Made by a program: the position numbers and the translations under genes. A model generated the notes under the pieces. The model made no database searches and was not told where the DNA came from. It was given only the letters and a program-made list of their open reading frames with translations. From Alcanivorax jadensis T9 (GTDB taxonomy: Bacteria > Pseudomonadota > Gammaproteobacteria > Pseudomonadales > Alcanivoracaceae), in NCBI RefSeq assembly GCF_000756655.1, contig NZ_ARXU01000017.1:1-64000 (forward strand): a stretch of DNA of 64,000 bases, written 5' to 3'. Each line of letters begins with the position of its first letter. The stretch's first letter is position 1. Positions 1 through 64,000 of the stretch are shown piece by piece.

Positions 1-30
1 AAAGAGCGAGTTATTCAGACTTTCCTTAAC

Positions 31-188
31 AGTTGATAGTTGTCAGTTGACAGCTACACGGGAAAATTTGATCGCGTTTTTAACGCCGGAGCCGCGCCTA
101 TAACCATGTCGTTGCCTTCGGCGTTTTTCATATAGAGAAATTCTTGCCTGGGGTTTCGCTGTCAACTTTCAACTGTGAATTATCAACT
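31..188. repeat. Heptad-type palindromic intergenic element
   Basis: The left arm (31-58) is four consecutive 7-bp units beginning AGTTGAT; the right arm (161-188) is the reverse complement of a similar set. The arms can pair imperfectly around a loop of about 100 bases. The right arm contains the stop codon of the crotonase gene on the minus strand. The loop holds a weak GCGTT/AACGC hairpin but no gene that I can recognise. The same four-heptad design recurs at 38086, 48673, 51593 and 56806. Confidence 0.75.
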
Positions 189-956
189 TCCTTTTAGGAA
201 TTTAGAAAACCGCTCCCTTGTGTCCTCGCTGAACATCCGCTCGGCAAACAGCACACTTTCTTTTTCGATCTGGCTCTTAATGGCTGCGTCGCTCTGGCGC
301 AGCAGTTGCTTGGTCATGGCCATGGCTGTTGGAGATTTTTCTGCCAGTCGCTGGGCCAGAGCCTGGGCGGTGGGCTCCAGTTCGTCAGGAGTGACCCGGT
401 AGGCGACCAGGCCGCAGCGCTCCGCTTCCTCCGCTGTCAGGGTATCGCCGGCCAGTAGTAGGCGGTTGGCATTCTGGCGACCTATCAAAGCGGGGAGCAG
501 CAGGCTGGAACCCGCTTCCGGCACTAGCCCCAGGTTAATGAACGCGGTCTGGAAGCGGGCATCGTCGGCGGCCACCACCAGGTCCGCATGGAGCAGCAGG
601 GTAGTGCCGATGCCGGTGGCGTTGCCCTGCACGCCAATCACCACTGGCTTGTCCAGGGCCATCAGGGCATGCACCAGCACCATGGCGGGGCTGAGCTTGC
701 CGCTATCCCGGCTGGCCGGGTCCGCGTTGAGGAAATCGCCGATATCGTTGCCGGCGCACCAGGCACGGCCGTTGCCGGTCAGCAGTAACACATGCAGATC
801 GTCCCTTTCTGCCAGATGGTTTACGGCACGGGTCAGGTCCTGGTACATGCTGGCGGTCATGGCATTGAGCTTGTCAGCCCGGTCCAGCGTCAGATGCAGG
901 ACGGCACCGTTTTCACTGGCCTGAACAAAGCCACTGGTGAGGGTCAGATCTGTCAT
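183..956 (-). CDS. Enoyl-CoA hydratase/isomerase family protein
   Basis: Crotonase-fold protein of 257 residues, probably acting on an enoyl-CoA in cytoplasmic beta-oxidation. The CoA/oxyanion-hole region AWCAGND is at residues 65-71. A single catalytic-type glutamate, E147, sits in LGLVPEAG, while the usual first hydratase glutamate is absent (GIGTTLLLHAD); this pattern fits the enoyl-CoA isomerase/PaaG-like branch better than a classical hydratase. The start at 956 is chosen because GGAG lies just upstream; the frame is open to 1031 without such a signal. It is divergent from the lipid-catabolism genes starting at 1141. Its stop codon lies inside a heptad repeat arm. The exact substrate cannot be read from sequence. 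Confidence 0.88.
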   Translation of the reverse strand: MTDLTLTSGFVQASENGAVLHLTLDRADKLNAMTASMYQDLTRAVNHLAERDDLHVLLLTGNGRAWCAGNDIGDFLNADPASRDSGKLSPAMVLVHALMALDKPVVIGVQGNATGIGTTLLLHADLVVAADDARFQTAFINLGLVPEAGSSLLLPALIGRQNANRLLLAGDTLTAEEAERCGLVAYRVTPDELEPTAQALAQRLAEKSPTAMAMTKQLLRQSDAAIKSQIEKESVLFAERMFSEDTRERFSKFLKGS

Positions 957-1140
957 GAGGGGGCTCCGGCTGTTAGAGGGCAGGAATCGAAGGTATCGGA
1001 ACACTATTCCGAATAACAGCCAAATCGCCATGCAGCATATTCATTCTGCCGGATTCAAAATATCAATTTCACTAACTCAAGGTGCTGCACTAGGCTGGGA
1101 TCATTGCTAACCGATCTCTTGCCAGCTGTAAGGATTTCAC

Positions 1141-1818
1141 ATGGCCCAGTTCTACCTCGTCCGCCACGGACAGGCATCGTTCGGCACCGACAACTATGAC
1201 CGCCTTTCGGAACTCGGCCACCAGCAGGCTCGCTGGCTGGGGGAGTATTTCGCCGAACGGGACATGGGCTTCGATGCGCTGCTCTCCGGGGATCTGGTGC
1301 GCCATCGGGAAACCGGTGCCGGAATCTGTGAAGGGCTGGGCGTGGCGTTGCCGGAAGATATTCACGCCGGGCTTAATGAGTTCGATTTCCAGTCTATCGT
1401 TGATGCCTACCTGAGCCAGTATCCGGAACAGGCCCCCGGTGAAGGGGCGCCAGTGGCGGCATTCTACAAGGCGCTGAAAACGGCCATGAAGCACTGGCGT
1501 CTGGACGAGCTCACCGGTGATCTACCGGAAACCTGGCAGTCCTTTTCTGACCGGGTGCTGGCGGCCCGCAACCATATCCAGAAAGAGTACAGCGACAAGG
1601 ACCGCGTTCTGATCGTCAGCTCCGGTGGCGCCATGGCCATGTTTCTCAAGCATGCCCTCAACGCCGCCGATGACACCGTGGTGGAACTGAATCTGCAAAT
1701 TCGCAACAGCAGCGTGACCCACGGCTTTTTTAATAACAAGGTGGTGCGCATGGCCAGTTTTAACAATGTGCCGCACCTGGATCGTCCGGATCGCTTTGAA
1801 GCCATTACTTACTTTTAA
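1141..1818 (+). CDS. Histidine phosphatase family protein (phosphoglycerate mutase-like)
   Basis: A 225-residue member of the histidine phosphatase superfamily. The phosphate-accepting RHG motif is intact (LVRHGQASFG, R8-H9-G10). The second conserved histidine, normally in a V-S-H-G-G motif, is replaced: the sequence reads IVSSGGAM with Ser161 at that position, so catalysis may be altered or lost. The gene lies 45 bp upstream of the ACAD11-like dehydrogenase, with which it is probably co-transcribed. The context suggests a role with phosphorylated acyl intermediates or CoA esters, but that is inference. It is not a canonical glycolytic phosphoglycerate mutase. Confidence 0.88.
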   Translation: MAQFYLVRHGQASFGTDNYDRLSELGHQQARWLGEYFAERDMGFDALLSGDLVRHRETGAGICEGLGVALPEDIHAGLNEFDFQSIVDAYLSQYPEQAPGEGAPVAAFYKALKTAMKHWRLDELTGDLPETWQSFSDRVLAARNHIQKEYSDKDRVLIVSSGGAMAMFLKHALNAADDTVVELNLQIRNSSVTHGFFNNKVVRMASFNNVPHLDRPDRFEAITYF

Positions 1819-1863
1819 CGCAGCACAAAGACTGTAACGAATAAGCAAACAAGGGAGAGCTAC

Positions 1864-3072
1864 ATGGATTTTCAATACACAGAAAAAGTGCAGGACCTGA
1901 TCAACCAGGTACGTCATTTCATCAATACCGAGATTCGCCCGGTGGAAGGGCTTTATCACGAACAGCTGGAAAAAAGCCCGTGGGAAACCCCGCCGGTAAT
2001 GGAAGAGCTGAAAGAGAAAGCCCGGGCCAAGGGGCTGTGGAATCTGTTCCTGCCCAAGGAATACGGGGATTACAGTGCCGGTCTTAGCAATCTGGAATAC
2101 GCGCCGCTGGCCGAGGAAATGGGCCGTAGCCGTATTGCCTCGGAAGCCTTTAATTGCGCCGCGCCGGATACCGGCAATATGGAAGTGATGGCCAAGTACG
2201 GCAATGAGCAGCAGAAGAAAGACTGGCTGCAACCGCTGCTGGAAGGCCGTATCCGCAGTGCCTTTGCTATGACCGAGCCGGAAGTGGCGTCGTCCGATGC
2301 CACCAATATCGAAACCCGCATTGAGCGTGACGGCGACGACTACGTGATCAATGGCCGCAAGTTTTATATCAGCGGCGCCATGCGCAAGACCTGCGAGATC
2401 ATGATCGTGATGGGCAAGACCGATCCGGACAATCCGAATCGCCATGCGCAGCAGTCCCAGATTCTGGTGCCCACCAACACCCCCGGGGTCAATATCGTGC
2501 GCCCGATGCAGGTGTTTGGTTACAACGACGCGCCGGAAGGCCATGCGGAAGTGGTCTTTGACAACGTACGGGTGCCCAAGGAAAACATGATCCTGGGTGA
2601 AGGGCGTGGCTTCGAGATTGCTCAGGGCCGCTTGGGCCCGGGCCGCATCCACCACTGCATGCGCCTGATCGGTGCCGCCCAGGAATCCTTCGAACTGATG
2701 GCCAAGCGTGTCAATGAGCGTGTGGTGTTCGGCCAGCCCATGAGCAAGCAGGGCTCAGTGCGTGAAGATCTGGCTCGTTCCTACTGTGAAATCGAGCAGG
2801 CACGGCTGATGACCTTGAAGGCGGCAGACACCATGGACCGCGAAGGTAACAAAGTCGCCAAGGATTTGATCGCTATGATCAAGGTGGTTGCACCCAATAT
2901 GGCGTTAAATGTGATTGATCGGGCGATTCAGGTCCACGGGGCGGCGGGGCTGAGCCAGGATACTCCGCTGGTCAACTTCTTCAGCTATGCCCGCACCTTG
3001 CGGCTGGCGGATGGACCGGATCAGGTGCACATGATGCAGCTGGGCCGCAACCTGGCCAAATACTTCGCCTGA
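1864..3072 (+). CDS. Acyl-CoA dehydrogenase, ACAD11-like
   Basis: FAD-dependent acyl-CoA dehydrogenase of 402 residues with a typical N-terminal helical domain, middle beta domain ([16 protein letters not shown]) and C-terminal four-helix domain. Stretches such as [13 protein letters not shown] and [20 protein letters not shown] closely resemble my memory of animal ACAD11/ACAD10 and bacterial LvaC-type enzymes, rather than short- or medium-chain dehydrogenases. RBS GGGAG precedes ATG at 1864. The next gene encodes an APH-type kinase, the other half of eukaryotic ACAD10/11. In that family the kinase phosphorylates a 4-hydroxyacyl-CoA and the dehydrogenase-fold domain removes phosphate to give an enoyl-CoA. 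That activity is inferred here. Confidence 0.9.
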
Positions 3073-3151
3073 GAAGCGGTGTTTGCCCGGGGTGTTTATT
3101 GCACTCCGGGCTTTGCCTATTGCGCAGCAAACAGAATAACAGGAGAGCTCC

Positions 3152-4198
3152 ATGTCCCAGGTGGATACGCTGGATACACAGAAACTGGCCGAATACCTTG
3201 AACAGCAAATCGATGGCTTCAAGGGGCCCATCGAGGCTGACAAGTTCGAAGGCGGTCAGTCCAACCCCACCTTCAAGATCACTACACCGTCTGGTGCCTA
3301 TGTGTTGCGCCGGCAGCCGCCGGGCAAGCTGCTCAAGTCTGCCCATGCGGTGGATCGCGAGTTCCGCGTCATGGCGGCTCTGAAAGATACGGATGTACCG
3401 GTGCCACGGGTACTGCATCTGTGCGAAGACAGGGACGTGATCGGTTCCATGTTCTACGTCATGGAGTTCTGTGAAGGACGCATTCTGTGGGGCGCCTCTT
3501 TGCCGGAAGCCGGCGAGGGCGTGGCAGGCAACGCCACCCGCGCTGCCATGTACGAAGAGATGAATCGTGTGCTGGCAGCCCTGCACAGCGTGGATCAGGA
3601 CGAGGTGGGCCTGGCGGATTACGGCAAGCCCGGCAACTACTTCGAGCGGCAACTGGGACGCTGGACCCAGCAGTACGAAGCCTCCAAGTTGCAGGACATC
3701 CCTGCCATGGACGAGTTGATCGCCTGGCTGCAGGCCAACCAGCCGGAAGACGACGGCCAGGTATCGCTGGTTCATGGCGACTACCGGCTGGACAACATGA
3801 TGTGGCACCCCAGCGAGCCGAAGGTCATCGCGGTGCTGGATTGGGAGCTGTCCACCCTGGGGCACCCGCTGGCGGACCTGGCCTACCAGTGTATGGGGAT
3901 GCGCATGCCACAGCGGGGCGCCAAGATGGCGGGCCTGCAGGGTGTGGATCGTAAGGCTCTGGGGATCCCCACTGAAAAAGAATATGTCGATCAGTACTGC
4001 CAGCGTCGCGGCATCGACCGCATCGACAACTGGGAATTCTATCTGGCCTTCAGTTTCTTCCGTCTTGCTGCCATCTGTCAGGGTGTGGCGAAACGTGCTG
4101 TGGATGGGAACGCGTCCAGCAAAGAGGCGTTTCAAGTCGGTGCGCTGGTCGACCCGTTGGCATCCATGGCCGTACAGATCATCAAAGAAGGGGCGTAA
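3152..4198 (+). CDS. APH-family phosphotransferase (ACAD10/11 kinase-domain homologue)
   Basis: A 348-residue aminoglycoside-phosphotransferase-fold kinase. Visible elements are the nucleotide-binding start GGQSNPTFKI, the invariant-lysine-region analogue YVLRRQPPGKLL, the catalytic loop HGDYRLDN (H208-G209-D210) and the metal-binding Asp230 in VLDWELSTLGHP. These match the N-terminal domain of ACAD10/11 and the LvaA kinase of Pseudomonas levulinate catabolism, not antibiotic-resistance enzymes. An AGGAG ribosome site precedes the start. It sits directly downstream of the ACAD11-like gene and upstream of two SDRs. Likely role: phosphorylation of a 4-hydroxyacyl-CoA to permit its entry into beta-oxidation (inference from family). 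Confidence 0.88.
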   Translation: MSQVDTLDTQKLAEYLEQQIDGFKGPIEADKFEGGQSNPTFKITTPSGAYVLRRQPPGKLLKSAHAVDREFRVMAALKDTDVPVPRVLHLCEDRDVIGSMFYVMEFCEGRILWGASLPEAGEGVAGNATRAAMYEEMNRVLAALHSVDQDEVGLADYGKPGNYFERQLGRWTQQYEASKLQDIPAMDELIAWLQANQPEDDGQVSLVHGDYRLDNMMWHPSEPKVIAVLDWELSTLGHPLADLAYQCMGMRMPQRGAKMAGLQGVDRKALGIPTEKEYVDQYCQRRGIDRIDNWEFYLAFSFFRLAAICQGVAKRAVDGNASSKEAFQVGALVDPLASMAVQIIKEGA

Positions 4199-4206
4199 GC
4201 CCCATT

Positions 4207-4272
4207 GTAGGAGCCATGCTTGCATGGCGAATTGGCAGTCGCTCCGGTTCGCCCTGCAAGCATGGCTCCCAC
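4207..4272. repeat. REP-like palindrome (GTAGGAGC family)
   Basis: Two arms, GTAGGAGCCATGCTTGCATG and its near reverse complement ending GCATGGCTCCCACC, flank a loop of about 15 bases. It begins 9 bp after the kinase stop codon. Relatives lie at 35521, 50234, 57689 and 57774, with degenerate members at 6064, 12572, 38037 and 62027. The GTAGGAGC...GCTCCTAC design resembles Pseudomonas REP elements. Confidence 0.75.
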
Positions 4273-4306
4273 CGTATTGTTTTTTGCTTTTTTCGGGAGA
4301 GTAGTA

Positions 4307-5071
4307 ATGAGTACCAAGCTGTTTAACCTTGAGGGCAAGATTGCCCTGGTTACCGGCGCCAGCCGGGGAATTGGTGAAGAGATTGCCAGACTGCTGGCGG
4401 AGCAGGGCGCCCACGTGATTGTCTCCAGCCGCAAGATCGATGGCTGTCAGGCGGTGGCGGATGCGATCAAGGCAGACGGTGGTAGTGCCGAAGCCTTTCC
4501 CTGTCATATCGGAGAGATGGCGCAGATCCAGGCGATCTTTTCCCATATCCGTGATGTGCACGGCAAGCTGGATATTCTGGTCAACAACGCCGCGGCCAAT
4601 CCCTTCTTCGGGCATATTCTGGATACCCCGGTGGACGCTTTCGACAAGACTGTGGATGTGAACCTGCGTGGTTACTTCTACATGTCCGTAGAGGGCGCCA
4701 AGCTGATGCGCGAGCACGGTGGAGGCGCCATCGTGAATACGGCATCCGTGAATGGCCTCACTCCGGGCGACATGCAGGGTATCTATTCCATCTCCAAGGC
4801 GGCGGTGATCAGCATGACCAAATCCTTCGCTCAGGAATGCGCTCAGTTCAATGTGCGGGTGAATGCGTTGCTGCCGGGCCTGACCAAGACCAAGTTTGCC
4901 GGTGCCCTGTTTACCAACGAGGACATCTATGATTCCGCCATCAGCCAGATCCCCATGCGCCGCCATGCCGATCCGAAAGAGATGGCGGGCACCGTGCTGT
5001 ATCTGGTCTCCGATGCGTCCAGTTATGTGACCGGGGAATGCGTTGTGGTAGACGGTGGCATGACCATCTAA
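4307..5071 (+). CDS. Short-chain dehydrogenase/reductase (DHRS4-like)
   Basis: Classical SDR of 254 residues: Rossmann motif TGASRGIG near the N-terminus, NNAA motif (VNNAAANPFFG) and catalytic Y160-x3-K164 (YSISK). Probably an NAD(P)-dependent 3-hydroxyacyl or carbonyl oxidoreductase. The ATG at 4307 is preceded by GGGAGAG; an upstream in-frame extension from 4220 runs through the REP palindrome and is rejected. It follows the ACAD11-like/kinase pair, where an SDR would supply the oxidation of a 3-hydroxy intermediate (compare LvaD in levulinate catabolism). Substrate not determinable. Confidence 0.88.
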   Translation: MSTKLFNLEGKIALVTGASRGIGEEIARLLAEQGAHVIVSSRKIDGCQAVADAIKADGGSAEAFPCHIGEMAQIQAIFSHIRDVHGKLDILVNNAAANPFFGHILDTPVDAFDKTVDVNLRGYFYMSVEGAKLMREHGGGAIVNTASVNGLTPGDMQGIYSISKAAVISMTKSFAQECAQFNVRVNALLPGLTKTKFAGALFTNEDIYDSAISQIPMRRHADPKEMAGTVLYLVSDASSYVTGECVVVDGGMTI

Positions 5072-5073
5072 AT

Positions 5074-5108
5074 AGCTACGAGCTACGAGCTAGAAGCTAG
5101 TGGCTCGT
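5074..5108. repeat. Solo heptad array (AGCTACG type)
   Basis: Five 7-bp units (AGCTACG twice, then AGCTAGA, AGCTAGT and GGCTCGT) start 3 bp after the preceding stop codon. No clear opposite arm is seen before the next gene, so it looks like a single arm of the heptad family. The same type recurs degenerately at 12764-12791 and with both arms at 48673-48835. Confidence 0.65.
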
Positions 5109-5136
5109 CGCTGTTCGACTTTCAGGAGAACCTTTC

Positions 5137-5907
5137 ATGGATCCAATTCTGGATTTTACCGGCAAGACAGCGCTGATTACCGGCGCGGCCAGTGGTTTTG
5201 GCAAGTTGCTGGCCGAAGAGCTGGGCAAGCGTGGGGCGGCGCTGGTGTTGGGGGATATCAATATGGATGCCCTGAACACGCAAGCCGAGGCGCTGGCGGA
5301 TCAGGGCGTTAAAGTGGCGGCGTTGCGTTGTGATGTCTCCAGTGAAGCGGACTGTAAGGCCATGGTGGAAACCGCACTGGCGCAGTTTGGCCACCTGGAT
5401 ATGGCGGTGAACAATGCCGGCATCGCCCATGGTTTTATCCCTTTCGATCAGCTCACCGAGGAAGTATTGGATCAGCAGGTGAACGTGAATGTGAAAGGCG
5501 TGATGTTCGGTATGAAGCACCAGATCGCTGCTATGAAGGAAAACGGTGGCAGTATTGTCAACGTGAGTTCCATGGCGGGTCTGGGTGGTGCACCGAAGAT
5601 CGGGGCCTATTCCGCCGCCAAGCACGCGGTGATCGGGTTGACCAAAACCGCCGCAGTGGAATTGGCGAAGCGCAATATCCGTGTCAATGCGATCTGCCCG
5701 TTCTATACCCATACGCCCATGGTGGACGAAGGCAATTTGTCTGAAGACAAGGCTGCCATGCATGCCATGCTGGCGTCCGGTTGCCCCATGAAACGGCTGG
5801 GTCAGCCGGAAGAAATTGTCACCGTCATGCTGATGATGCTGTCGCCAGCCAACAGCTACATGAATGGTCAGGCCATTGCCGTGGATGGCGGTGTGTCTGC
5901 GTTCTGA
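5137..5907 (+). CDS. Short-chain dehydrogenase/reductase
   Basis: A 256-residue classical SDR. TGAASGFG is the dinucleotide-binding motif, NNAG (VNNAGIAHG) the structural motif, and Y158-x3-K162 (YSAAK) the catalytic pair; the C-terminus ends in the usual GQAIAVDGG signature. RBS CAGGAG precedes ATG. It is the last gene of the run of same-strand lipid genes from 1141 and is followed by a probable terminator at 5922. The reaction is probably oxidation or reduction of a hydroxyacyl or ketone substrate; specificity is not visible. Confidence 0.86.
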   Translation: MDPILDFTGKTALITGAASGFGKLLAEELGKRGAALVLGDINMDALNTQAEALADQGVKVAALRCDVSSEADCKAMVETALAQFGHLDMAVNNAGIAHGFIPFDQLTEEVLDQQVNVNVKGVMFGMKHQIAAMKENGGSIVNVSSMAGLGGAPKIGAYSAAKHAVIGLTKTAAVELAKRNIRVNAICPFYTHTPMVDEGNLSEDKAAMHAMLASGCPMKRLGQPEEIVTVMLMMLSPANSYMNGQAIAVDGGVSAF

Positions 5908-5921
5908 TTGTGGTTGGCAAG

Positions 5922-5957
5922 AAAGCCCTGGTCGCGTTTTCGCGGGCGGGGCTTTTT
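5922..5957 (+). terminator. Probable rho-independent terminator
   Basis: AAAGCCC and GGGGCTTTTTT form a stem with a GC-rich internal part, followed by six T residues, 14 bp after the SDR stop codon. Confidence 0.6.
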
Positions 5958-5988
5958 TATGGTCGCAAGCATCCGTGGTTTTCCAGGA

Positions 5989-6027
5989 CGTAGGGTGCAG
6001 TTCGCCTTAGGCTCAGTGCACCCTACG
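5989..6027. repeat. GTAGGGTGCA palindrome, copy 1
   Basis: Self-complementary ends CGTAGGGTGCA and TGCACCCTACG. Bases 5994-6026 are identical over 33 bases to 8280-8312 on the other side of the TonB-receptor gene, and inverted with respect to 8232-8264. Confidence 0.85.
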
Positions 6028-6063
6028 TTTTATCCAGATCTTGGCGGTCGATACACCCCATGA

Positions 6064-6088
6064 TTTGCCATACACGCATGGCTCCCAC
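6064..6088. repeat. Degenerate REP-like half element
   Basis: TTTGCCATACACGCATGGCT followed by CCCAC resembles the right arm of the GTAGGAGC-family palindromes. No left arm is present. It sits just beyond the 3' end of the receptor gene. Confidence 0.45.
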
Positions 6089-6099
6089 AAGAACGGGGG

Positions 6100-8148
6100 T
6101 TACCAATCCAGCGTAATGCCTGAGTAATAGGTTGTACCCGGCCCGGGCTCAAAATAACCACGGTTTTGCACTGGCCGGTCGCTATTGGCGTTGATGCGAA
6201 GGTTGCTGTAATAGTCGCGGTCCAGCAGATTGTTGATGCCGGCAAACAGGGTCACGGTTTGCTGGTTCCGCTTCCAGGCTTTCCCTCCCCGCAGGTTCAC
6301 CAGCCACTCGCTGCCGACCCGCGTTCGATTAGTGTTTTCCGCATAGCGGTGGCCGCCCAGGATCGATTCCACTGACGCAAACAGGCCGCTTTCAGCCTGC
6401 CAGTCAACCTGTGCAAACAGCTGATGTTGCGGGATCCCAGGTAAACGTTTGCCGCTCACATCCGCATTCTGCTGGGTGTCGAAAAACTCCTGGAAACGGA
6501 AATCGGACCAGGTCCAGGACAGGGCCAGGGTAAGCTGGTCTGTGGTGGCATGTTCCAGCCCCAGCTCCAGGCCATCGCGGCGAGTCTGGCCGGCGTTCTG
6601 GTAAAAGGTGCGGCCGCCGATCTCATAGGGGGTAATTTCATCATCCACATCTACCCGGAATAGAGCCGCTTCGTAGAAGAGACGATCACCCAACGCACCA
6701 CGGGCGCCCACCTCCCGGTTCAGTGCGGTTTGCGGTTCCAGGTCCGGATTGAAACCGCCCGCTCCGGAAGGGTTGGCCAGTTCGGTAAAGGTAGGGCTTT
6801 CAAAGGCAGAACTGACCGTGGTGTAGAGTGTGTGTGCGGGGCTGACTTGCCAGCTCAGCCCGGCACTATAGCTGTTTTCTTGAAACTCCCGGCGACCACT
6901 GTCGTTGCCATCAGTCAGTAATGCATCGTCGATGGTCATGCGCAGCCGATCTGCCCGACCACCGATTGTGAGCATCAGGCGATCGGACAAGTGACTATCC
7001 AGTTGCAGAAAAATGCCGTCGGCGCTGGCCTGTTGTTCTTCGTCGGCGGTGACGGCAGTGATGTTGCCAGTGGGGCTGACCGCCCGGCGACCACGGTCGT
7101 CTTGCTGACGATCCATATCGACGCCCACTAACAGCCGGTGCGGTAGCGTCAATACGGTAAAGGGCAGGGTGTAATCCAGCCGAGCGCCGTAAAACAGCCG
7201 GTGGTAATCAATCAGGCTGCTGCCGGGGAAGGGCAGTTGCTGGCGAAAATCTCGCTGGCTGATAAAGGCTCGGGCATTGAGCCGTCCGTTGACGAAGTCG
7301 TCATCACGGTAATGCAGGCCCAGGCGTTGCTGGTCGACCTGCTGACCGGCATCCAGCAGGGAGGCAAAGCGGCTGGCTTGCTGCCGGTCCTGGTGAGCCT
7401 GTTGACGGGTCAAGCCACCCGGGTCCTGGGCTACGGGGGTATCCATGGCGGTGAGAAAGACAGTGACCGTGCGGGTGTCGGCAAGATCCCAGCCGGCCTG
7501 ACCGGTGAACTGATACTTGCGGATCTCACTCTGTTCGCGAAACCCCTGGTAATCCAGAGCCGTCAGACTGAGGGCGTGCTGGCCCTGATCATGTCGCCCC
7601 GAAGTCTGCACATTGGCTTGTTTTAGTCCGTGGTTGCCGCCGATCACCGACACGCTGGCGCTATCATTGCGGGTTTTCCCGGATTGTGTGGTGATGTCCA
7701 CTACGCCACCGGTGGCGTTGCCATAGAACAGGGAGCTTGGGCCACGCAATACGGTGAGCTGTTCCACCGCAAACAGATCAATGCTGTCCAGTTGCGACTG
7801 GCCATCCGGCAGGGTTTCCGGGAAACCGTCCACATTCAGGCGCAGTCCCCTGACCCCGAACGGAGCACGGGAACCAAAACCCCGTGATGACAGGCGCAAG
7901 CCCTGGGCGAAGTTGTAACGGTTCTGCAGGTAAAGGCCCGGGACCCGGTTGAGGCTTTCATCCAGCTGCAGACGGGACTGGCCCCGCAGACGGCTGTCGG
8001 CATTGACGACTGTGACGGCGGCTGGCGTGTCGGCCAAAGGCCTTTCCATGCGGGTGCTGGTGACGGTCACCGGTTCCAGGGTTGCCGGTTCGGCAAACAG
8101 TGACAGCGGAGCCAGCAGAAGGAAAACGGTTAAATAAAGACACTTCAT
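6100..8148 (-). CDS. TonB-dependent outer-membrane receptor
   Basis: About 682 residues. A signal peptide (MKCLYLTVFLLLAPLSLFA) is followed by a TonB-box-like segment (EPVTVTST), a plug domain with GLRLNVDGFPETLPDGQ and the LRGPSSLFYGNATGGVVDI signature, and a 22-strand-type barrel ending GITLDW with a terminal aromatic residue. It imports a ligand, possibly an iron chelate, using TonB energy; the ligand is not identifiable. ATG at 8148 has GGGGTG upstream; an in-frame GTG at 8157 is the alternative. It stands alone, without transporter partners, between copies of the GTAGGGTGCA repeat. Confidence 0.9.
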   Translation of the reverse strand: MKCLYLTVFLLLAPLSLFAEPATLEPVTVTSTRMERPLADTPAAVTVVNADSRLRGQSRLQLDESLNRVPGLYLQNRYNFAQGLRLSSRGFGSRAPFGVRGLRLNVDGFPETLPDGQSQLDSIDLFAVEQLTVLRGPSSLFYGNATGGVVDITTQSGKTRNDSASVSVIGGNHGLKQANVQTSGRHDQGQHALSLTALDYQGFREQSEIRKYQFTGQAGWDLADTRTVTVFLTAMDTPVAQDPGGLTRQQAHQDRQQASRFASLLDAGQQVDQQRLGLHYRDDDFVNGRLNARAFISQRDFRQQLPFPGSSLIDYHRLFYGARLDYTLPFTVLTLPHRLLVGVDMDRQQDDRGRRAVSPTGNITAVTADEEQQASADGIFLQLDSHLSDRLMLTIGGRADRLRMTIDDALLTDGNDSGRREFQENSYSAGLSWQVSPAHTLYTTVSSAFESPTFTELANPSGAGGFNPDLEPQTALNREVGARGALGDRLFYEAALFRVDVDDEITPYEIGGRTFYQNAGQTRRDGLELGLEHATTDQLTLALSWTWSDFRFQEFFDTQQNADVSGKRLPGIPQHQLFAQVDWQAESGLFASVESILGGHRYAENTNRTRVGSEWLVNLRGGKAWKRNQQTVTLFAGINNLLDRDYYSNLRINANSDRPVQNRGYFEPGPGTTYYSGITLDW

Positions 8149-8231
8149 GAATGACACCCCATAGTTGCTAATGTTCTACAGGACGCTGTCGTGGAAGCAA
8201 GTGAAGAAACACAGAAATAGCTGGGTGGATA

Positions 8232-8312
8232 GTAGGGTGCACTGAGCCTAAGGCGAACTGCACCATTCGGGCGCCTGATGGTGCAGTTCGCCTTAGGCTC
8301 AGTGCACCCTAC
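8232..8312. repeat. GTAGGGTGCA palindrome, copy 2 (perfect 33-bp arms)
   Basis: Perfect inverted repeat, 8232-8264 against 8280-8312, with a 15-base loop. It lies upstream of the TonB-receptor gene and shares an exact 33-base arm with copy 1 at 5994-6026. Confidence 0.92.
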
Positions 8313-8348
8313 ATATTGCGTGGAGCATGAAGCGTGCTGCGTCTGCAA

Positions 8349-8376
8349 TAAAAAAGGGCCGCATAAAGCGGCCCTG
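8349..8376 (-). terminator. Rho-independent terminator of the metal-dependent hydrolase gene
   Basis: Read on the minus strand: AGGGCCGC, loop TTTA, GCGGCCCT followed by T residues, about 20 bp after the stop codon at 8398. Confidence 0.85.
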
Positions 8377-8397
8377 AAAGGAGAGAATCAGAATCGA

Positions 8398-9333
8398 TCA
8401 GTGGGTTTTCTTGCCCTTGCGCTGGCTGGCCTGGGCATGCTGCTCGGTGAGCAGGCCTTCGGCGCCGAACAGCTTTTCACGCCACTCGTCCAGCAGCGCG
8501 TCGGTGTCGTGCTGGGAGGGGTGGAAGTCGCGCTTGAAGAAATCCAGATACTGGGGCGCCAGTTTGGTGAACAAGCCCTTGCGACCGAACAGGAACTTCA
8601 TGCCATTCCAGTTGTTCTTCAGGTTCAGCAGGCGGCCATCGGAGGCCAGCATGCGCGCCTGAAATACGCCCAGTACGGCGAAGAACAGCACCGTGGTGGG
8701 GATCATGGCACCGGCACGAATGGCATAGCTGCCACTGACTTTTTCATACACGTCATAGGCAACGGTCTTGTGCTCGTTCTCTTCCAGAGCGTGCCACAAC
8801 CACAGTTTCGCGGTGGCATCGTCGAGAATGCGGGCCTGGTGCTCCGGCTCGCGCAGCAGCTGCTCGGCGATGATGGCAGTGTAGTGCTCCAGGCACACGG
8901 TGGCTGCCAGCTGGAAAATCTTGGGGGTGCGTTTCTGCACCAGGCCGAGCAGCTTGCCCAGCGACTTGTCCAGCTTGTCGGTGGGGTAGCCGAATTTGAC
9001 GCCCATCTCGTTCCAGGCTTCATGCTCTTTACTGTGCATGGCTTCCTGACCGATAAAGCCCGCTACCTGAGCTTTCAGCTTGGCGTCGGTGACCTCTTTG
9101 CGGTAGTGGCGCACGGAGTCCACGAAAAAGGCTTCGCCTTCCGGAAACAGGGCAGACAGGCTCAACCAGAAAGCGCTCAGGAAGGGATCGTTATCGTAGA
9201 AATAGCGCGCCGTGGTCTTGTCGTCGAACTGGAAGTCCAGGCGACGGGGGGGGATGTTCACGGTGGCGCCCAGCGGCACCTTCTGTGCGCTCTGCTGACC
9301 GGCTTTGATATTGCTGGATGCTGTTGTTGTCAT
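8398..9333 (-). CDS. Predicted metal-dependent hydrolase, ferritin-like
   Basis: A 311-residue protein of the Metal_hydrol (PF10118-like) family. Repeated acidic/histidine pairs, QEAMHSKEH near residue 105, CLEHYTAI and EENEHKTVAYD, are spaced like the ExxH ligands of a carboxylate-bridged di-metal site. A hydrophobic stretch (MIPTTVLFFAVLGVFQ) follows. Biochemical function is not established. ATG at 9333 has AGGAGG five bases upstream; the frame is open to 9375 but lacks a signal there. A perfect 8-bp palindrome at 9380 lies in its promoter region. It is followed by a terminator. Confidence 0.82.
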   Translation of the reverse strand: MTTTASSNIKAGQQSAQKVPLGATVNIPPRRLDFQFDDKTTARYFYDNDPFLSAFWLSLSALFPEGEAFFVDSVRHYRKEVTDAKLKAQVAGFIGQEAMHSKEHEAWNEMGVKFGYPTDKLDKSLGKLLGLVQKRTPKIFQLAATVCLEHYTAIIAEQLLREPEHQARILDDATAKLWLWHALEENEHKTVAYDVYEKVSGSYAIRAGAMIPTTVLFFAVLGVFQARMLASDGRLLNLKNNWNGMKFLFGRKGLFTKLAPQYLDFFKRDFHPSQHDTDALLDEWREKLFGAEGLLTEQHAQASQRKGKKTH

Positions 9334-9379
9334 GTGTCCTCCTGGTCCCGACCGGTTATCTCCGGCGGATGTCAAACTG

Positions 9380-9397
9380 TGACATTAACTAATGTCA
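9380..9397. promoter_or_regulatory. Candidate operator TGACATTA-AC-TAATGTCA
   Basis: Perfect 8-bp inverted repeat with a 2-base spacer, 47 bp upstream of the metal-dependent hydrolase start. Its size and symmetry suit a TetR-type dimer site. No matching regulator gene is adjacent. Confidence 0.5.
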
Positions 9398-9521
9398 CGA
9401 TACTCAGGGTTACAGCAGGACAGGTAAATGGCACTGTGGCGCCCCGGGCGGGGCGCTAGTGCCAGTACACAAAAAAAGGGTATTTGTGTCCGTAAATGAC
9501 GGGTGAACCCCTGAGGCGGGA

Positions 9522-10946
9522 TCAGCTTGGGAGGAACAGGGACTGGGTCTCAAGAAACTCTTCCAGCCCGAAGCGGCCCCATTCGCGGCCGTTGCCGGAT
9601 TGCTTGTAGCCACCAAAGGCCCCCTGCAGATCCGGGCCGGCACCATTGATATGCACCATGCCGGTACGTAACCGGGCTGCCACCGCGCGGGCGTCGCTGT
9701 CTTCCCCGAACACATAACCGGACAGGCCGTAGTCGGAGTCGTTGGCGATGGCCACTGCTTCATCCACATTCTGGTAGGGAATCATCACCAGTACCGGGCC
9801 GAAAATTTCCTCGCGGCCAATGGTCATGGTGTTGCTGACCTGGCTGAAGACAGTGGGGCGGGCGAAATAGCCGGCTTCCAGTCCCTCCGGCTTGCCGGTG
9901 CCGCCGGCAACCAGTTTGGCCCCTTCTTCCACGCCTTTTTCGATCATGGATTGCACCCGCTGGTACTGGCGGCCATTGGCAATGGGGCCGATCACGGTGT
10001 CTTCGTTCTGCGGGTCGCCCGCCACAATCGTGCTGCAGGCTTCGGCGGCAATGGCCTCTGCCTCCGCCAACTGGTCGGCGGGTACCAGCATCCGCGAAGG
10101 AGCGTTACAGCTCTGGCCGGTGTTGTTCATCATCGCCCGCACCCCGTGGGTAACAGCCTTTTGCAGATCACAACCGGGTAGCAGGATGTTGGCGGATTTG
10201 CCGCCCAGCTCCAGGGAGACCCGCTTGATGGTTGCTGCGGCCTCGCGACTGACGGATTCACCAGCCCGGGTGGAGCCGGTGAGTGACACCACATCAATAC
10301 GCGGGTCACTGGACAGCAGCGGACCAACCCGGGCGCCATCACCATGGACCATATTGAAGACCCCGGCCGGCAGGCCCGCTTCGTCAATGATCTCGGCCAA
10401 AATCTGTGCTGACAGCGGGGCAAACTCGCTGGGCTTGAGAACCATGGTGCAGCCGGCGGCGATGGCCGGCGCCACCTTGCACATGACCTGGTTCATGGGC
10501 CAGTTCCAGGGGGTAATCAGAGAACAGACCCCGGCAGCGGCCCGTCGAATCTGCGCCTGGCCGAGCTGTTCTTCAAAGGGGTAATCCCGGGCCACGGCCA
10601 GGGTAGTTTTCAGATGGCCTAGGCCCATGGGGGCCTGCACCTTGCGAGCCATGCTGATGGGCGCGCCCATTTCCTGGCTGATGGCCTGGGCGATCTCTTC
10701 CAGTCGCGCCTGGTAACCCTCGGCAATCTTTTCCAGGTAGCCCAGCCGGGTTTCCAGCGGCTCGGCGCTGAACGCCGGAAAGGCCGCTGCCGCGGCACTA
10801 ATGGCGGCATCGATATCCGCTGCGCCGCCCATGGCCAGCTCACCCAAGGGATTTTCCGTGGCCGGGTTGATCACGGTATGGCTGCTGGCGCCATCGGCAG
10901 GGTTGACCCATTCACCATTGATATAGAACTGTTGCAGCGAGCCCAT
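9522..10946 (-). CDS. Aldehyde dehydrogenase family protein
   Basis: NAD(P)-dependent aldehyde dehydrogenase of 474 residues, the normal family length. Visible landmarks are TPWNWPMNQ (substrate/cofactor region), LTGSTRAGESV (Rossmann turn), LELGGKSANI (general-base glutamate), NTGQSCNAPSR (catalytic cysteine) and EEIFGPVLVM. It oxidises an aldehyde to an acid; in this genome fatty aldehydes from alkane or alcohol oxidation are plausible. ATG at 10946 has AGGACA upstream, and the frame extends to 10997 without support. It is divergently arranged with the IclR regulator at 11233, which may control it. Confidence 0.92.
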   Translation of the reverse strand: MGSLQQFYINGEWVNPADGASSHTVINPATENPLGELAMGGAADIDAAISAAAAAFPAFSAEPLETRLGYLEKIAEGYQARLEEIAQAISQEMGAPISMARKVQAPMGLGHLKTTLAVARDYPFEEQLGQAQIRRAAAGVCSLITPWNWPMNQVMCKVAPAIAAGCTMVLKPSEFAPLSAQILAEIIDEAGLPAGVFNMVHGDGARVGPLLSSDPRIDVVSLTGSTRAGESVSREAAATIKRVSLELGGKSANILLPGCDLQKAVTHGVRAMMNNTGQSCNAPSRMLVPADQLAEAEAIAAEACSTIVAGDPQNEDTVIGPIANGRQYQRVQSMIEKGVEEGAKLVAGGTGKPEGLEAGYFARPTVFSQVSNTMTIGREEIFGPVLVMIPYQNVDEAVAIANDSDYGLSGYVFGEDSDARAVAARLRTGMVHINGAGPDLQGAFGGYKQSGNGREWGRFGLEEFLETQSLFLPS

Positions 10947-11022
10947 GGGGATGTCCTTTTGTCGGTTGCTTATTGAGTCAGAATACCCACAATACAATAA
11001 TGGAACGAAGTTTTAAAATATT

Positions 11023-11034
11023 GACCGCTCGGTC
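11023..11034. promoter_or_regulatory. Candidate operator GACCGCTCGGTC
   Basis: Perfect 5-bp inverted repeat (GACCG, CT, CGGTC) in the divergent ALDH/iclR-type promoter region, overlapping a TTGACC that could be a -35 element. GACCG/CGGTC palindromes are common for TetR-family regulators, so it may not belong to the neighbouring IclR protein. Confidence 0.45.
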
Positions 11035-11232
11035 TGTAACATGACATGGTTTAGATGCCTGCAGTGTGGATCCCATTGTGCGTGAGGCCTTGGGTCATGA
11101 CCATGACTGGCTTATGCAGGTGGAACCGCTTTTTGCTATATTTGCGCGGTGAATACATAACTATAAGTGGAATCTATGCCCGCTGTGTCGGGGAACGGTT
11201 CCCGATCCCGAAGCCTGAAAGGAAATACAACA

Positions 11233-12033
11233 ATGCGCAGAGCTGTTGCTGACGTGGGCACCAACGACAAAGACCGGAATTTCGTCACCGCCCTGGCGCG
11301 GGGGCTGGATATTCTCCGCTGTTTCGGTCCGTCCGATGAATACCTTGGCAACGCGGAGCTGGCCAAGCGCACCAATATTCCCCGTCCAACGGTATCGCGC
11401 ATGACAGCCACCCTGACCCAGCTCGGTTACCTGCGCTATGTGCCGCAATTGGAGAAATACCGCCTGGGCCCCGGGGTCCTGGATCTGGGTTACCGTTATC
11501 TGGCCAGCGAAGGGGTGCGTGAACTGGCTCGTCCCTTTATGCAGGAGCTGGCCGATGCCACCGATTGCATGGTGGCGATCGGGGCGCCGGATGGCGCCCA
11601 GGTGACCTATATCCAGGTATGCCAGGGCAATGGCCCGCTGGTGTTGCGCCTGAACATCGGCTCCCGCGTGCCCATGGCTACCTCGGCGCTGGGACGTGCT
11701 TTTCTGGCGGCGACTCCGGAGTCAGAGCGTGAGCAATATTATGAACAGATCCGCCGGCAGGACCCGGCGGCCTGGCCGGAACTGGAGCGCAGCCTGCAGT
11801 CCGCCTATGAGGAGTATCAGGAGTACGGCTTCTGCATTTCCGACGGCGAGTGGAACCGGGATGTGAGCGGCGTTGCCGTGCCACTGATTCTGGATGGTGG
11901 TGCCCAGGTGGTGCCGTTTAACTGCGGGGGCTCTTCGCTGCGCCTCAGTCGTCGTACCCTGATTGAAAACCTGGGGCCACGACTCAAGGATGTGGTGGCT
12001 CAGGTGGAACAGATGGTGCAGGGACGGGCCTGA
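11233..12033 (+). CDS. IclR family transcriptional regulator
   Basis: A 266-residue regulator with an N-terminal winged helix-turn-helix (GLDILRCFGPSDEYLGNAEL... RPTVSRM, about residues 20-70) and a C-terminal effector domain (MVAIGAPDGAQVTYIQV, SALGRAFLA, NCGGSSLRL). IclR proteins usually sense small acids and control adjacent catabolic genes. ATG at 11233 is chosen because GAAAGGAAA precedes it; an upstream frame from 11167 is unsupported. It is divergent from the aldehyde dehydrogenase and 23 bp upstream of a thioesterase, both possible targets. Confidence 0.9.
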   Translation: MRRAVADVGTNDKDRNFVTALARGLDILRCFGPSDEYLGNAELAKRTNIPRPTVSRMTATLTQLGYLRYVPQLEKYRLGPGVLDLGYRYLASEGVRELARPFMQELADATDCMVAIGAPDGAQVTYIQVCQGNGPLVLRLNIGSRVPMATSALGRAFLAATPESEREQYYEQIRRQDPAAWPELERSLQSAYEEYQEYGFCISDGEWNRDVSGVAVPLILDGGAQVVPFNCGGSSLRLSRRTLIENLGPRLKDVVAQVEQMVQGRA

Positions 12034-12056
12034 TTGCCCCTTGTCGAGGACAACAC

Positions 12057-12512
12057 ATGTCAGCAGTACCGCCATCCGCGTTTTCCATGGAAGACGCCAA
12101 TGCGCGTTTCAATAATGGGTTTCCTGCCCTGATCGGGCTGCATTTCCTGGAGTGGGAAGAAGGCAGGGCAGTACTGGGTCTTCAGGTACGCCAGGAGCAC
12201 TTGAATCTGGGCAACGTGATTCACGGTGGCGTGCTCGCCACGCTGATGGATGTGGCCGGTGCCTGTGCAGGAACCTACTGCCCCTATCCCGAGAGAGTCC
12301 GCAAGGCGGTTACCCTGTCCATGACCAACACTTTTACCGGCCAGGCTGGTGAAGGTTTGATCCGTGCCATTGGCACACTTCGTGCCGGTGGTTCCCGAAT
12401 CTATAACAGCACCATGGAAGTGTTCGATCAGCAGGGGCAGCTACTGGCCATGGGAGAGGGTACGTTCCGGTTGCGGTCCAGTAGTGCGGGGCCGGAGGGC
12501 GAGCCGGTCTGA
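12057..12512 (+). CDS. PaaI-family thioesterase (hotdog fold)
   Basis: A 151-residue hotdog thioesterase with the hallmark HGGVLATLMDVAGA segment (around residues 60-75) and a downstream ITFT-like beta strand (SMTNTFTGQAGEG). It probably hydrolyses an acyl- or aryl-CoA, freeing CoA. RBS GAGGA lies 8 bases before ATG, and the gene follows the iclR-type gene closely, so the two are probably co-transcribed. Substrate unknown. Confidence 0.85.
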   Translation: MSAVPPSAFSMEDANARFNNGFPALIGLHFLEWEEGRAVLGLQVRQEHLNLGNVIHGGVLATLMDVAGACAGTYCPYPERVRKAVTLSMTNTFTGQAGEGLIRAIGTLRAGGSRIYNSTMEVFDQQGQLLAMGEGTFRLRSSSAGPEGEPV

Positions 12513-12571
12513 TGCGAACTACACTCGTTGTACAGGGAAAGATTGATGTTCCCCAGATTTCTACGAAGCCG

Positions 12572-12729
12572 CTGTAGGAGCACCTCTTGAGGTGCGAACC
12601 TCGCGGAGCGAGGAAACCGTCCGCAGGGCGATCAGGAGCGCCAGGTGCCGCCAGAGTGATCTGGTGCCACCTGCATAGCCTGCGTCCTCGCCCAGGTTCG
12701 GATTCGTCCCTCAAGAGGAACTCCTACAG
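12572..12729. repeat. GTAGGAG-family long palindrome
   Basis: The outer arms CTGTAGGAG...CTCTTGAGG (12572-12592) and CCTCAAGAGG...CTCCTACAG (12709-12729) match at 19 of 21 positions; the 116-base interior has further GC-rich hairpins (for example CCTCGCGGAGCGAGG at 12599-12613). With the degenerate heptads at 12764-12791 it fills the gap 12513-12811, in which I see no gene. Confidence 0.7.
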
Positions 12730-12763
12730 TGGCTTTGTAGATGTCACGGTGCTATGCGTGTTT

Positions 12764-12791
12764 GCTAGAAGCTCGTGGCTAGCCACTAGTC
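12764..12791. repeat. Degenerate heptad array
   Basis: Units GCTAGAA, GCTCGTG, GCTAGCC and ACTAGTC in 7-bp register, including the self-complementary GTGGCTAGCCAC. It lies 20 bp beyond the stop of the cheX-like gene and is similar in sequence to 5074-5108. Confidence 0.5.
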
Positions 12792-12811
12792 GCTTATTTT
12801 GATTCTTCGCC

Positions 12812-13258
12812 TCAATGCTCCGCTGGCTGCAGGCTGATTCGCAGCATTCCCTGACGATCATCGAATAACTGTACATCCACATTGTTACGATGCTCGCTGG
12901 GTAGTACAGCCAGTGGTACCGGCAGCGATAGTTGGCTGGGGCCGGGCAGGATGGCCTTGATGTTGCCGGCAATGATGTTGGTCAGTTCGGTGAGTGCGTC
13001 GATCACATCTTCACCGGTCACTGCATCATCCTCCTTCCGGAACATCTCGCCGGCGATTCGTTGGCCCAGGCTTTCACAGGTGCTGACGGTCACGCTACCT
13101 TTCCACTTTCCCGAAATCGAAATCTCTGCGCCATTGTGAATCATCGGTGGCGGGCCGCTCTGGGCACGCACCGGAATTTTCAGGAAATCGCTGAGCACAT
13201 TGGCGCCGATACGGGCAATTTTCTGTGACAGCATGGCGGGTTGTGACGACATATCCAT
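12812..13258 (-). CDS. cheX: CheX-like chemotaxis phosphatase
   Basis: A 148-residue protein of the CheC/CheX/FliY phosphatase fold. The active-site helix DALTELTNIIAGNIKA supplies the conserved Glu and Asn that position water to dephosphorylate CheY-P; only one such helix is seen, as in CheX. ATG at 13258 has GAAGGTG upstream. It is the last gene of the chemosensory operon, 10 bp after cheR. No cheZ is present in the operon, so this is the likely signal-terminating phosphatase. The gene symbol is by family. Confidence 0.75.
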   Translation of the reverse strand: MDMSSQPAMLSQKIARIGANVLSDFLKIPVRAQSGPPPMIHNGAEISISGKWKGSVTVSTCESLGQRIAGEMFRKEDDAVTGEDVIDALTELTNIIAGNIKAILPGPSQLSLPVPLAVLPSEHRNNVDVQLFDDRQGMLRISLQPAEH

Positions 13259-13268
13259 GTGAGCACCT

Positions 13269-14093
13269 TCAAGCGGGTTGGTAAAAAGGGCGGTGGTTTC
13301 CGGGAATGGCCGGGACAAAGCCGGCGGTTTTTTCCAGGCTTTCGGTGGAGCCAAGCAGCAGGTAACCGTCATTGGCGGTATGTTTGCGAACCCGGGCCAG
13401 TACCCGCTGGCGGTCCTCCATGGAAAAGTACAGCAGCACGTTGCGCAGCAGTACGATGTCGAACACGGGCAGGCTGTCCGGCCATTCCCGGACCAGGTTT
13501 ATTTTCTGAAAGCTGATTCGCTCGCGAATGGCCGGTTTGGCCTGCCAATCCAGGCCCTGTTGTTCGAAATAGAGCGCCATGTTGCGGGCGGGTAGACCCC
13601 GGTTCATCTCGTTCAGTCCATAACAGCCCTGTTGCGCCTTGTTCAATGCGGACTGGGAGAAATCGCTGGCGATCAGGGTGACTTCCCACTCTTTCAATTG
13701 CGGGAAATGTTGGTCCAGTAGCATGGCCACGCTATAGGCTTCCTGACCGGTGCTGCAGGCGGCGCTCCAGATCCGCAAGGTCTTGTCGCGTCGCCTTTTT
13801 TCCAGCAGGGCAGGGACCATGGTGTCGAGAAAGCTCTGGCTGAGAATCGGGTCGCGGAAAAAATAGGTCTCGTTGATTGCCATGGCTTCCACCAGCTCGG
13901 TCCGCAGTGCATCGTCAGCGACTGTGGAGGCTTTTTCGATCAGCGCATTGATGTCGCCATGGGTGTGTTGCCGAGCCAGGTTCTGCAGGCGAGCTTCGGC
14001 CAGGTAGACCTTGTCCGGTGGCAAGCTGAGTGCGATCTGGTCAGAGAGGAGATTACACAGGGTGAGGTAGCTGTGTTCGTCGATACAGCTCAT
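13269..14093 (-). CDS. cheR: CheR protein-glutamate O-methyltransferase
   Basis: A 274-residue SAM-dependent methyltransferase with an N-terminal helical CheR domain and a catalytic domain containing INETYFFRDP, IWSAACSTGQEAYS (SAM loop) and FDIVLLRNVLLYF. It methylates receptor glutamates for adaptation. Its start overlaps the cheB stop by four bases (ATGA), which implies translational coupling. The adjacent MCP has no C-terminal CheR-docking pentapeptide that I can see. Confidence 0.93.
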   Translation of the reverse strand: MSCIDEHSYLTLCNLLSDQIALSLPPDKVYLAEARLQNLARQHTHGDINALIEKASTVADDALRTELVEAMAINETYFFRDPILSQSFLDTMVPALLEKRRRDKTLRIWSAACSTGQEAYSVAMLLDQHFPQLKEWEVTLIASDFSQSALNKAQQGCYGLNEMNRGLPARNMALYFEQQGLDWQAKPAIRERISFQKINLVREWPDSLPVFDIVLLRNVLLYFSMEDRQRVLARVRKHTANDGYLLLGSTESLEKTAGFVPAIPGNHRPFYQPA

Positions 14094-15205
14094 CCATGTA
14101 CCTCGGGATTCATGGCTGCTAGCTGTCGTGCACGAAACGTGGGCCGGCCACGGTTAACCCGTCGCATAATCTCCGCAGCCATGTCCTGCAACGGGAGCTC
14201 CGCGCAGGCAAGGCCGGCCCGGGATACCACCCCGGGCATTCCCCATACCGCGCTGGTGGGTTGGTCCTGCACCAGGATCTGTGCGCCGGCCTTGGCCAGT
14301 TGGCGACAGCCTTCCAGGCCGTCCTGGCCCATCCCCGTCAACACCACAGCCAGCACATTGGGACCATAGGCTTTGGCGGCGCTGGCAAACAGAATATCTA
14401 CGGCGGGTCGGCAGAAATTCACTGGCTCGCTGCGCTGGGGAGCGACCAGGGTGTTGTCACCAACCTTATCCACGGTCATGTGATAGTCACCGGCGGCCAG
14501 CCAGACCTGGCCCGGTTCGGCACGCTGGCTACTGTCGCATTCAGCCACGCTTAACGATGCGTTCTGGTTCAGGCGTGTGGCCAGGGCGCGGGTAAACACC
14601 GCCGGCATGTGCTGCACCACCAGAATGGGAACAGGGAAATCACCAGGCAGGGCCGGGATCAGCTGGCCCAGAGCGCGTGGCCCGCCCATGGAGGCACCGA
14701 TTACCACCAGATCCACCCGCGATGGAATGCGATGATGCTGGAGCTTTGATGCTACCGGACGGGGTTGAGGGGTCGGAGTCACTGATGGCTTGCTGTCCCG
14801 TCGCAACAGGGTTTTGATTTTTCCCAGCAGGCTGTTCTTGATGTAGTCCCGCGCTTCGGCGGCGGTGCCCACCATGGCGGGCTTGGGCACATAGTCGCTG
14901 GCACCCAGGGACAGGGCCTCGATGGTTACCATGGCGCCGCGCTCGGTAATGGAGCTGAATACCAGCACTGGAAGTTCAGGGCGGCTTACCTTCAGTTCCT
15001 TGAGCATTTCCAGCCCGCCCATGCCGGGCATTTCCACATCCAGGATCAGCAGATCCGCTTCCACCCTTTGCAATCGATCGAGACCCTGGCGTCCATCGGA
15101 AGCCGTGCCCACCACAACGATGTCAGGGTCTTCTTCCAGAATCTGGGTGAGGATATGCCGAACCGCAGCAGTATCATCCACCAGAAAGACACGAATATTG
15201 CTCAT
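14090..15205 (-). CDS. cheB: CheB protein-glutamate methylesterase/response regulator
   Basis: A 371-residue protein with an N-terminal receiver domain (VDDTAAVRH, phosphoacceptor D56 in LILDVEMPG) and a C-terminal methylesterase domain with the catalytic serine in IGASMGGPRA, histidine in VQHMP and aspartate in TGMGQDGLEG. It removes receptor methyl groups when phosphorylated by CheA. The start overlaps the upstream cheY-like gene by four bases. It is part of the same operon as cheR and cheX. Confidence 0.95.
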   Translation of the reverse strand: MSNIRVFLVDDTAAVRHILTQILEEDPDIVVVGTASDGRQGLDRLQRVEADLLILDVEMPGMGGLEMLKELKVSRPELPVLVFSSITERGAMVTIEALSLGASDYVPKPAMVGTAAEARDYIKNSLLGKIKTLLRRDSKPSVTPTPQPRPVASKLQHHRIPSRVDLVVIGASMGGPRALGQLIPALPGDFPVPILVVQHMPAVFTRALATRLNQNASLSVAECDSSQRAEPGQVWLAAGDYHMTVDKVGDNTLVAPQRSEPVNFCRPAVDILFASAAKAYGPNVLAVVLTGMGQDGLEGCRQLAKAGAQILVQDQPTSAVWGMPGVVSRAGLACAELPLQDMAAEIMRRVNRGRPTFRARQLAAMNPEVHG

Positions 15206-15594
15206 GCTCTCTGTGCTCGTTGGAGTCCCATCATTTCCAGCTTGCAGGCAAGGGCCTCCGAGGAAAACGGTTTCATCAGGTATTCATCGGCGCCTGCGGT
15301 GAGGGCTTCGACCATCTGGCCCACTTCCGCCTCACTGGTGACCACCAGTAACTTCATGTTGCTATAGCACGGCTTTTGTCGCACCGCGCGGATAAATTCC
15401 AGGCCGTTCATGACCGGCATGTTCCAGTCCACCAGGGCCAGAGAGGGAATAGTGTCATCCCCCTCCAGCAGGGTGATGGCCTGCTGGCCATCACCGGCTT
15501 CGCTGGTCTGGTAACCCAACTGCTGAAGCAGGTCCCCGAGGATCAGGCGCATGGCCCGGGAGTCATCAATGACCAGTGCTTGTGTGGTAGTCAT
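15202..15594 (-). CDS. CheY-like response regulator (second in operon)
   Basis: A 130-residue stand-alone receiver domain: VIDDSRAMR acidic pocket, phosphoacceptor D56 in LVDWNMPVMNG, conserved Thr/Ser in VVTSEAE and Lys in LMKPF. It is one of two single-domain receivers in the operon. It overlaps cheB by four bases and follows the MCP gene by 16 bp. Which of the two CheY proteins speaks to the output is not visible; one may be a phosphate sink. Confidence 0.9.
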   Translation of the reverse strand: MTTTQALVIDDSRAMRLILGDLLQQLGYQTSEAGDGQQAITLLEGDDTIPSLALVDWNMPVMNGLEFIRAVRQKPCYSNMKLLVVTSEAEVGQMVEALTAGADEYLMKPFSSEALACKLEMMGLQRAQRA

Positions 15595-15610
15595 GATCGT
15601 GGTCCCTCAA

Positions 15611-17629
15611 TTATTTCTGGTTATCCGCGCGTCCGGTGCGCTCTGCATCCACCACCAGGGTCTGCAGGTCTGCGGCCAGCTTGGCCAGGTCCGTGGCTGC
15701 CTGACGCATGCTGTCCACGCCGGCATTGGTGCTTTTCGCCGCTTCAGCAACGCCACCGATATTACCGGCGACTTCGTTGGTGCCCTTGGCTGCGTCGGCG
15801 ACACGACGCCCCATTTCATTGGTGGTAATGGTTTGTTCCTCCACCGCCGAGGCAATGGAGCCCTGTACCTGGCTGATGTGGTGAATCACTTCGCTGATAC
15901 GGGCGATACCTTCGATGGCGCCTTTCACATCCACCTGGATAGCCTCGATCTTCTGGCCGATGTCCTCGGTGGCCCGGCCGGTTTCCTTGGCCAGTTCTTT
16001 CACTTCATTGGCGACCACGGCAAAACCGCGACCGGCATCTCCGGCCCGGGCGGCCTCAATGGTGGCATTGAGTGCCAGCAGGTTGGTTTGCTGGGCGATG
16101 CCGGTAATGACCTTGATCACCTTGCCGATTTCCGCACTGCTGGTGCCAAGGCTGCTGATGGTGGTGTTGGTACCTTCGGCAATGCTCACTGCCTCGTCGG
16201 CCACGCGGGCGGCGTCGGTGGCGTTCTTGGCGATTTCCTTGATGCTGGCACCCATCTCCTCGATGCCGCTGGACACTGCCTGCACGTTTTCGTTGATGTC
16301 TTCGGCGGTGCGCACGGCGGAGTTGGCCTGGCTGCTGGTGACTCCCGCGTTAGAGCCCATTTGATCACTGGTAGCAATCATTTCCTCGGAGGACGTAGCC
16401 AACACTTCCACGGTGCCGCGAATACGTTCTTCCAGCAGCACTTTTTCGGTGATGATTTCCCAGGTGAGCATGGGGCCCACATAGTTGCCTTCGGCGTCGT
16501 AGATCGCGTTTACCAGCAGATCGGCTTTCTCGTCGCCGATATTGATACGGGCGCGGTAGGGAAGGTTGGTGGGATCAGAAAGAATGCGGCGCTGGTGCTC
16601 GGGTTGTTTGTGGAAAACATCAATATTGGCACCCAGCAATTCGCTGGCCTTGATGGGCAGATAGGATTCCAGCTTTTCCATGGTGGCGGTGGCAGCCGGG
16701 TTCAGATAGATGATTTTCAGATCCCGATCGCACAGAAAAACGTTGGTGGGCATTTGATCCACCATGTTCATCACGCGGCGGAATTCGTTTTCCTGGCGCA
16801 GTTCGGTGGTCACATCTTCCCAGCAGACGGTGTAGCCGATAATTTTTTCTTCTGTGCTCATCACCGCATTGATACGGGTGCGCAGGGTGACGCCGCCAAA
16901 GTTGAAGTCCGCGGAGTGCGGCATGGCCTTGGGATCACGGAGAATGTTTTCCACCCGCTTCGGGTCGCGATGAAAGCGATGGATATGGCCGTTGAGGATA
17001 TCCTCGATCTTGACGCCGAAGGTCTTGAAGATCGGCTGGGCGATAGTGGACAAGGTCTCTGCGGCACGTGGGTTGATGTAGACAATATTGAGATTGGTGT
17101 CAGCCACAAATACATTGGCTTGCAGGCTGGCCATGGTGCTCTTCACGCCTTCCAGGCTGTCGGTAACGGACTTGCTGGTGTCCACATCACGAAGCGCAGT
17201 GTCATTTGGGGTCGGCTGGCCGCTGCCATTGGTCGTTTCTGTGGCGTCTGTATTCACGATGTCCCTCTTTAATGGCGCAACGGTATTCATGATGGTGTCG
17301 ATGTGGCTGGGCTCCAGATCCAGAGACTCCAATGTCTCTTTCAGGTGAACCGCCACCCGGTCGAAGTTTTTGTCAGTGATATGCAGGTTCTTGTGGGCGT
17401 CGGCCATGGAACGGCCCTGATAAATTTTTGGTCCGCCAAGCACCTGGGTGAAGAACTGCACCTGCGATTCCTCCAGACCGTTGCGCTGTTTGTGGCGGAA
17501 ATAAGGGGCCAGCGCCTGGTCTTCCAGCACCCGGTTGTAAAACTCGGTTACCACGGCTCGGACAGCTGCCTCGCCGCCTACCTGGCTATAAAGAGAGTTG
17601 TCGTTTGCGTGATCCAGATTATCTGTCAT
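15611..17629 (-). CDS. Soluble truncated-haemoglobin/PAS/PAS methyl-accepting chemotaxis protein
   Basis: 672 residues, with no transmembrane segment or HAMP domain visible. Residues 13-125 resemble a group-I truncated haemoglobin: [22 protein letters not shown] with Tyr31 at the B10 position, Gln57, FFTQVLGGP, and His79 in [11 protein letters not shown] as proximal haem ligand. Two PAS domains follow (about 165-275 and 285-395). The MCP signalling domain (about 400-665) carries the hairpin [20 protein letters not shown]. It is probably a cytoplasmic haem or redox/gas sensor feeding CheA through CheW. Typical globin-coupled sensors use a different globin class. It lies between cheW and cheY in the operon. 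Confidence 0.88.
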
Positions 17630-17651
17630 TGCTGTCTATCCCCGTGGCTTG

Positions 17652-18125
17652 TTATTGCAATACTGAATGTGATGCGCGACTGGCAGAGCGGTTGCACAAT
17701 TCGTCAGCCAGAAGCGTGTCCAAGTCCAGTAGCAGGTACAGCTTTCCCTGTACCGGGAATACGCCGCGCATGAACTTGCGAGGCGCCCCCTTTAGCGTTT
17801 CCGGTGGTGCTTCGATGTCTTTCGGTTCTACGCTGACAATGTCTCCGATGCGATCCACCATCAGGCCGACTTGCTCGCCGCGGTGATTGATGATGATGTT
17901 GATAGTGTTTTCTTCGCCGCTTTCGCCAGGTAGTCGCAGTACTTTGCGAAGGGCGATGGCGGGCACAATGCGCCCGCGAATATTCATCAGCCCGAGAACC
18001 CCGGGAGGTGCCAGCGGAATGTCAGTAATCTGATGATTGGCCAGGACTTCCTGAACGTTGTCGACCACCACGCCGTAGTGTTTTTCCGCAACGGAAAATG
18101 TGCAGATCAGTTGGTTAGTTTCCAT
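17652..18125 (-). CDS. cheW: CheW coupling protein
   Basis: A 157-residue single CheW domain (ICTFSVAEKHYGVVVDNVQEV, NIRGRIVPAIALRK, GLMVDRIGDIVSV) that couples the receptor to CheA. ATG at 18125 is preceded by GAGGA and overlaps the 3' end of cheA, so the two are translationally coupled. The longer frame to 18176 lies wholly within cheA and is not favoured. Confidence 0.93.
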   Translation of the reverse strand: METNQLICTFSVAEKHYGVVVDNVQEVLANHQITDIPLAPPGVLGLMNIRGRIVPAIALRKVLRLPGESGEENTINIIINHRGEQVGLMVDRIGDIVSVEPKDIEAPPETLKGAPRKFMRGVFPVQGKLYLLLDLDTLLADELCNRSASRASHSVLQ

Positions 18126-20346
18126 TGCTGTCCTCATTTCTGAGCTTGCCGTTGAATCGGCTGAACAGGGCTTCACAATCGATAAAGTCCGTCACATGCC
18201 CCTGCAGAATAGCGGCGCCGAGGATGCCCTCGGTCTGGGCGCTTTGCTGCATGGCCGCCTCGTCGTCGCTGACGATATCGATAATGTCGTTGACCACCAG
18301 ACCCACTTCGCCGAATTCGGTGGGCTGCACCACAATGCGGATAATGTCTTGCTCAATCGCGGCAGGGTGGCTGTTATCACCAAGACGAATCAGCGGGAGA
18401 ATACCGCCACGGTACTGAATCACTTCCCGGCCAGCGGAGTATTCGATCAGGTCGATACTGATTTCTTCCAGGCGTGACACTTTCGACAGGGCGATGGCAG
18501 AGCGACCAGTGCTGGCATCCGGGCGCACCAGTAGATAGTTCTCAGCAGCGCGAATAGGCTGGGTTTCCGCATCGAGCGGATTTTCCTGTTGGCGCAGTTT
18601 TCGTTCGTGGCGGGTCACACCGGCGAAGTCCGCGGTAGATTTCACATCCAGGATCAATGCCACCCGGCCATCGCCCATGATGGTGGCGCCGGCAAAGCAG
18701 GGGTTGTCCTTGAGGAGTCGGCCCAGGGGTTTGACCACGATTTCTTCGGTATCGCGAACGTCATCCACCAGCAGCCCAAATTCCTGCTGGTCAGCGGTGA
18801 GCACCAGAATGAACTGGTCTTTCTGTGTTTCCTGGTCTCCCATCTGCATCAGAGAGCGCATGTCGACCAGTGGCAGCAGTCTGCCTCGAAGCCGATAGAC
18901 CAGGGCGTCGTGGACGGTCTCGATATCCTTATCGAGACGGTCGGCTTCCACGTAGACCACTTCCATCAGGTTGACCTGAGGAATGGCGAAACGCTGATGG
19001 AGGCAACGCACGATCAACGCCGGGACAATGGCGAGGGTGAGCGGAATTTTCAGTTTCAGTGTGGTGCCTCGGCCGGGAATACTCTTGATATCAATGGTCC
19101 CGCCGATGCGCTCCACATTGGTCCGTACTACATCCAGACCCACACCACGACCTGACAAGTCACTGACGGTCTCAGCGGTGGAAAATCCGGGCTCGAAAAT
19201 GTAGCGAATCTTTTCCCGTTCGGTGAGCTTTTCCGCCTGTTCTGGGCGCACCAGCCCAACCTCCATGGCTCGCCGGATAATTTTGTCACTGTCCAGCCCG
19301 GCGCCGTCGTCGCGGACTTCTACGGTGACGTTGCCGCTTTCGTGATAAGCGCTCATGGTAAGGGTGCCGGTTTCCGGCTTGCCTTTGGCGCGACGATTTT
19401 CCGGGGTCTCAATGCCATGGTCCACGGCGTTGCGAACCAGGTGAATGAGTGGGTCGCGAATCGCTTCCAGCAGGCTGCGGTCCAGCTCGGTATCGCCACC
19501 CTTGAGAATCGGGGTAACCCGTTTGCCGGTTTTTCTTTCCAGATCCAGAAGCAGGCGAGGGTAGGTGGACCAGGCATTACGGATGGGCTGCATGCGGGTC
19601 TGCATCAGGCCTTCCTGCAGTTCGCTGGTGACCATGTTGAGACGCTGGGACAGATTGACCAGTTGTGCGTCGTTCTGGCTAGCGGTGTGCTGCAGCAGCT
19701 GGTTGCGGGTGAGTACCAGCTCGCCGACCACATTCATAAGCTTGTCCAGCAGCATTACATCCACACGTACGGTGGTATCGCTCTTTCCTGCCTGTTGCTG
19801 GCTGGTGTTTTCCGGCTCTGTTTTTTCCGGCGAGGAGTGGTCGCTCGTCGGTATGACATGTTGTTCGCGGGTTACCGCTGGTTCTGCTTGTTCGGGTTTG
19901 GTCGGTTGAGGAGGGTGCTGCGCGATTTGAGGTGGGCCTGCAGCAGCTTCATTTTGCGGGCGGGCAGGGATCAGTGCATGTAACCGATCCATCAAGGCCT
20001 GTGGTGCCGGGTCTCCGTCTTTACCATCATTGTGAATACGCTTGAGGAAAACACGGATTTCATCCACCCCGTCCAGTAGCGCGGTCGCATGTGGAAGATC
20101 CATATGTTGATCTCCGTCGCGCATGGCGCCAAGGATATCTTCCAGAGCATGGCTCAAGGTCTCCAGCTGCGTGAACCCGAAAAAACCGCAGGTGCCCTTG
20201 ATGGTATGGATTGCCCGGAAGGCGCTGGCAATACGCTCACTATCATGGGGTGAGCGCTCCAGTGCCACGATGTCCTGTTCCAGTTGCCCCAGATTTTCGT
20301 CACTTTCGATCAGAAAACTTTGCAGTGCCTTGTCGTTTTCCTGCAT
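18115..20346 (-). CDS. cheA: CheA histidine kinase with two CheW-like domains
   Basis: 743 residues: an HPt domain with phosphoacceptor His47 (FRAIHTIKGTCGFFGF), a Pro/Gln-rich linker of about 80 residues without an obvious CheY-binding P2 domain, a dimerisation region near 195-260 (LMNVVGELVLTRNQLL), an ATPase with N-box HLVRNAVDHGIE near 302 and G-boxes (DLSGRGVGLDVV), then two consecutive CheW-like domains (about 430-575 and 605-738). The second CheW domain is extra compared with E. coli CheA. A good GGGAGAGAAGG site precedes ATG. It is the kinase core of the operon. Confidence 0.94.
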   Translation of the reverse strand: MQENDKALQSFLIESDENLGQLEQDIVALERSPHDSERIASAFRAIHTIKGTCGFFGFTQLETLSHALEDILGAMRDGDQHMDLPHATALLDGVDEIRVFLKRIHNDGKDGDPAPQALMDRLHALIPARPQNEAAAGPPQIAQHPPQPTKPEQAEPAVTREQHVIPTSDHSSPEKTEPENTSQQQAGKSDTTVRVDVMLLDKLMNVVGELVLTRNQLLQHTASQNDAQLVNLSQRLNMVTSELQEGLMQTRMQPIRNAWSTYPRLLLDLERKTGKRVTPILKGGDTELDRSLLEAIRDPLIHLVRNAVDHGIETPENRRAKGKPETGTLTMSAYHESGNVTVEVRDDGAGLDSDKIIRRAMEVGLVRPEQAEKLTEREKIRYIFEPGFSTAETVSDLSGRGVGLDVVRTNVERIGGTIDIKSIPGRGTTLKLKIPLTLAIVPALIVRCLHQRFAIPQVNLMEVVYVEADRLDKDIETVHDALVYRLRGRLLPLVDMRSLMQMGDQETQKDQFILVLTADQQEFGLLVDDVRDTEEIVVKPLGRLLKDNPCFAGATIMGDGRVALILDVKSTADFAGVTRHERKLRQQENPLDAETQPIRAAENYLLVRPDASTGRSAIALSKVSRLEEISIDLIEYSAGREVIQYRGGILPLIRLGDNSHPAAIEQDIIRIVVQPTEFGEVGLVVNDIIDIVSDDEAAMQQSAQTEGILGAAILQGHVTDFIDCEALFSRFNGKLRNEDSNGN

Positions 20347-20402
20347 CCGGCCTTCTCTCCCTTGAACGTGCCATGCGTTGTTATTGGTATCGACGTTGCT
20401 GT

Positions 20403-20798
20403 TCAGCCGGCGGCAAGTTTGCGTAATGACGCCAGTCGTAAGATGGAACGCAGATCGGCGTCATGGGGCGGTTTCACAAGATAGTTGTCACACCCGGCCT
20501 GGCGGCCAGCCAAGTGGGCTTCTGCGGAGGTCATACTGGAGAGCATAGCAATGCGGGCTGGGCTGCCTTTCTGGCGAAGGACACTGCAGGCCTCAAGGCC
20601 ACCCATTACCGGCATTTCCACATCCAGGAAGATCAGATCAAAGGGGCGTTTCTCGGCACACGCCAGCGCCTGACAACCATCGGCTGCCTGGGCAATGTCC
20701 AGGTCATAGGAGCCGGCAGCCAGTTCGTGCAACTTGGCGGTGATCAAGCTTCGTATGGTGGTGCTGTCGTCCACCACCAGGATGTTGAGTCTATCCAT
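20403..20798 (-). CDS. CheY-like response regulator (first in operon)
   Basis: A 131-residue receiver domain: VVDDSTTIRS acidic pocket, phosphoacceptor D59 in LIFLDVEMPVMGG, MLSSMTSAE with the conserved Ser/Thr, and LVKPP with the conserved Lys. ATG at 20798 has GGAAGGG five bases upstream; an extension to 20828 is possible but unsupported. It is promoter-proximal in the chemosensory operon, 56 bp before cheA. Confidence 0.9.
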   Translation of the reverse strand: MDRLNILVVDDSTTIRSLITAKLHELAAGSYDLDIAQAADGCQALACAEKRPFDLIFLDVEMPVMGGLEACSVLRQKGSPARIAMLSSMTSAEAHLAGRQAGCDNYLVKPPHDADLRSILRLASLRKLAAG

Positions 20799-21184
20799 GA
20801 CCCTTCCCTGTGTAGCTGCTACTTGCATTCTGTTCCCCGGATCCCGGTTGAGACCGCTAAAGCAGCGCTGGCTGCTTCCCCATAGAACAGGCGCAACTAT
20901 TTTTATATATACAGAATATGGAAATGAAAGTCTGGGTGGACGAACGGTGCCGTTTCGTCGATGTTTGCCCGGTACCTTATTAGTATGCTTTTTTCCAAAT
21001 CTGCTTCACAAAAAATGGCCATGCCCTTGTTAGGGGTATAAGTACCATGGTTCTTTTCACGCAAGCTTCACGCGGGGGATAAACGAAAACCGGGGGGCGA
21101 CGAACGGGCGTCGGGGGGGGATTGTCGAGGGAGGGAAGGATAAACTGCCAGGCCCACCCGGGGCCCGGCAGGTTGAAAGCCGGG
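20799..21184 (-). promoter_or_regulatory. Promoter region of the chemosensory operon and 3' gap of the RND operon
   Basis: There is no convincing gene in this 386-bp gap. On the minus strand a TTTCAT (20924-20929), 16 bases, TATAAA (20902-20907) pair in an AT-rich patch is a candidate sigma-70 promoter for cheY. A hairpin GACGAACGG/CCGTTTCGTC lies at 20939-20959, and a G-rich stretch near 21092-21120 follows. I see no clear T-tailed terminator for the RND operon. Confidence 0.35.
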
Positions 21185-24100
21185 TCAGTGGCCTCCTTCT
21201 TCCTTCGGCTTGCCATTCAGCGGAACGCCAGCGAGCTTGCGGACTACCACATAGAAGAGCGGAATAAAGAAGATTGCGAGCACAGTAGCGGTGAGCATGC
21301 CACCGAATACCCCGGTACCGATGGCGTTACGGGCGCCGGCGCCGGCGCCAGTGCTGATCATCAGCGGGGTAACCCCGAGCATGAAGGCCAGTGAGGTCAT
21401 CAGGATGGGCCGCAGTCGCATGCGTACCGCTTCCAGGGTGGCCTTGACCAGATGCTCGCCTTTCTGCTCCAACTCCAGGGCAAATTCCGCAATCAGAATG
21501 GCGTTCTTCGCCGATAGCCCGATGGTGGTGAGCAGGCCAACCTGGAAGAACACATCGTTTTCCAGCCCGCGGAAGGTGGCAGCCAGCACGGCACCGATCA
21601 CGCCGAGCGGGACCACCAGCATGACGGCGAAGGGAATGGACCAGCTTTCATAGAGTGCCGCAAGGCAGAGGAAGACCACCAGCAGGGAAATCGCATACAG
21701 GGCAGGCGCCTGATCGCCGGACTGGCGCTCTTGATATGAGAGACCGGTCCACTCGGAGCCGAACCCGGCAGGCAGCTTGGCGGTGAGCTCTTCCATGGCA
21801 TCCATGGCATCACCGGTACTATAGCCGGGCGCGGCATTGCCCTGAATATTCACTGAGGAGACCCCATTGTAGCGCTCCAGCTTCGGTGACCCGTAGGTCC
21901 AGTGGCCGGTGGCAAAGGCGGAGAAAGGCACCATCTCGCCCTGATTATTGCGTACGAACCAGTCATCAATGTTTTCCGGCAGCATGCGATAGGGCGCGTC
22001 AGCCTGCACATACACCCGTTTCACCCGGCCCCGGTCGACAAAGTTGTTCACATAGCTGGAGCCCCAGGCAATCTGCAGGGTGCTGTTGATGTCACTGATG
22101 CTCAGCCCCAGCGCCTTAGCTTTCTGCTGGTCAATGTCGAGTTGGTACTGGGGGCTGTCTTCCAGACCATTGGGGCGCACCCCGGCCAGGCGCGGGTCCT
22201 GGCTGGCCATACCCAGTAGCTGGTTGCGGGCCTGTATCAGGGCCTCGTGACCCTGACCGGCCTGGTCCAGCAGCTGAAAGTCAAAGCCGCTGGCGTTACC
22301 CAGTTCGGGGATCGAGGGGGGGTTGAGGGCAAAGATCATGGCTTCGCGGATGCCGGCGAAGAAGCCCATGGAGCGGCCCACTACCTGATTGACGCCATCC
22401 ACGGACAGATCACGCTCGCTCCAGTCCTTCAGGTTGACGAAGGCCAGGCCGGCGTTCTGGCCCTGGCCGGTAAAGCTGAAGCCGGCCACGGTGAACAGGC
22501 CATCCACGGCGGAGGCTTCCTCGTTGAGGTAGTAATTCTCCATCTTCTTCAGCACATCCACGGTCTGCTCCTGGGTGGAGCCGGCTGGCAGGGTGACCAG
22601 AGTGAACATGGTGCCCTGGTCCTCTTCCGGCAAGAAGCTGGACGGCAAGTTCATGAAGGAATAGCCCAATACGCCCACGATCACCACATAGATTGCCAGA
22701 TAACGGCCGCGGCGCCCGAGAATTTTTTCCACCCGGCCCTGATAGGCCAGGCTGCTACGATCGAAAGTGCGGTTGAACCACCCGAAGAAGCCTTTATCGG
22801 TTTGATGCTCTGTATCCTTGGCCTTGAGCATGGTGGCACATAGGGCTGGGGTGAGGATCAGGGCGACCAGCACGGACAGCACCATGGCGGAGACAATGGT
22901 GATCGAGAACTGCCGGTAAATCGCCCCGGTGGAGCCGGGGAAGAACGCCATGGGGATAAATACCGCCGACAGCACCAGCGCGATGCCTACCAGGGCGCCG
23001 GTGATCTGGCCCATGGATTTGCGGGTGGCTTCCTTGGGGGGCAGCCCTTCTTCGTGCATGACCCGTTCCACGTTTTCCACCACCACGATGGCATCGTCCA
23101 CCAGCAGGCCAATAGCCAGCACCATGCCGAACATGGTCAGGGTGTTGATGGAGAAGCCGAAGGCGGCCAGCACGCCGAAGGTGCCGAGCAGAACCACCGG
23201 CACCGCAATGGTGGGAATCAGGGTGGCGCGGAAGTTCTGCAGGAACAGGTACATCACCAGGAACACCAGCACGATGGCTTCGAACAGGGTATGTACCACT
23301 TCCTCAATGGAGATCTCCACGAACGGGGTGGTGTCGTAGGGATAATCCATTTCCATCTTGTCGGGGAAGAAGGGTTTCAATTCTTCCAGGCGAGCGCGCA
23401 CCGCATCAGCGGTATCCAGCGCATTGGCACCGGAGGCCAGGCTGATCGCCAGGCCGGCAGCGGGCTGGCCATTATAGCGGCCCACCACATCATAGTTTTG
23501 GGCAGCCAGTTCCACCCGGGCCACATCCCGCAGGAAGACCTGGGAGCCATCCGGATTGACCTTGAGCAGGATGTTCTGGAACTGCTCAGTATTTTCCAGT
23601 CGGGTCTGGGCGATGATGTTGGCATTGAGCTGCTGGCCTTCCACCGCCGGGGCGCCACCGAGCTGGCCACTGGCCACCTGGTTGTTCTGTACCTGAACCG
23701 TCTGGGTAATGTCCTGGGGCGTCAGGTCGTATTTGTTCAGTTTGTTCGGGTCCAGCCAGATACGCATGGCGTAGGGGGAGCCGAACAGCTGGATCTTGCC
23801 GACACCCGGCACCCGGCTGATCGGATCCTGCACATTGGAGGCCACATAGTCGGCCAGATCGGCCCGGGTGAGGCTGCCGTCCTCGGAGGAAAAGGACACC
23901 ACCATCAGGAAGGAATCCGAGGATTTGCTCACCTGGAGACCCTGTTGCTGCACTTCCTGGGGCAGTAGCGGGGTGGCCAGTTGCAACTTGTTCTGCACCT
24001 GCACCTGAGCGATATCCGCGTCGGTACCCGGGGCGAATGTCAGCGTGATCTGGGCGTTGCCGAAGGAATCGCTGCTGGAGCCGATGTAGAGCAGGTTATC

Positions 24101-24316
24101 GATGCCGCTCATCTGCTGCTCGATCACCTGGGTGACCGAGTCTTCCACGGTTTTTGCCGAGGCACCGGGATAGTTGCCGGCAATGGTCACCGCTGGCGGG
24201 GCCACGGCCGGGTACTGTTCTACCGGCAGGGTATAAATGGCCAGGGCACCGGCCATCATCATGATGATGGCGATAACCCAGGCAAAAATCGGGCGGTCAA
24301 TAAAGAATCTGGCCAT
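21185..24316 (-). CDS. RND multidrug efflux transporter, AcrB/HAE1 type
   Basis: 1043 residues, normal for the family. The N-terminus [17 protein letters not shown] is the diagnostic first helix; [16 protein letters not shown] near residue 405 holds the paired aspartates of the proton relay in TM4; a twelve-helix layout with two large periplasmic loops is evident, and the C-terminus ends in a charged tail. It exports hydrophobic drugs, solvents or bile-like compounds from periplasm and membrane. It is co-transcribed with the adaptor gene 56 bp upstream. No outer-membrane channel gene is adjacent, so a TolC/OprM protein encoded elsewhere must be shared. Confidence 0.95.
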
Positions 24317-24372
24317 GGTTTTCCCGTTTCTCGTTACGTCGAGTTAGTGTGCGCCAAGTGAGCCGCGTGGCG

Positions 24373-25569
24373 TTATTGCGCTGCGCCTTGATCCCCGCCT
24401 TGAGCGGCGGGGGCCTGGGAGGGTTGTGCTTGCTGTTCGGTATCAACCGGGCTGACCGGAATACCCGGCTGGATTTTTTGCAGCCCATCCACGATCAGAC
24501 GGTCGCCGTCTTGCAGGCCGCTGGCGATCAGCCACTGACTACCCACGGCGCGTTCGGTGACCACATTCACTTTTTTCACCGTGTTGTCGTCGGCGATGAG
24601 CATGGCGCTGGCCTGGCCAGTAGGGTCACGGGTAATGCCTTTCTGGGGAACCAGAATGGCATCTTCTCGCTGGCCTTCAGGGAGGCGACCGCGGACGAAC
24701 ATACCCGGCAGCAGATCGCCGTCCGGGTTGGGGAAGAGCGCGCGCAGGGTCACCGAGCCGGTGCTTTCGTCTACTGCGTATTCGGAGAACTGCAGGGCAC
24801 CGGGTTTGCTGTACTCGCTGCCGTCTTCCAGGATCAGGGTGATACGTGCTTCATCGTCGCTGACCTGCTGCAGTTCGCCGGCTTCCATGGCCTGACGCAG
24901 GCGGCGCAGCTCGATGCTGGACTGGGTCAGATCCACATAGATGGGGTCCAGCTGGCGGATGGTTGCCAGGGCATTGGCCTGGTTGGCGGTGACCAGGGCG
25001 CCGGCAGTCACGGTGGAACGCCCGATGCGGCCGCTGATCGGCGCTTCGATGGTGGCGTAATCCAGGTTGATCTGTGCGCTTTGCAGATTGGCCCGGGCGG
25101 CGGCCACAGCGGCCTTGTTTTCATCCAGGGCGGCTTTGGCTTCGTCATATTCCTGCTGGCTGACAGAGCGGCGTTCCAGCAGCGTCTTGAAGCGTTCCAC
25201 ACGCAGGGTGTTGGAGTTCAGGGTGGCCTGGGCTCGAGCCAGCTCCGCCCGGGCAGAAGCTACGGTTGCCTGGTAGGTGCGTGAATCGATTTTATAGAGG
25301 GGTTGCCCGGCTTCCACCTTCTGGCCTTCCTCGAACAGGCGCTTTTCGATCACGCCGCTTACCTGCGGGCGCACTTCGGCAATCTGGTGAGCGGTGGTGC
25401 GCCCGGGCAGCTCCCGGCTAAGGGTGGTGGATTTTGCCTTTACCGTAATGAAGCCAACCTGCGGGGCCTGTTGCTGCTGTTGCTGACCGGCCTGGTCAGC
25501 ATCACTGCAACCGGCAAGCTGCAGGGCAAGGGCGCCCGCCAGAAGGGAGAGAATCAAACCGCTGCGCAT
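24373..25569 (-). CDS. RND efflux periplasmic adaptor (AcrA/MexA-like) lipoprotein
   Basis: A 398-residue membrane-fusion protein. The signal peptide ends in the lipobox LQLAGC (Cys21). The lipoyl half-motifs EVRPQVSGVIEKRLFEEGQ and IEAPISGRIGRS flank an alpha-helical hairpin, followed by beta-barrel and membrane-proximal domains. ATG at 25569 follows AGAGGTGA; an upstream in-frame start at 25587 is less likely. It links the RND pump to an outer-membrane channel. It is divergent from the TetR gene, with an AcrR-like operator in between. Confidence 0.94.
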   Translation of the reverse strand: MRSGLILSLLAGALALQLAGCSDADQAGQQQQQQAPQVGFITVKAKSTTLSRELPGRTTAHQIAEVRPQVSGVIEKRLFEEGQKVEAGQPLYKIDSRTYQATVASARAELARAQATLNSNTLRVERFKTLLERRSVSQQEYDEAKAALDENKAAVAAARANLQSAQINLDYATIEAPISGRIGRSTVTAGALVTANQANALATIRQLDPIYVDLTQSSIELRRLRQAMEAGELQQVSDDEARITLILEDGSEYSKPGALQFSEYAVDESTGSVTLRALFPNPDGDLLPGMFVRGRLPEGQREDAILVPQKGITRDPTGQASAMLIADDNTVKKVNVVTERAVGSQWLIASGLQDGDRLIVDGLQKIQPGIPVSPVDTEQQAQPSQAPAAQGGDQGAAQ

Positions 25570-25652
25570 AATCACCTCTGTTTTCAATACACGCCGTCAG
25601 GCACCGGCTCGACGAACGGGCGGTGCTTGCAGGAAATATGAATCAGGTTCAG

Positions 25653-25678
25653 TATATACATTCAGCAATGTATGTATA
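25653..25678. promoter_or_regulatory. AcrR/TtgR-type operator
   Basis: The inverted repeat ATACATT-N4-AATGTAT, with extended TATA symmetry on both sides, lies in the divergent region between the adaptor gene and the tetR-type gene. It closely resembles the known E. coli AcrR site built on TACATACATT/AATGTATGTA. It is the likely binding site of the adjacent repressor, controlling both directions. Confidence 0.75.
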
Positions 25679-25729
25679 GGCCCGACAGTGAAATCCATTC
25701 AATTTTCTTGAGTCCATTAAGAGTATTCC

Positions 25730-26374
25730 ATGGTCAGGCGAACGAAGGCAGAAGCGCTGCAAACCCGGGCTCAGATCCTGGATGCCGCCGAGCAGGTTTT
25801 TCACCGTAAAGGGGTACTGTCCGCCTCTTTAAAAGATATTGCCAGTGAGGCCGGGGTGACGCGAGGGGCAATCTACTGGCACTTCAAGAACAAGCATGAT
25901 GTGTTCATGGCTATGGTGGATCGCAGCCGCCTGCCGTTCGATAGTCTGGCGGAGCGGGCGGAGGACGCCAGTGAGCCGGATCCACTGGGGCGCCTGCGCG
26001 AGTTTATGGTCTACCTGTTACAGCAAGCAGTCTGTGATCCCGGCCAGCGGCGGCTTTTCGAGATCATGTTCCAGAAATGCGAATTCAGCGGCGAAAATGC
26101 CGATTTGCTGGATCGTCAGCGTGACGCCTGCCGGGACTCCGCTGGGCGACTGACGCGGACCTTTGCCAACGCTATCGCCCGTGGGCAACTCCCGAAAAAC
26201 CTGGATAGGGTGAAATCTGTTACTTGGCTACACAGCCAGCTCACCGGCGTGATCATGAACTGGCTACTCGATCCAGAGGTGCTGGACCTGGAGCGGGCGG
26301 CTACGGATTTTGTCGATACCTGCCTGTTTGCCCTGCAGCATTCTCCCTCGCTGCGAACCTCTCCCGGGCTGTGA
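25730..26374 (+). CDS. TetR/AcrR family transcriptional repressor
   Basis: 214 residues: an N-terminal HTH (ILDAAEQVFHRKGV, DIASEAGVTRGAIYWHFKNK) and a ligand-binding C-terminal domain including QRRLFEIMFQKCEF, similar to AcrR/TtgR/MexR-type efflux repressors. It is divergent from the RND adaptor-pump operon with a palindromic operator between them, so it most likely represses that operon and itself and is released by pump substrates. The ribosome site is weak (TAAGAG). Confidence 0.92.
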   Translation: MVRRTKAEALQTRAQILDAAEQVFHRKGVLSASLKDIASEAGVTRGAIYWHFKNKHDVFMAMVDRSRLPFDSLAERAEDASEPDPLGRLREFMVYLLQQAVCDPGQRRLFEIMFQKCEFSGENADLLDRQRDACRDSAGRLTRTFANAIARGQLPKNLDRVKSVTWLHSQLTGVIMNWLLDPEVLDLERAATDFVDTCLFALQHSPSLRTSPGL

Positions 26375-26502
26375 TTCCAAGCCACTGAATTGGCAACTGA
26401 AATGCCGGTCCGCATTTCCGATAACTGGTCTGTGCAGAGCACATACCCGGTGGTATGTTTCTGGTCCCTCCCCGAAAAATCCCGCTTATAGCCTTTGTCA
26501 GA

Positions 26503-26546
26503 TTTCGTTTCAAAAAACGAAACGTCATTCCAAAATAGTATTGACG
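26503..26546 (+). promoter_or_regulatory. Candidate regulatory motif upstream of the acyl-CoA ligase gene
   Basis: GTTTC-N7-GAAAC (26508-26524), then ATTCCAAAATA (26528-26538), running into TTGACG (26541). Almost the same arrangement lies upstream of the fadB-like gene at 33204-33241. The rest of the 317-bp gap 26375-26691 shows no gene. The -10 element is unclear. Confidence 0.5.
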
Positions 26547-26691
26547 ACCCTCCCGAGCCATGTCAGATTGACTGGCGAGTCAACATCTTGTTTCCGCTGA
26601 AGGGCGGTGGGACCGCCGATTCCCTTCAGCATTCGCTACAGCAGCAACACCAATAAAAGGCGCTTATGAAAGCGCCGCGGGAGAGCACAAC

Positions 26692-28383
26692 ATGTTTGAT
26701 CGGCACTATGCGGTCTGGCCGGAGAATATGCCGCGCCACCTCAGCCTGCCGCAGACCAGCCTCTATACCAATCTGGAGGTTTCGGCCCTGCGTTATCCCC
26801 ACCGGGATGCAATCAACTATTACGACAGCCCCATCACCTTCGCCGAACTCAAGCAGCAGGTGGATGCCCTGGCGGGCTATCTGCAATCGCTGGGGGTAGA
26901 GAAGGGCGACCGGGTGCTGCTGTTCATGCAGAACGCGCCCCAGTTCATCATCAGCTATTACGCCATCCTTCGAGCCAATGCCATTGTGGTGCCGGTGAAC
27001 CCCATGAACCGGGCCGCCGAACTGGAGCATTACCTGCAGGACACCGAAGCTGCCGTGGCCATCTGTGGCCAGGAATTGTTGCCGGCAGTGGCCCCAGTGG
27101 TGGGCATGGTGAACCTGCGCCATGTGATCGTGGCGGCCTATAGCGATTACATCACCCGTAACACGGACCTGCCGCTACCCGCCGAGGTGGAAGCGCCGGC
27201 GGTGGCGCTGAACAGCCCGGCCCACATTGCCTGGAAAGACGCCATTGGTGCCGGTGAAACCCCCAGAGAACTTTTAGTCGGCCCGGATGATCTGGCGGTG
27301 TTCCCCTACAGCTCGGGTACCACCGGTGCCCCCAAGGGCTGTATGCACACCCACGGCTCGGTGATGGCCACCTGTGTCCAGGGGAGCGCCTGGATTCATG
27401 GCACCACTGAGTCGGTGACCCTGGCCACGCTGCCGTACTTCCATGTGACCGGCATGCAGGGCTCAATGAATTCGCCGATCTATGGTGGTTCATTGATCGT
27501 GTTGATGACCCGCTGGGATCGTCGCGTGGCCGCCACCTTGATTGAGCGTTACAAGGTCAGCCGCTGGGTGAATATCGTCACCATGGCCATCGATCTGCTC
27601 TCCGATCCGGATGTGGAGCAATACGACCTGTCCTCCCTGGAGAATATCGGTGGCGGCGGGGCGGCTATGCCGGCGGCGGTGTCCGACAAACTCTTCCAGC
27701 TCACCGGTCTGCGTTACATGGAAGGCTATGGCCTGTCCGAAACCATCGCCGGTACCCATATCAATCCCACCGATAACCCCAAATCCCAGTGTCTGGGAAT
27801 TCCGGTGTTCGATATCGATTCGCGCATTGTGGCAGTGGAAGAAGACGGTCAAACCGGCAGGGAACTGGGCCCCGGTGAAGTGGGGGAAATCATCATCCAC
27901 GGGCCGCAGGTGTTCCAGGGTTACTGGAAGCGCCCCCAGGAAACACAAAAGGCGTTTATCGAGCTGGAGGGCAAGCGTTTCTTCCGCACCGGCGATCTGG
28001 GCTACTACGACGAAGAGGGCTATTTCTTCATCGTCGATCGGGTCAAACGGATGATAAATGCGTCCGGGTTCAAGGTCTGGCCGGCGGAGGTGGAAAGCCT
28101 GATGTATCGCCACCCGGCCATCCAGGAAAGCTGCGTCATTTCCACGCCTCACCCGCGCCGCGGCGAAACCGTGAAAGCCTGCGTGGTCCTGCGTAACGAG
28201 ATGAAAGGCACGCTTAACGAGCAGGCCATCATCGACTGGTGCAAGGAAGAAATGGCCGCCTACAAGGTGCCACAGGTGGTGGAGTTCCGCGATGAGCTGC
28301 CCCGTTCGTCCACCGGCAAGGTGATGTGGCGAGCCCTGCAGGAGCAGGAATGGGCCGGCGAACAGGAGCAGCGGGCTTGCTAG
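26692..28383 (+). CDS. Acyl-CoA synthetase (AMP-forming), FadD-like
   Basis: A 563-residue ANL-superfamily ligase. The ATP/AMP motif FPYSSGTTGAPKGC begins near residue 204; MEGYGLSETIAGTH and FFRTGDLGYYDEEGYFFIVDR are the A5 and A8 hinge motifs, and the catalytic lysine lies in PRSSTGKVMWR at the C-terminus. It activates a carboxylic acid to its CoA ester; a medium- or long-chain or branched acid is likely. RBS GGGAG precedes ATG. The downstream Liv-type importer and beta-oxidation genes on the same strand suggest that it activates an imported acid. Confidence 0.92.
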   Translation: MFDRHYAVWPENMPRHLSLPQTSLYTNLEVSALRYPHRDAINYYDSPITFAELKQQVDALAGYLQSLGVEKGDRVLLFMQNAPQFIISYYAILRANAIVVPVNPMNRAAELEHYLQDTEAAVAICGQELLPAVAPVVGMVNLRHVIVAAYSDYITRNTDLPLPAEVEAPAVALNSPAHIAWKDAIGAGETPRELLVGPDDLAVFPYSSGTTGAPKGCMHTHGSVMATCVQGSAWIHGTTESVTLATLPYFHVTGMQGSMNSPIYGGSLIVLMTRWDRRVAATLIERYKVSRWVNIVTMAIDLLSDPDVEQYDLSSLENIGGGGAAMPAAVSDKLFQLTGLRYMEGYGLSETIAGTHINPTDNPKSQCLGIPVFDIDSRIVAVEEDGQTGRELGPGEVGEIIIHGPQVFQGYWKRPQETQKAFIELEGKRFFRTGDLGYYDEEGYFFIVDRVKRMINASGFKVWPAEVESLMYRHPAIQESCVISTPHPRRGETVKACVVLRNEMKGTLNEQAIIDWCKEEMAAYKVPQVVEFRDELPRSSTGKVMWRALQEQEWAGEQEQRAC

Positions 28384-28522
28384 CAAGCCTGGACTGAACT
28401 CAGTCAGCGTCACAATAAATGATACGCGGCAGCGCTACGCCGCAGGGGCTGACATAACAAAGGAAAAACGGGAAACAGCGATTGCCGCAGGGTAACCGTT
28501 CCCACACACAGGAGGCTTTGCC

Positions 28523-29386
28523 TTGGACTTATTCATGCAGCAAGTGCTTAACGGCCTGACGCTGGGCAGCATCTACGGGCTGGTGGCCCTGGGTCTGACC
28601 CTGGTGTACGGCATTTTGCACGTACCGAACTTCGCCCACGGGGCGCTCTATATGGTGGGCGCCTATGTGTCCTACGTGATCATGGTCGACTTTGGCGCCA
28701 ATTACTGGCTGGCCATGCTGGGCGCCGCCGGTGCGGTGGCGTTACTGGCGGTGTTGTGCGAGCGACTGGTGTTCAACCCCTTGCGCCATGCACCGCCGAT
28801 CCACGACAAGATTGCCGCCATCGGCATCATGCTGTTTCTGGAAGCGCTGGTGCAGATGCACTGGGGCGCAGAATTCCGCCGCATGCCAACCCCTTACACC
28901 GGGATTGTCGAATTCGCGGGTCTGACCATGCCGGCCCAGCGGATACTGATCATCGTCGGCGCGTTCTCGCTGATGGCGGTACTGCATCTGTTCCTGAAGA
29001 AGACCATGACCGGTTCCACCATTGTCGCCATGGCCCAGAACCGGGAAGGGGCTTTCCTGGTGGGGATCGATGCCAACCGGGTGGCGATGATGACCTTTGC
29101 CATCTCCGGGGTGTTGGCGGCGGTGGGCGCAACCCTGTTCGCGCCGATTAACCTGGTGTACCCGGCCATGGGGCATCTGCTGATCATGAAAGCCTTTGTG
29201 ATCATCATCCTTGGCGGCATGGGCTCCATTCCCGGTGCCATCGTCGGCGGCTTGATCATCGGCTTTGCCGAGGCCTTTGGTGGCTTCTACATCTCCACCG
29301 ACTACAAGGACATCATCGCCTTCGCCTTGCTGGTGGTGATTCTTTCCATCAAGCCCACTGGCCTGTTCACCAAGGGGGTGCGCTAA
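28523..29386 (+). CDS. Branched-chain amino acid-type ABC transporter permease, LivH-like
   Basis: A 287-residue inner-membrane permease of the hydrophobic amino acid uptake (HAAT) family with about eight hydrophobic helices; NGLTLGSIYGLVALGLTLVYG at the N-terminus is diagnostic. TTG at 28523 is preferred because AGGAGG sits seven bases upstream; an ATG at 28535 is possible. It is the first gene of a livHMGF-like operon and overlaps livM by one base (TAATG). The ligand may be an acid rather than leucine, given the catabolic neighbours. Confidence 0.93.
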   Translation: MDLFMQQVLNGLTLGSIYGLVALGLTLVYGILHVPNFAHGALYMVGAYVSYVIMVDFGANYWLAMLGAAGAVALLAVLCERLVFNPLRHAPPIHDKIAAIGIMLFLEALVQMHWGAEFRRMPTPYTGIVEFAGLTMPAQRILIIVGAFSLMAVLHLFLKKTMTGSTIVAMAQNREGAFLVGIDANRVAMMTFAISGVLAAVGATLFAPINLVYPAMGHLLIMKAFVIIILGGMGSIPGAIVGGLIIGFAEAFGGFYISTDYKDIIAFALLVVILSIKPTGLFTKGVR

Positions 29387-30450
29387 TGAATGCCCTGCAG
29401 AAAATTTCCGATTTTTTCATGACCCCGGCGATGAAGCTCATCATGATCGTCGCGGCACTGCTGTTCCCCTTTGTGGCAGGCAATGAGTACCAGATCTATG
29501 TGATGGCGCTGGCGTTTGTTTGGGCCATTGCGGTCTATGGCATGAACATTATCACCGGGCTTTGTGGCCAGTTGAATCTGGCCCATGGCGGCTTCTTTGC
29601 CATCGGAGCCTATACGCTGGCCATTCTCACCGTGGATCACGGCTGGCCTTTCTGGTGGGCCTTTGTGGCCGCCGGTGTGTCCGGTGCGTTGTTGGGCTTC
29701 TTGGCCGGGGTGGTGTCGTTGCGACTGAAGGAGCATTACTTTGCCATCTTTACCCTCTGTGTTGGGTTCATCATTTATCTGTTGATCGATAAATGGGAAG
29801 AGCTGACTCACGGTGCCCTGGGCATTATCAATATTCCCGCACCCAGCGGCTTCGGGCTGGTGGATTTCACCGAAACCACGCCGTTCTATTACCTGGCTCT
29901 GGTATTCATGGTGCTGTCCATCTGGTTGGCGGCACGTATTGCCAATTCCCTGCTGGGTCGCAGTTTCCGGGCCATTCGTATCAGTGACGAGCTGGCGGCC
30001 TCCCTGGGTATCAACCTGATGCGCAACAAGGTGCTGGCATTCGTTCTGTCCACCACCTATGCCAGCGTGGCCGGTGCGCTGTATGCCGGCATGGTGCGCT
30101 TTATCGGCCCGGCAGAAGCCGACGTGGTACACACCTTCGACATGATTACCTTCCTGCTGGTGGGTGGTATCGGCACCCTGATGGGGCCGTTGTTTGGCAC
30201 CCTGGCGATTACCTGGCTGACCCAGTCCCTGCAGTTCCTGGAAGAGTACCGGATGATCGTGTTCGGCCCGTTGCTGGTGGTGCTGGTGATCTTCTTCCCT
30301 CGTGGTGTGGTGGGTACGTTCCTGACCTGGCGAGGACGCCGTCTGGCCGCAGTGCAGGAAACCGCCAAAAAGGAATCTGCCAGCGAAAAAAAGCCGCAAC
30401 CGAACAAGGCGGTAACACCTCGCAACCAGGAGGCCGGTAACCATGCTTAA
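29386..30450 (+). CDS. Branched-chain amino acid-type ABC transporter permease, LivM-like
   Basis: A 354-residue second permease of the HAAT importer with GLCGQLNLAHGGFFAIGAY, the typical LivM signature, and multiple membrane helices. The last 40 residues are a hydrophilic Lys/Glu-rich tail. It overlaps livH by one base and livG by eight bases, which implies tight co-expression. It forms the transmembrane heterodimer with the LivH-like protein. Confidence 0.94.
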   Translation: MNALQKISDFFMTPAMKLIMIVAALLFPFVAGNEYQIYVMALAFVWAIAVYGMNIITGLCGQLNLAHGGFFAIGAYTLAILTVDHGWPFWWAFVAAGVSGALLGFLAGVVSLRLKEHYFAIFTLCVGFIIYLLIDKWEELTHGALGIINIPAPSGFGLVDFTETTPFYYLALVFMVLSIWLAARIANSLLGRSFRAIRISDELAASLGINLMRNKVLAFVLSTTYASVAGALYAGMVRFIGPAEADVVHTFDMITFLLVGGIGTLMGPLFGTLAITWLTQSLQFLEEYRMIVFGPLLVVLVIFFPRGVVGTFLTWRGRRLAAVQETAKKESASEKKPQPNKAVTPRNQEAGNHA

Positions 30451-31210
30451 GATCAATAATCTGACCAAACGGTTCGGGGGTCTGGCGGCGGTCAACAACG
30501 TCAGCATCGAATTCGAAGCCAACAAGATCAACGCCATCATCGGCCCCAACGGTGCGGGTAAAAGTACCTTCTTCAATCTGGTGGCCGGTGCCATGGCACC
30601 CACTGAAGGCTCCATCGAATATCAGGGTATGGATATCACCGGTATGGCCTGTGATCGCATTGCCCGCCTCGGTATCGCGCGGACCTTCCAGACTACTTCC
30701 CTGTTCGATGAATCCACGGTGTTGGACAACCTGATCGTGGGCCACCGTCTGCGCACCCAGTCACGCTTGTGGGACGTCATCATCAACTCCAAGCGCCTGC
30801 GTGATGAAGAGAAAAAATGTCGTTCCCGGGCCCAGGAAGTGCTGGATTTTGTCGGCCTGTCCCATATCGGTCACCGCATTACCGCGGACATCAGCCAGGA
30901 AGAGAAAAAGCGCGTGGCTTTTGCGTTGGCCCTGGCCACCGATCCGGAGCTTGTACTGCTGGATGAACCCGCCGGTGGTATCAACCCGGAGGAGACCGAG
31001 AATCTGGCCTCACTGATCCGCAAGATGGTGGAGCACGGCGTCACCGTCTGCCTGATCGAGCACAAAATGGACATGATCATGAGCCTGGCCGACAAGATCA
31101 TGGTGCTGGACCACGGTGAAAAAATTGCCGAAGGCACCCCGGAACAAATTCGCAACAATCCGGTGGTAATCGAAGCCTATCTGGGGAGTGATGACGATGC
31201 TGCAGCTTAA
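30443..31210 (+). CDS. ABC transporter ATPase, LivG-like
   Basis: 255 residues. Walker [10 protein letters not shown] and Walker [11 protein letters not shown] are intact, and the switch histidine is in LIEHKMD. The ABC signature is atypical: where LivG proteins usually have a Y-G-[DE]-Q-R type motif, this reads ISQEEKKRV, lacking the conserved glycine. Pairing with the canonical LivF-like ATPase could give one degenerate ATP site. It overlaps both neighbours. Confidence 0.92.
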
Positions 31211-31904
31211 CGAAGTGGAAGCCCGCTACGGCAGCTTCAAGGCCCTGGAAAAAGTCTCCATGACGGTGGGTGAGGGCGAATTGGTGGTGCTGCTGGGTGC
31301 CAATGGTGCCGGCAAGAGCACGCTGTTCAATACCATCAGTGGTCTGCTTAAACCCACTGCCGGGAAGATTTCCCTGAATGGCAAGGATGTCACCGGCCTC
31401 AAGCCTTCCGGCCTGGTACAGAGTGGCGTGGTGCAGTGTCCTGAAGGGCGCAAGTTGTTCCCGGAAATGTCAGTGCTGAAAAACCTGATGCTCGGTGCCT
31501 ATGTGCACCGCCGGGACAAGGCCGCTATCAAGAAGACTCTGGACCAGGTATTGGCGCTGTTCCCGATCCTTGACGAGAAGAAGGATCATCCGGCCGGATC
31601 ACTCAGTGGTGGCCAGCAACAGATGGTGGCCATCGGACGCGCCATGATGGGGCGGCCAAAACTACTGCTGCTGGACGAGCCTTCTCTGGGGCTGGCCCCG
31701 CTGGTCGTGAAGCAGATGTTTGAAACCATCAAGGGTATCAACGAGCAAGGCACCACGGTGTTGCTGGCGGAGCAGAATGCCTTCGCCGCACTGAAAATTG
31801 CTCACCGCGCCTACGTGATCGAAAACGGTCGCCTGGTGATGGAGGGCGATAAGGACGCGATGCTGGGTAATGAAGACATTCGCAAGGCCTACATCGGGGC
31901 CTGA
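31197..31904 (+). CDS. ABC transporter ATPase, LivF-like
   Basis: About 235 residues with Walker [10 protein letters not shown], canonical signature [14 protein letters not shown], Walker [12 protein letters not shown] and the switch histidine position replaced by Gln ([10 protein letters not shown]), as is usual in LivF. ATG at 31197 sits eight bases after GGGGAG; alternative starts at 31188 (GTG) and 31191 (ATG) give two or three more residues. It overlaps the livG-like gene by 14 bases. Confidence 0.92.
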
Positions 31905-31966
31905 AGCGATAACTCGCAGCGTGTGCGCTACACAACAAGATTGAGAAATAATAACGGGAGAGTTTC

Positions 31967-33154
31967 ATGAGCAACGGAAAAAACACACTGGTTAAGCGCT
32001 TCTGCCGTCTGGCCTGCGCCAGTGCCATCGCACTGGCTGCCAGCGGCGTACAGGCGGCAGAAACCGTTACCATCGGCTTCACCGGCCCGCTGAGCGGCGG
32101 TGCCGCGTTGTACGGCCAGAACACCCTGGAAGGCCTGCAAATGGCCGCCAGGGAAATCAATAACAAGGGTGGTTTCAAGGTGGGTGATGAAACCTACGAG
32201 ATCAACCTGGTATCCCTGGATGACAAGTATGCCCCCAGTCAGGCGGCGGTGAACGGCAAGCGCCTGGTGCAGCAGTACAACGCACCGGTGATCTTTACGC
32301 CGCACTCCGGTGGCACCTTTGCGTTACAGGCGTTCAATCAGCGGGATGATTTCCTGGTGATGTCCTATACCTCGGTGCCGACCGTGACCGAGAAGGGCAA
32401 TGAGCTGACCGTGCGCATTCCTCCCACCTTTACCGGCTACATGAAGCCGTTCACCAAGATCGCCATGGCGGAAAACGGCAAGAAAGTGGCCATCGCCAAT
32501 GCCACCCATGACTACGCCAAGTACTGGACCAAGGCGTTCGTTCCCACCTGGGAAGCCATGGGCGGTACCGTGGTAGCGGATAACCCCATGGACTACAACA
32601 AGTCGGCGGACTTCTATACCGGCGTGAGCAAGGTGCTGGCAGAAAAGCCAGACGTGTTGTTTATCGGCGGGGCGTCGGAGCCCACCGCGCTGGTGGCCAA
32701 GCAGGCCCGTCAGCTGGGCTTCAAGGGTGGTTTCGTGATCATGGACCAGGCCAAGATGGGTGAAATGTCCAAGATCATCGGCGGCTACAAAATGCTCGAA
32801 GGGTCCGTGGGTGTGGTGCCGCTGACCATGTATGAAGAGCAGGGCGCCAAGGATTTCGTTGCCAAGTACCACAAACAGAATGATGGCAAGGATCCGACCA
32901 CCGAAGTGGCCTACAACTACTTCGCCATGCACACCGTGATTCAGGCCATGAAAGAAGCCGGTACCGTGGCGGACTCCAAGGCCATCCGTGCGGCCATGGG
33001 CGATGCCCTGAAGAACCTGGCGGAAGAGCATAACCCCTACGGTGTGACGGAGATCGATGCCAAGGGCGGGATGATGGCTGACCCCAACATTGCCACCGTG
33101 AAGAAAGGCGGCACCGTTGAGCTGCAGCGTATTTCCGAGGTGCTGGGCGAATAA
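31967..33154 (+). CDS. ABC transporter periplasmic substrate-binding protein, LivJ/K-like
   Basis: A 395-residue type-I periplasmic binding protein. A signal peptide (cleavage likely after GVQA, about residue 30) is followed by VTIGFTGPLSGGAALYGQNT, the classic start of the HAAT receptor fold. It captures the ligand for the adjacent permease/ATPases. RBS GGGAGAG precedes ATG. It is followed by a strong terminator at 33173. Ligand identity cannot be read; the neighbouring acyl-CoA ligase suggests a carboxylic acid. Confidence 0.92.
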   Translation: MSNGKNTLVKRFCRLACASAIALAASGVQAAETVTIGFTGPLSGGAALYGQNTLEGLQMAAREINNKGGFKVGDETYEINLVSLDDKYAPSQAAVNGKRLVQQYNAPVIFTPHSGGTFALQAFNQRDDFLVMSYTSVPTVTEKGNELTVRIPPTFTGYMKPFTKIAMAENGKKVAIANATHDYAKYWTKAFVPTWEAMGGTVVADNPMDYNKSADFYTGVSKVLAEKPDVLFIGGASEPTALVAKQARQLGFKGGFVIMDQAKMGEMSKIIGGYKMLEGSVGVVPLTMYEEQGAKDFVAKYHKQNDGKDPTTEVAYNYFAMHTVIQAMKEAGTVADSKAIRAAMGDALKNLAEEHNPYGVTEIDAKGGMMADPNIATVKKGGTVELQRISEVLGE

Positions 33155-33172
33155 CCTGGCGAGGAAAAAAAG

Positions 33173-33198
33173 CAGGGCGCCTGGCGCCCTGTTTTTTT
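33173..33198 (+). terminator. Rho-independent terminator of the liv-type operon
   Basis: CAGGGCGCC/GGCGCCCTG perfect stem followed by seven T residues, 18 bp after the binding-protein stop codon. Confidence 0.95.
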
Positions 33199-33203
33199 GG
33201 CCC

Positions 33204-33263
33204 GTTTCAAATAATGAAATATAATTCCAAAATAATTGAAACCGGTTCGGCTTTGCTTATACT
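33204..33263 (+). promoter_or_regulatory. Promoter and operator-like motif of the fadB-type operon
   Basis: TTGAAA (33236-33241) and TATACT (33258-33263) with a 16-base spacer form a good sigma-70 promoter. Immediately upstream are GTTTCAAATAATGAAAT (33204-33220) and ATTCCAAAATA (33224-33234), the same pair of motifs in the same order as at 26508-26538. A regulator binding here would overlap the -35 element. Confidence 0.65.
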
Positions 33264-33405
33264 AGAGCCTGTTGGCAGTCATGTGCGTAGCCGTTGAGGC
33301 ATCGCAGATCAGTGTCAACCTATCCACATCTTCCTGACCCGGCGCGAGACCGGGCAGACACTGCCGTGCTTTACCGGAGCATGGCAGTTCAATGAGGAGA
33401 GTACT

Positions 33406-35493
33406 ATGAGTCACCCGGTCAGCCTGAGTCGCGATAGCGATATTGGCGTAATCCGAATCAACTATCCCCCCGTCAATGCGCTGGGCCATGGAGTCCGTGA
33501 AGGGTTGCAGAACTGTCTGCGCGAGGCCCTGGCAGACGATGACATCAAGGCGGTGGTGGTCATTGGTGAAGGCAAGACCTTCCCGGCCGGTGCCGATATC
33601 CGTGAATTCGGCAAACCACCGCAACAGCCGGTACTACCGGCGGTGATCGACGAATACGAAGCCAGCGACAAGCCGGTGATTGCTGCCATCCATGGCACCG
33701 CCCTGGGTGGCGGGCTGGAAGTGGCTCTGGGCTGTGATTATCGCGTGGCCCTGGATAGCGCCCGCCTGGGCCTGCCGGAAGTGAAGCTGGGCCTGCTGCC
33801 CGGCGCCGGTGGCACCCAGCGCCTGCCTCGTCTGGTGGGGGCACAGAAAGCCCTGGAAATGATCGTCGGCGGCAACCCGATCAAGGCGGCCGAGGCCCGC
33901 GAGCTGGGACTGGTGGACGAGGTGGTCAGCGGTGACCTGCTAGAGGGCGCACTGGCGTTTGCCCGCAAGCTGGTGGCCGACGGCGCGCCGCTGCGCAAGA
34001 TCTCCGAACTGGACGTGCCCGGTGATACCAGTGCCGAGCTGTTCGACCACTTCGAGCAATCCATTGCCAGAAAACAGCGCGGCTTCAAGGCGCCGTTTTC
34101 CTGTATCAAGGCGGTCAAGGCTGCGGTGGAATTGCCCTACGACAAGGGCGTGGAACGGGAACGGGAGCTGTTCTTCAAGCTGATGGTCTCCAGCGAATCC
34201 GCGGCCCAGCGCCATGTCTTCTTTGCCGAGCGGGAAGTGGCCAAAGTACCCGGTCTCGACAAGGACACGCCCAAGCGCGAAATCAAGCAGGCGGCCGTGA
34301 TCGGTGCCGGCACCATGGGCGGTGGCATCGCCATGAACTTCGCCAATGCCGGTATTGCGGTGAAGATTCTCGAGGTGAAGGAGGAGGCCCTGGAAAAGGG
34401 TATCGCCCTGATCCGCAAGAACTACGAAAACACTGCCAAGAAGGGGCGCATCAGCCAGGAGCAGGTGGAGCAGCGCATGGCGCTGATTCAGCCCACCCTC
34501 AGCTACGATGATCTGAGCGATGTGGACCTGGTCATTGAAGCGGTGTTCGAGAACATGGACGTGAAGAAAGCCGTGTTCAGTGAGCTGGACCGGGTCTGCA
34601 AACCCGGCGCCATTCTTGCCACCAACACCTCCACCCTGGACGTGAACCGCATTGCCAGCTTCACCAACCGTCCCGAAGACGTCATGGGCATGCACTTCTT
34701 CAGCCCCGCCAACGTGATGAAGCTGCTGGAAAACGTCCGTGGCGAGAAGACCTCCGACGAGGTGATCGCCACTGTCATGGATCTCAGCCGTCGTATCGGC
34801 AAGGTCGGTGTGCTGGTGGGCGTGTGCCATGGTTTTGTCGGCAATCGCATGCTGCACAAGCGACAGGCAGAAGCCATTCAACTGGTCAACGAAGGTGCCA
34901 GCCCGGAGCAGGTGGACAAGGTGCTGTTCGATCTGGGGTTTCCCATGGGCCCCTTTGCCATGTCTGATCTGGCCGGTATGGATGTGGGTTACCGCATCCG
35001 CGAGGAACTGCGCAAGGAAGACCCGGACAATGCGCCGCCGCGCAACTGGACCGACGAACTGGTGGAAGCCGGCCGATTGGGCCAGAAAACCCAGGCTGGC
35101 GTATTTGACTATAAAGAAGGCGATCGTACCCCTGTGCCTTCACCGGATGTAGACGGCATTATTGAACAATACCGTAGTGACAACGGGATTGCCCCGCGCG
35201 AGATCAGCGATCAGGAAATCCTCGAGCGCTGTATGTACGTGATGGTTAACGAGGGCGCGAGGATACTGGAAGAGGGTATCGCCGCCCGCCCGCTGGATGT
35301 GGACGTGATCTGGATCTACGGCTACGGCTTTCCGGTATATCGGGGCGGTGTGCTGTTCTGGGCCGACCAGGTGGGTGTGAAAACCATCCACGACAAGATC
35401 AATGAGATCTACCAGCAAACCGGCTCCGATGTCTGGAAGCCTGCCAAACTACTCAGCGAGCTGGCAGAGCAGGGCAAGGGCTTCTACCGCTGA
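33406..35493 (+). CDS. Bifunctional enoyl-CoA hydratase/3-hydroxyacyl-CoA dehydrogenase (FadB/FadJ-like)
   Basis: 695 residues. The N-terminal crotonase domain (about 1-190) keeps both hydratase glutamates ([11 protein letters not shown] and LGLPEVKLG). The central NAD-binding domain starts [18 protein letters not shown] near residue 297, and the C-terminal 3-hydroxyacyl-CoA dehydrogenase domains include [13 protein letters not shown] and GFVGNRML. It performs two consecutive beta-oxidation steps. The architecture resembles the peroxisomal-bifunctional/FadJ type. RBS GAGGAGAG precedes ATG. No thiolase follows directly; two acyl-CoA dehydrogenases do. Confidence 0.94.
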
Positions 35494-35520
35494 AAGACTC
35501 AACGAATGTTGTAACCGGCC

Positions 35521-35584
35521 GTTGGAGCCTTGCTTGCAAGGCGAACGTGCTCTGAAATCTTCGCCTTGCGAGCAAGGCTCCAAC
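35521..35584. repeat. REP-like palindrome (GTTGGAGC variant)
   Basis: GTTGGAGCCTTGCTTGCAAG and its near-perfect reverse complement ending GCAAGGCTCCAAC flank a loop of about 14 bases, 27 bp after the fadB-like stop codon and 43 bp before the next gene. Confidence 0.8.
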
Positions 35585-35626
35585 AGCGGTTGCGAAGCAA
35601 AGAACAACCTTTAAAGAGGTTTAAAA

Positions 35627-36823
35627 ATGGATATCAACTACACCCCGGAAGAACTGGCGTTTCGCGATGAAGTGCGCGCCTTTCTGGACGAGAAGCTACC
35701 CAAGGAAATTGCCAGCAAGGTGAAGAAAAACCAGCACCTGGGCAAGGAAGACACCATCCGCTGGCAGAAAATTCTCAACGAAAAGGGCTGGATGGCCCTG
35801 CACTGGCCGAAAGAGCATGGCGGCACCGGCTGGTCTCCGATCCAGAAGCACATCTTCGAGGAAGAGTGCGCCGAGTATGGCGCCCCCACCGTGTTGCCCT
35901 TTGGTGTGAACATGGTGGCGCCGGTAATCATCAAGTTTGGCACCGAGGAGCAGAAGAAAACCTATCTGCCTTCAATCCTTAACAGTGATGTGTGGTGGTG
36001 TCAGGGGTATTCCGAGCCAGGTGCCGGTTCTGATCTGGCCGGGCTGAAAACCAAGGCCGTCCGCGAAGGCGATCACTACGTGGTCAACGGCCAGAAAACC
36101 TGGACCACCCTGGGCCAGCATGCCGACTGGATCTTCTGTCTGGTGCGCACCGATCCCAACGCCAAGAAGCAGGAAGGCATTTCCTTCCTGCTGATCGACA
36201 TGCAAACCCCAGGCATCACCGTACGCCCGCTGATCACCCTGGACGGCGAGCACGAAGTGAACGAAGTGTTCTTCGACGATGTGAAAGTGCCTGTGGAAAA
36301 CCTGGTTGGTGAGGAGAACAAGGGCTGGACCTGCGCCAAGTATCTGCTGACCTTCGAGCGTACCGGCATTGCCGGTGTGGGCCAGTCCAAGGCGGCGCTC
36401 AAGCATCTCAAGGAAGTGGCTGGCAAGGTTCAGCAGAACGGCAAGCCGCTGATCGAAGACCCGCTGTTCCGCAACCGTCTTGCGGATGTGGAAATGGAGC
36501 TGATGGCACTGGAAATGACCAACCTGCGTACCGTGGCCGCCGCCCAGGCGGGCGGTGTCCCCGGCGCGGAAAGTTCCTTCCTGAAAATCATGGGTACCGA
36601 ACTGCGTCAGGAAATTACCGACCTGTTCCGCCGTGCGGCGGGCCCTTACGCCCAGCCATTCCTGCCGGAAACCTTTGAAGCGGATTACGACGGTGAAATG
36701 GTAGGCCCCGACTTTGCCAACAGTGTTTCCACCAAGTACTTCAACATGCGCAAGCTGTCGATCTTCGGCGGCTCCAATGAAATTCAGAAGAACATCATCG
36801 CCAAGATGATTCTGGGACTGTAA
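35627..36823 (+). CDS. Acyl-CoA dehydrogenase family protein (first of a pair)
   Basis: A 398-residue flavoprotein: YSEPGAGSDLAGLKTKA (FAD/substrate middle domain), GQKTWTTLGQHADW, and a C-terminal helical domain ending SIFGGSNEIQKNIIAKMILGL. The pattern matches dehydrogenases that work on bulky CoA esters and commonly occur in tandem pairs (as with FadE-type heteromers of actinobacterial sterol catabolism). It lies 10 bp upstream of the second dehydrogenase gene; a heteromeric enzyme is possible. Substrate unknown. Confidence 0.93.
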   Translation: MDINYTPEELAFRDEVRAFLDEKLPKEIASKVKKNQHLGKEDTIRWQKILNEKGWMALHWPKEHGGTGWSPIQKHIFEEECAEYGAPTVLPFGVNMVAPVIIKFGTEEQKKTYLPSILNSDVWWCQGYSEPGAGSDLAGLKTKAVREGDHYVVNGQKTWTTLGQHADWIFCLVRTDPNAKKQEGISFLLIDMQTPGITVRPLITLDGEHEVNEVFFDDVKVPVENLVGEENKGWTCAKYLLTFERTGIAGVGQSKAALKHLKEVAGKVQQNGKPLIEDPLFRNRLADVEMELMALEMTNLRTVAAAQAGGVPGAESSFLKIMGTELRQEITDLFRRAAGPYAQPFLPETFEADYDGEMVGPDFANSVSTKYFNMRKLSIFGGSNEIQKNIIAKMILGL

Positions 36824-36833
36824 GGAGACGACC

Positions 36834-37976
36834 ATGGACTTCAAACTGAGCGACGAACAACGCATGCTCGAGGAAACCGTGGGCCGTCTGGTTCGCGATG
36901 GTTACCCCTTCGACGTACGTGAAAAAGCCCGCACCAGCGAGCTGGGTTATTCAACAGAAATGTGGCAGCAGTTCGCTGAACTGGGTCTGCTGGGTGTACC
37001 GTTTTCTGAAGACTTCGGCGGCTTCAATGGCGGCGGTCCGGAACTGATGGTAGTGGCCGAAGGGTTTGGTCGCGGTCTGGTGCTGGAACCTTATCTGGCC
37101 ACCGTGATTCTTAGCGGTACCCTGATCGATTTCCTGGGCAGCGACAGCCAGAAAGAAACCCTGATCAGCGCCATCGTCGGCGGCGAAGTGCGCCTGGCCC
37201 TGGCCGCCTACGAGCCGGAAGGCCGTTATGATCACACCCATGTGGCCACCACTGCGGAAAAGAGTGGCGATGGCTATGTGATCAACGGTAGCAAGGCGGT
37301 GGTCCTGCACGGCGATAGCGCAGACAAGCTGGTCGTAATTGCCCGCACTGCTGGCAGCACCAATGATCGTAATGGTCTGTCCGCCTTTGTGGTGGATGCC
37401 TCCGCCGACGGTGTCAGCCGTCGCGGTTATGAAACCATTGATGGTCTGCATGCGGCGGAAATCAGCCTTAACAATGCGCCGGCAGAGCTGCTGGGTGAAG
37501 AAGGCAACGCCATTGATGCCCTGGAGAAATCCCTGGCACTGGGCATCGTTGCCCTGTGTGCGGAAGCGTCCGGAGCCATGGAAGTGGCCTGTGACCACAC
37601 CTTGAACTACATCAAGGAACGCCAGCAGTTCGGCGTACCCATCGGCAAGTTCCAGGCCCTGCAGCATCGCATGGTGGAAATGCGCATGGAGCTGGAAAAA
37701 GCCCGTTCCATGACCATTCTGGCTGCCTGTTCCCTGGAGTTGTCAGCACCGGTACGTGCCAAACGTCTGGCTGCGGCCAAGGCCATTATCGGCAAGTCCG
37801 GTCGCAAGGTGGCAGAAGAAGCCATCCAGCTTCATGGTGGCATGGGTATGATGGAAGAAACCGCCGTGTCCCATTACGCCAAGCGTATCGTGATGATTGA
37901 TCACCAGCTTGGTGATCTGGGCTATCACATGCAGCAGCTGGAAAGCTTGCTGGACTTGGACGAAGACGCAGCGTAA
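36834..37976 (+). CDS. Acyl-CoA dehydrogenase family protein (second of a pair)
   Basis: A 380-residue divergent acyl-CoA dehydrogenase: an N-terminal helical domain (DFKLSDEQRMLEETVGRLV), a shortened middle domain with little of the usual TEP-GS motif, and a C-terminal helical part with RQQFGVPIGKFQALQHRMVEM and AIQLHGGMGMMEETAVSHY. The usual E-G-T active-site segment is not recognisable, so it may be the non-catalytic or complementary partner of the preceding dehydrogenase. RBS AAGGAG precedes ATG. A terminator follows. Confidence 0.9.
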   Translation: MDFKLSDEQRMLEETVGRLVRDGYPFDVREKARTSELGYSTEMWQQFAELGLLGVPFSEDFGGFNGGGPELMVVAEGFGRGLVLEPYLATVILSGTLIDFLGSDSQKETLISAIVGGEVRLALAAYEPEGRYDHTHVATTAEKSGDGYVINGSKAVVLHGDSADKLVVIARTAGSTNDRNGLSAFVVDASADGVSRRGYETIDGLHAAEISLNNAPAELLGEEGNAIDALEKSLALGIVALCAEASGAMEVACDHTLNYIKERQQFGVPIGKFQALQHRMVEMRMELEKARSMTILAACSLELSAPVRAKRLAAAKAIIGKSGRKVAEEAIQLHGGMGMMEETAVSHYAKRIVMIDHQLGDLGYHMQQLESLLDLDEDAA

Positions 37977-37987
37977 CGAGAAACACC

Positions 37988-38011
37988 AAGGCGGCTTCGG
38001 CCGCCTTTTTT
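37988..38011 (+). terminator. Rho-independent terminator
   Basis: GGCGGC-TTCG-GCCGCC stem-loop followed by six T residues, 12 bp after the dehydrogenase stop codon. Confidence 0.95.
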
Positions 38012-38036
38012 GACGACAAAAATATTTATTTTTCCG

Positions 38037-38220
38037 TAGGAGCGGCGCTCTCTGTGCCCCGCGGGTATGAGCCGCGAATCACCCAGTTTCGAGTTGCGAG
38101 AAGCGAGTTTCGAAAGGCAAAACCGCGAAGGCCGGTCTGGATTTTCGCGAATCGTTTCTCGTGACTCGTTACTGGTTTGGCTTTTCGCAAGCATATTCGC
38201 GGCTCGAGCGCCGCTCCTAC
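38037..38220. repeat. Composite palindrome: REP-like arms enclosing heptad arms
   Basis: The outer arms GTAGGAGCGGCGCTC (38037) and GAGCGCCGCTCCTAC (38206-38220) are exact reverse complements. Inside lie four heptads of GTTTCGA/GTTGCGA type (38086-38113) and an opposing set (38145-38172). Two repeat families are therefore nested in one stem. No gene is present; the MDR gene starts 25 bp downstream. Confidence 0.8.
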
Positions 38221-38244
38221 GGTGTCACTATTCGGGAGAGCACC

Positions 38245-39273
38245 ATGACAATTAACCGCCAGATCATTCTGTCCGAGTACCCCAAGGGCATGCCGCAGGC
38301 TGGGCATCTGCCCATGCGTGAAGGGGAGATGCCGTCTCCGAAGGACGGACAAGTTCTGATCAAGACCATTTACCTGTCCCTGGACCCCTACATGCGTGGC
38401 CGCATGAGCCCGGCCAAGTCCTACGCCGCCAGTGTGGAGCTGGGTGATGTGATGCAGGGCGCTACCGTTGGCCAGGTGGTGGAATCGCGCCTGGATGGCT
38501 ATGAAGCCGGCGATTACGTGCTCGGCTTTGGTGGCTGGCAGGAATATTCCGTGCAGGGCAAGGAGATGCTGCGCAAGCTGGACGCGAAGCAGGCTCCCAT
38601 CAGCACCGCCGTGGGTGTGCTGGGCATGCCGGGCTTTACCGCCTATGCCGGGCTGCTGGAAATCGGCCAACCGAAAGAAGGCGAGACGGTGGTCGTTTCT
38701 GCCGCCAGCGGCGCGGTCGGTCAGGTGGTCGGTCAGATCGCCAAGCTCAAGGGTTGCCGTGTGGTGGGCGTGGCCGGTGCGCCGGATAAATGCCAGCACG
38801 TGGTGGATGTCTATGGGTTTGATGCCTGTGTGAACTATAAGGACGACGACTTTGAAGCCCAGCTCAAGGCGGCGTGCCCGGACGGCATCGATATCTATTT
38901 CGAAAACGTGGGTGGCAAGGTGTTTGATGCGGTGATGAAACTGGTTAACGATTTCGCCCGCATTCCCCTGTGCGGTCGCATTGCCCATTACAACGACACC
39001 GAAGCGCCCCAGGGTCCGGACCAGTTGCCGGCGTTCCTGACCAAGCTTCTGGTCAAACGTATTCTGATCAAGGGCTTTATCCAGTTCGATTATGCCCACC
39101 TGATGAAGGATTTTGTCCGTGACATGAGCAGCTGGATGCAGGCCGGAAAAATCCAGTATCAGGAAGATATTGTCCAGGGCCTGGAAAACACCGTGGATGC
39201 CTTTCAGGGCCTGCTGGAAGGGCGTAACCGGGGTAAATTGCTGGTGCAGGTCAGCGAGGATACTTCCCGGTAA
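38245..39273 (+). CDS. NADP-dependent oxidoreductase, MDR family (CurA/leukotriene B4 dehydrogenase-like)
   Basis: A 342-residue zinc-independent medium-chain reductase: NRQIILSEYPKGMPQ at the N-terminus, LDPYMRGRM substrate loop, and the NADP-binding ASGAVGQVVGQIAKLKGCRV. Such enzymes reduce enones or alkenals with NADPH. ATG at 38245 has GGGAGAG upstream; the frame continues upstream through the repeat without support. Its stop overlaps the start of the MFS gene (TAATG). Confidence 0.9.
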   Translation: MTINRQIILSEYPKGMPQAGHLPMREGEMPSPKDGQVLIKTIYLSLDPYMRGRMSPAKSYAASVELGDVMQGATVGQVVESRLDGYEAGDYVLGFGGWQEYSVQGKEMLRKLDAKQAPISTAVGVLGMPGFTAYAGLLEIGQPKEGETVVVSAASGAVGQVVGQIAKLKGCRVVGVAGAPDKCQHVVDVYGFDACVNYKDDDFEAQLKAACPDGIDIYFENVGGKVFDAVMKLVNDFARIPLCGRIAHYNDTEAPQGPDQLPAFLTKLLVKRILIKGFIQFDYAHLMKDFVRDMSSWMQAGKIQYQEDIVQGLENTVDAFQGLLEGRNRGKLLVQVSEDTSR

Positions 39274-40718
39274 TGGCAGCAGTGGAAGCGCAGGTCCAAG
39301 CGCTTTTTGCGCTGCATGGCCCGCGCTATCGCTGGCTGGCCACGATAACAGTGATGCTCGGTACCATGTCTGTGGTGCTGGCATCTACGATTATCAATGT
39401 GGCTATCCCCACCATCATGGTGGAATTTCAGCTGGCCCAGGATCAGGTGCACTGGCTTGCCACCGGCTTTCTTGCTGCCATGACCGTGGGCATGCTGCTC
39501 AATGCCTGGTGTGCCCAGCGGTTCGGCGCACGGGGTGCCTATCTGCTGGCCATGGGGCTGTTTATTGCCGTGTCCATCATCGGCGCGTTCAGTGAGCAGT
39601 TTCCTCTGCTGGTGGCTGCCCGTATTGGGCAGGGGCTGTTGGCCGGCCTGATACAACCGTTGGCCATGATTACCATCTTCCAGGTCTTCCCGCTTAACCG
39701 TCGCGGCCAGGCCATGGGTATCTATGGTTTGGGCGTGGTGCTGGGCCCGGCCATTGCTCCCGCCATTGGTGGGGTGCTGGTGGATACCCTGTCCTGGCGA
39801 GCGGTGTTCCTGGTGGTGTTGCCCGCCTGTGTGATTGGCATGGCCATGGCCTGGCGTTACCTGCCCGGCAAGGATCGTCAGTTGGCGCCGGTTCGCCTCG
39901 ACCGCGCCGGTGTCTTGTTATTGGCAATGGGTATCACGGCAGTGCTGTGGGGCCTGGCCAATGGTCATCGACGTGGCTGGGGTGACCCCTTGTTGCTGGT
40001 GACGTTACCGGGTGGCATTGTTTCGCTGGTGCTGTTTGCCTTCTGGCAGCGGCGCAATCCGCAGCCTCTCATGGATCTTAGAGTGTTTCGTTACCCGGGC
40101 TTCACGGGCAGTTTTCTCATGTCCATGGTGATCGGTGCCGGGGTGTTCGCGTCCACCTATGTAACCCCGCTGTATTTCCAGCAGGTGCTTGGCGAGAGTG
40201 CTGCCAGCGCCGGTCTTATGCTGATGCCAGCGGGGTTGGCCATGGCCTTCACCTTTCCGGTTGCCGGGCATCTGACTGACCGTTTTTCCGAAACCCGCAT
40301 TATGATGGCGGGCCTGGTGTTGTTTGTACTCAACATGGTGCTGATGGCCGGCGCCACCCTGACCACCTCTGCGGTGTGGCTGGTGTGGTGGACGCTGCTT
40401 GGCAGAGTGGGGCTGGGCCTGATGATGCCACCATCGTCCACCGGGGCATTGGGGTTGCTGCCACCGGCGCTGATTCCCCAGGGATCGGGTATTTTCAATT
40501 TCGCCCGTCAGATCGGTGGTGCCCTGGGCGTCAACCTGTGCGCCCTTTGCATACAATTTTTCAGCGATCGCTACGGGCAGACTGATCCTGCTGCGTCCCT
40601 GGCGCAGGCTTTTGAATATGGTTTTGACCGGGCTTTCTGGTTGTTGTTGATCGTTTTCCTGCTGGCACTATGGCCTTTGCATGTCATGCGGCAGGGATTG
40701 ATAAGGAAACTGTTATGA
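39273..40718 (+). CDS. MFS transporter, DHA2 (EmrB/QacA) family
   Basis: 481 residues with about 14 hydrophobic helices, the DHA2 count. Motif A-like GNxAD and antiporter motif C-like segments occur (IYGLGVVLGPAIAPAIGGVLVD), plus LASTIINVAIPTI in helix 1. It is probably a proton-driven exporter of a hydrophobic compound. It is translationally coupled to the upstream MDR oxidoreductase and overlaps the downstream gene by four bases (ATGA), so the three may form one detoxification or efflux operon. Confidence 0.92.
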   Translation: MAAVEAQVQALFALHGPRYRWLATITVMLGTMSVVLASTIINVAIPTIMVEFQLAQDQVHWLATGFLAAMTVGMLLNAWCAQRFGARGAYLLAMGLFIAVSIIGAFSEQFPLLVAARIGQGLLAGLIQPLAMITIFQVFPLNRRGQAMGIYGLGVVLGPAIAPAIGGVLVDTLSWRAVFLVVLPACVIGMAMAWRYLPGKDRQLAPVRLDRAGVLLLAMGITAVLWGLANGHRRGWGDPLLLVTLPGGIVSLVLFAFWQRRNPQPLMDLRVFRYPGFTGSFLMSMVIGAGVFASTYVTPLYFQQVLGESAASAGLMLMPAGLAMAFTFPVAGHLTDRFSETRIMMAGLVLFVLNMVLMAGATLTTSAVWLVWWTLLGRVGLGLMMPPSSTGALGLLPPALIPQGSGIFNFARQIGGALGVNLCALCIQFFSDRYGQTDPAASLAQAFEYGFDRAFWLLLIVFLLALWPLHVMRQGLIRKLL

Positions 40719-41635
40719 CGGATAAACCCCGCATTCTGGTAGTCGGTGCTGGCGCCATCGGTAGCTTTTACGGTGCCATTCTCAAGCGCGCCGGCTGTGA
40801 GGTGGGCGTGGTGCTGCGCTCGGATTATGACGCAGTAAAGGAGGGCGGTTTTCGCTTTACCAGTCCTCTTGGGGAGCTGTCCTGGCAGCCGGATCGAGTG
40901 TATCGAGCCGATGAAAAGCCGGACCGTTTTCCCGACTATGTGCTGCTGTGCGTGAAGGTATTGCCGGGCGTGGATCGCGCTGCCCTGGTACGACCTTGGA
41001 TGGGAGAACACACCGGCCTGGTGCTGATCGAAAACGGGCTGGATATCGAGCGTGATTTGGCCGAGGCCTTCCCGGAACATCCCCTGGTAAGCTGCCTGGC
41101 ATTTATCGCTGTCAGCCGCACCGGCCCCGGTGAGATCCATCATCAGGCCTATGGCCAACTGGTGATGGGTAATTTTCCCGCTGGCTTTGATGGCCACTGC
41201 CGCCGTTTGAGCAGCCTGTTCAGGGAAGGGGGCATTGACGTCAACGATAGCGAAGCGGTGGTGGGGGAGCGCTGGCGCAAGTGTGTCTGGAATGCACCGT
41301 TCAATCCTCTGAGCGTTCTGTGCAATGGCGCCGATACCCTGTCGATTCTCGATGCCCCCGGTGGTGAAGACCTGGTCCGCACCATGATGGAAGAGGTGAT
41401 GGCGGTCGCCGCTGCGGATGGTTATCCGCTACCGGACGATCTGGTGGAAAAGAATCTGGTCGGTACCCGCAAGATGGGTGCCTACAAGAATTCCATGGCG
41501 CTGGATTACCTGAACGACCGGCCCATCGAACTGGATGCCATCCTGGGCAATGTGGTGGCAATTGCCCAACGCCTCGGCGTGCCTGTTCCGCACCTGACTA
41601 CTGTGCTTACCGCACTGCGTATCCGTTATCAATGA
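40715..41635 (+). CDS. 2-dehydropantoate 2-reductase family protein (ApbA/PanE-like)
   Basis: A 306-residue ketopantoate-reductase-fold protein with VVGAGAIGSFYGAILKRAG NADP site, CVKVLPG, and the C-terminal helical domain with KMGAYKNSMALDYLNDRPIELDAI, where Lys, Asn and Ser/Asp residues of the family active site are visible. ATG at 40715 overlaps the MFS stop by four bases and has AAGGA upstream. It may serve pantothenate synthesis or reduce another 2-oxo acid; many genomes carry several paralogues. A terminator follows. Confidence 0.87.
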   Translation: MTDKPRILVVGAGAIGSFYGAILKRAGCEVGVVLRSDYDAVKEGGFRFTSPLGELSWQPDRVYRADEKPDRFPDYVLLCVKVLPGVDRAALVRPWMGEHTGLVLIENGLDIERDLAEAFPEHPLVSCLAFIAVSRTGPGEIHHQAYGQLVMGNFPAGFDGHCRRLSSLFREGGIDVNDSEAVVGERWRKCVWNAPFNPLSVLCNGADTLSILDAPGGEDLVRTMMEEVMAVAAADGYPLPDDLVEKNLVGTRKMGAYKNSMALDYLNDRPIELDAILGNVVAIAQRLGVPVPHLTTVLTALRIRYQ

Positions 41636-41648
41636 GGCGTCATTCTGT

Positions 41649-41685
41649 CCGCAACATGATACAAAACGTCATGTTGCGGTTTTTC
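41649..41685 (+). terminator. Rho-independent terminator
   Basis: CCGCAACATGA and TCATGTTGCGG form an 11-bp perfect stem with a 9-base loop, followed by five T residues, 13 bp after the reductase stop codon. Confidence 0.92.
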
Positions 41686-41946
41686 TTGTCAACGAAGGAT
41701 TACGAACAAAGTTTTAGTGCAGAAATCCTGATGGAAAAGTTGATTTTCAAAAGCCATTGAATTGCTTGGTAATTTGCCGCGTGAAGTATACGTGAAGACA
41801 AAAACCGTATATTTATCAGGTAGATAAAACTCGATAATATGTGGATTTTTGCTTACAAACGATAACTTGTCCCTGTCCTCTCGCCGCTTAATCCTGTCCC
41901 CGCAAACAGAATAATCTGTCGCCAAAAACAAGAAACGGGTGAAAGG
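41686..41946 (+). other. AT-rich upstream region of the lipoprotein gene
   Basis: This is markedly richer in A and T than its surroundings. I see no gene. A direct repeat CGTGAAG occurs near 41780-41797, and AT-rich patches such as GTATATTTATCAGGTAGAT could hold the promoter for 41947, but no -35/-10 pair is convincing. Confidence 0.3.
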
Positions 41947-44900
41947 ATGCGCACAACAATCATTCAGCGTCTGGCTGTCTTATCCCTGCTTTATCCCTTA
42001 CTGAATGCCTGCGAAGACGACCCGGATTTGTTTATCCCACCGGAGCCCGGCGACGCACTGATCTATGCCTACCCCTCGGACGGTATGGTGGATCTGCCCC
42101 TGGGCAGCAAATTGCTGCTGACCTTTTCCAGTGATATCGACGAAGCAGCGGCCAAGGCAGAGTGCCAGCCTGACGGCGAGAACTTTGTGGGTACGCTGTG
42201 TCTTGCCGACAGCGATGGGAGTCTGGTGGATCTCAGCAGTGCTGAAGTCTCCAACCGGAAACGTACCCTGACGTTCTCCATGTCTGGTCTGCGTGCCGGT
42301 GAAGAATACCGACTGTGGGTGTCGCCGGAGATCGCTTCCGGGGTCGTCAACCTGGATGATCAGGACGGCCCGCTGATTACCTTCCGTACCCGTCAGTACA
42401 ACCCGCTTCCTGACCAGGCGCCCCAGGTGCTGGCCATCAATCAGGAAATGCCCAGCGTTTACCTGCCCGAGCCTGTCGGTGAGGAACGCTTTCCGTTCAT
42501 GGATTTCTCGCCAGTGCGGATCACCTTTACCGAGCCTCTGGTGGAAACCACCGTCCGCTACGGTGACAGCGTCAAACTGGAACATCAGGAATCCGGGGAA
42601 CTGGTAGATGTCAGGATTCTCAATGAGCGTCACTACATCACACTGGACCCCAAGGAAGATCTGATCGGTGGCGACACCTACACACTGACTCTGCAAGGCC
42701 TGGAAGATTTTGATGAGGACGTGCTGGAGACGGTGACCTATGAGTTGACGCCCACGCTGTCCAAGGATGATGTGGTCGATCTCAACCCGCCGATCAAGCA
42801 ACTGATGAAAGCCCAGCCTGCCCTGGGGGATCCTGGCTACCCGCAAACCTCTCGCCTGCACGGGTTGCCCCTTAACCAGTTCAACCTGGTTACCGAAGCA
42901 CTGGGTGTGACCCAGGTGAATGCCATGCCGCTGGTACTGGAAGGCTGGATGGGTCGACCGGATGTGCATGTGGACGCTGTTCCAGTGGTGGCCCGTGCCG
43001 GCCAACAGCTGCGCATTACCGGTATCGATCCGATCAAGCTCGGTGGCGAGGTGCGCACGCCCATGTTCACCGGCGATATCATCGGTACCTTTGTGACCGA
43101 CGTGACGGGCTACCTGGTGACTAACCCCTATCGGCCGAAGGGCTTTCAGCCCGATGACGATTATGCGCCGATGTTTGTTTACATGAATTTTGACCTTGCC
43201 ATGCATGCGGAAGAACCACGCGGCAATGCCTCGGTAAACCAGAACCTGATGCATATCCAGGCGGTGGGTGTGGTGGATGTGAGGGATGGCGCGCTGACCT
43301 TCGAGGTGTTTCGAACCCTGGAACTGGACGTGCTTAGCGGTGCCGCCAAAGTCAGCGCGGACTTTGCACTGGGGGTGCGTGCGGATGTGGATTTCGAGTT
43401 CGAACAGCTCAATCGCGATCCACTACAGGCAACCGGGTCGTTTCCGGAACACAATCAGGCCCAGGTAGAACCGAGCAACAATATCGTCGTGGTATTCAAC
43501 GAGCCGGTACACGACGAAGGAATGGAACAGGTGAAGTTGTTCCGCCAGGACAGCAACGAACCGGTGCCGGTGCAGGTGCGAAGCAGTGGTTCCAACCTGG
43601 TGATTACTCCGCTCAATGAACTGGCAGCGGGGCAGCGCTATTACCTGGATCTGGGCGATGGCCTGAAAGACCAGGATTTGTTCGATCCTTCGCACCTTCA
43701 GTTCGTGCCCGGGGATGCCACTGATGGCACTGGCCAGATTGTTTTCGATACCGCCAGTTATGCGGCCAACGATGATGCGCCGGTGCTGCCGCCGGTCGTG
43801 CTGGGGGCCTATCCCGGTATCGGTTGTGCGTTGGAGGACCGCGGCGTCGAGCGCCAGGATGCAGACGGCAACACGGTGAAAATGGCTGGCCGGTGTGTAG
43901 GTGGTCTGGCGTCGGATTCGCTCTATTACCCCTTCTTCTATGACGTCAGTCGCCCCATCGAGATCAGTTTCAATATGCCCATGGAAATGGCCTCCATGAC
44001 TTTCGGCATCATTGCCGCCGATGGCGAATCCTGTGAAGGCGGCGCCATGTGTCTGGGCGAACAGGCCAATGGCCAGTGGCAGAACATTCTCATGTCGGCA
44101 CGACGCAACAGCCTGCGTCTGCGGGCGCTGCCGGCACCGGACACCATTGTCCCGGGTAATGCCTACCGGCTGGTGATCAACGGTGGCGACAATGGGGGGG
44201 CGGTATTCCGCAGCCACGATCGCTTCGGCAACCTGGATATCAATACGGACCCGCTCAACGGCATGGGTACCTGCGGTCCTCTCTCGAACCAGCCCTGTGA
44301 GGGTGGTCCGCCGATTCTGCTCGATTTCACCGCCACGCCGGATGAAGGGGCTGCCTATGCCACCGTGCTGACCCGGGAATACACCGACGTCAATGGCAAT
44401 GGCAACTGGGATGATGATGAAGTGGAAGCTGTCAACAACCATGCCCGTGGCCATGTGAAAAGCACAGGAGGGCTGATTGGTGGCGCCAACCTGGATGATG
44501 GCGACCAGATCTTTACCCATGCGGCTCTGCCCATGGCGTTTCTGCCCAAGGAACCGCTGGACCTGAGTTATATCGGTCTGGTCGATGAAGGCAATGGCCG
44601 CTGGTGTGCCACCCAGGAAGATGCCGATGGCGATATCTTCTGTATCCAGACCGTGGGGCAGTCGGCGATCCCGGTGGAGATCAATGCCCAGCATGTGATG
44701 GGCACATCACTGACCGCCAACGCCACCCTGGCCATTCCGGTTCTGGGTGATCTGATTCCGTTACCGCTGGAAACCGGTGCACTTGTGCTGCGTTTCCGTC
44801 CCTATGACGATATGCCTCCGCAGCCTTTGCGCGGGTTTGTGGTGAACCAGATTGATCCGGACACCGGGGAGGAAATCGACAATCCGATCTTCATCACCCG

Positions 44901-45300
44901 CCTTGATGCCTGGCTGGATGCACCGGACCTGCGCCTGCTCTCCGCATTGATCCCCGGTGGGCAAGCTATCCCCAATGTGGCGGATGCCAACGTGAGAAGC
45001 CTGCCGGTATCTGCCTACCTGACCGGGCCGGTGAAATTCCTGCGCAATGGGCAGATCACGCTGGAGTCGCGTAATGCGTCCGCCATTGCAGCAACGCTGA
45101 ACCTGTCGGTGGATCTTGGCGCCCTGATTCCGGTGCTGGGAGATCTGCTTGATCTGATCATCGGCGGCATCGTCCCCGAAGAAGGTGTGGGCTCTCTGGA
45201 GCTGGGCATTGCCAAGGACGACTTCCGCATCCGTGTGGTCAACAACCCGACCCACGCACGCCTCACCACGGCTGGTCAGGAAAATGCGGGGGAGCTTTGA
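41947..45300 (+). CDS. Very large Ig-like-domain lipoprotein
   Basis: 1117 residues. The N-terminal lipobox LLNAC (Cys22) marks an exported lipoprotein. Segments such as PSDGMVDLPLGSKLLLTFSSDID (40-65), FSPVRITFTEPLVE, and QVEPSNNIVVVFNEPVHDEGM near residue 510 are typical of bacterial Ig-like (Big_5/SbsA-type) domains, at least four copies. A mid-region with Asp/Asn-rich DVNGNGNWDDDEVE (near 815) looks calcium-binding, and the C-terminal part has hydrophobic segments VLGDLIPLPLETGAL and LGALIPVLGDLLDLII. It is coupled to the OmpW gene that follows. Function is unknown; an outer-membrane surface or uptake role is inferred. Alternative: adhesin-like scaffold. Confidence 0.85.
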   Translation: MRTTIIQRLAVLSLLYPLLNACEDDPDLFIPPEPGDALIYAYPSDGMVDLPLGSKLLLTFSSDIDEAAAKAECQPDGENFVGTLCLADSDGSLVDLSSAEVSNRKRTLTFSMSGLRAGEEYRLWVSPEIASGVVNLDDQDGPLITFRTRQYNPLPDQAPQVLAINQEMPSVYLPEPVGEERFPFMDFSPVRITFTEPLVETTVRYGDSVKLEHQESGELVDVRILNERHYITLDPKEDLIGGDTYTLTLQGLEDFDEDVLETVTYELTPTLSKDDVVDLNPPIKQLMKAQPALGDPGYPQTSRLHGLPLNQFNLVTEALGVTQVNAMPLVLEGWMGRPDVHVDAVPVVARAGQQLRITGIDPIKLGGEVRTPMFTGDIIGTFVTDVTGYLVTNPYRPKGFQPDDDYAPMFVYMNFDLAMHAEEPRGNASVNQNLMHIQAVGVVDVRDGALTFEVFRTLELDVLSGAAKVSADFALGVRADVDFEFEQLNRDPLQATGSFPEHNQAQVEPSNNIVVVFNEPVHDEGMEQVKLFRQDSNEPVPVQVRSSGSNLVITPLNELAAGQRYYLDLGDGLKDQDLFDPSHLQFVPGDATDGTGQIVFDTASYAANDDAPVLPPVVLGAYPGIGCALEDRGVERQDADGNTVKMAGRCVGGLASDSLYYPFFYDVSRPIEISFNMPMEMASMTFGIIAADGESCEGGAMCLGEQANGQWQNILMSARRNSLRLRALPAPDTIVPGNAYRLVINGGDNGGAVFRSHDRFGNLDINTDPLNGMGTCGPLSNQPCEGGPPILLDFTATPDEGAAYATVLTREYTDVNGNGNWDDDEVEAVNNHARGHVKSTGGLIGGANLDDGDQIFTHAALPMAFLPKEPLDLSYIGLVDEGNGRWCATQEDADGDIFCIQTVGQSAIPVEINAQHVMGTSLTANATLAIPVLGDLIPLPLETGALVLRFRPYDDMPPQPLRGFVVNQIDPDTGEEIDNPIFITRLDAWLDAPDLRLLSALIPGGQAIPNVADANVRSLPVSAYLTGPVKFLRNGQITLESRNASAIAATLNLSVDLGALIPVLGDLLDLIIGGIVPEEGVGSLELGIAKDDFRIRVVNNPTHARLTTAGQENAGEL

Positions 45301-45302
45301 TA

Positions 45303-46169
45303 ATGAGAAGAATAATGGATCATAAAAAACGGTTTTTCCTGTTTGTCGTGCTGGGGTTCCTTTCTGCCAATGTCGCCAGTCAGGACAAGTACGGCCCGGA
45401 TTATCCCGGAGTGAAATTCACCCAGAAGATTTTCGGTGAAGACCGGCTGTATTTCCGCTTCGGCGCCATCCACATGTCCCCGGACATAAAAACCCGCTCG
45501 ATCACTCTCAGCAACCTGTCAGAGATTGCTGAAGTGGCGGTGGAGCCTGGCGAGCAGGAAGGGGAGGCGTTCAGTGACCCGCTCACCATTCCGGCCGCCA
45601 TCATCGGCTACAAGCTGCGCTGGGGGGATGGAGGCTGGTCCATTGAAACCATGGCGGCATTACCGCCCACGCTGGAGCTGAAGGCCAAGGGCAAGCTGGC
45701 GGATGAGCCCCTGGTCACCGAGGCCAACGGCATCCCTACCGGGGTGCCGGCACTGGGCGAAAAGGTGGGCGAAACCAAGGTGGCACCGCCCATGGTGACC
45801 CTGGTGAAGCGATTCCGCATGGACCACAACTTCCGGCCCTATGTGGGCCTGGGAGCGGTGTACCTGTTTACCTATGACAGCCATGTCACCAACCCGATCC
45901 TCACGGAAGTGGGAGAGCCGGAGCTGGAGATTCAGGATAAATTCGGCTGGGTAGGGCAGATAGGTGCCGATTGGCGGCTGAGCGATCACTGGTGGCTGGC
46001 GGCGGACGCCAAGTACATCAGCGTCAAGGAAGTGAAAGCCAAGGTGGACCGCACCTTCATCCGTGCCCCGGGTCTGCCCCAGTATCAGTTTGCGGAAGTG
46101 GGCGATGCGGAATTCGTGGCTGACATGAACGTGTATGCCTTCCACCTGGGGGTGGGGTTCACGTTCTAA
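45303..46169 (+). CDS. OmpW family outer-membrane protein (AlkL-like class)
   Basis: 288 residues: a signal peptide (KRFFLFVVLGFLSANVAS), then eight-strand-barrel signatures (FRFGAIHMSPD, FRPYVGLGAVYLFTYD, KFGWVGQIGADWRLSDHWWLAADAKYI) and a terminal aromatic residue (LGVGFTF). OmpW/AlkL proteins let small hydrophobic molecules cross the outer membrane. ATG at 45303 has GGGGGAG upstream; 45315 is an alternative. It starts 2 bp after the giant lipoprotein stop, so the two are co-translated. It is somewhat longer than E. coli OmpW because of long extracellular loops. Confidence 0.9.
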   Translation: MRRIMDHKKRFFLFVVLGFLSANVASQDKYGPDYPGVKFTQKIFGEDRLYFRFGAIHMSPDIKTRSITLSNLSEIAEVAVEPGEQEGEAFSDPLTIPAAIIGYKLRWGDGGWSIETMAALPPTLELKAKGKLADEPLVTEANGIPTGVPALGEKVGETKVAPPMVTLVKRFRMDHNFRPYVGLGAVYLFTYDSHVTNPILTEVGEPELEIQDKFGWVGQIGADWRLSDHWWLAADAKYISVKEVKAKVDRTFIRAPGLPQYQFAEVGDAEFVADMNVYAFHLGVGFTF

Positions 46170-46208
46170 CTTGCCGGCGGTAGTGCGCTGGTATCAGGGG
46201 AAAAGCGG

Positions 46209-46380
46209 TTTTACCACAGAGGGCACAGAGTTCGCTGAGGAAAACATCATCTCTGTGTTCGTTATGCCCTTGGTGGTGCACTGCTTTTCCTTGTCACGAC
46301 CCCATTCGCCCATTTCCATCGCAGGAAGCGTTGAACAAACCGCATTCCCGCCTTTCCTCAGTGAACTCTGTGGTAAAAAT
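46209..46380. repeat. ACCACAGAGGGCACAGAG palindromic element, copy 1
   Basis: The left arm starting TTTTACCACAGAGGGCACAG (46209) and the right arm ending CTCTGTGGTAAAAA (46366-46379) pair after skipping one internal unit. Further copies lie at 47491-47629 and 62098-62220. With the hairpin at 46446 it accounts for the gap 46170-46500, which shows no gene. Confidence 0.8.
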
Positions 46381-46445
46381 CAGCCTTTAACCGGCCGTCG
46401 ACACAAGCGTAGCCAGCCCTGATGTTTTTGGTCATTGAGGCCTTG

Positions 46446-46486
46446 GCGGGAAACGTGAAATAGTATTTCAAATACTGTTTCCCGCT
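46446..46486. repeat. Strong hairpin 3' of the quinone oxidoreductase gene
   Basis: GCGGGAAAC and GTTTCCCGC enclose the inner palindrome AGTATTTCAAATACT, with an asymmetric 7-base bulge (GTGAAAT). It may be a transcription barrier or mRNA-stabilising structure; no T tract follows on either side. Confidence 0.55.
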
Positions 46487-46500
46487 GGGCCTTGCTCATG

Positions 46501-47469
46501 TCAGTCGCCAACCACAATCACACGCTTGCCACTAAAGTCGTTACCGGCCATATGGTCGTGGGCGGCTTTGGCGTCGGTGAAGGGGAAGGTTTCCAGCGGC
46601 AGGGGCAGCAGGCGACCGCTGGCAAACAGGGGTGCAAGACGGTCATTGAAGACCTGCCCCATACGGATGCGGTTTTCCAGTGGCTGGCTGCGCATGGTCA
46701 TGCTTTTCAGGGTCTGGCGTTTCATCAGCAGGGCGCCCAGATTCAGCTCCGTGGTCAGCCCGCCAAGAATGCCGATATTCACCAGGGTGCCCTCGGCGCG
46801 CAGGCCGCCGAGCAGGGCGTTCCAGTCCGGGCCGACCATATCCAGAATTACCGCCACACCCTGTCCGTCGGTGAGCGCATCAAGCTGGGCTTTCAAGGTA
46901 CCGTCCTCGCACACCTGAGCCGCCAGGCCCATGTCGTTGGCGGTGTCCAGTTTACTCAGATCCCGGCTGCTGCCGATGGGGCGGGCGCCCAGCGCCGCGG
47001 CCAATTGGGTGGCGGCCAGGCCGACTCCGGCGGTGGCCGGGCGAATCAGGCACCACTGGCCGGGCTGCAAACCGCCTTCCAGAAACAACGCCCGGTAGGC
47101 GGTCAGAAACGCCTCGGGCAGGGTGGCGGCGCGGGCGAAGTCCATGCCCTCGGGAACGGTCAGCGCCTCCCGTTCGTGGGTGACGATCTGTTCGGCATAG
47201 GCACAACCGGGCACCAGGCCCATCACCGCATCGCCCACTTGCCGTTGCTGCACCCGCTCACCCACGGCGCTGACCACCCCGGCGTATTCCAGCCCGGGAA
47301 TGCGGCTGTCGGTGCCCGGCGGTGCCGGGTAGCGGCCCAGTACCTGCAACAGATCCGCCCGGTTCACGCCGATGGCTTTCACCTGCACGCAAATTTCCCC
47401 CGGCCCCGGTTGCAGGTCCGGCAGGGTGTCCAGTTGCAGTTGCTGATCCTCAATACACCAGGCACGCAT
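46501..47469 (-). CDS. Zinc-type alcohol dehydrogenase-like/quinone oxidoreductase
   Basis: 322-residue MDR-family quinone oxidoreductase (QOR/PIG3-like): VKAIGVNRADLLQVLGRYPAP, GLEYAGVVSAVGERV, LPEAFLTAYRALF and the nucleotide site ATAGVGLAATQLAAALGA; no structural-zinc cysteine cluster. It probably reduces quinones or enones with NADPH. It has a short intergenic region on each side, each containing an ACCACAGAG palindrome. It stands as a single gene on the minus strand. Confidence 0.9.
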   Translation of the reverse strand: MRAWCIEDQQLQLDTLPDLQPGPGEICVQVKAIGVNRADLLQVLGRYPAPPGTDSRIPGLEYAGVVSAVGERVQQRQVGDAVMGLVPGCAYAEQIVTHEREALTVPEGMDFARAATLPEAFLTAYRALFLEGGLQPGQWCLIRPATAGVGLAATQLAAALGARPIGSSRDLSKLDTANDMGLAAQVCEDGTLKAQLDALTDGQGVAVILDMVGPDWNALLGGLRAEGTLVNIGILGGLTTELNLGALLMKRQTLKSMTMRSQPLENRIRMGQVFNDRLAPLFASGRLLPLPLETFPFTDAKAAHDHMAGNDFSGKRVIVVGD

Positions 47470-47490
47470 GGCTGTGCTCCTATCAATAAT

Positions 47491-47629
47491 GGTTTACCAC
47501 AGAGGGCACAGAGTGCACTGAGAAAACCCCTTGCCTGGAAGGCCTGTAAGCGGCTTTCAGAAACCAGCGGCGTTGCAAACAGCAGTTTGTTTTTCTCTGT
47601 GTACTCGGTGACCTCTGTGGTGAAAAAAC
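47491..47629. repeat. ACCACAGAGGGCACAGAG palindromic element, copy 2
   Basis: The left arm GGTTTACCACAGAGGGCACA (47491) and the right arm ACCTCTGTGGTGAAAA (47611-47626), preceded by TTTTCTCTGTGTACT, flank an interior of about 60 bases. It fills the divergent gap between the quinone oxidoreductase and the metallo-hydrolase genes. Confidence 0.8.
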
Positions 47630-47641
47630 AAAAGGTTGGTT

Positions 47642-48661
47642 ATGTCACTACACTATCCGTTCACTGATCTGCCGCCGGCAGGCCAGCGTTTCAAGGTGGC
47701 CGACGGGGTTTACTGGCTGCGTTTCCCGCTGCCCTTTGCCCTCGACCATATCAATCTCTGGTTGCTGGAAGATAACCATGGCTGGGTAATCGTGGATACC
47801 GGCCTGGGAGTGCGCCGCAGCCGGGACATCTGGCAGCAGCTGTTGGCCGAACAACTGGACGGCAAGCCGGTGACCCGCATCATCGTCACCCATTACCACC
47901 CGGACCATCTCGGCATGGCCGGCTGGCTGCAGCAACACTGCCAGGCACCGGTGATCATGAGCCGCGGCGAGTGGCAACTGGCCAGCCATATCTGTGACGC
48001 CAGCGATGAACAGACCATCCAGCGCTTCAAGCATTTTCTCGGCAGCCATGGCCTGCAGGGCGACAACCTGGACAAGGTGGCCGGCAAGGGCAATGGCTTC
48101 CGCCGGGTGGTGATGCCCATGCCGACTGACCCGCAATTTGTCGGCGCCGGTGACAGCCTGACTATCAATGGTCAGCACTGGCAGATTCACATCGGTCGTG
48201 GCCATGCTCCCGAGCACCTGTGTCTGTACCGGAATGACGACCGCTTGCTGATCAGCGGCGACCAGGTGTTGCCCACCATTTCCAGCAATCTTATGGTGCG
48301 GCCCACGGAACCGGAGGCGAACCCGGTGGTAGCGTTTGTGGACAGCCTCAAGGCAATTCGCGATGCCCTGCCGCAGGACACCCTGGTGTTGCCGGCCCAC
48401 GGCCTGCCGTTCCGGGGTCTGCATCACCGAATCAATGCGCTGGTCGCCCATCACGACCAGCAACTGGACCAGGTACAGGCCGCCTGCCGTCATCACCCCC
48501 ACAACGCCCACGATATTCTGCCGGTGATGTTCAACCGGGAGCTGGATGTGCAGCAGCTCATGTTTGCCATGGGTGAAAGCATTGCGCATCTCAATTGTCT
48601 GGTGGAGCAGGGGCGGGTGCAGCGCGAAGACCGCGATGGGATCTGGCACTTCGCGGCCTGA
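47642..48661 (+). CDS. MBL-fold metallo-hydrolase
   Basis: A 339-residue metallo-beta-lactamase-fold protein with the metal motif THYHPDHLG (HxHxDH) near residue 82, further ligands in GRGHAPEHLC and LPAHGLPF, and a C-terminal winged-helix-like extension (LVEQGRVQREDRDGIWHFAA), as in the LACTB2/glyoxalase-II-like hydrolases. It probably cleaves a thioester or phosphodiester bond. ATG at 47642 lies after AAAGG. It is alone on the plus strand and followed immediately by a heptad element. Confidence 0.88.
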   Translation: MSLHYPFTDLPPAGQRFKVADGVYWLRFPLPFALDHINLWLLEDNHGWVIVDTGLGVRRSRDIWQQLLAEQLDGKPVTRIIVTHYHPDHLGMAGWLQQHCQAPVIMSRGEWQLASHICDASDEQTIQRFKHFLGSHGLQGDNLDKVAGKGNGFRRVVMPMPTDPQFVGAGDSLTINGQHWQIHIGRGHAPEHLCLYRNDDRLLISGDQVLPTISSNLMVRPTEPEANPVVAFVDSLKAIRDALPQDTLVLPAHGLPFRGLHHRINALVAHHDQQLDQVQAACRHHPHNAHDILPVMFNRELDVQQLMFAMGESIAHLNCLVEQGRVQREDRDGIWHFAA

Positions 48662-48672
48662 TCAAGAAGGTG

Positions 48673-48835
48673 AGCTACAAGCTTCAAGCTGCAAGATACA
48701 AGGCACGGAGAACGGTATAGCCATCCGACCAGCGCTTTCCTCCGCGTTGCAGCAAACGCTGTAACGCGGGCATGGCTTGGCAGTTTATTCGTGGCTCGCA
48801 CGCGCCTTGTAGCTTGTAACTTGAAGCTTGTAACT
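48673..48835. repeat. Heptad-type palindromic element (AGCTACA type)
   Basis: The left arm 48673-48700 is four 7-mers (AGCTACA, AGCTTCA, AGCTGCA, AGATACA); the right arm 48808-48835 is the reverse complement of AGCTACA/AGCTTCA/AGTTACA-type units. The loop of about 107 bases contains CGCGTT/AACGCG and TAGCCAT/ATGGCT pairings. It fills the gap between two convergent genes. Confidence 0.85.
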
Positions 48836-48839
48836 CTTC

Positions 48840-50252
48840 TCATAACCACTGCCCCAACACCCCGATCCACAACGCCAGCATCGGCACCACCAACAAGAAA
48901 AAGACCCCATTCCAGCGCCAGGCAATCCGGTAGGGCGAGCGGCTGATCAATTGGCTGAGGACCAGCATGGACGCGGTGAAGGGTGAGGAGATCATCGACA
49001 GGCTCCAGGCGCACATCAGGCCCACGGCCAGCAGGCGGGGATCGGCGCCCACACCATCGCCCAGCAGCGATGCCAGTAGCGTTACCGACACAATCGGGTT
49101 GAGGCCGATCTGGGCCAGCGCCACTACCAGCAACATGGCGGCCACGGCCATGGCGGCGCCCTGAAGATGAGTGGCCAACAGCATCTCATGCAGCATCTGC
49201 GGGTCAATCAATGGCGTGATCAGCGCGCCAAGGCAGGCGGAGCCGCCCAGCACCGCAATTTCACCCCGGTTGGCGCCAAAGATCAGCCGGGAATGTCGCC
49301 CCAGTAATGTCAGTGCCCGAGGCAAGCCGGTGCCGCCACCCAGTCGCTGCCGTTGCAGGGCCATCCACAAAATAGCTGACAACGGACAGGCCACCAGCAC
49401 CGCCACCGGTAGACGCAGCTCGGCTGCTATCGATACCGCAAAGACTCCCAGGGTGATCGCCAGCGCCAGCAGGGTGAATTGCCACAAGGGTGTCAGGGAG
49501 GGTGGCGCAGTGTGTGGAACGCGGCTGGCCAGATGACCGGGCCGCAGTTGCCAGTCCAACCACCAGCCCAGCAGGAAGAACAGGCCGGCGGTGGGCAGTG
49601 CCACCGGCGCCAGTGTGGCCCAGGTAAGGCTCGGCATATTGGCCAGGATCACCGCCATGGTGATGCCCAGTGGTGACACCAGCGGTGCCAGGGCAAAACC
49701 TCGCAGAATCGACAGCATCATGCGTCGCTCCCGCGCCGCCTGAATATCATCATGGCCACCGGCGGCTTTCAGGGTATTGCTGCGCAGTACCATGGCGCCG
49801 AACAGATTGAGCACGCCGATATTGATGATCACCCCGAACAGGGCGGTGCCCAGTGACAGGGTGGGATAACGCAGGGCCGGTTTCTGGCGGATCAGGGTAG
49901 TGCCGGCCTCGCGCACCAGCCGCGAGCGCATGGCGGAGACCCGCAGCAGACCCAGGGACGACACAAAGGTGGCAAAGAAACAGAGCCGGTCGAGAGCCTG
50001 TAGCAGAATGGGGATAGGGTGGGTTTCACGCCAGACAACCACGCCGGCCATGGCGATAACCACCAGCAGAATCCCCTTTGCCATCCGTGTCTGGCGCGGC
50101 CATTGCACCAGCAGATAAAGCAGCAGTGCGATCCGCGCCAGCCAGGCACCGGCTTGCAGATCAAGCACCAGAAACAGCAGGGTGCCCAGCATGCACAGGG
50201 GAAGGGTGGTGTTAAGCGCTTTACTCAATCGCCGTGGGAGCCATGCTTGCAT
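48840..50252 (-). CDS. Multi-pass inner-membrane protein, unknown transporter-like
   Basis: 470 residues and about 12 hydrophobic segments, with re-entrant-looking Gly/Pro-rich motifs (GFALAPLVSPLGITMAVILA and ALAQIGLNPIVSVTLL). The pattern is reminiscent of ion-transporter-superfamily anion or organic-acid carriers, but I do not recognise the family. The frame opens at ATG 50252, which lies inside the REP-like palindrome, giving MQAWLPRR; no good ribosome site is seen there. Alternative starts are TTG 50228 and ATG 50192, the latter directly before the first hydrophobic helix. It is convergent with the metallo-hydrolase gene. Confidence 0.75.
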   Translation of the reverse strand: MQAWLPRRLSKALNTTLPLCMLGTLLFLVLDLQAGAWLARIALLLYLLVQWPRQTRMAKGILLVVIAMAGVVVWRETHPIPILLQALDRLCFFATFVSSLGLLRVSAMRSRLVREAGTTLIRQKPALRYPTLSLGTALFGVIINIGVLNLFGAMVLRSNTLKAAGGHDDIQAARERRMMLSILRGFALAPLVSPLGITMAVILANMPSLTWATLAPVALPTAGLFFLLGWWLDWQLRPGHLASRVPHTAPPSLTPLWQFTLLALAITLGVFAVSIAAELRLPVAVLVACPLSAILWMALQRQRLGGGTGLPRALTLLGRHSRLIFGANRGEIAVLGGSACLGALITPLIDPQMLHEMLLATHLQGAAMAVAAMLLVVALAQIGLNPIVSVTLLASLLGDGVGADPRLLAVGLMCAWSLSMISSPFTASMLVLSQLISRSPYRIAWRWNGVFFLLVVPMLALWIGVLGQWL

Positions 50253-50294
50253 GGCGAATCAGCACGCCCTTCGCCATGCAAGCATAGCTCCTAC
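50234..50294. repeat. REP-like palindrome (GGAGCCATGC family)
   Basis: GTGGGAGCCATGCTTGCATG (50234) and its partner ending GCATAGCTCCTAC (50294) flank an 11-base loop. It overlaps the annotated 5' end of the membrane-protein gene and lies 8 bp from the acyl-CoA dehydrogenase stop codon. Confidence 0.8.
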
Positions 50295-50302
50295 AGGGAG
50301 GA

Positions 50303-51523
50303 TCATGATTGTGCTGCCTGCCGGGCCAGCTCCCGGGCAATGACGATCTGCTGGATCTGGGTGGTGCCTTCGTAGATCCGAAACAGGCGCACGTCACGGT
50401 AGAAACGTTCCACCGCATAGTCAGCCATATAACCGGCACCGCCATGAATCTGCACCGCCCGGTCGGCCACGCGGCCTACCATTTCGGAACAGAACAACTT
50501 GCAGCAGGACGCATCCAGGCTGACCTTTTCACCCCGGTCCTTGCTGCGGGCCGCTTCCAGCACCATGGACCGGCCGGCGAACATTTCCGCGCGGGAATCC
50601 GCCAGCATGGCCTGGATCAGTTGGTGCTCGATGATGGGTTTACCGAACTGTTTGCGTTCGGCGGCAAAATTCACTGCGTCTTCGATCAGTCGTGTGGCCA
50701 CGCCCACACAGATGGCAGAGATATGCAGACGGCCACGGTCCAGGACTTTCATGGCGGTCTTGAAACCCACGCCTTCCTTGCCGCCGATGATGTTCTCGGC
50801 GGGCACCCGGCAGTTATCGAAAATGATGTCGCAGGTGTGGGCGCCTTTCTGGCCCATCTTCACGTCGGCCTTGCCGCGGGAAATACCGGGGGTATCCCCT
50901 TCCACAATAAAGGCGGTGACGCCGCCGCCACCCTGGATTTCCGGGTTGGTGCGTGCCATTACCGTAAACAAGCCCGCACGGGGACCATTGGTGATGTAGC
51001 GCTTGGTGCCATTGAGAATGTAGTGGTCGCCGTCACGCTGGGCGCGGGTTTTCACTGAGCCGGAATCTGAGCCCACATCCGGCTCGGTGAGACAGAAGGC
51101 GCCGATCACCTCGCCGGTGGCCAGTGGAGGGACGTACTTCTGCTTCTGCTCTTCGGTACCATCAATGAGAATGCCCTGGGCACCGATGCCATTATTGGTG
51201 CCCATCAGGGAGCGGAACGCCGGGGAGGTACGGCCCAGCTCGAAGGCCACCAGCACTTCCTCCTCCATGGTCAGCCCCAGACCGCCATATTCTTCCGGGA
51301 TCGACAGACCGAATAGCCCCATGGCCTTCATGTCGGCGACAATGTCCTCGGGAATGGTGTCCGTCTCGGCCACGTGCTGCTCGGCAGGCACCAGCCGTTC
51401 ACGGACAAAGCGGGCAATGGTATCGGTCAGTTGAGTGAGGGTTTCGGCATCACGGATCATGGTCGGGTCCGGCTGTAGCGTGGCTTCTTTTAGGGGGGTT
51501 ATCGCAGGGCGAATCTCTTGCAT
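50303..51523 (-). CDS. Acyl-CoA dehydrogenase family protein
   Basis: 406 residues with all three family domains: GLSIPEEYGGLGLTMEEE, FCLTEPDVGSDSGSVKTRA, and a C-terminal RKQFGKPIIEHQLIQAMLAD; the catalytic glutamate is expected in RIYEGTTQIQQIVIAR. It is similar to short/branched-chain and pimeloyl-type dehydrogenases. Two starts are possible: ATG 51523 (used) or ATG 51460, which would remove a non-conserved 21-residue leader. A perfect GTTATT/AATAAC palindrome lies upstream at 51556. It is divergent from the thiolase gene. Confidence 0.92.
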   Translation of the reverse strand: MQEIRPAITPLKEATLQPDPTMIRDAETLTQLTDTIARFVRERLVPAEQHVAETDTIPEDIVADMKAMGLFGLSIPEEYGGLGLTMEEEVLVAFELGRTSPAFRSLMGTNNGIGAQGILIDGTEEQKQKYVPPLATGEVIGAFCLTEPDVGSDSGSVKTRAQRDGDHYILNGTKRYITNGPRAGLFTVMARTNPEIQGGGGVTAFIVEGDTPGISRGKADVKMGQKGAHTCDIIFDNCRVPAENIIGGKEGVGFKTAMKVLDRGRLHISAICVGVATRLIEDAVNFAAERKQFGKPIIEHQLIQAMLADSRAEMFAGRSMVLEAARSKDRGEKVSLDASCCKLFCSEMVGRVADRAVQIHGGAGYMADYAVERFYRDVRLFRIYEGTTQIQQIVIARELARQAAQS

Positions 51524-51555
51524 CGCACTCTGTCACGGCCTATCCTGCTCGTCAA

Positions 51556-51570
51556 GTTATTCAAAATAAC
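51556..51570. promoter_or_regulatory. Candidate operator GTTATT-CAA-AATAAC
   Basis: Perfect 6-bp inverted repeat 33 bp upstream of the acyl-CoA dehydrogenase start (minus strand), next to a TTGACG that could be its -35 element. It could bind a fatty-acid-responsive regulator. Confidence 0.4.
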
Positions 51571-51592
51571 ATTCCGCACAGCGGACAAGAGC

Positions 51593-51763
51593 AGTTGAAA
51601 GTGTAAAGTTCAAAGTTGAAACGCGACTGAGTCAGTCGCCACCCCTTGCACTCATTCCCTCGCAATGGCGGGCTTGAGAGCCAGCATTGGGGCGCGACGA
51701 TATCGCTTATCGAATGGCAGATTCCCATCCCGCGTTTCAACGTTAAACTTTGAACGTTCAACT
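51593..51763. repeat. Heptad-type palindromic element (AGTTGAA type)
   Basis: The left arm 51593-51620 is four 7-mers of AGTTGAA/AGTTCAA type; the right arm 51736-51763 is an opposing set. The loop of about 115 bases contains further complementary pieces. It fills most of the divergent region between the acyl-CoA dehydrogenase and thiolase genes and ends 20 bp before the thiolase start. Confidence 0.85.
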
Positions 51764-51783
51764 CTCTGAATGGGAGAGTGCAA

Positions 51784-52986
51784 ATGCTGGATGCCTATAT
51801 TTACGACGGCCTGCGAACCCCCTTTGGTCGCCATGGTGGCGCCCTGGCACCGGTGCGACCGGATGATCTGTTGGCCGGGGTGATCCGTGAGCTGGTGCAG
51901 CGCAACGGGTTCGAGCTGTCCCGCTATGAAGACGTGGTGATCGGTAATACCAATCAGGCCGGGGAGGATGCCCGCAATGTGGCGCGCCACGCCGGGTTGC
52001 TGGCGGGGCTGCCGGAATCCGTGGCCGGGATAACCGTTAACCGCCTGTGTGGCAGTGGCCTGGCGGCGACGCTGGATGCCGCGCGCATGGTGACGGTGGG
52101 CGAGGGCGAGCTGATCGTGTCTGGCGGTACCGAATCCATGAGCCGGGCGCCCTTTGTGATGGCCAAGGCGGAGAAAGCCTTTAGCCGCGACATGACCATT
52201 TTCGATAGCACCATCGGTGCCCGCTTTCCCAACCCGGCCATTCTCCGCCAGTTCGGTGCCGACACCATGCCGGAAACCGCCCAGAACGTGGCGGACGATC
52301 TGGGCATCAGCCGTGACGCATCGGATGCGTTTGCCGCCCGCTCGCAGCAGCGCTACCAGGCCGCCCGGGAGCGCGGTTTCTACCAGGCAGAAATCCTGCC
52401 GGTCACCGTTCCCCAGGGCCGCAAGAAAGATCCGCTGACTGTGGCAGAGGATGAGCATCCCCGTGCCGGCACCACTGCCGAAAAATTGGCAAAACTGCCT
52501 GCTATCGTTGAGGGTGGCACCATCACCGCAGGGAATGCATCGGGCGTGAATGACGGCGCGGCGGCACTGATTATCGGTTCTCGCGCTGCCGGTGATGCGG
52601 CGGGCATTGCGCCCCGCGCACGGATTCTCGCCGGTGCCGTGGCCGGTGTGGCGCCCCGTGTGATGGGGCTGGGACCGGTAGAGGCCTGCAACAAGGCACT
52701 GGCCCGGGCCGGGCTGACCCTGGACCAGATGGATGTGATCGAAATTAACGAGGCGTTCGCCACCCAGGTCTTAGGCTGTTGCAAGCAGCTGGGCCTGGCC
52801 GGCGATGATGAACGCCTGAACCCGAATGGTGGCGCCATTGCCGTGGGCCATCCACTGGGGGCGTCCGGCGCCCGCCTGGCCCTTACCGCCATGCGCCAGC
52901 TGGAAGCCAGCGGTGGCCGCTATGCACTGGTCAGCCTCTGTATTGGTGTGGGGCAGGGCGTGGCCATGGTGATTGAAAGGCAATGA
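51784..52986 (+). CDS. Acetyl-CoA acyltransferase (thiolase)
   Basis: A 400-residue thiolase. The nucleophile Cys89 lies in NRLCGSGLAA; the C-terminal histidine is in AVGHPLGASGARLALT and the second cysteine in SLCIGVGQGVAM. The sequence RTPFGRHGGALAPVRPDDL is typical of PcaF/AtoB-like enzymes, so it may act on 3-oxoadipyl-, acetoacetyl- or 3-oxoacyl-CoA. ATG 51784 follows GGGAGAG; a GTG at 51778 is the alternative. It is upstream of a glutaryl-CoA dehydrogenase homologue; together they could finish dicarboxylate or lysine/aromatic breakdown to acetyl-CoA. Confidence 0.92.
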   Translation: MLDAYIYDGLRTPFGRHGGALAPVRPDDLLAGVIRELVQRNGFELSRYEDVVIGNTNQAGEDARNVARHAGLLAGLPESVAGITVNRLCGSGLAATLDAARMVTVGEGELIVSGGTESMSRAPFVMAKAEKAFSRDMTIFDSTIGARFPNPAILRQFGADTMPETAQNVADDLGISRDASDAFAARSQQRYQAARERGFYQAEILPVTVPQGRKKDPLTVAEDEHPRAGTTAEKLAKLPAIVEGGTITAGNASGVNDGAAALIIGSRAAGDAAGIAPRARILAGAVAGVAPRVMGLGPVEACNKALARAGLTLDQMDVIEINEAFATQVLGCCKQLGLAGDDERLNPNGGAIAVGHPLGASGARLALTAMRQLEASGGRYALVSLCIGVGQGVAMVIERQ

Positions 52987-52988
52987 AT

Positions 52989-53016
52989 AATTAATAGTTA
53001 ATAGTTAATAATTAAT
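52989..53016. repeat. Solo heptad array (AGTTAAT type)
   Basis: Four 7-mers, AATTAAT, AGTTAAT, AGTTAAT and AATTAAT, begin 3 bp after the thiolase stop codon. No opposing arm is found before the next gene. Confidence 0.7.
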
Positions 53017-53026
53017 AACGAAACCC

Positions 53027-53064
53027 GCAGGGCGGAGATTTCCTGCCGGAAATGTCCGCCCTGC
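53027..53064. repeat. Strong hairpin between thiolase and GCDH genes
   Basis: GCAGGGCGGAGATTTCC and GGAAATGTCCGCCCTGC pair at 16 of 17 positions around the loop TGCC. There is no T tract, so it is more likely an mRNA-processing or stability structure than a terminator. It ends 25 bp before the next start codon. Confidence 0.7.
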
Positions 53065-53088
53065 GGAATGAAACGAACAGGATTACTA

Positions 53089-54255
53089 ATGCAGAGATTC
53101 GACTGGAAAGATCCGTTGTTGCTGGAAACCCAGCTCACCGAAGACGAGCGCATGATTCGTGATGCGGCCCATGATTACTGCCAGAGCAAACTGATGCCCC
53201 GAGTGCTGGAAGCCAACCGGCACGAGATTTTTCACCGGGAAATCATGACGGAAATGGGCGAGCTGGGTTTTCTCGGCCCCACCATTCCCGAGCAGTATGG
53301 CGGTGCCGGTGTGAACCATGTGAGCTACGGTCTGGTGGCCCGGGAAGTGGAACGGGTGGACTCCGGTTATCGCTCGGCCATGAGCGTACAGTCGTCACTG
53401 GTAATGTTCCCGATTCATGCCTTTGGCAGTGAAGCGGTGCGCCAGAAATACCTGCCGAAACTGGCCACCGGCGAGTGGGTCGGCTGCTTCGGTCTCACCG
53501 AGCCGGATCACGGTTCCGATCCGGGTTCCATGAGCACCCGCGCCAGGAAGGTGGACGGTGGCTACCTGCTCAACGGCGCCAAGACCTGGATTACCAATTC
53601 GCCCATTGCCGATGTGGCGGTGGTGTGGGCCAATCTGGACGGCAAGATCACCGGCTTTGTGGTGGAACGCAGCTTTGACGGTTTCACCACCCCGAAGATC
53701 GAAGGCAAGTTCTCCCTGCGCGCCTCCATCACCGGGCAGATCATGCTGGATGACTGCTTCGTACCGGACGAAAACCGCCTGGACGTAGAGGGGCTGAAAG
53801 GGCCGTTCAGCTGCCTGAACAAGGCCCGTTACGGGATCAGCTGGGGTGCCATGGGCGCGGCGGAATTCTGCTGGCAGGCAGCACGCCAGTACACCCTGGA
53901 TCGCAAGCAGTTTGGCCGGCCACTGGCCGCTACCCAACTGATCCAGAAAAAGTTGGCGGACATGCAGACCGAAATTACCTTGGGCCTGCAGGGCGCGCTA
54001 CAGCTGGGCCGACTGATGGATGCCGGCAACTGGGCGCCGGAAATGGTGTCGCTGATGAAACGCAACAACTGCGGCAAGGCCATCGATATCGCCCGCCAGG
54101 CCCGTGACATGCACGGTGGCAACGGTATCAGCGACGAGTACCATGTGATCCGCCATGTGATGAACCTGGAGGCGGTAAACACCTACGAGGGCACCCATGA
54201 TGTTCACGCCCTGATTCTGGGCCGGTCCCAGACCGGGATTCCGGCTTTCGGTTGA
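53089..54255 (+). CDS. gcdH: Glutaryl-CoA dehydrogenase-like acyl-CoA dehydrogenase
   Basis: A 388-residue acyl-CoA dehydrogenase of the glutaryl-CoA branch: [65 protein letters not shown] and catalytic Glu in [19 protein letters not shown] all fit the GcdH pattern. It oxidatively decarboxylates glutaryl-CoA to crotonyl-CoA in lysine, tryptophan or dicarboxylate catabolism. ATG 53089 has AGGA upstream; an in-frame extension to 53068 is weak. The gene symbol is by family resemblance. Confidence 0.92.
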
Positions 54256-54280
54256 GGCCGGTTCGCTATGAATGCTCTGA

Positions 54281-54306
54281 AGCCCCGGCAAGCCGGGGCT
54301 TTTTTG
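54281..54306 (+). terminator. Rho-independent terminator
   Basis: AGCCCCGGC/GCCGGGGCT stem with a short AA loop and six T residues, 26 bp after the GCDH stop codon. Confidence 0.95.
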
Positions 54307-54310
54307 TGCC

Positions 54311-54418
54311 GGCTCGCCCTGGCTGGATCAGGAGCAAGCGCATACCCTGGAGGAAAAGGCCCATAAGGTGTGCTGCCTCCCGCGGCATATTGATGTGGAG
54401 CTGGTCGTTACCGTTTAA
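54311..54418 (+). pseudogene. Decayed 3' remnant of an Ohr/OsmC-type peroxide reductase gene
   Basis: One frame reads WLDQEQAHTLEEKAHKVC, then CLPRHIDVELVVTV and a stop. It resembles the C-terminus of Ohr, where L-D-x-E-x-A precedes a K-A-H-x-V-C-P-Y-S segment containing the reactive cysteine and ends in N-I-D-V-x-L-x-V. Relative to that pattern roughly four codons after the cysteine are missing, and no start or upstream part exists; the preceding terminator truncates it. Found by eye only. Confidence 0.55.
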
Positions 54419-54438
54419 AGACATCGTTGAAGAAAAGT

Positions 54439-54468
54439 AAAAAAGCAGCCCCAGTGGGCTGCTTTTTT
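54439..54468. terminator. Bidirectional rho-independent terminator
   Basis: AAAAAAGCAGCCC and GGGCTGCTTTTTT form a stem with A and T tracts on both sides. It lies 20 bp after the ohr-like remnant and may be the original terminator of that lost gene. Confidence 0.92.
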
Positions 54469-54553
54469 ATGGGCGGTGCTTTATTAGTAAAGCTCGGCAG
54501 GGAACCGCCGAGCGTCCAGCGAATCCCATCACTGACGATGACAAGGAATGACT

Positions 54554-55396
54554 ATGCGATCTCCCATATTAACCCACCGTTCTTTTCCCGTGCTGTTTGG
54601 CTCCGCTGGCATTGCTGCCTTGCTTGCCCTGTCTGGCTGTGATCAGGGAAAACCGGAATCTGATAGCCAACAACCCACCGTGGTGGAGCAGAGTGAAAAG
54701 ACCGAGCAGCAGATCCTCAGTGGTAAAGTCATGTACCGCGAGCGCATGGCCATGCCGCAAGGTGCAACGCTCACGGTAACCCTGGAGGATGTATCGCTGG
54801 CCGATGCGCCGTCCACAGTGATTGCCGAGCAACATATCGACGACCCGGGTCAGGTACCGGTGCCCTTTACCCTGCGCTATGCCAGGGATGCGGTAATGCA
54901 TGACCATCCAATGGCGTATGCGGTACGTGCGGAAATTCGTGGCGCGGATGGGCAGTTGCTGTGGCTCACCACCGAACGGCATACCGCCGAACTGGGCGAA
55001 CGGGCCAGCGGTGAAGAGATCACGGTCATGTTGCAGCGGGTTGGCGCCGAGCAATCCGCGGAGGCGCGACCGAAAACCGCCATGGTGAAGGCGCAGGAAG
55101 CGGGGGCGTCATTCTGGGCCGTCGGTAACGAGCCTGGCTGGCATCTGGCAATTTACCCGGACGAAAAGTTGGTCTTTGTGGGCGACTACGGCGAAACCAC
55201 GGTAACCACTCCGGACCCAGGGGCGCAGACCGAAGGCACGGAAACCATTTACCTTGCCAACACCGACACTGACCAGCTGAAAGTGGAAATCAGCGAAATG
55301 CCCTGCGATGACTCCATGAGCGGTGAGTCTTTCGATTATCAGGTGAAGGTTATCAGTAACGAAAAGCTCTTCAGTGGTTGTGGTCAGGACCTCTGA
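54554..55396 (+). CDS. YbaY-family lipoprotein with C-terminal COG3650-like domain
   Basis: 280 residues with lipobox LALSGC (Cys29). The first domain (about 50-160: LSGKVMYRERMAMPQGATLTVTLEDVS, DAPSTVIAEQHI) matches the YbaY/META-adjacent beta-rich lipoprotein family. The second (about 180-280: ASFWAVGNEPGWHLAIYPDEKLVFVGDYGE, PCDDSMSGESFDYQV) matches predicted membrane protein COG3650. It is presumably periplasmic, anchored to a membrane; role unknown, perhaps envelope stress. ATG 54554 follows AAGGA by six bases; ATG 54548 is too close to it. Confidence 0.85.
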   Translation: MRSPILTHRSFPVLFGSAGIAALLALSGCDQGKPESDSQQPTVVEQSEKTEQQILSGKVMYRERMAMPQGATLTVTLEDVSLADAPSTVIAEQHIDDPGQVPVPFTLRYARDAVMHDHPMAYAVRAEIRGADGQLLWLTTERHTAELGERASGEEITVMLQRVGAEQSAEARPKTAMVKAQEAGASFWAVGNEPGWHLAIYPDEKLVFVGDYGETTVTTPDPGAQTEGTETIYLANTDTDQLKVEISEMPCDDSMSGESFDYQVKVISNEKLFSGCGQDL

Positions 55397-55402
55397 TCGA
55401 GA

Positions 55403-55606
55403 TCAGGGCGCCAACAGGTGATAGATGAATCGCCCGGCGCCCAGCCATAGCAGGGCACAAAGCGTAAAGAAGAAAATACTGCCATCCTGGTACAGGGCCC
55501 ACAGCAGCGGTGCGAAAATCACACCTGTGACGGGCAGGGCAACACCGATGGCCAGCCGCTTGCGGCGGCGCAGGCTGTCATCGTCTTGGCTGAGGGGATC
55601 GGTCAT
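55403..55606 (-). CDS. Small two-helix membrane protein
   Basis: 67 residues: a charged N-terminus (MTDPLSQDDDSLRRRKRL) and two hydrophobic helices (about 19-40 and 44-64). It matches no family I know. It is convergent with the lipoprotein gene, 6 bp from its stop, and divergent from the IMPACT gene. No strong ribosome site is seen; support comes from the coherent membrane topology and the lack of any competing gene. Confidence 0.55.
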   Translation of the reverse strand: MTDPLSQDDDSLRRRKRLAIGVALPVTGVIFAPLLWALYQDGSIFFFTLCALLWLGAGRFIYHLLAP

Positions 55607-55664
55607 GGCAAGTCGCGTATTCGGATAAAGACGGCAATTACCTTACCATAGCGGCTCCCCGCCA

Positions 55665-56282
55665 GTGATCAACCCGGAGTTTGCCATCAAAGGTTATCCC
55701 GTTCCCGCCGCTCCCGTTGACCGGGAACTACTGATCAACAAAAGTCGTTTCATCACCTGGCTGCGCCCGGTAGCCAGCCGCGAACAGGCCATGGCGGTGA
55801 TCGACGAGGCCAGGGCCCGTTACCCGGATGCCAGCCACCATTGCTACGCCTACTTGCTTGGCAACCCGGCTTCTGCCCAGGCCGCCATGAATGACGATGG
55901 CGAGCCTTCGGGCACCGCCGGCAAACCCATTTTCAATGTGATCCAGCACAAGGGCATGAGTGATGTGCTGGTGGTGGTGAGCCGTTATTTTGGTGGCGTG
56001 AAGCTGGGGGCGGGCGGTCTGGTCCGCGCCTACGCGGCAGCGGCAGAAGCGGTGCTGGCGGAAGTGGAAAGGGTGGAGAGTGTGCCGCAGCTCACCTGCC
56101 GGCTGGAGATGGGCTTCCCTCTGGAGCAGCGCCTTCGTCACTGGGCGGAGCAGAATGCGGCAGAGGTGCTGGACGTGCATTACAGCCAATCAGTGGCGAT
56201 GACACTGCGCTTTCCGACGCAGAGTCTGGATGACCTGGAAAGTCTCTGTGCCGCGGAGCAGATTGCCCTGACAGTGCTGTGA
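55665..56282 (+). CDS. YigZ/IMPACT family protein
   Basis: 205 residues. The IMPACT-domain signature NKSRFITWLRPVASREQA, SHHCYAYLLG, DDGEPSGTAGKPI and VVVSRYFGGVKLGAGGLVRAY is complete, followed by a small ferredoxin-like domain. Role in E. coli and other bacteria is not settled (translation-related in eukaryotes). The only plausible start is GTG at 55665, since no in-frame ATG occurs before the conserved domain. It is a single gene between divergent and same-strand neighbours. Confidence 0.9.
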   Translation: MINPEFAIKGYPVPAAPVDRELLINKSRFITWLRPVASREQAMAVIDEARARYPDASHHCYAYLLGNPASAQAAMNDDGEPSGTAGKPIFNVIQHKGMSDVLVVVSRYFGGVKLGAGGLVRAYAAAAEAVLAEVERVESVPQLTCRLEMGFPLEQRLRHWAEQNAAEVLDVHYSQSVAMTLRFPTQSLDDLESLCAAEQIALTVL

Positions 56283-56392
56283 CCGCTTTGGCGTTCAGGG
56301 TGTCGTTATCGGCCCTGTCTTTCTGCCTGACACGGCGGCAAGGTGGTGATCGAACCCTTCGCCTTGCTGATAAAAAACCAAACGGAGTCACC

Positions 56393-56800
56393 ATGTCAGA
56401 GAAACCGGTCATCGACCCGAATCCCCAGACCCTGCCCGATATACTGGCATCCCTGCCGGACGATACCCCCATCGTCATGCTGAATCTGCTTCGCTTTAAC
56501 GAGACCGCGCGGTACAAGGATGGCGAAGCGGATTACAGCGGCCGCGAGGCCTACCAGAAATATTCCGACGTGGCCTTCGGCAAGGTTCGCGGTGTCGGCG
56601 GCGAGCTGGTCTGGAAGGGCAAGGCCCTGGCCGGCGTGATTGCCCCGGACGCAGAGAAGTGGGACGACGTGCTGCTGGTACGTTACCCCTCCAAACAGGC
56701 CTTTGCCTCCATGCTGGCCGATCCGGAATACCGCGAAGCCACCAAACACCGCACCGCCGCCCTGCAGGAAGCGCGGCTGGTGGCCATGCAGGAAAAATGA
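56393..56800 (+). CDS. DUF1330 domain-containing protein
   Basis: 135 residues: PIVMLNLLRFNETARY, YSGREAYQKYSDVAFGKV, WDDVLLVRYPSKQAFASMLADPEY. This is the dimeric alpha/beta-barrel (DUF1330) fold; function is unknown. ATG 56393 has ACGGAG upstream; the frame is open to 56279, overlapping the previous gene, but lacks a signal there. It is followed within 6 bp of its stop by a heptad element. Confidence 0.85.
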   Translation: MSEKPVIDPNPQTLPDILASLPDDTPIVMLNLLRFNETARYKDGEADYSGREAYQKYSDVAFGKVRGVGGELVWKGKALAGVIAPDAEKWDDVLLVRYPSKQAFASMLADPEYREATKHRTAALQEARLVAMQEK

Positions 56801-56805
56801 AAAGC

Positions 56806-56931
56806 AATTGATAATTGAGAATTGATAGTTGATAACTGGGTTGGAAGTGGCCCGGTTGGATAGGGGGAACCCTGACCGGTGGTAGTAGCCTCACTGCTTC
56901 GTTATCAATTATTCATTATCAACTATCAATT
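56806..56931. repeat. Heptad-type palindromic element (AATTGAT type), best-preserved copy
   Basis: The left arm 56806-56833 is four 7-mers (AATTGAT, AATTGAG, AATTGAT, AGTTGAT); the right arm 56904-56931 is the reverse complement of AATTGAT, AGTTGAT, AATGAAT and AATTGAT. The loop is 70 bases. It spans nearly the whole gap from the DUF1330 stop to the dienelactone-hydrolase start and may supply the weak leader of the latter. Confidence 0.9.
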
Positions 56932-56940
56932 GGGTTTCTC

Positions 56941-57672
56941 ATGTCCAACCAACCTGTAGGCATTCCAATTCCCGGCGGTCACACCATGCGTGCCCGTTGG
57001 CTGCGCCCGAAAACGGCCAATCCTCACAAGGCGGCGGTGATCGCCATTCATGACATTTTTGGCTACACCGAGGATATCGAACGCATTGCCCAGCGGTTGG
57101 CGGATAATGGTTATCCGGTGCTGGTGCCGGATCTCTACGATCTGCCGGGCAGCAAGGCCCTGTGCGTAGTGAAAACCCTGAAAGCTCATGAAACCGGCAA
57201 GGGGCAGACCTTCGAGCAACTGGAAGCCTGCCGTGAATGGTTGCTGAACCAGAGCGAAGAAGCGGTGACCCAGGTGGGTGTTATGGGCTTCTGCATGGGC
57301 GGTCGCTTTGCGGTGCTCTACGCCAGCCAGGCACCGGTGCAGGTGGTGGCGCCTTTCTATGGTGGCATGCCCAAAAACGTGAAAGAGGTGAGCGGCATCT
57401 GCCCGGCTGTGGGTGGCTGGGGGCGCACGGACATGATCTATGGCGATCATGGTGATCGTCTGGCAAAGCACATGGATGCGCTGGGTGTGCCCCACGATAT
57501 CAAGACCTACGAGGACGTGGGCCATTCCTTCATGAATGACCACCAGACCTTTACCTTCAAGAAGCTGGGGCCATTACCGCCGCTGCGTTCAAAATTCGAT
57601 GCGGGTGCATCGGAAGACAGCTGGCAGCGAGTGCTGGCGTTTTTTGAGAAGGTGTTTGCTGGAGAGATCTGA
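56941..57672 (+). CDS. Dienelactone hydrolase family protein
   Basis: A 243-residue alpha/beta hydrolase. The nucleophile is Cys118 in GFCMGGR, the oxyanion/acid region is in GWGRTDMIYGDHGD, and the catalytic histidine is in YEDVGHSFMND. A cysteine nucleophile is the diagnostic dienelactone-hydrolase feature. It may hydrolyse lactone-like or ester intermediates of aromatic or lipid catabolism. It begins 10 bp after a heptad repeat arm, and its ribosome site is weak (TTGGGTTTCTC). Confidence 0.9.
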   Translation: MSNQPVGIPIPGGHTMRARWLRPKTANPHKAAVIAIHDIFGYTEDIERIAQRLADNGYPVLVPDLYDLPGSKALCVVKTLKAHETGKGQTFEQLEACREWLLNQSEEAVTQVGVMGFCMGGRFAVLYASQAPVQVVAPFYGGMPKNVKEVSGICPAVGGWGRTDMIYGDHGDRLAKHMDALGVPHDIKTYEDVGHSFMNDHQTFTFKKLGPLPPLRSKFDAGASEDSWQRVLAFFEKVFAGEI

Positions 57673-57688
57673 AGCACCTCGCTGCGCT

Positions 57689-57749
57689 GTTGGAGCTATG
57701 CTCATGACTACCGGGCTAAGCCCTTTCGCCATGCAAGCATAGCTCCAAC
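57689..57749. repeat. REP-like palindrome (imperfect)
   Basis: GTTGGAGCTATGCT (57689) and GCATAGCTCCAAC (ending 57749) pair around an imperfect interior. It lies 17 bp after the dienelactone-hydrolase stop codon. Confidence 0.7.
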
Positions 57750-57773
57750 GGTTAAGTGGTAGGTGATGATTTC

Positions 57774-57799
57774 GTTGGAGCCTTGCTCGCAAGGCGAAC
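57774..57799. repeat. REP-like half element
   Basis: GTTGGAGCCTTGCTCGCAAG then GCGAAC, a single arm with its own short internal hairpin (CTTGC/GCAAG), next to the palindrome at 57689-57749 and 9 bp from the DUF3617 stop codon. Confidence 0.65.
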
Positions 57800-57808
57800 C
57801 GCCAATCC

Positions 57809-58228
57809 TTATCCAGGACAATCCGAACTGGCCCATTTTCCTTCGCTCTTCGACACCATCTTGTGGCTCGGCATGGTCATGTCGATGGTGCTGGTGTAAT
57901 GGGTATCGCTATGCAGTGTCACCGAACCTTTCATGGTGCTCTGCATGCCGTTCTGGTTGCAACTGGCTTCCCAGGTCAGATTGTCTCCGCTGCGATCCAC
58001 CTTCCCAAGGTCACATTCATCCGCGTTCCAGCTCTCTTGCAGGGCACTGACCACATCCTCGGCCTCTTCAGGGCTGAGGCACTGCTGCTGGGTATGAGCC
58101 CGCATCTGCGGGGGCAGATTGTCGCCTTCCATGGTGGTATTGATCTGCCACAGGCCAGGCTTCAGGTCGCCGGCCAGAACCGGGGCGCACAGGCCCAGCA
58201 GTGTTGCCAGCAGGATCGTGTGTTTCAT
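57809..58228 (-). CDS. DUF3617 domain-containing exported protein
   Basis: 139 residues with a signal peptide (MKHTILLATLLGLCAPVLAG) followed by DLKPGLWQINTTMEG, the DUF3617 start, and paired cysteines (QQQCLSPEEA, DECDLGK, EASCNQNG). Periplasmic, function unknown. ATG 58228 has AAGGGA upstream; the upstream frame to 58291 overlaps no signal. It lies downstream of nth on the same strand but 70 bp away. Confidence 0.82.
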   Translation of the reverse strand: MKHTILLATLLGLCAPVLAGDLKPGLWQINTTMEGDNLPPQMRAHTQQQCLSPEEAEDVVSALQESWNADECDLGKVDRSGDNLTWEASCNQNGMQSTMKGSVTLHSDTHYTSTIDMTMPSHKMVSKSEGKWASSDCPG

Positions 58229-58298
58229 GTCGCGTCCCTTCGTTACCAAACTGAGATACTTCAGAGTAGCAACGTAGAGCAGGGCGCTCAATTACCAC

Positions 58299-58937
58299 TC
58301 ATGCTGGCCGCTGGCTCGGCGGGAATTCGCACAGGTCTGCGATCAGGCATTCGCCACACCTGGGCTTGCGGGCCATACACACATAGCGGCCGTGCAGGAT
58401 CAGCCAATGGTGGGCATCGCGCAGGAATTCCTCCGGCACCAGTCGAACCAGCCGTTTTTCCACTTCCAGCACATTCTTGCCCGGTGCAATCCGGGTGCGG
58501 TTGGACACCCGGAAGATATGTGTATCCACCGCCATGGTGGGCAGGCCATAGGCCGTATTGAGCACCACATTGGCGGTTTTGCGACCCACACCTGGCAGGG
58601 CTTCCAGGGCTTCGCGGGTACGTGGCACCTGGCTATCATGCTGCTCGACGAGAATTTTACACAGCTGAATGATGTTTTCGGCCTTGGAATTAAACAGGCC
58701 GATGGTCTTGATGTACTCTTTAAGCCCGTCGACTCCCAGGGCGAAGATCGCCTCTGGCGTATTGGCCACCGGATAGAGTCTGGCGGTGGCCTTGTTCACG
58801 CCCACGTCTGTGGCCTGGGCAGACAGCACCACGGCCACCAGCAACTCGAAATCGCTGCTGTATTCCAGCTCGGTGGTGGGGTGGGGGTTCTGATCCCGTA
58901 GACGGGTAAAGATTTCAGTTCGTTTTTCGCGATTCAT
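58299..58937 (-). CDS. nth: Endonuclease III
   Basis: A 212-residue base-excision DNA glycosylase/AP lyase. The helix-hairpin-helix LPGVGRKTANVVL holds the catalytic lysine; VDTHIFRVSNR holds the catalytic aspartate; the [4Fe-4S] loop C-x6-C-x2-C-x5-C is at the C-terminus (CMARKPRCGECLIADLC). Removes oxidised pyrimidines. It is divergent from gltS. In many relatives nth lies near rnf genes; here rnfE/rnfG are only 3.5 kb away on the same strand. Confidence 0.96.
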   Translation of the reverse strand: MNREKRTEIFTRLRDQNPHPTTELEYSSDFELLVAVVLSAQATDVGVNKATARLYPVANTPEAIFALGVDGLKEYIKTIGLFNSKAENIIQLCKILVEQHDSQVPRTREALEALPGVGRKTANVVLNTAYGLPTMAVDTHIFRVSNRTRIAPGKNVLEVEKRLVRLVPEEFLRDAHHWLILHGRYVCMARKPRCGECLIADLCEFPPSQRPA

Positions 58938-59023
58938 AACAGCTTCCCGTTGTCGCGGGCAGTATAACGGATCAAATCGGTGGCTGTGAGGGGGGAACCC
59001 CAGCCGCCAACAAGGAGAAAGGG

Positions 59024-60208
59024 ATGCAGTTTTCCGCCATGGAAACCCTCATGGTCGCATTGTTGGTGCTGGGCGCCGGTCAGTGGATCGTTCACAAGGT
59101 GGACTTGCTGGCGCGGCTGAACATGCCCGAGCCGGTGGTGGGCGGTTTGCTGGCCACCATCGTTGTCACTCTGATGCAGGTATCCGGTATCAGCCTGACC
59201 TTTGATGAAAGCATCAAGACGCCGGCCATGCTGTTTTTCTTCGGTGCCGTGGGGCTTGCGGCGGACTTTCGTCTGCTGCGCCGGGGCGGCTGGGCCATGC
59301 TGCTGTTCGCCGTGCTGGTGATCGTGCTGGTGGCACTGCAGGATCTGGTCGGTGTGATGATGGCCAAGCTGATGGGGCTGGATGCCTGGTATGGCCTGAT
59401 TGGCGGCTCGGTGACCATGACCGGCGGCCACGGCACGGGTGCCGCCTGGGCGGGGGTCTTCGAGCGGGATTTCGGTCTTACCGGCGTGAGTGAGCTGGCC
59501 GCGGCGTCTGCTACTTTCGGTCTGATATTCGGGGCGTTGCTGGGCGGGCCTCTGGCCATGTTCCTGATTCGTCGCTACCGGCTTGCCGCACCGGCCCATG
59601 GTGCGGCGGTGGAAGATGTCGAGCATGACGAAGCGGAAACACCTCGCCCGATTTCCGCCGCCAGCGTGATCCGCATCCTGATGTTGCTGTCAGTGGGTGT
59701 GGTGGTCGGCGCGGTGGCGGCGGAAGAGTTTGCTTCCGTGTTCCGGTTGCCTACCTTTGTATGGGTGCTGTTTGTCTGCATTGTGCTGGGTAACACGGCG
59801 CGTCGCCTGTGGCAGGTCAACGATGCCACCATTGATGTGGTGGGTAACACGGCGCTGGGGATTTTTCTGGCGATCACATTAATGAGTCTGCAATTGTTGC
59901 AACTGGTGGATCTGGCACTGCCCATGCTGGCCATGCTGCTGGTGCAGGTGGGGTTGGCGCTGGCGTTCATTACCCTGGTGACCTTCCGGCTGATGGGGCG
60001 CAACTATGATTCGGCCGTCCTCTGTGCTGGCCACTGCGGCTTTGCCATGGGGGCTACGCCTACAGCGGTGGCCAACATCCAGGCGGTGACCCAACATCAT
60101 GGCCCGTCGCCGCTGGCGTTTATCATCGTGCCGGTGGTAGGGGGCTTTATCGTGGATATTGCCAACGCGACGATCATCCAGACGTTCGTGTCTGTGCTAT
60201 CGGGTTGA
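59024..60208 (+). CDS. gltS: Sodium/glutamate symporter
   Basis: A 394-residue GltS-family permease with about ten hydrophobic helices and two inverted-repeat halves; GGSVTMTGGHGTGAAW and GHCGFAMGATPTAVANIQ are the Gly/Ser/Thr-rich re-entrant signatures of the family. It imports glutamate with sodium, consistent with a marine host. RBS AAGGAG lies eight bases before ATG. A strong bidirectional terminator follows. Confidence 0.93.
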   Translation: MQFSAMETLMVALLVLGAGQWIVHKVDLLARLNMPEPVVGGLLATIVVTLMQVSGISLTFDESIKTPAMLFFFGAVGLAADFRLLRRGGWAMLLFAVLVIVLVALQDLVGVMMAKLMGLDAWYGLIGGSVTMTGGHGTGAAWAGVFERDFGLTGVSELAAASATFGLIFGALLGGPLAMFLIRRYRLAAPAHGAAVEDVEHDEAETPRPISAASVIRILMLLSVGVVVGAVAAEEFASVFRLPTFVWVLFVCIVLGNTARRLWQVNDATIDVVGNTALGIFLAITLMSLQLLQLVDLALPMLAMLLVQVGLALAFITLVTFRLMGRNYDSAVLCAGHCGFAMGATPTAVANIQAVTQHHGPSPLAFIIVPVVGGFIVDIANATIIQTFVSVLSG

Positions 60209-60223
60209 CCGCAAAGGCGTCAT

Positions 60224-60251
60224 AAAAAAGCCCGCAGAAGCGGGCTTTTTT
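60224..60251. terminator. Bidirectional rho-independent terminator
   Basis: AAAAAAGCCCGC-AGAA-GCGGGCTTTTTT, a symmetric stem with six A and six T residues, between convergent gltS and the glycine-zipper gene. Confidence 0.97.
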
Positions 60252-60268
60252 ATGCATTCAGGAGAGGG

Positions 60269-60799
60269 TTACTGGGTAACCACTTCCCCTTCTTCAATAC
60301 GCAACCGCTCGCCGGGCTTCTTGTCCATGCGAATGGTGTCTTCCTGATCATTGAAGACATAGGTCACGTCGTAACCTTCTGTGCGACTCTTGTCTTCCAT
60401 CACGGTGTTACAGCGTTGTTCCGTGGTGGTGTAGGTGTTTTTTTCCTGCATGCCTTTCTGGATCTGATTACCTGCCACACCACCGGCAATGGCACCACCT
60501 GCGGTGGCCGCATCTTTACCACTACCGCCGCCAAACTGGTGGCCGATCACACCGCCGACCACGGCACCGACGACACTACCGGTAACCCGGTGCTGGTCTT
60601 TAACCGGTTTCTTGCGTTCCACGGTGACTTGCTGACAAACCTCACGGGGTTCCTGCCAGGTTTTCACAATCGGGTCCACATTCACTACCTGGGCATAGCC
60701 TGAGGTAGCCGGGGTTATGGCCTGGTAAGCCCCATAGCCGACACCGGCGATGGCCACGGCCCCTACGATACCCAGGGCGGCAACTGCTGCGCTTTTCAT
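60269..60799 (-). CDS. Glycine-zipper 2TM-domain envelope protein
   Basis: 176 residues. An N-terminal hydrophobic segment (AVAALGIVGAVAIAGVGYGAY) is followed by a conserved pair of glycine-zipper helices, VVGAVVGGVIGHQFGGG and ATAGGAIAGGVAGNQIQ (about 75-115), as in the Rick_17kDa/SlyB-like envelope proteins. The C-terminal domain contains two cysteines and a charged YDVTYVFNDQED strand. Likely outer-membrane or periplasmic; exact role unknown. Confidence 0.85.
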   Translation of the reverse strand: MKSAAVAALGIVGAVAIAGVGYGAYQAITPATSGYAQVVNVDPIVKTWQEPREVCQQVTVERKKPVKDQHRVTGSVVGAVVGGVIGHQFGGGSGKDAATAGGAIAGGVAGNQIQKGMQEKNTYTTTEQRCNTVMEDKSRTEGYDVTYVFNDQEDTIRMDKKPGERLRIEEGEVVTQ

Positions 60800-60920
60800 G
60801 GCTCACTCCTTATTTGTTGGTTGTGCCTATTATGATCCTGTAATGGCCATAATGTTCGCTGCCTGGCGCACAACAAGTGCAAAAGAGTGTGAATTATGCC
60901 GTTCAATAGAACGCAAAAAA

Positions 60921-61487
60921 TTACATGTACAACAAATAGATAGGCACAATGATGTCCTCTTCGTCATCCATGTGACGATGCAGTAATGCCTCAAGGTTTG
61001 CCGCTTGCTGATGTGCGGTTTCCAGTGCCTGCGGATTCGTCGTCAACGCCGGGAAGAGGGTGAGTTGCCGGTCGATATCATCCAGTAGAGCATCCAGGGC
61101 CAGGTGATCCTGTTCCAGCACGCCGAAGCCGGCGGCCAGCCGTGGGTGATGCTGGCGCAACACCGGAAAGACACTGCTGTCCTCGAAGCCATGATGGCTG
61201 TGCAGATTTTTCAGCAGGCGTTGTCCATGGTTACCGATGGTGGTCAGTAACTGGCGATTGGATTGAGCGTTGCGCTCCGTCTCGCTTAGCTCCAGCAGAT
61301 GGGTCAGGGCGCCGTGGTACTGGCGGGCCTGACGCTTCAGATTACGGTGGTTGCGCTGGAGGGCGCGGGCGTCACTGATCAGATAGTGAGGGTGATCCCG
61401 CCATTGATCCCGCGCGGGGCCATACAGCTGGTCGCGGATGTCCCCGGACAAGGGCTGCTGTCGTAGCGTCACTGGCTTTCGGTTCAT
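60921..61487 (-). CDS. Hemerythrin HHE-domain protein
   Basis: 188 residues with a four-helix hemerythrin-like domain: NHRNLKRQA, LHSHHGFEDSSVFP, LEQDHLALDALLDDI and LLHRHMDDEEDIIVP provide the His/Glu/Asp ligands of a di-iron site. It is presumably a cytoplasmic O2, NO or iron-handling protein. RBS AAGGAG precedes ATG 61487. It is divergent from the membrane-protein gene at 61593. Confidence 0.87.
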   Translation of the reverse strand: MNRKPVTLRQQPLSGDIRDQLYGPARDQWRDHPHYLISDARALQRNHRNLKRQARQYHGALTHLLELSETERNAQSNRQLLTTIGNHGQRLLKNLHSHHGFEDSSVFPVLRQHHPRLAAGFGVLEQDHLALDALLDDIDRQLTLFPALTTNPQALETAHQQAANLEALLHRHMDDEEDIIVPIYLLYM

Positions 61488-61592
61488 GACATATCTCCTT
61501 GCCCGTTACTGTGCCGCTTTGTCTGTAAGGATTGAATCGCGTTTAATAGCGCGGATTTATCGGAGAATCCGATCCGTTCATGGGGGGATGGC

Positions 61593-62030
61593 ATGTTACA
61601 ACTGGACCAGCAACTGGAAAGCGAATATTTCCACCTGACCGGGCTGATCGATTCGTTCGACCAGAAGTCGCTCACGATCAAGGCCTGGAGTGTCACTCTG
61701 GCCGGCGTATTGGCCGGGACCGGGGCGTTCTTTGATCGCCCGGCGCTGCTCTGGGTGGGGGTGGTGGGTAGCCTGATGTTCTGGCTGGTGGAAGGACACT
61801 GGAAAGCGTTTCAGTCTGCCCATTACGCTCGCATTGAAAAGATCGAAGCGCACTTTCGAGGTGAGGTGGACGATATCGCTCCGTTCCAGACCGCGAACAG
61901 CTGGGAGCGAAGCCGCCGCGCCGGTGGAATGAAGGAGTTGCTACGGATCCTGCGCTGGCGTCATGTGTTCTTGCCGCATGGACTGGTGGCGTTGGCGTTG
62001 GCGTTGTTGGTGTCAGGGTCGGTGCTGTAG
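61593..62030 (+). CDS. Small membrane protein of unknown function
   Basis: 145 residues: a soluble N-terminus, two close hydrophobic helices (AWSVTLAGVLAGTGAFF, LLWVGVVGSLMFWLV; about 31-67), a central charged region (YARIEKIEAHFRGEVDD) and a C-terminal helix (HGLVALALALLVSGSVL). No family recognised. A GGGGGGAT stretch precedes ATG. Its TAG stop codon is the first part of a GTAGGAGC repeat at 62027, so the C-terminus may have been set by repeat insertion. Confidence 0.7.
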   Translation: MLQLDQQLESEYFHLTGLIDSFDQKSLTIKAWSVTLAGVLAGTGAFFDRPALLWVGVVGSLMFWLVEGHWKAFQSAHYARIEKIEAHFRGEVDDIAPFQTANSWERSRRAGGMKELLRILRWRHVFLPHGLVALALALLVSGSVL

Positions 62031-62259
62031 GAGCGGCGCTTGAGCCGCGAATGAAGTTGCCGTAGAAGCGCCACTGGCGGCCCGCAGGGTGCAAAGAGCA
62101 TAAACCTAAAACCCGAAAGACAGATTTACCACAGAGGGCACAGAGATCACTGAGGGAAAGACGTTTTTTCTCTGTGTGCTCTGTGCCCTCTGTGGTAAGT
62201 CCGTCTTTTTAGGTTTATGCACTTCGTTCCGGTTCGCGTCGCAAGCTAACGCTCCTACG
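62027..62259. repeat. Outer GTAGGAGCG/CGCTCCTAC palindrome enclosing other repeats
   Basis: GTAGGAGCGGCGCTTGAGCC (62027) and AACGCTCCTAC (ending 62259) bracket a second family nested inside (62098-62220). The left end overlaps a stop codon. The gap 62031-62386 consists almost wholly of stacked palindromes and shows no gene. Confidence 0.65.
62098..62220. repeat. ACCACAGAGGGCACAGAG palindromic element, copy 3 (longest stem)
   Basis: The arms run from GCATAAACCTAAAA (62098) through TTTACCACAGAGGGCACAGAG to the opposing CTCTGTGCCCTCTGTGGTAA and TTTTTAGGTTTATGC (ending 62220). Almost the full arm length pairs, with a few mismatches. Confidence 0.9.
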
Positions 62260-62285
62260 GGGAGGTGGGTTCGGCTTGGGATGAG

Positions 62286-62370
62286 TGGTGGATAACGCCT
62301 ATCGGCTAATCCACCCTACGGGAGATTGGTGTGCGGGTAGGGTGGATTAGCCGATAGGCGTTATCCACCA
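62286..62370. repeat. GTAGGGTGGATTAGCC palindrome (perfect 34-bp arms)
   Basis: 62286-62319 and 62337-62370 are exact reverse complements with a 17-base loop; the arm reads GTAGGGTGGATTAGCCGATA onward. It lies 17 bp beyond the rnfE stop codon on the minus strand, so it could act on the 3' end of the rnf transcript. Related in design to the GTAGGGTGCA repeats around the TonB receptor. Confidence 0.93.
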
Positions 62371-62386
62371 TGATGCGATGAAGGTA

Positions 62387-63097
62387 TTAACTGACTTTGC
62401 CGGTGGTACGCACCCGCCGGCTGACCTTGGGTTCGTCGGAGGCCCTGGCTTTCTGGATGGCCTTGAGGCGCTTGTCGATCACGTTCTTGCCGGCGATGAT
62501 CAGGCCCAGGCCCACGAAGGCTCCCGGGGGCAGGATGGCGAACAGGAAGCCGCCGTAGTTTTCTACCACCTGAATCTGCCAGTCTGCCGCCATGGGGCCA
62601 AACAGCAACTGCATGTTGGTGAACAGGGTGCCCAGACCGATCAGCTCACGCATGCCGCCGAGAATCAGCAGGATCACCAGAAAACCCAGCCCCATCATGA
62701 AACCGTCCAGCGCCGCTGGCAGTACCGGGTTCTTGCTGGCAAAGGCGTCGGCACGGCCCAGCACGGTGCAGTTGGTGACGATCAGGGGAATGAAGATACC
62801 GAGGATTTCGTACAGCTCGAAGGTGAACGCCTGCATCAGCATTTCAATCACCGTCACCATGGCGGCGATGATCATCACGAAAGCGGGCAGGCGTACCGCA
62901 TCGGTCACGTACTGACGAATCAGCGACACGCAGATGTTGGAGCCCATCAGCACCACCAGGGTGGCCAGGCCCAGGCCCAGGGCGTTGACCACGGTGCCGG
63001 TCACCGCCAGCAGCGGGCACAGGCCGAGAATCTGCACGGTGGCCGGGTTGTTGTTCCACAGCCCGTCCAAGGCCAGTTCCCGATAGGATTTACTCAT
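62387..63097 (-). CDS. rnfE: Rnf electron transport complex subunit RnfE/RsxE
   Basis: A 236-residue membrane subunit with six hydrophobic helices; [31 protein letters not shown] and [18 protein letters not shown] are diagnostic. It is part of the ion-pumping ferredoxin:NAD+ oxidoreductase (or SoxR-reducing) complex in the inner membrane. The current start ATG 63097 (MSKSYRELA) is not the ancestral one: it belongs to the inserted element at 63071-63333, which also supplies the ribosome site GGAGGTGA. The original start was probably at 63363, overlapping rnfG. The sequence from LDGLW onward is intact. Confidence 0.95.
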
Positions 63098-63333
63098 TCA
63101 GTCACCTCCAAAATGGTCCAATGTGAGGCGTTTTCTTGAAGGAAGAGTGGGCCTCTTTCGAGAGGAAACAACGAAGCAGTGGGCCATTTTGGAGATGACC
63201 CGAAGGGCGACAAGCAGAGCTCGCATAGCTGTGTTATTTCGTCTTGGAATAGGCCCACTATGCCTGCGACGAAATGCCTTACTCTGCGAGCTCTGCTTGC
63301 CGCTGAATGAGTAAATCCTATCGGGAACTGGCC
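63071..63333. mobile_element. MITE-like element with 31-bp perfect terminal inverted repeats inserted in rnfE
   Basis: 263 bp. The ends 63071-63101 and 63303-63333 are exact 31-bp inverted repeats starting GGCCAGTTCCCGATAGG. Two internal hairpins follow: 63102-63120 with 63180-63198 (17 of 19 paired) and 63211-63225 with 63285-63299 (15 of 15), with further inner pairing (ATTTCGTC/GACGAAAT; CCTCT-TTCG-AGAGG). The whole folds as a three-way junction. It encodes no transposase and shows no obvious target duplication. It lies after codon 10 of the ancestral rnfE. No second copy is in this window. Confidence 0.85.
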
Positions 63334-63363
63334 CATGATCTTTTTGTAGTTCGCATCACTCAT
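63094..63363 (-). other. Displaced rnfE start fused to an open frame through the element
   Basis: From ATG 63363, which overlaps the rnfG stop by eight bases, a frame encodes MSDANYKKIM of ancestral rnfE, then runs open through the entire element for 89 codons ([16 protein letters not shown]...) and ends in a TGA at 63094-63096 that overlaps the new rnfE ATG in an ATGA arrangement. The product is probably meaningless, but its translation would couple rnfG to the restarted rnfE. Removing the element would join MSDANYKKIM to LDGLWNNNP, a normal RnfE N-terminus. Confidence 0.7.
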
Positions 63364-64000
63364 CACAACTCTCCACCGATACCGCTTCCGCCGGGGTGCT
63401 GAACACAGCGTCGCGGTTGGCGTCGAAATATTGCAGGGCACGGTGCACGGCCCCCACCACAGCACGGGGGGTAATGGTGGCGCCAGTAAAGCTGTCGAAC
63501 TGGCCGCCATCCTTTTTCACCGCCCAGCCGTCACTGGCAGGGTTGCCCAGAGACAGGCCATTGAAACCATCAATCCAGTCGGATTTTTTGGTTTCGATTT
63601 TATCGCCGAGCCCCGGGGTCTCATTGTGCGGTGGCACGACGCGCACTCCCTGAACCTTGCCTTGTGTATCCACGCCGACGATCAGGGCAATATTGCCACC
63701 GTAACCGTCCGGGGCGGTGGCTTCCAGTACGGCCCCATTGGGCTCGCCATCAAGACGCGCCCGGTAGACATGGTGGCCGTTGCGACCCAGCAGCGGGTCG
63801 CTGACGGTAAGACGGTCGGCGAGCAGATCATTATCGTGCTGCTCGTGGGGCATCACTTCGTTGAGCGATGCCATCAATGCGGCCTGCTTGTTGCACTCTA
63901 CCTTGCCGATGGTCAGCTCGTTGGTGATCGCCAGGGTAGCGGCGGTACCGATGGCGAACACGCTGAGGATCACCATATTCCGGGAGATGGCCTGGCGCAT
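63356..64000 (-). CDS. rnfG: Rnf electron transport complex subunit RnfG/RsxG
   Basis: 214 residues visible; a start codon lies exactly at the window edge (MRQAISRNMVILSVFAIGTA), so the gene is probably complete but the upstream signal is not seen. One N-terminal transmembrane helix is followed by a periplasmic FMN-binding domain with NIALIVGVDTQGKVQGVRVV, HNETPGLGDKIE and the flavin-attachment motif SFTGATIT (covalent FMN expected on Thr177). It transfers electrons within the Rnf complex. It lies directly upstream of the interrupted rnfE. Confidence 0.94.
   Translation of the reverse strand: MRQAISRNMVILSVFAIGTAATLAITNELTIGKVECNKQAALMASLNEVMPHEQHDNDLLADRLTVSDPLLGRNGHHVYRARLDGEPNGAVLEATAPDGYGGNIALIVGVDTQGKVQGVRVVPPHNETPGLGDKIETKKSDWIDGFNGLSLGNPASDGWAVKKDGGQFDSFTGATITPRAVVGAVHRALQYFDANRDAVFSTPAEAVSVESCDE

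Follow-up and report, generated by a model that had tools for sequence, protein, structure and literature searches.

At the end of the window (the whole stretch of 64,000 nucleotides of Alcanivorax jadensis T9 DNA that was analysed) a 263-bp element is found at the junction of rnfG and rnfE, where it separates the old rnfE start from codon 10 of the present rnfE reading (Table 1). An earlier note, made from the letters alone, had placed the element in this gene context, and TIGR01948 for rnfE and TIGR01947 for rnfG indeed score over their cut-offs. It had also seen no transposase in the element, in keeping with the lack of any Pfam or NCBIfam match for the frame across it. Letter-by-letter comparison of the terminal inverted repeats (TIRs) shows all 31 of 31 positions to be complementary, and both the extent and the complementarity given in the note are exact. 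The flanks of this copy contain no clear target duplication. Folding of both strands, which the note had suggested as a check on its proposed three-way junction, predicts a closed stem with two arms on each, with RNA minimum free energies of -157.2 kcal/mol (z -15.5) for the plus strand and -150.8 kcal/mol (z -14.5) for the minus strand, neither of which was equalled by any of 200 dinucleotide shuffles. The two arms described in the note (17/19 and 15/15 paired) are real, but their extent was drawn too short, each arm being ~96 nt long with interrupted inner stems. Inverting one of them shows that they are related, the alignment score being 43 and the highest of 500 shuffles 32.

Table 1. Features at the rnfG/rnfE junction, in coordinates of the window.
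Feature	Position	Strand	Evidence
rnfE as now read, 236 aa, start inside right TIR	62387..63097	-	ORF; TIGR01948 and NF009070 over cut-off
Whole element, MITE-like, 263 bp	63071..63333	-	TIRs pair 31/31; predicted fold at z about -15; site empty in 13 congeners
Right TIR (rnfE side), with ATG and codons 1-9 of present rnfE (MSKSYRELA)	63071..63101	-	Sequence; 4 changes relative to G006, synonymous in rnfE
Open frame from old rnfE start (MSDANYKKI...) across whole element to TGA overlapping new ATG (ATGA)	63094..63363	-	No Pfam/NCBIfam match
Shine-Dalgarno-like GGAGGTGA for present rnfE start (63097)	63102..63109	-	Sequence; buried in predicted fold
Conserved hairpin copy 2, inverted relative to copy 1	63103..63198	+	Model R2, 80.9 bits, E 2.2e-19 (window among the training sequences of R2)
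8-nt spacer separating the inverted hairpins	63199..63206	no strand	Gap between R2 matches
Conserved hairpin copy 1	63207..63302	-	Model R2, 91.6 bits, E 2.1e-22 (window among the training sequences of R2)
Left TIR (rnfG side), complementary to right TIR	63303..63333	-	Mirrors 4 right-TIR changes in G006; 1 further change there breaks a pair
rnfG, upstream gene, at the window's end	63356..64000	-	TIGR01947 and NF002519 over cut-off

Among 57 genomes (the source genome and its relatives) searched at the nucleotide level, three contain the element, all belonging to one genus: the source genome (G000), G006 (261 bases at 84% identity) and G013 (184 readable bases at 83%, the remainder reading N). 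All three copies sit at the rnfG/rnfE junction. This site is readable in 16 of the 17 genomes of the genus, the one left out (G009) having a short partial rnfE match only, and comparison of the junctions, also suggested in the earlier note, found the element in 3 and an empty junction in 13. The 13 empty sites encode the N-terminus that the note had expected of an element-free RnfE (MSDANYKKIM joined to LDGLWNNNP, 19 residues) or near variants of it, and five junctions examined in other genera are all empty. Occupancy is patchy across the genus (G000, G006 and G013 versus G001, G010, G005 and G015) and does not follow rnfE similarity. The rnfE of G001, which lacks the element, is 92.6% similar to that of G000 as compared to 84.2% for G006, so losses, transfer or two insertions have to be assumed. 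The exact sequence of the element and its TIR were seen at rnfE only in the nucleotide search of 57 genomes and in TIR pattern searches of limited reach, and the rnfE copy therefore looks immobile now. Among 46 genomes of the family, the G000 form of the TIR was matched, at up to three mismatches, in the source genome only, a search that missed even the G006 copy. A TIR search of 293 genomes of the order (a sample from which G006 and G013 are absent) gave single matches in four other genomes. The matches in G099 and G206 were rejected as element ends because they fall inside the frame of another protein with the chance reading SKSYREVA. Plasmid and phage records contained no match to the rnfE element.

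The note had described the element as inserted in rnfE, and insertion stands, but simple interruption does not, as the element supplies a new start that had been overlooked. Read from the sequence, the rnfE frame now opens within the right TIR, such that nine codons of the element (MSKSYRELA) are joined to LDGLWNNNP, and the element appears to bring its own ATG and Shine-Dalgarno-like GGAGGTGA. G006 is read in the same way, GGGAGTGA replacing GGAGGTGA. The frame from the old rnfE start is open through the element to the ATGA overlap in both G000 and G006, and in G013 for all of the readable part (70 codons). A conserved peptide encoded by this read-through frame was considered and rejected, pN (0.170) being equal to pS (0.166). 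Shuffling yields an open frame 191 and 126 times in 2000, and 1029 of 5000 simulated sets of mutations leave the frame open; since this is not very unlikely by chance it constitutes only mild evidence. In the whole predicted fold, the stretch from the Shine-Dalgarno-like sequence to the ATG has a mean unpaired probability of 0.009 in G000 and 0.073 in G006; taking away the upstream part, to mimic its occupation by a ribosome, raises these values to 0.24-0.29 and 0.22-0.45, respectively. The predicted ensembles give 0.19-0.29 for the rnfE starts at five of the 13 empty sites and 0.21 for the old rnfE start in G000.

Between G000 and G006, the right TIR has four differences (TAT/TAC, CGG/CGT, GAA/GAG and GCC/GCA), all of which are synonymous and each of which is matched in the left TIR; the latter has one additional change in G006 that breaks a pair. 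Using 103 pairs predicted from the G000 sequence, itself one of the two compared, 78 are unchanged, 12 have changed on both sides and still pair, and 5 have changed on one side and still pair, all to or from G-U in the mRNA sense. The remaining 8 pairs are broken (7 by one change and 1 by two), with 7 of the breaks in arm 2. Identity over the whole element is 84% (222 of 265 columns) versus 71.5% at rnfE third positions. Judged from these sequences, either selection or palindrome repair is maintaining the pairing of the TIRs. The earlier note had offered a mobile structured RNA as an alternative, which is not needed to explain mobility, although the maintained pairing leaves room for a role at the RNA level.

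The rnfE element is one member of a dispersed MITE-like family with a common build, consisting of a TIR of ~32 bp, a hairpin of ~96 nt, a short spacer, the hairpin in inverted orientation and the second TIR, ~265 bp in total. A search for copies, as the note had proposed, thus returned the exact sequence at rnfE only, but a dispersed family at the level of build, and these many relatives together with the 13 empty sites among 16 readable ones bear out the suggestion of a non-autonomous MITE-like element. The pattern said in the note to argue against mobility (the same 263 bp at the junction in all relatives and no copies elsewhere) does not hold, at the family level, on either count. In 111 loci, the best-scoring ones with duplicates kept (L067 and L135 are one place, as are L093 and L148), 188 hairpin matches make up 71 head-to-head pairs, no tail-to-tail pairs and 46 singles. 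Spacers are 6-11 nt in 69 of the 71 pairs and 23 nt in the other two. The whole elements read are mostly 261-273 bp in length, some being longer (286-300 bp), and have several end sequences that vary among subfamilies, including GGGAACCTCTGAATAA, GTGTCCCGTCTGG, GGGCCTGTTGACG, TAGTACTCC and others. The same tetranucleotide flanks both sides in some of the 71 pairs: CTAG (17) and TTAA (3), which are palindromic and hence indistinguishable from an extended TIR, CAAG (5, of which the L067 and L135 rows are one place) and TTAG (1). Some loci differ in build. L104 (G038:C22:346900-347900) has three directly oriented hairpin matches at 219-568, spaced 117 bases apart, a tandem array unlike the usual inverted pair. 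L095, L096, L097 and L098 in G053 are 161-165 bp long with a single hairpin match and the ends TATACCCATAGC, representing a one-hairpin form of the family. L070, L072, L081 and L099 (G030 and G019) are 286-300 bp long, one arm containing CCCCATTCGGGG or its complement, which is an indel within one subfamily.

A covariance model built from 5 arms (R1) matched 21 of the 57 genomes at E 0.1, including all three carriers. A second model built from 35 hairpins (R2) extended the family to 118 of 390 genomes (59 of 142 genera) in an order-level sample at E 1e-4, 97 of 281 genomes (82 of 218 genera) in a class-level sample at 1e-6 and 40 of 199 genomes (31 of 125 genera) in a phylum-level sample at 1e-6, with 15 of the 40 in other classes; the samples overlap and contain the source genome, so the counts are not additive. 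Hairpin counts per genome are lower bounds as 10 to 21 candidates were scored in each, and E-values are rough owing to brief calibration of the models, so that trust rests on scores, build and covariation. An alignment of 125 hairpins was drawn from 71 sources, among them the window, G006 and a weak match at window 35521, and was fitted to the model, a procedure that favours pairing. In it, 95.6% of cells are paired compared to 55.0% when shuffled and 34-43% when slid, and 1782 cells have changed on both sides compared to 507 when shuffled. Two of the five measures in this test are uninformative: 11 of 500 shuffles reach the value for pairs with a double change, and 338 of 500 that for further pair types. 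All measures stayed beyond the reach of 500 shuffles when a smaller alignment, of 42 matches (41 distinct), was used. The hairpin stems vary by compensatory change and the internal loops are fixed, with the conserved letters CAAGGCG on one side, AACGC on the other side and GCAGG.ATAGTGG near the tip, and a G-T pair on one strand is held in 78 of the 125 hairpins. Rfam returned nothing over its gathering scores at the window site and 14 loci, where matches were far below these scores or there were none at E 0.05. The weak R2 match (27.9 bits) at window 35521-35585 (plus strand) is an intergenic palindrome, GTTGGAGCCTTGCTTGCAAGGCGAAC..., and a similar palindrome, GTTGGAGCTTTGCTCGCAAAGCGAA, is present at L211:1126-1199 in the congener G010; this is perhaps another, REP-like repeat.

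At 15 further loci in the source genome, a free flank search found 11 enclosed by a 265-270 bp element and 4 by a shorter one (158-208 bp); of the 11, R2 detects both hairpins in 6 and a single hairpin in 5. One source-genome element, L239, has a counterpart at the corresponding position of G001 (97% across all 801 bases) and is absent from G005, where its flanks are 6 nt apart; G010 has a 124-nt stretch beginning and ending like the element. Full-length matches to L239 are present at other places in G001 (at least 6), G005 (at least 8), G010 (at least 7) and G012 (at least 6). These empty and occupied sites and additional places indicate, at the sequence level, that the family moves or has moved, with the responsible enzyme remaining putative. 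Plasmid records had no match to three family members and phage records none to one of these, and IMG/VR had no exact match to one strict core pattern, a narrow one found in 6 stretches of genome contigs.

As to the enzyme, IS5-type transposases (PF05598, E 0.001) are encoded in 10 of 18 hairpin-bearing genomes, the other 8 having no match, the source genome among them. In the congener G010 the end GGGAACCTCTGAAAAACT lies beside a PF05598 transposase and has 1 mismatch in 18 to the GGGAACCTCTGAATAACT ends of G030 copies, and 2 mismatches to the GGGAGCC form occurring in this genus. G509 has IS ends like GGGAACC with CTAG before both, and the only MITE read there (L166) has other ends. No transposase with the TIR of the rnfE copy itself was found, the IS5 link coming from another (GGGAACC) subfamily, and no hairpin match lies inside the IS loci in the 11 of 28 that were scanned, one weak match in L211 being outside the IS end. 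A transposase adjoining the copies was also sought in 106 loci and rejected: the largest ORF cluster (10 loci) comprises ORFs over the elements themselves, 8 of the 10 being flagged as overlapping elements and the coordinates of L120 and L126 placing them on elements too. Once ORFs over the elements are set aside, the largest cluster comprises 4 loci, and these correspond to a single place in three congeners, one of which was fetched twice; clusters with at least two loci numbered 92, the largest 8 of which were read. ORF lists were also read for ten stretches that surround lone or contig-end TIRs in G019 and G030, with one ORF searched against the libraries, and an IS may also be present there. 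The ORF searched, in L112 (G019:C49:1300-3500), encodes a REP-associated tyrosine transposase at 1438-2043 on the minus strand (NF047646, 194.5 bits; Y1_Tnp, 24.3 bits), ~1.2 kb from a lone TIR-like end, GGCGCCTCTGAATAACT, at 263. The case for IS5 is slightly weakened by this transposase and by the different ends in G509.

The element at rnfE shares its build with many dispersed copies, its site is empty in most congeners read, and the hairpin core of the family is conserved by covariation throughout the phylum while the ends differ. We consider it probable (roughly 70%) that the rnfE copy is an old, fixed MITE of a very widespread family with two inverted hairpins, that the rnfE start now lies in its right end and that coupling to rnfG has been kept. 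Members of the family would be moved in trans by IS5-family transposases recognizing their ends, and the rnfE copy is probably no longer able to move because its ends are now coding. According to the predicted fold, the closed stem would hide the new rnfE start. Ribosomes that arrive from rnfG and the old start of rnfE would translate through the element, open the stem, terminate at the ATGA overlap and reinitiate on rnfE. The coupling of rnfG and rnfE expected from the overlapping genes of relatives would thereby be kept despite the insertion, and such coupling by stem-melting ribosomes is likely and fits the modelled accessibility figures.

The main rival for the mirrored changes is template-switch repair, to which we assign a substantial chance, somewhat short of even. 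Long near-perfect palindromes are substrates of such repair, whereby template switching in replication copies one arm onto the other and mends the inverted repeats. The right TIR would then drift synonymously and the left be overwritten, preserving pairing without function, as expected from the exact mirroring of all four right-TIR changes in the left. However, the five pair-keeping one-sided changes are all G-U in the mRNA sense, which DNA repair would not favour, with the caveat that five is few and that one broken pair (G-C to A-C) would suit the opposite strand. It is less likely that the element is neutral debris, with rnfE translated from the new start, the stem incidental and the nine codons alone under selection. 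The read-through frame without peptide selection and the 8 broken pairs, mostly in arm 2, would suit this explanation, but the left TIR, which is outside rnfE, keeps pace with the right, and the element is better kept than rnfE third positions in the same two genomes. An ancestral part of the operon that was lost in many relatives, without any insertion, could account for rnfE similarity placing the carriers apart within the genus, but is very improbable considering the empty sites both in the genus (13 of 16) and in other genera, and the two-hairpin relatives at unrelated sites.

Other readings concern the family as a whole. A single-strand-acting enzyme, as for REP elements, might recognize the hairpin core, making the IS-like ends secondary. 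Phylum-wide conservation of the core loops with differing ends, the G-T pair held on one strand, the strict head-to-head order and the NF047646 enzyme near a TIR-like end in G019 all point in this direction. We nevertheless regard core recognition as improbable, as the other 251 loci (all short stretches) contain no relative of that enzyme, CTAG or TTAA flanks and IS5-like ends fit ordinary DDE transposition, and no outside protein cluster beside the 106 copy loci, among the largest clusters read, exceeds 4 loci. It is also doubtful, if a little less so, that the family is a phylum-wide mobile class whose identity is the inverted hairpin pair with fixed loops, read by some factor, and whose ends have been swapped repeatedly and served by different transposases; the rnfE copy would then be a working start whose stem couples RnfG and RnfE synthesis.

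With regard to our preferred reading of the rnfE copy as a fixed MITE, comparison to known systems is with the accessible parts of the cited sources. Prokaryotic IS-derived MITEs are <500 bp, have TIRs, dispersed copies and a stable transcript fold and lack a transposase (PMC10969869), features in common with the hairpin family; its covarying phylum-wide core with differing ends has no counterpart in the accessible part of that source. IS5-family IS (PF05598/DUF772) resemble it in ends such as GGGAACCTCTGAA, once preceded by CTAG at both ends, but carry a transposase, which the hairpin elements do not. REPINs and BIMEs similarly combine two inverted hairpins as one unit (PMC3116915, PMC2817692), REPs being 20-40 bp in length (PMC3733652), whereas the units here are ~96 nt inside TIRs of ~32 bp and fall outside what those sources, as far as accessible, describe as a REPIN unit. 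QMITE2 of Coxiella is likewise a MITE with a large stem also present in other proteobacteria, but as described in part of its source contains a GTAG REP and 7-11 nt direct repeats, setting it apart (PMC5896051). MITEAba12, at 111-114 bp with a weak fold according to the accessible text, was rejected because its build differs (PMC6382973). Rickettsia palindromic elements (RPEs) provide a precedent for palindromic elements becoming part of protein-coding genes, nearly half of those reported being inside genes as translational fusions (PMC10969869); at rnfE, in contrast, the end of the element supplies a new start. The literature searched, which mostly excludes subscription papers, contains no description of the hairpin family in its accessible parts, those of PMC4853749 and PMC2267715 included.

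We conclude that the hairpin family comprises MITEs with an unusual conserved core that is lacking from Rfam and from the literature covered, although ISfinder may list single members. The interior of a MITE is often taken as filler. In the hairpin family it is the interior that has been preserved, with strong covariation, from genus to genus and between families and classes, and the ends that vary, raising the question of what recognizes these hairpins. At rnfE, nature offers an example of a gene whose start was replaced by a mobile element, the two halves of the element's stem having since changed in concert.
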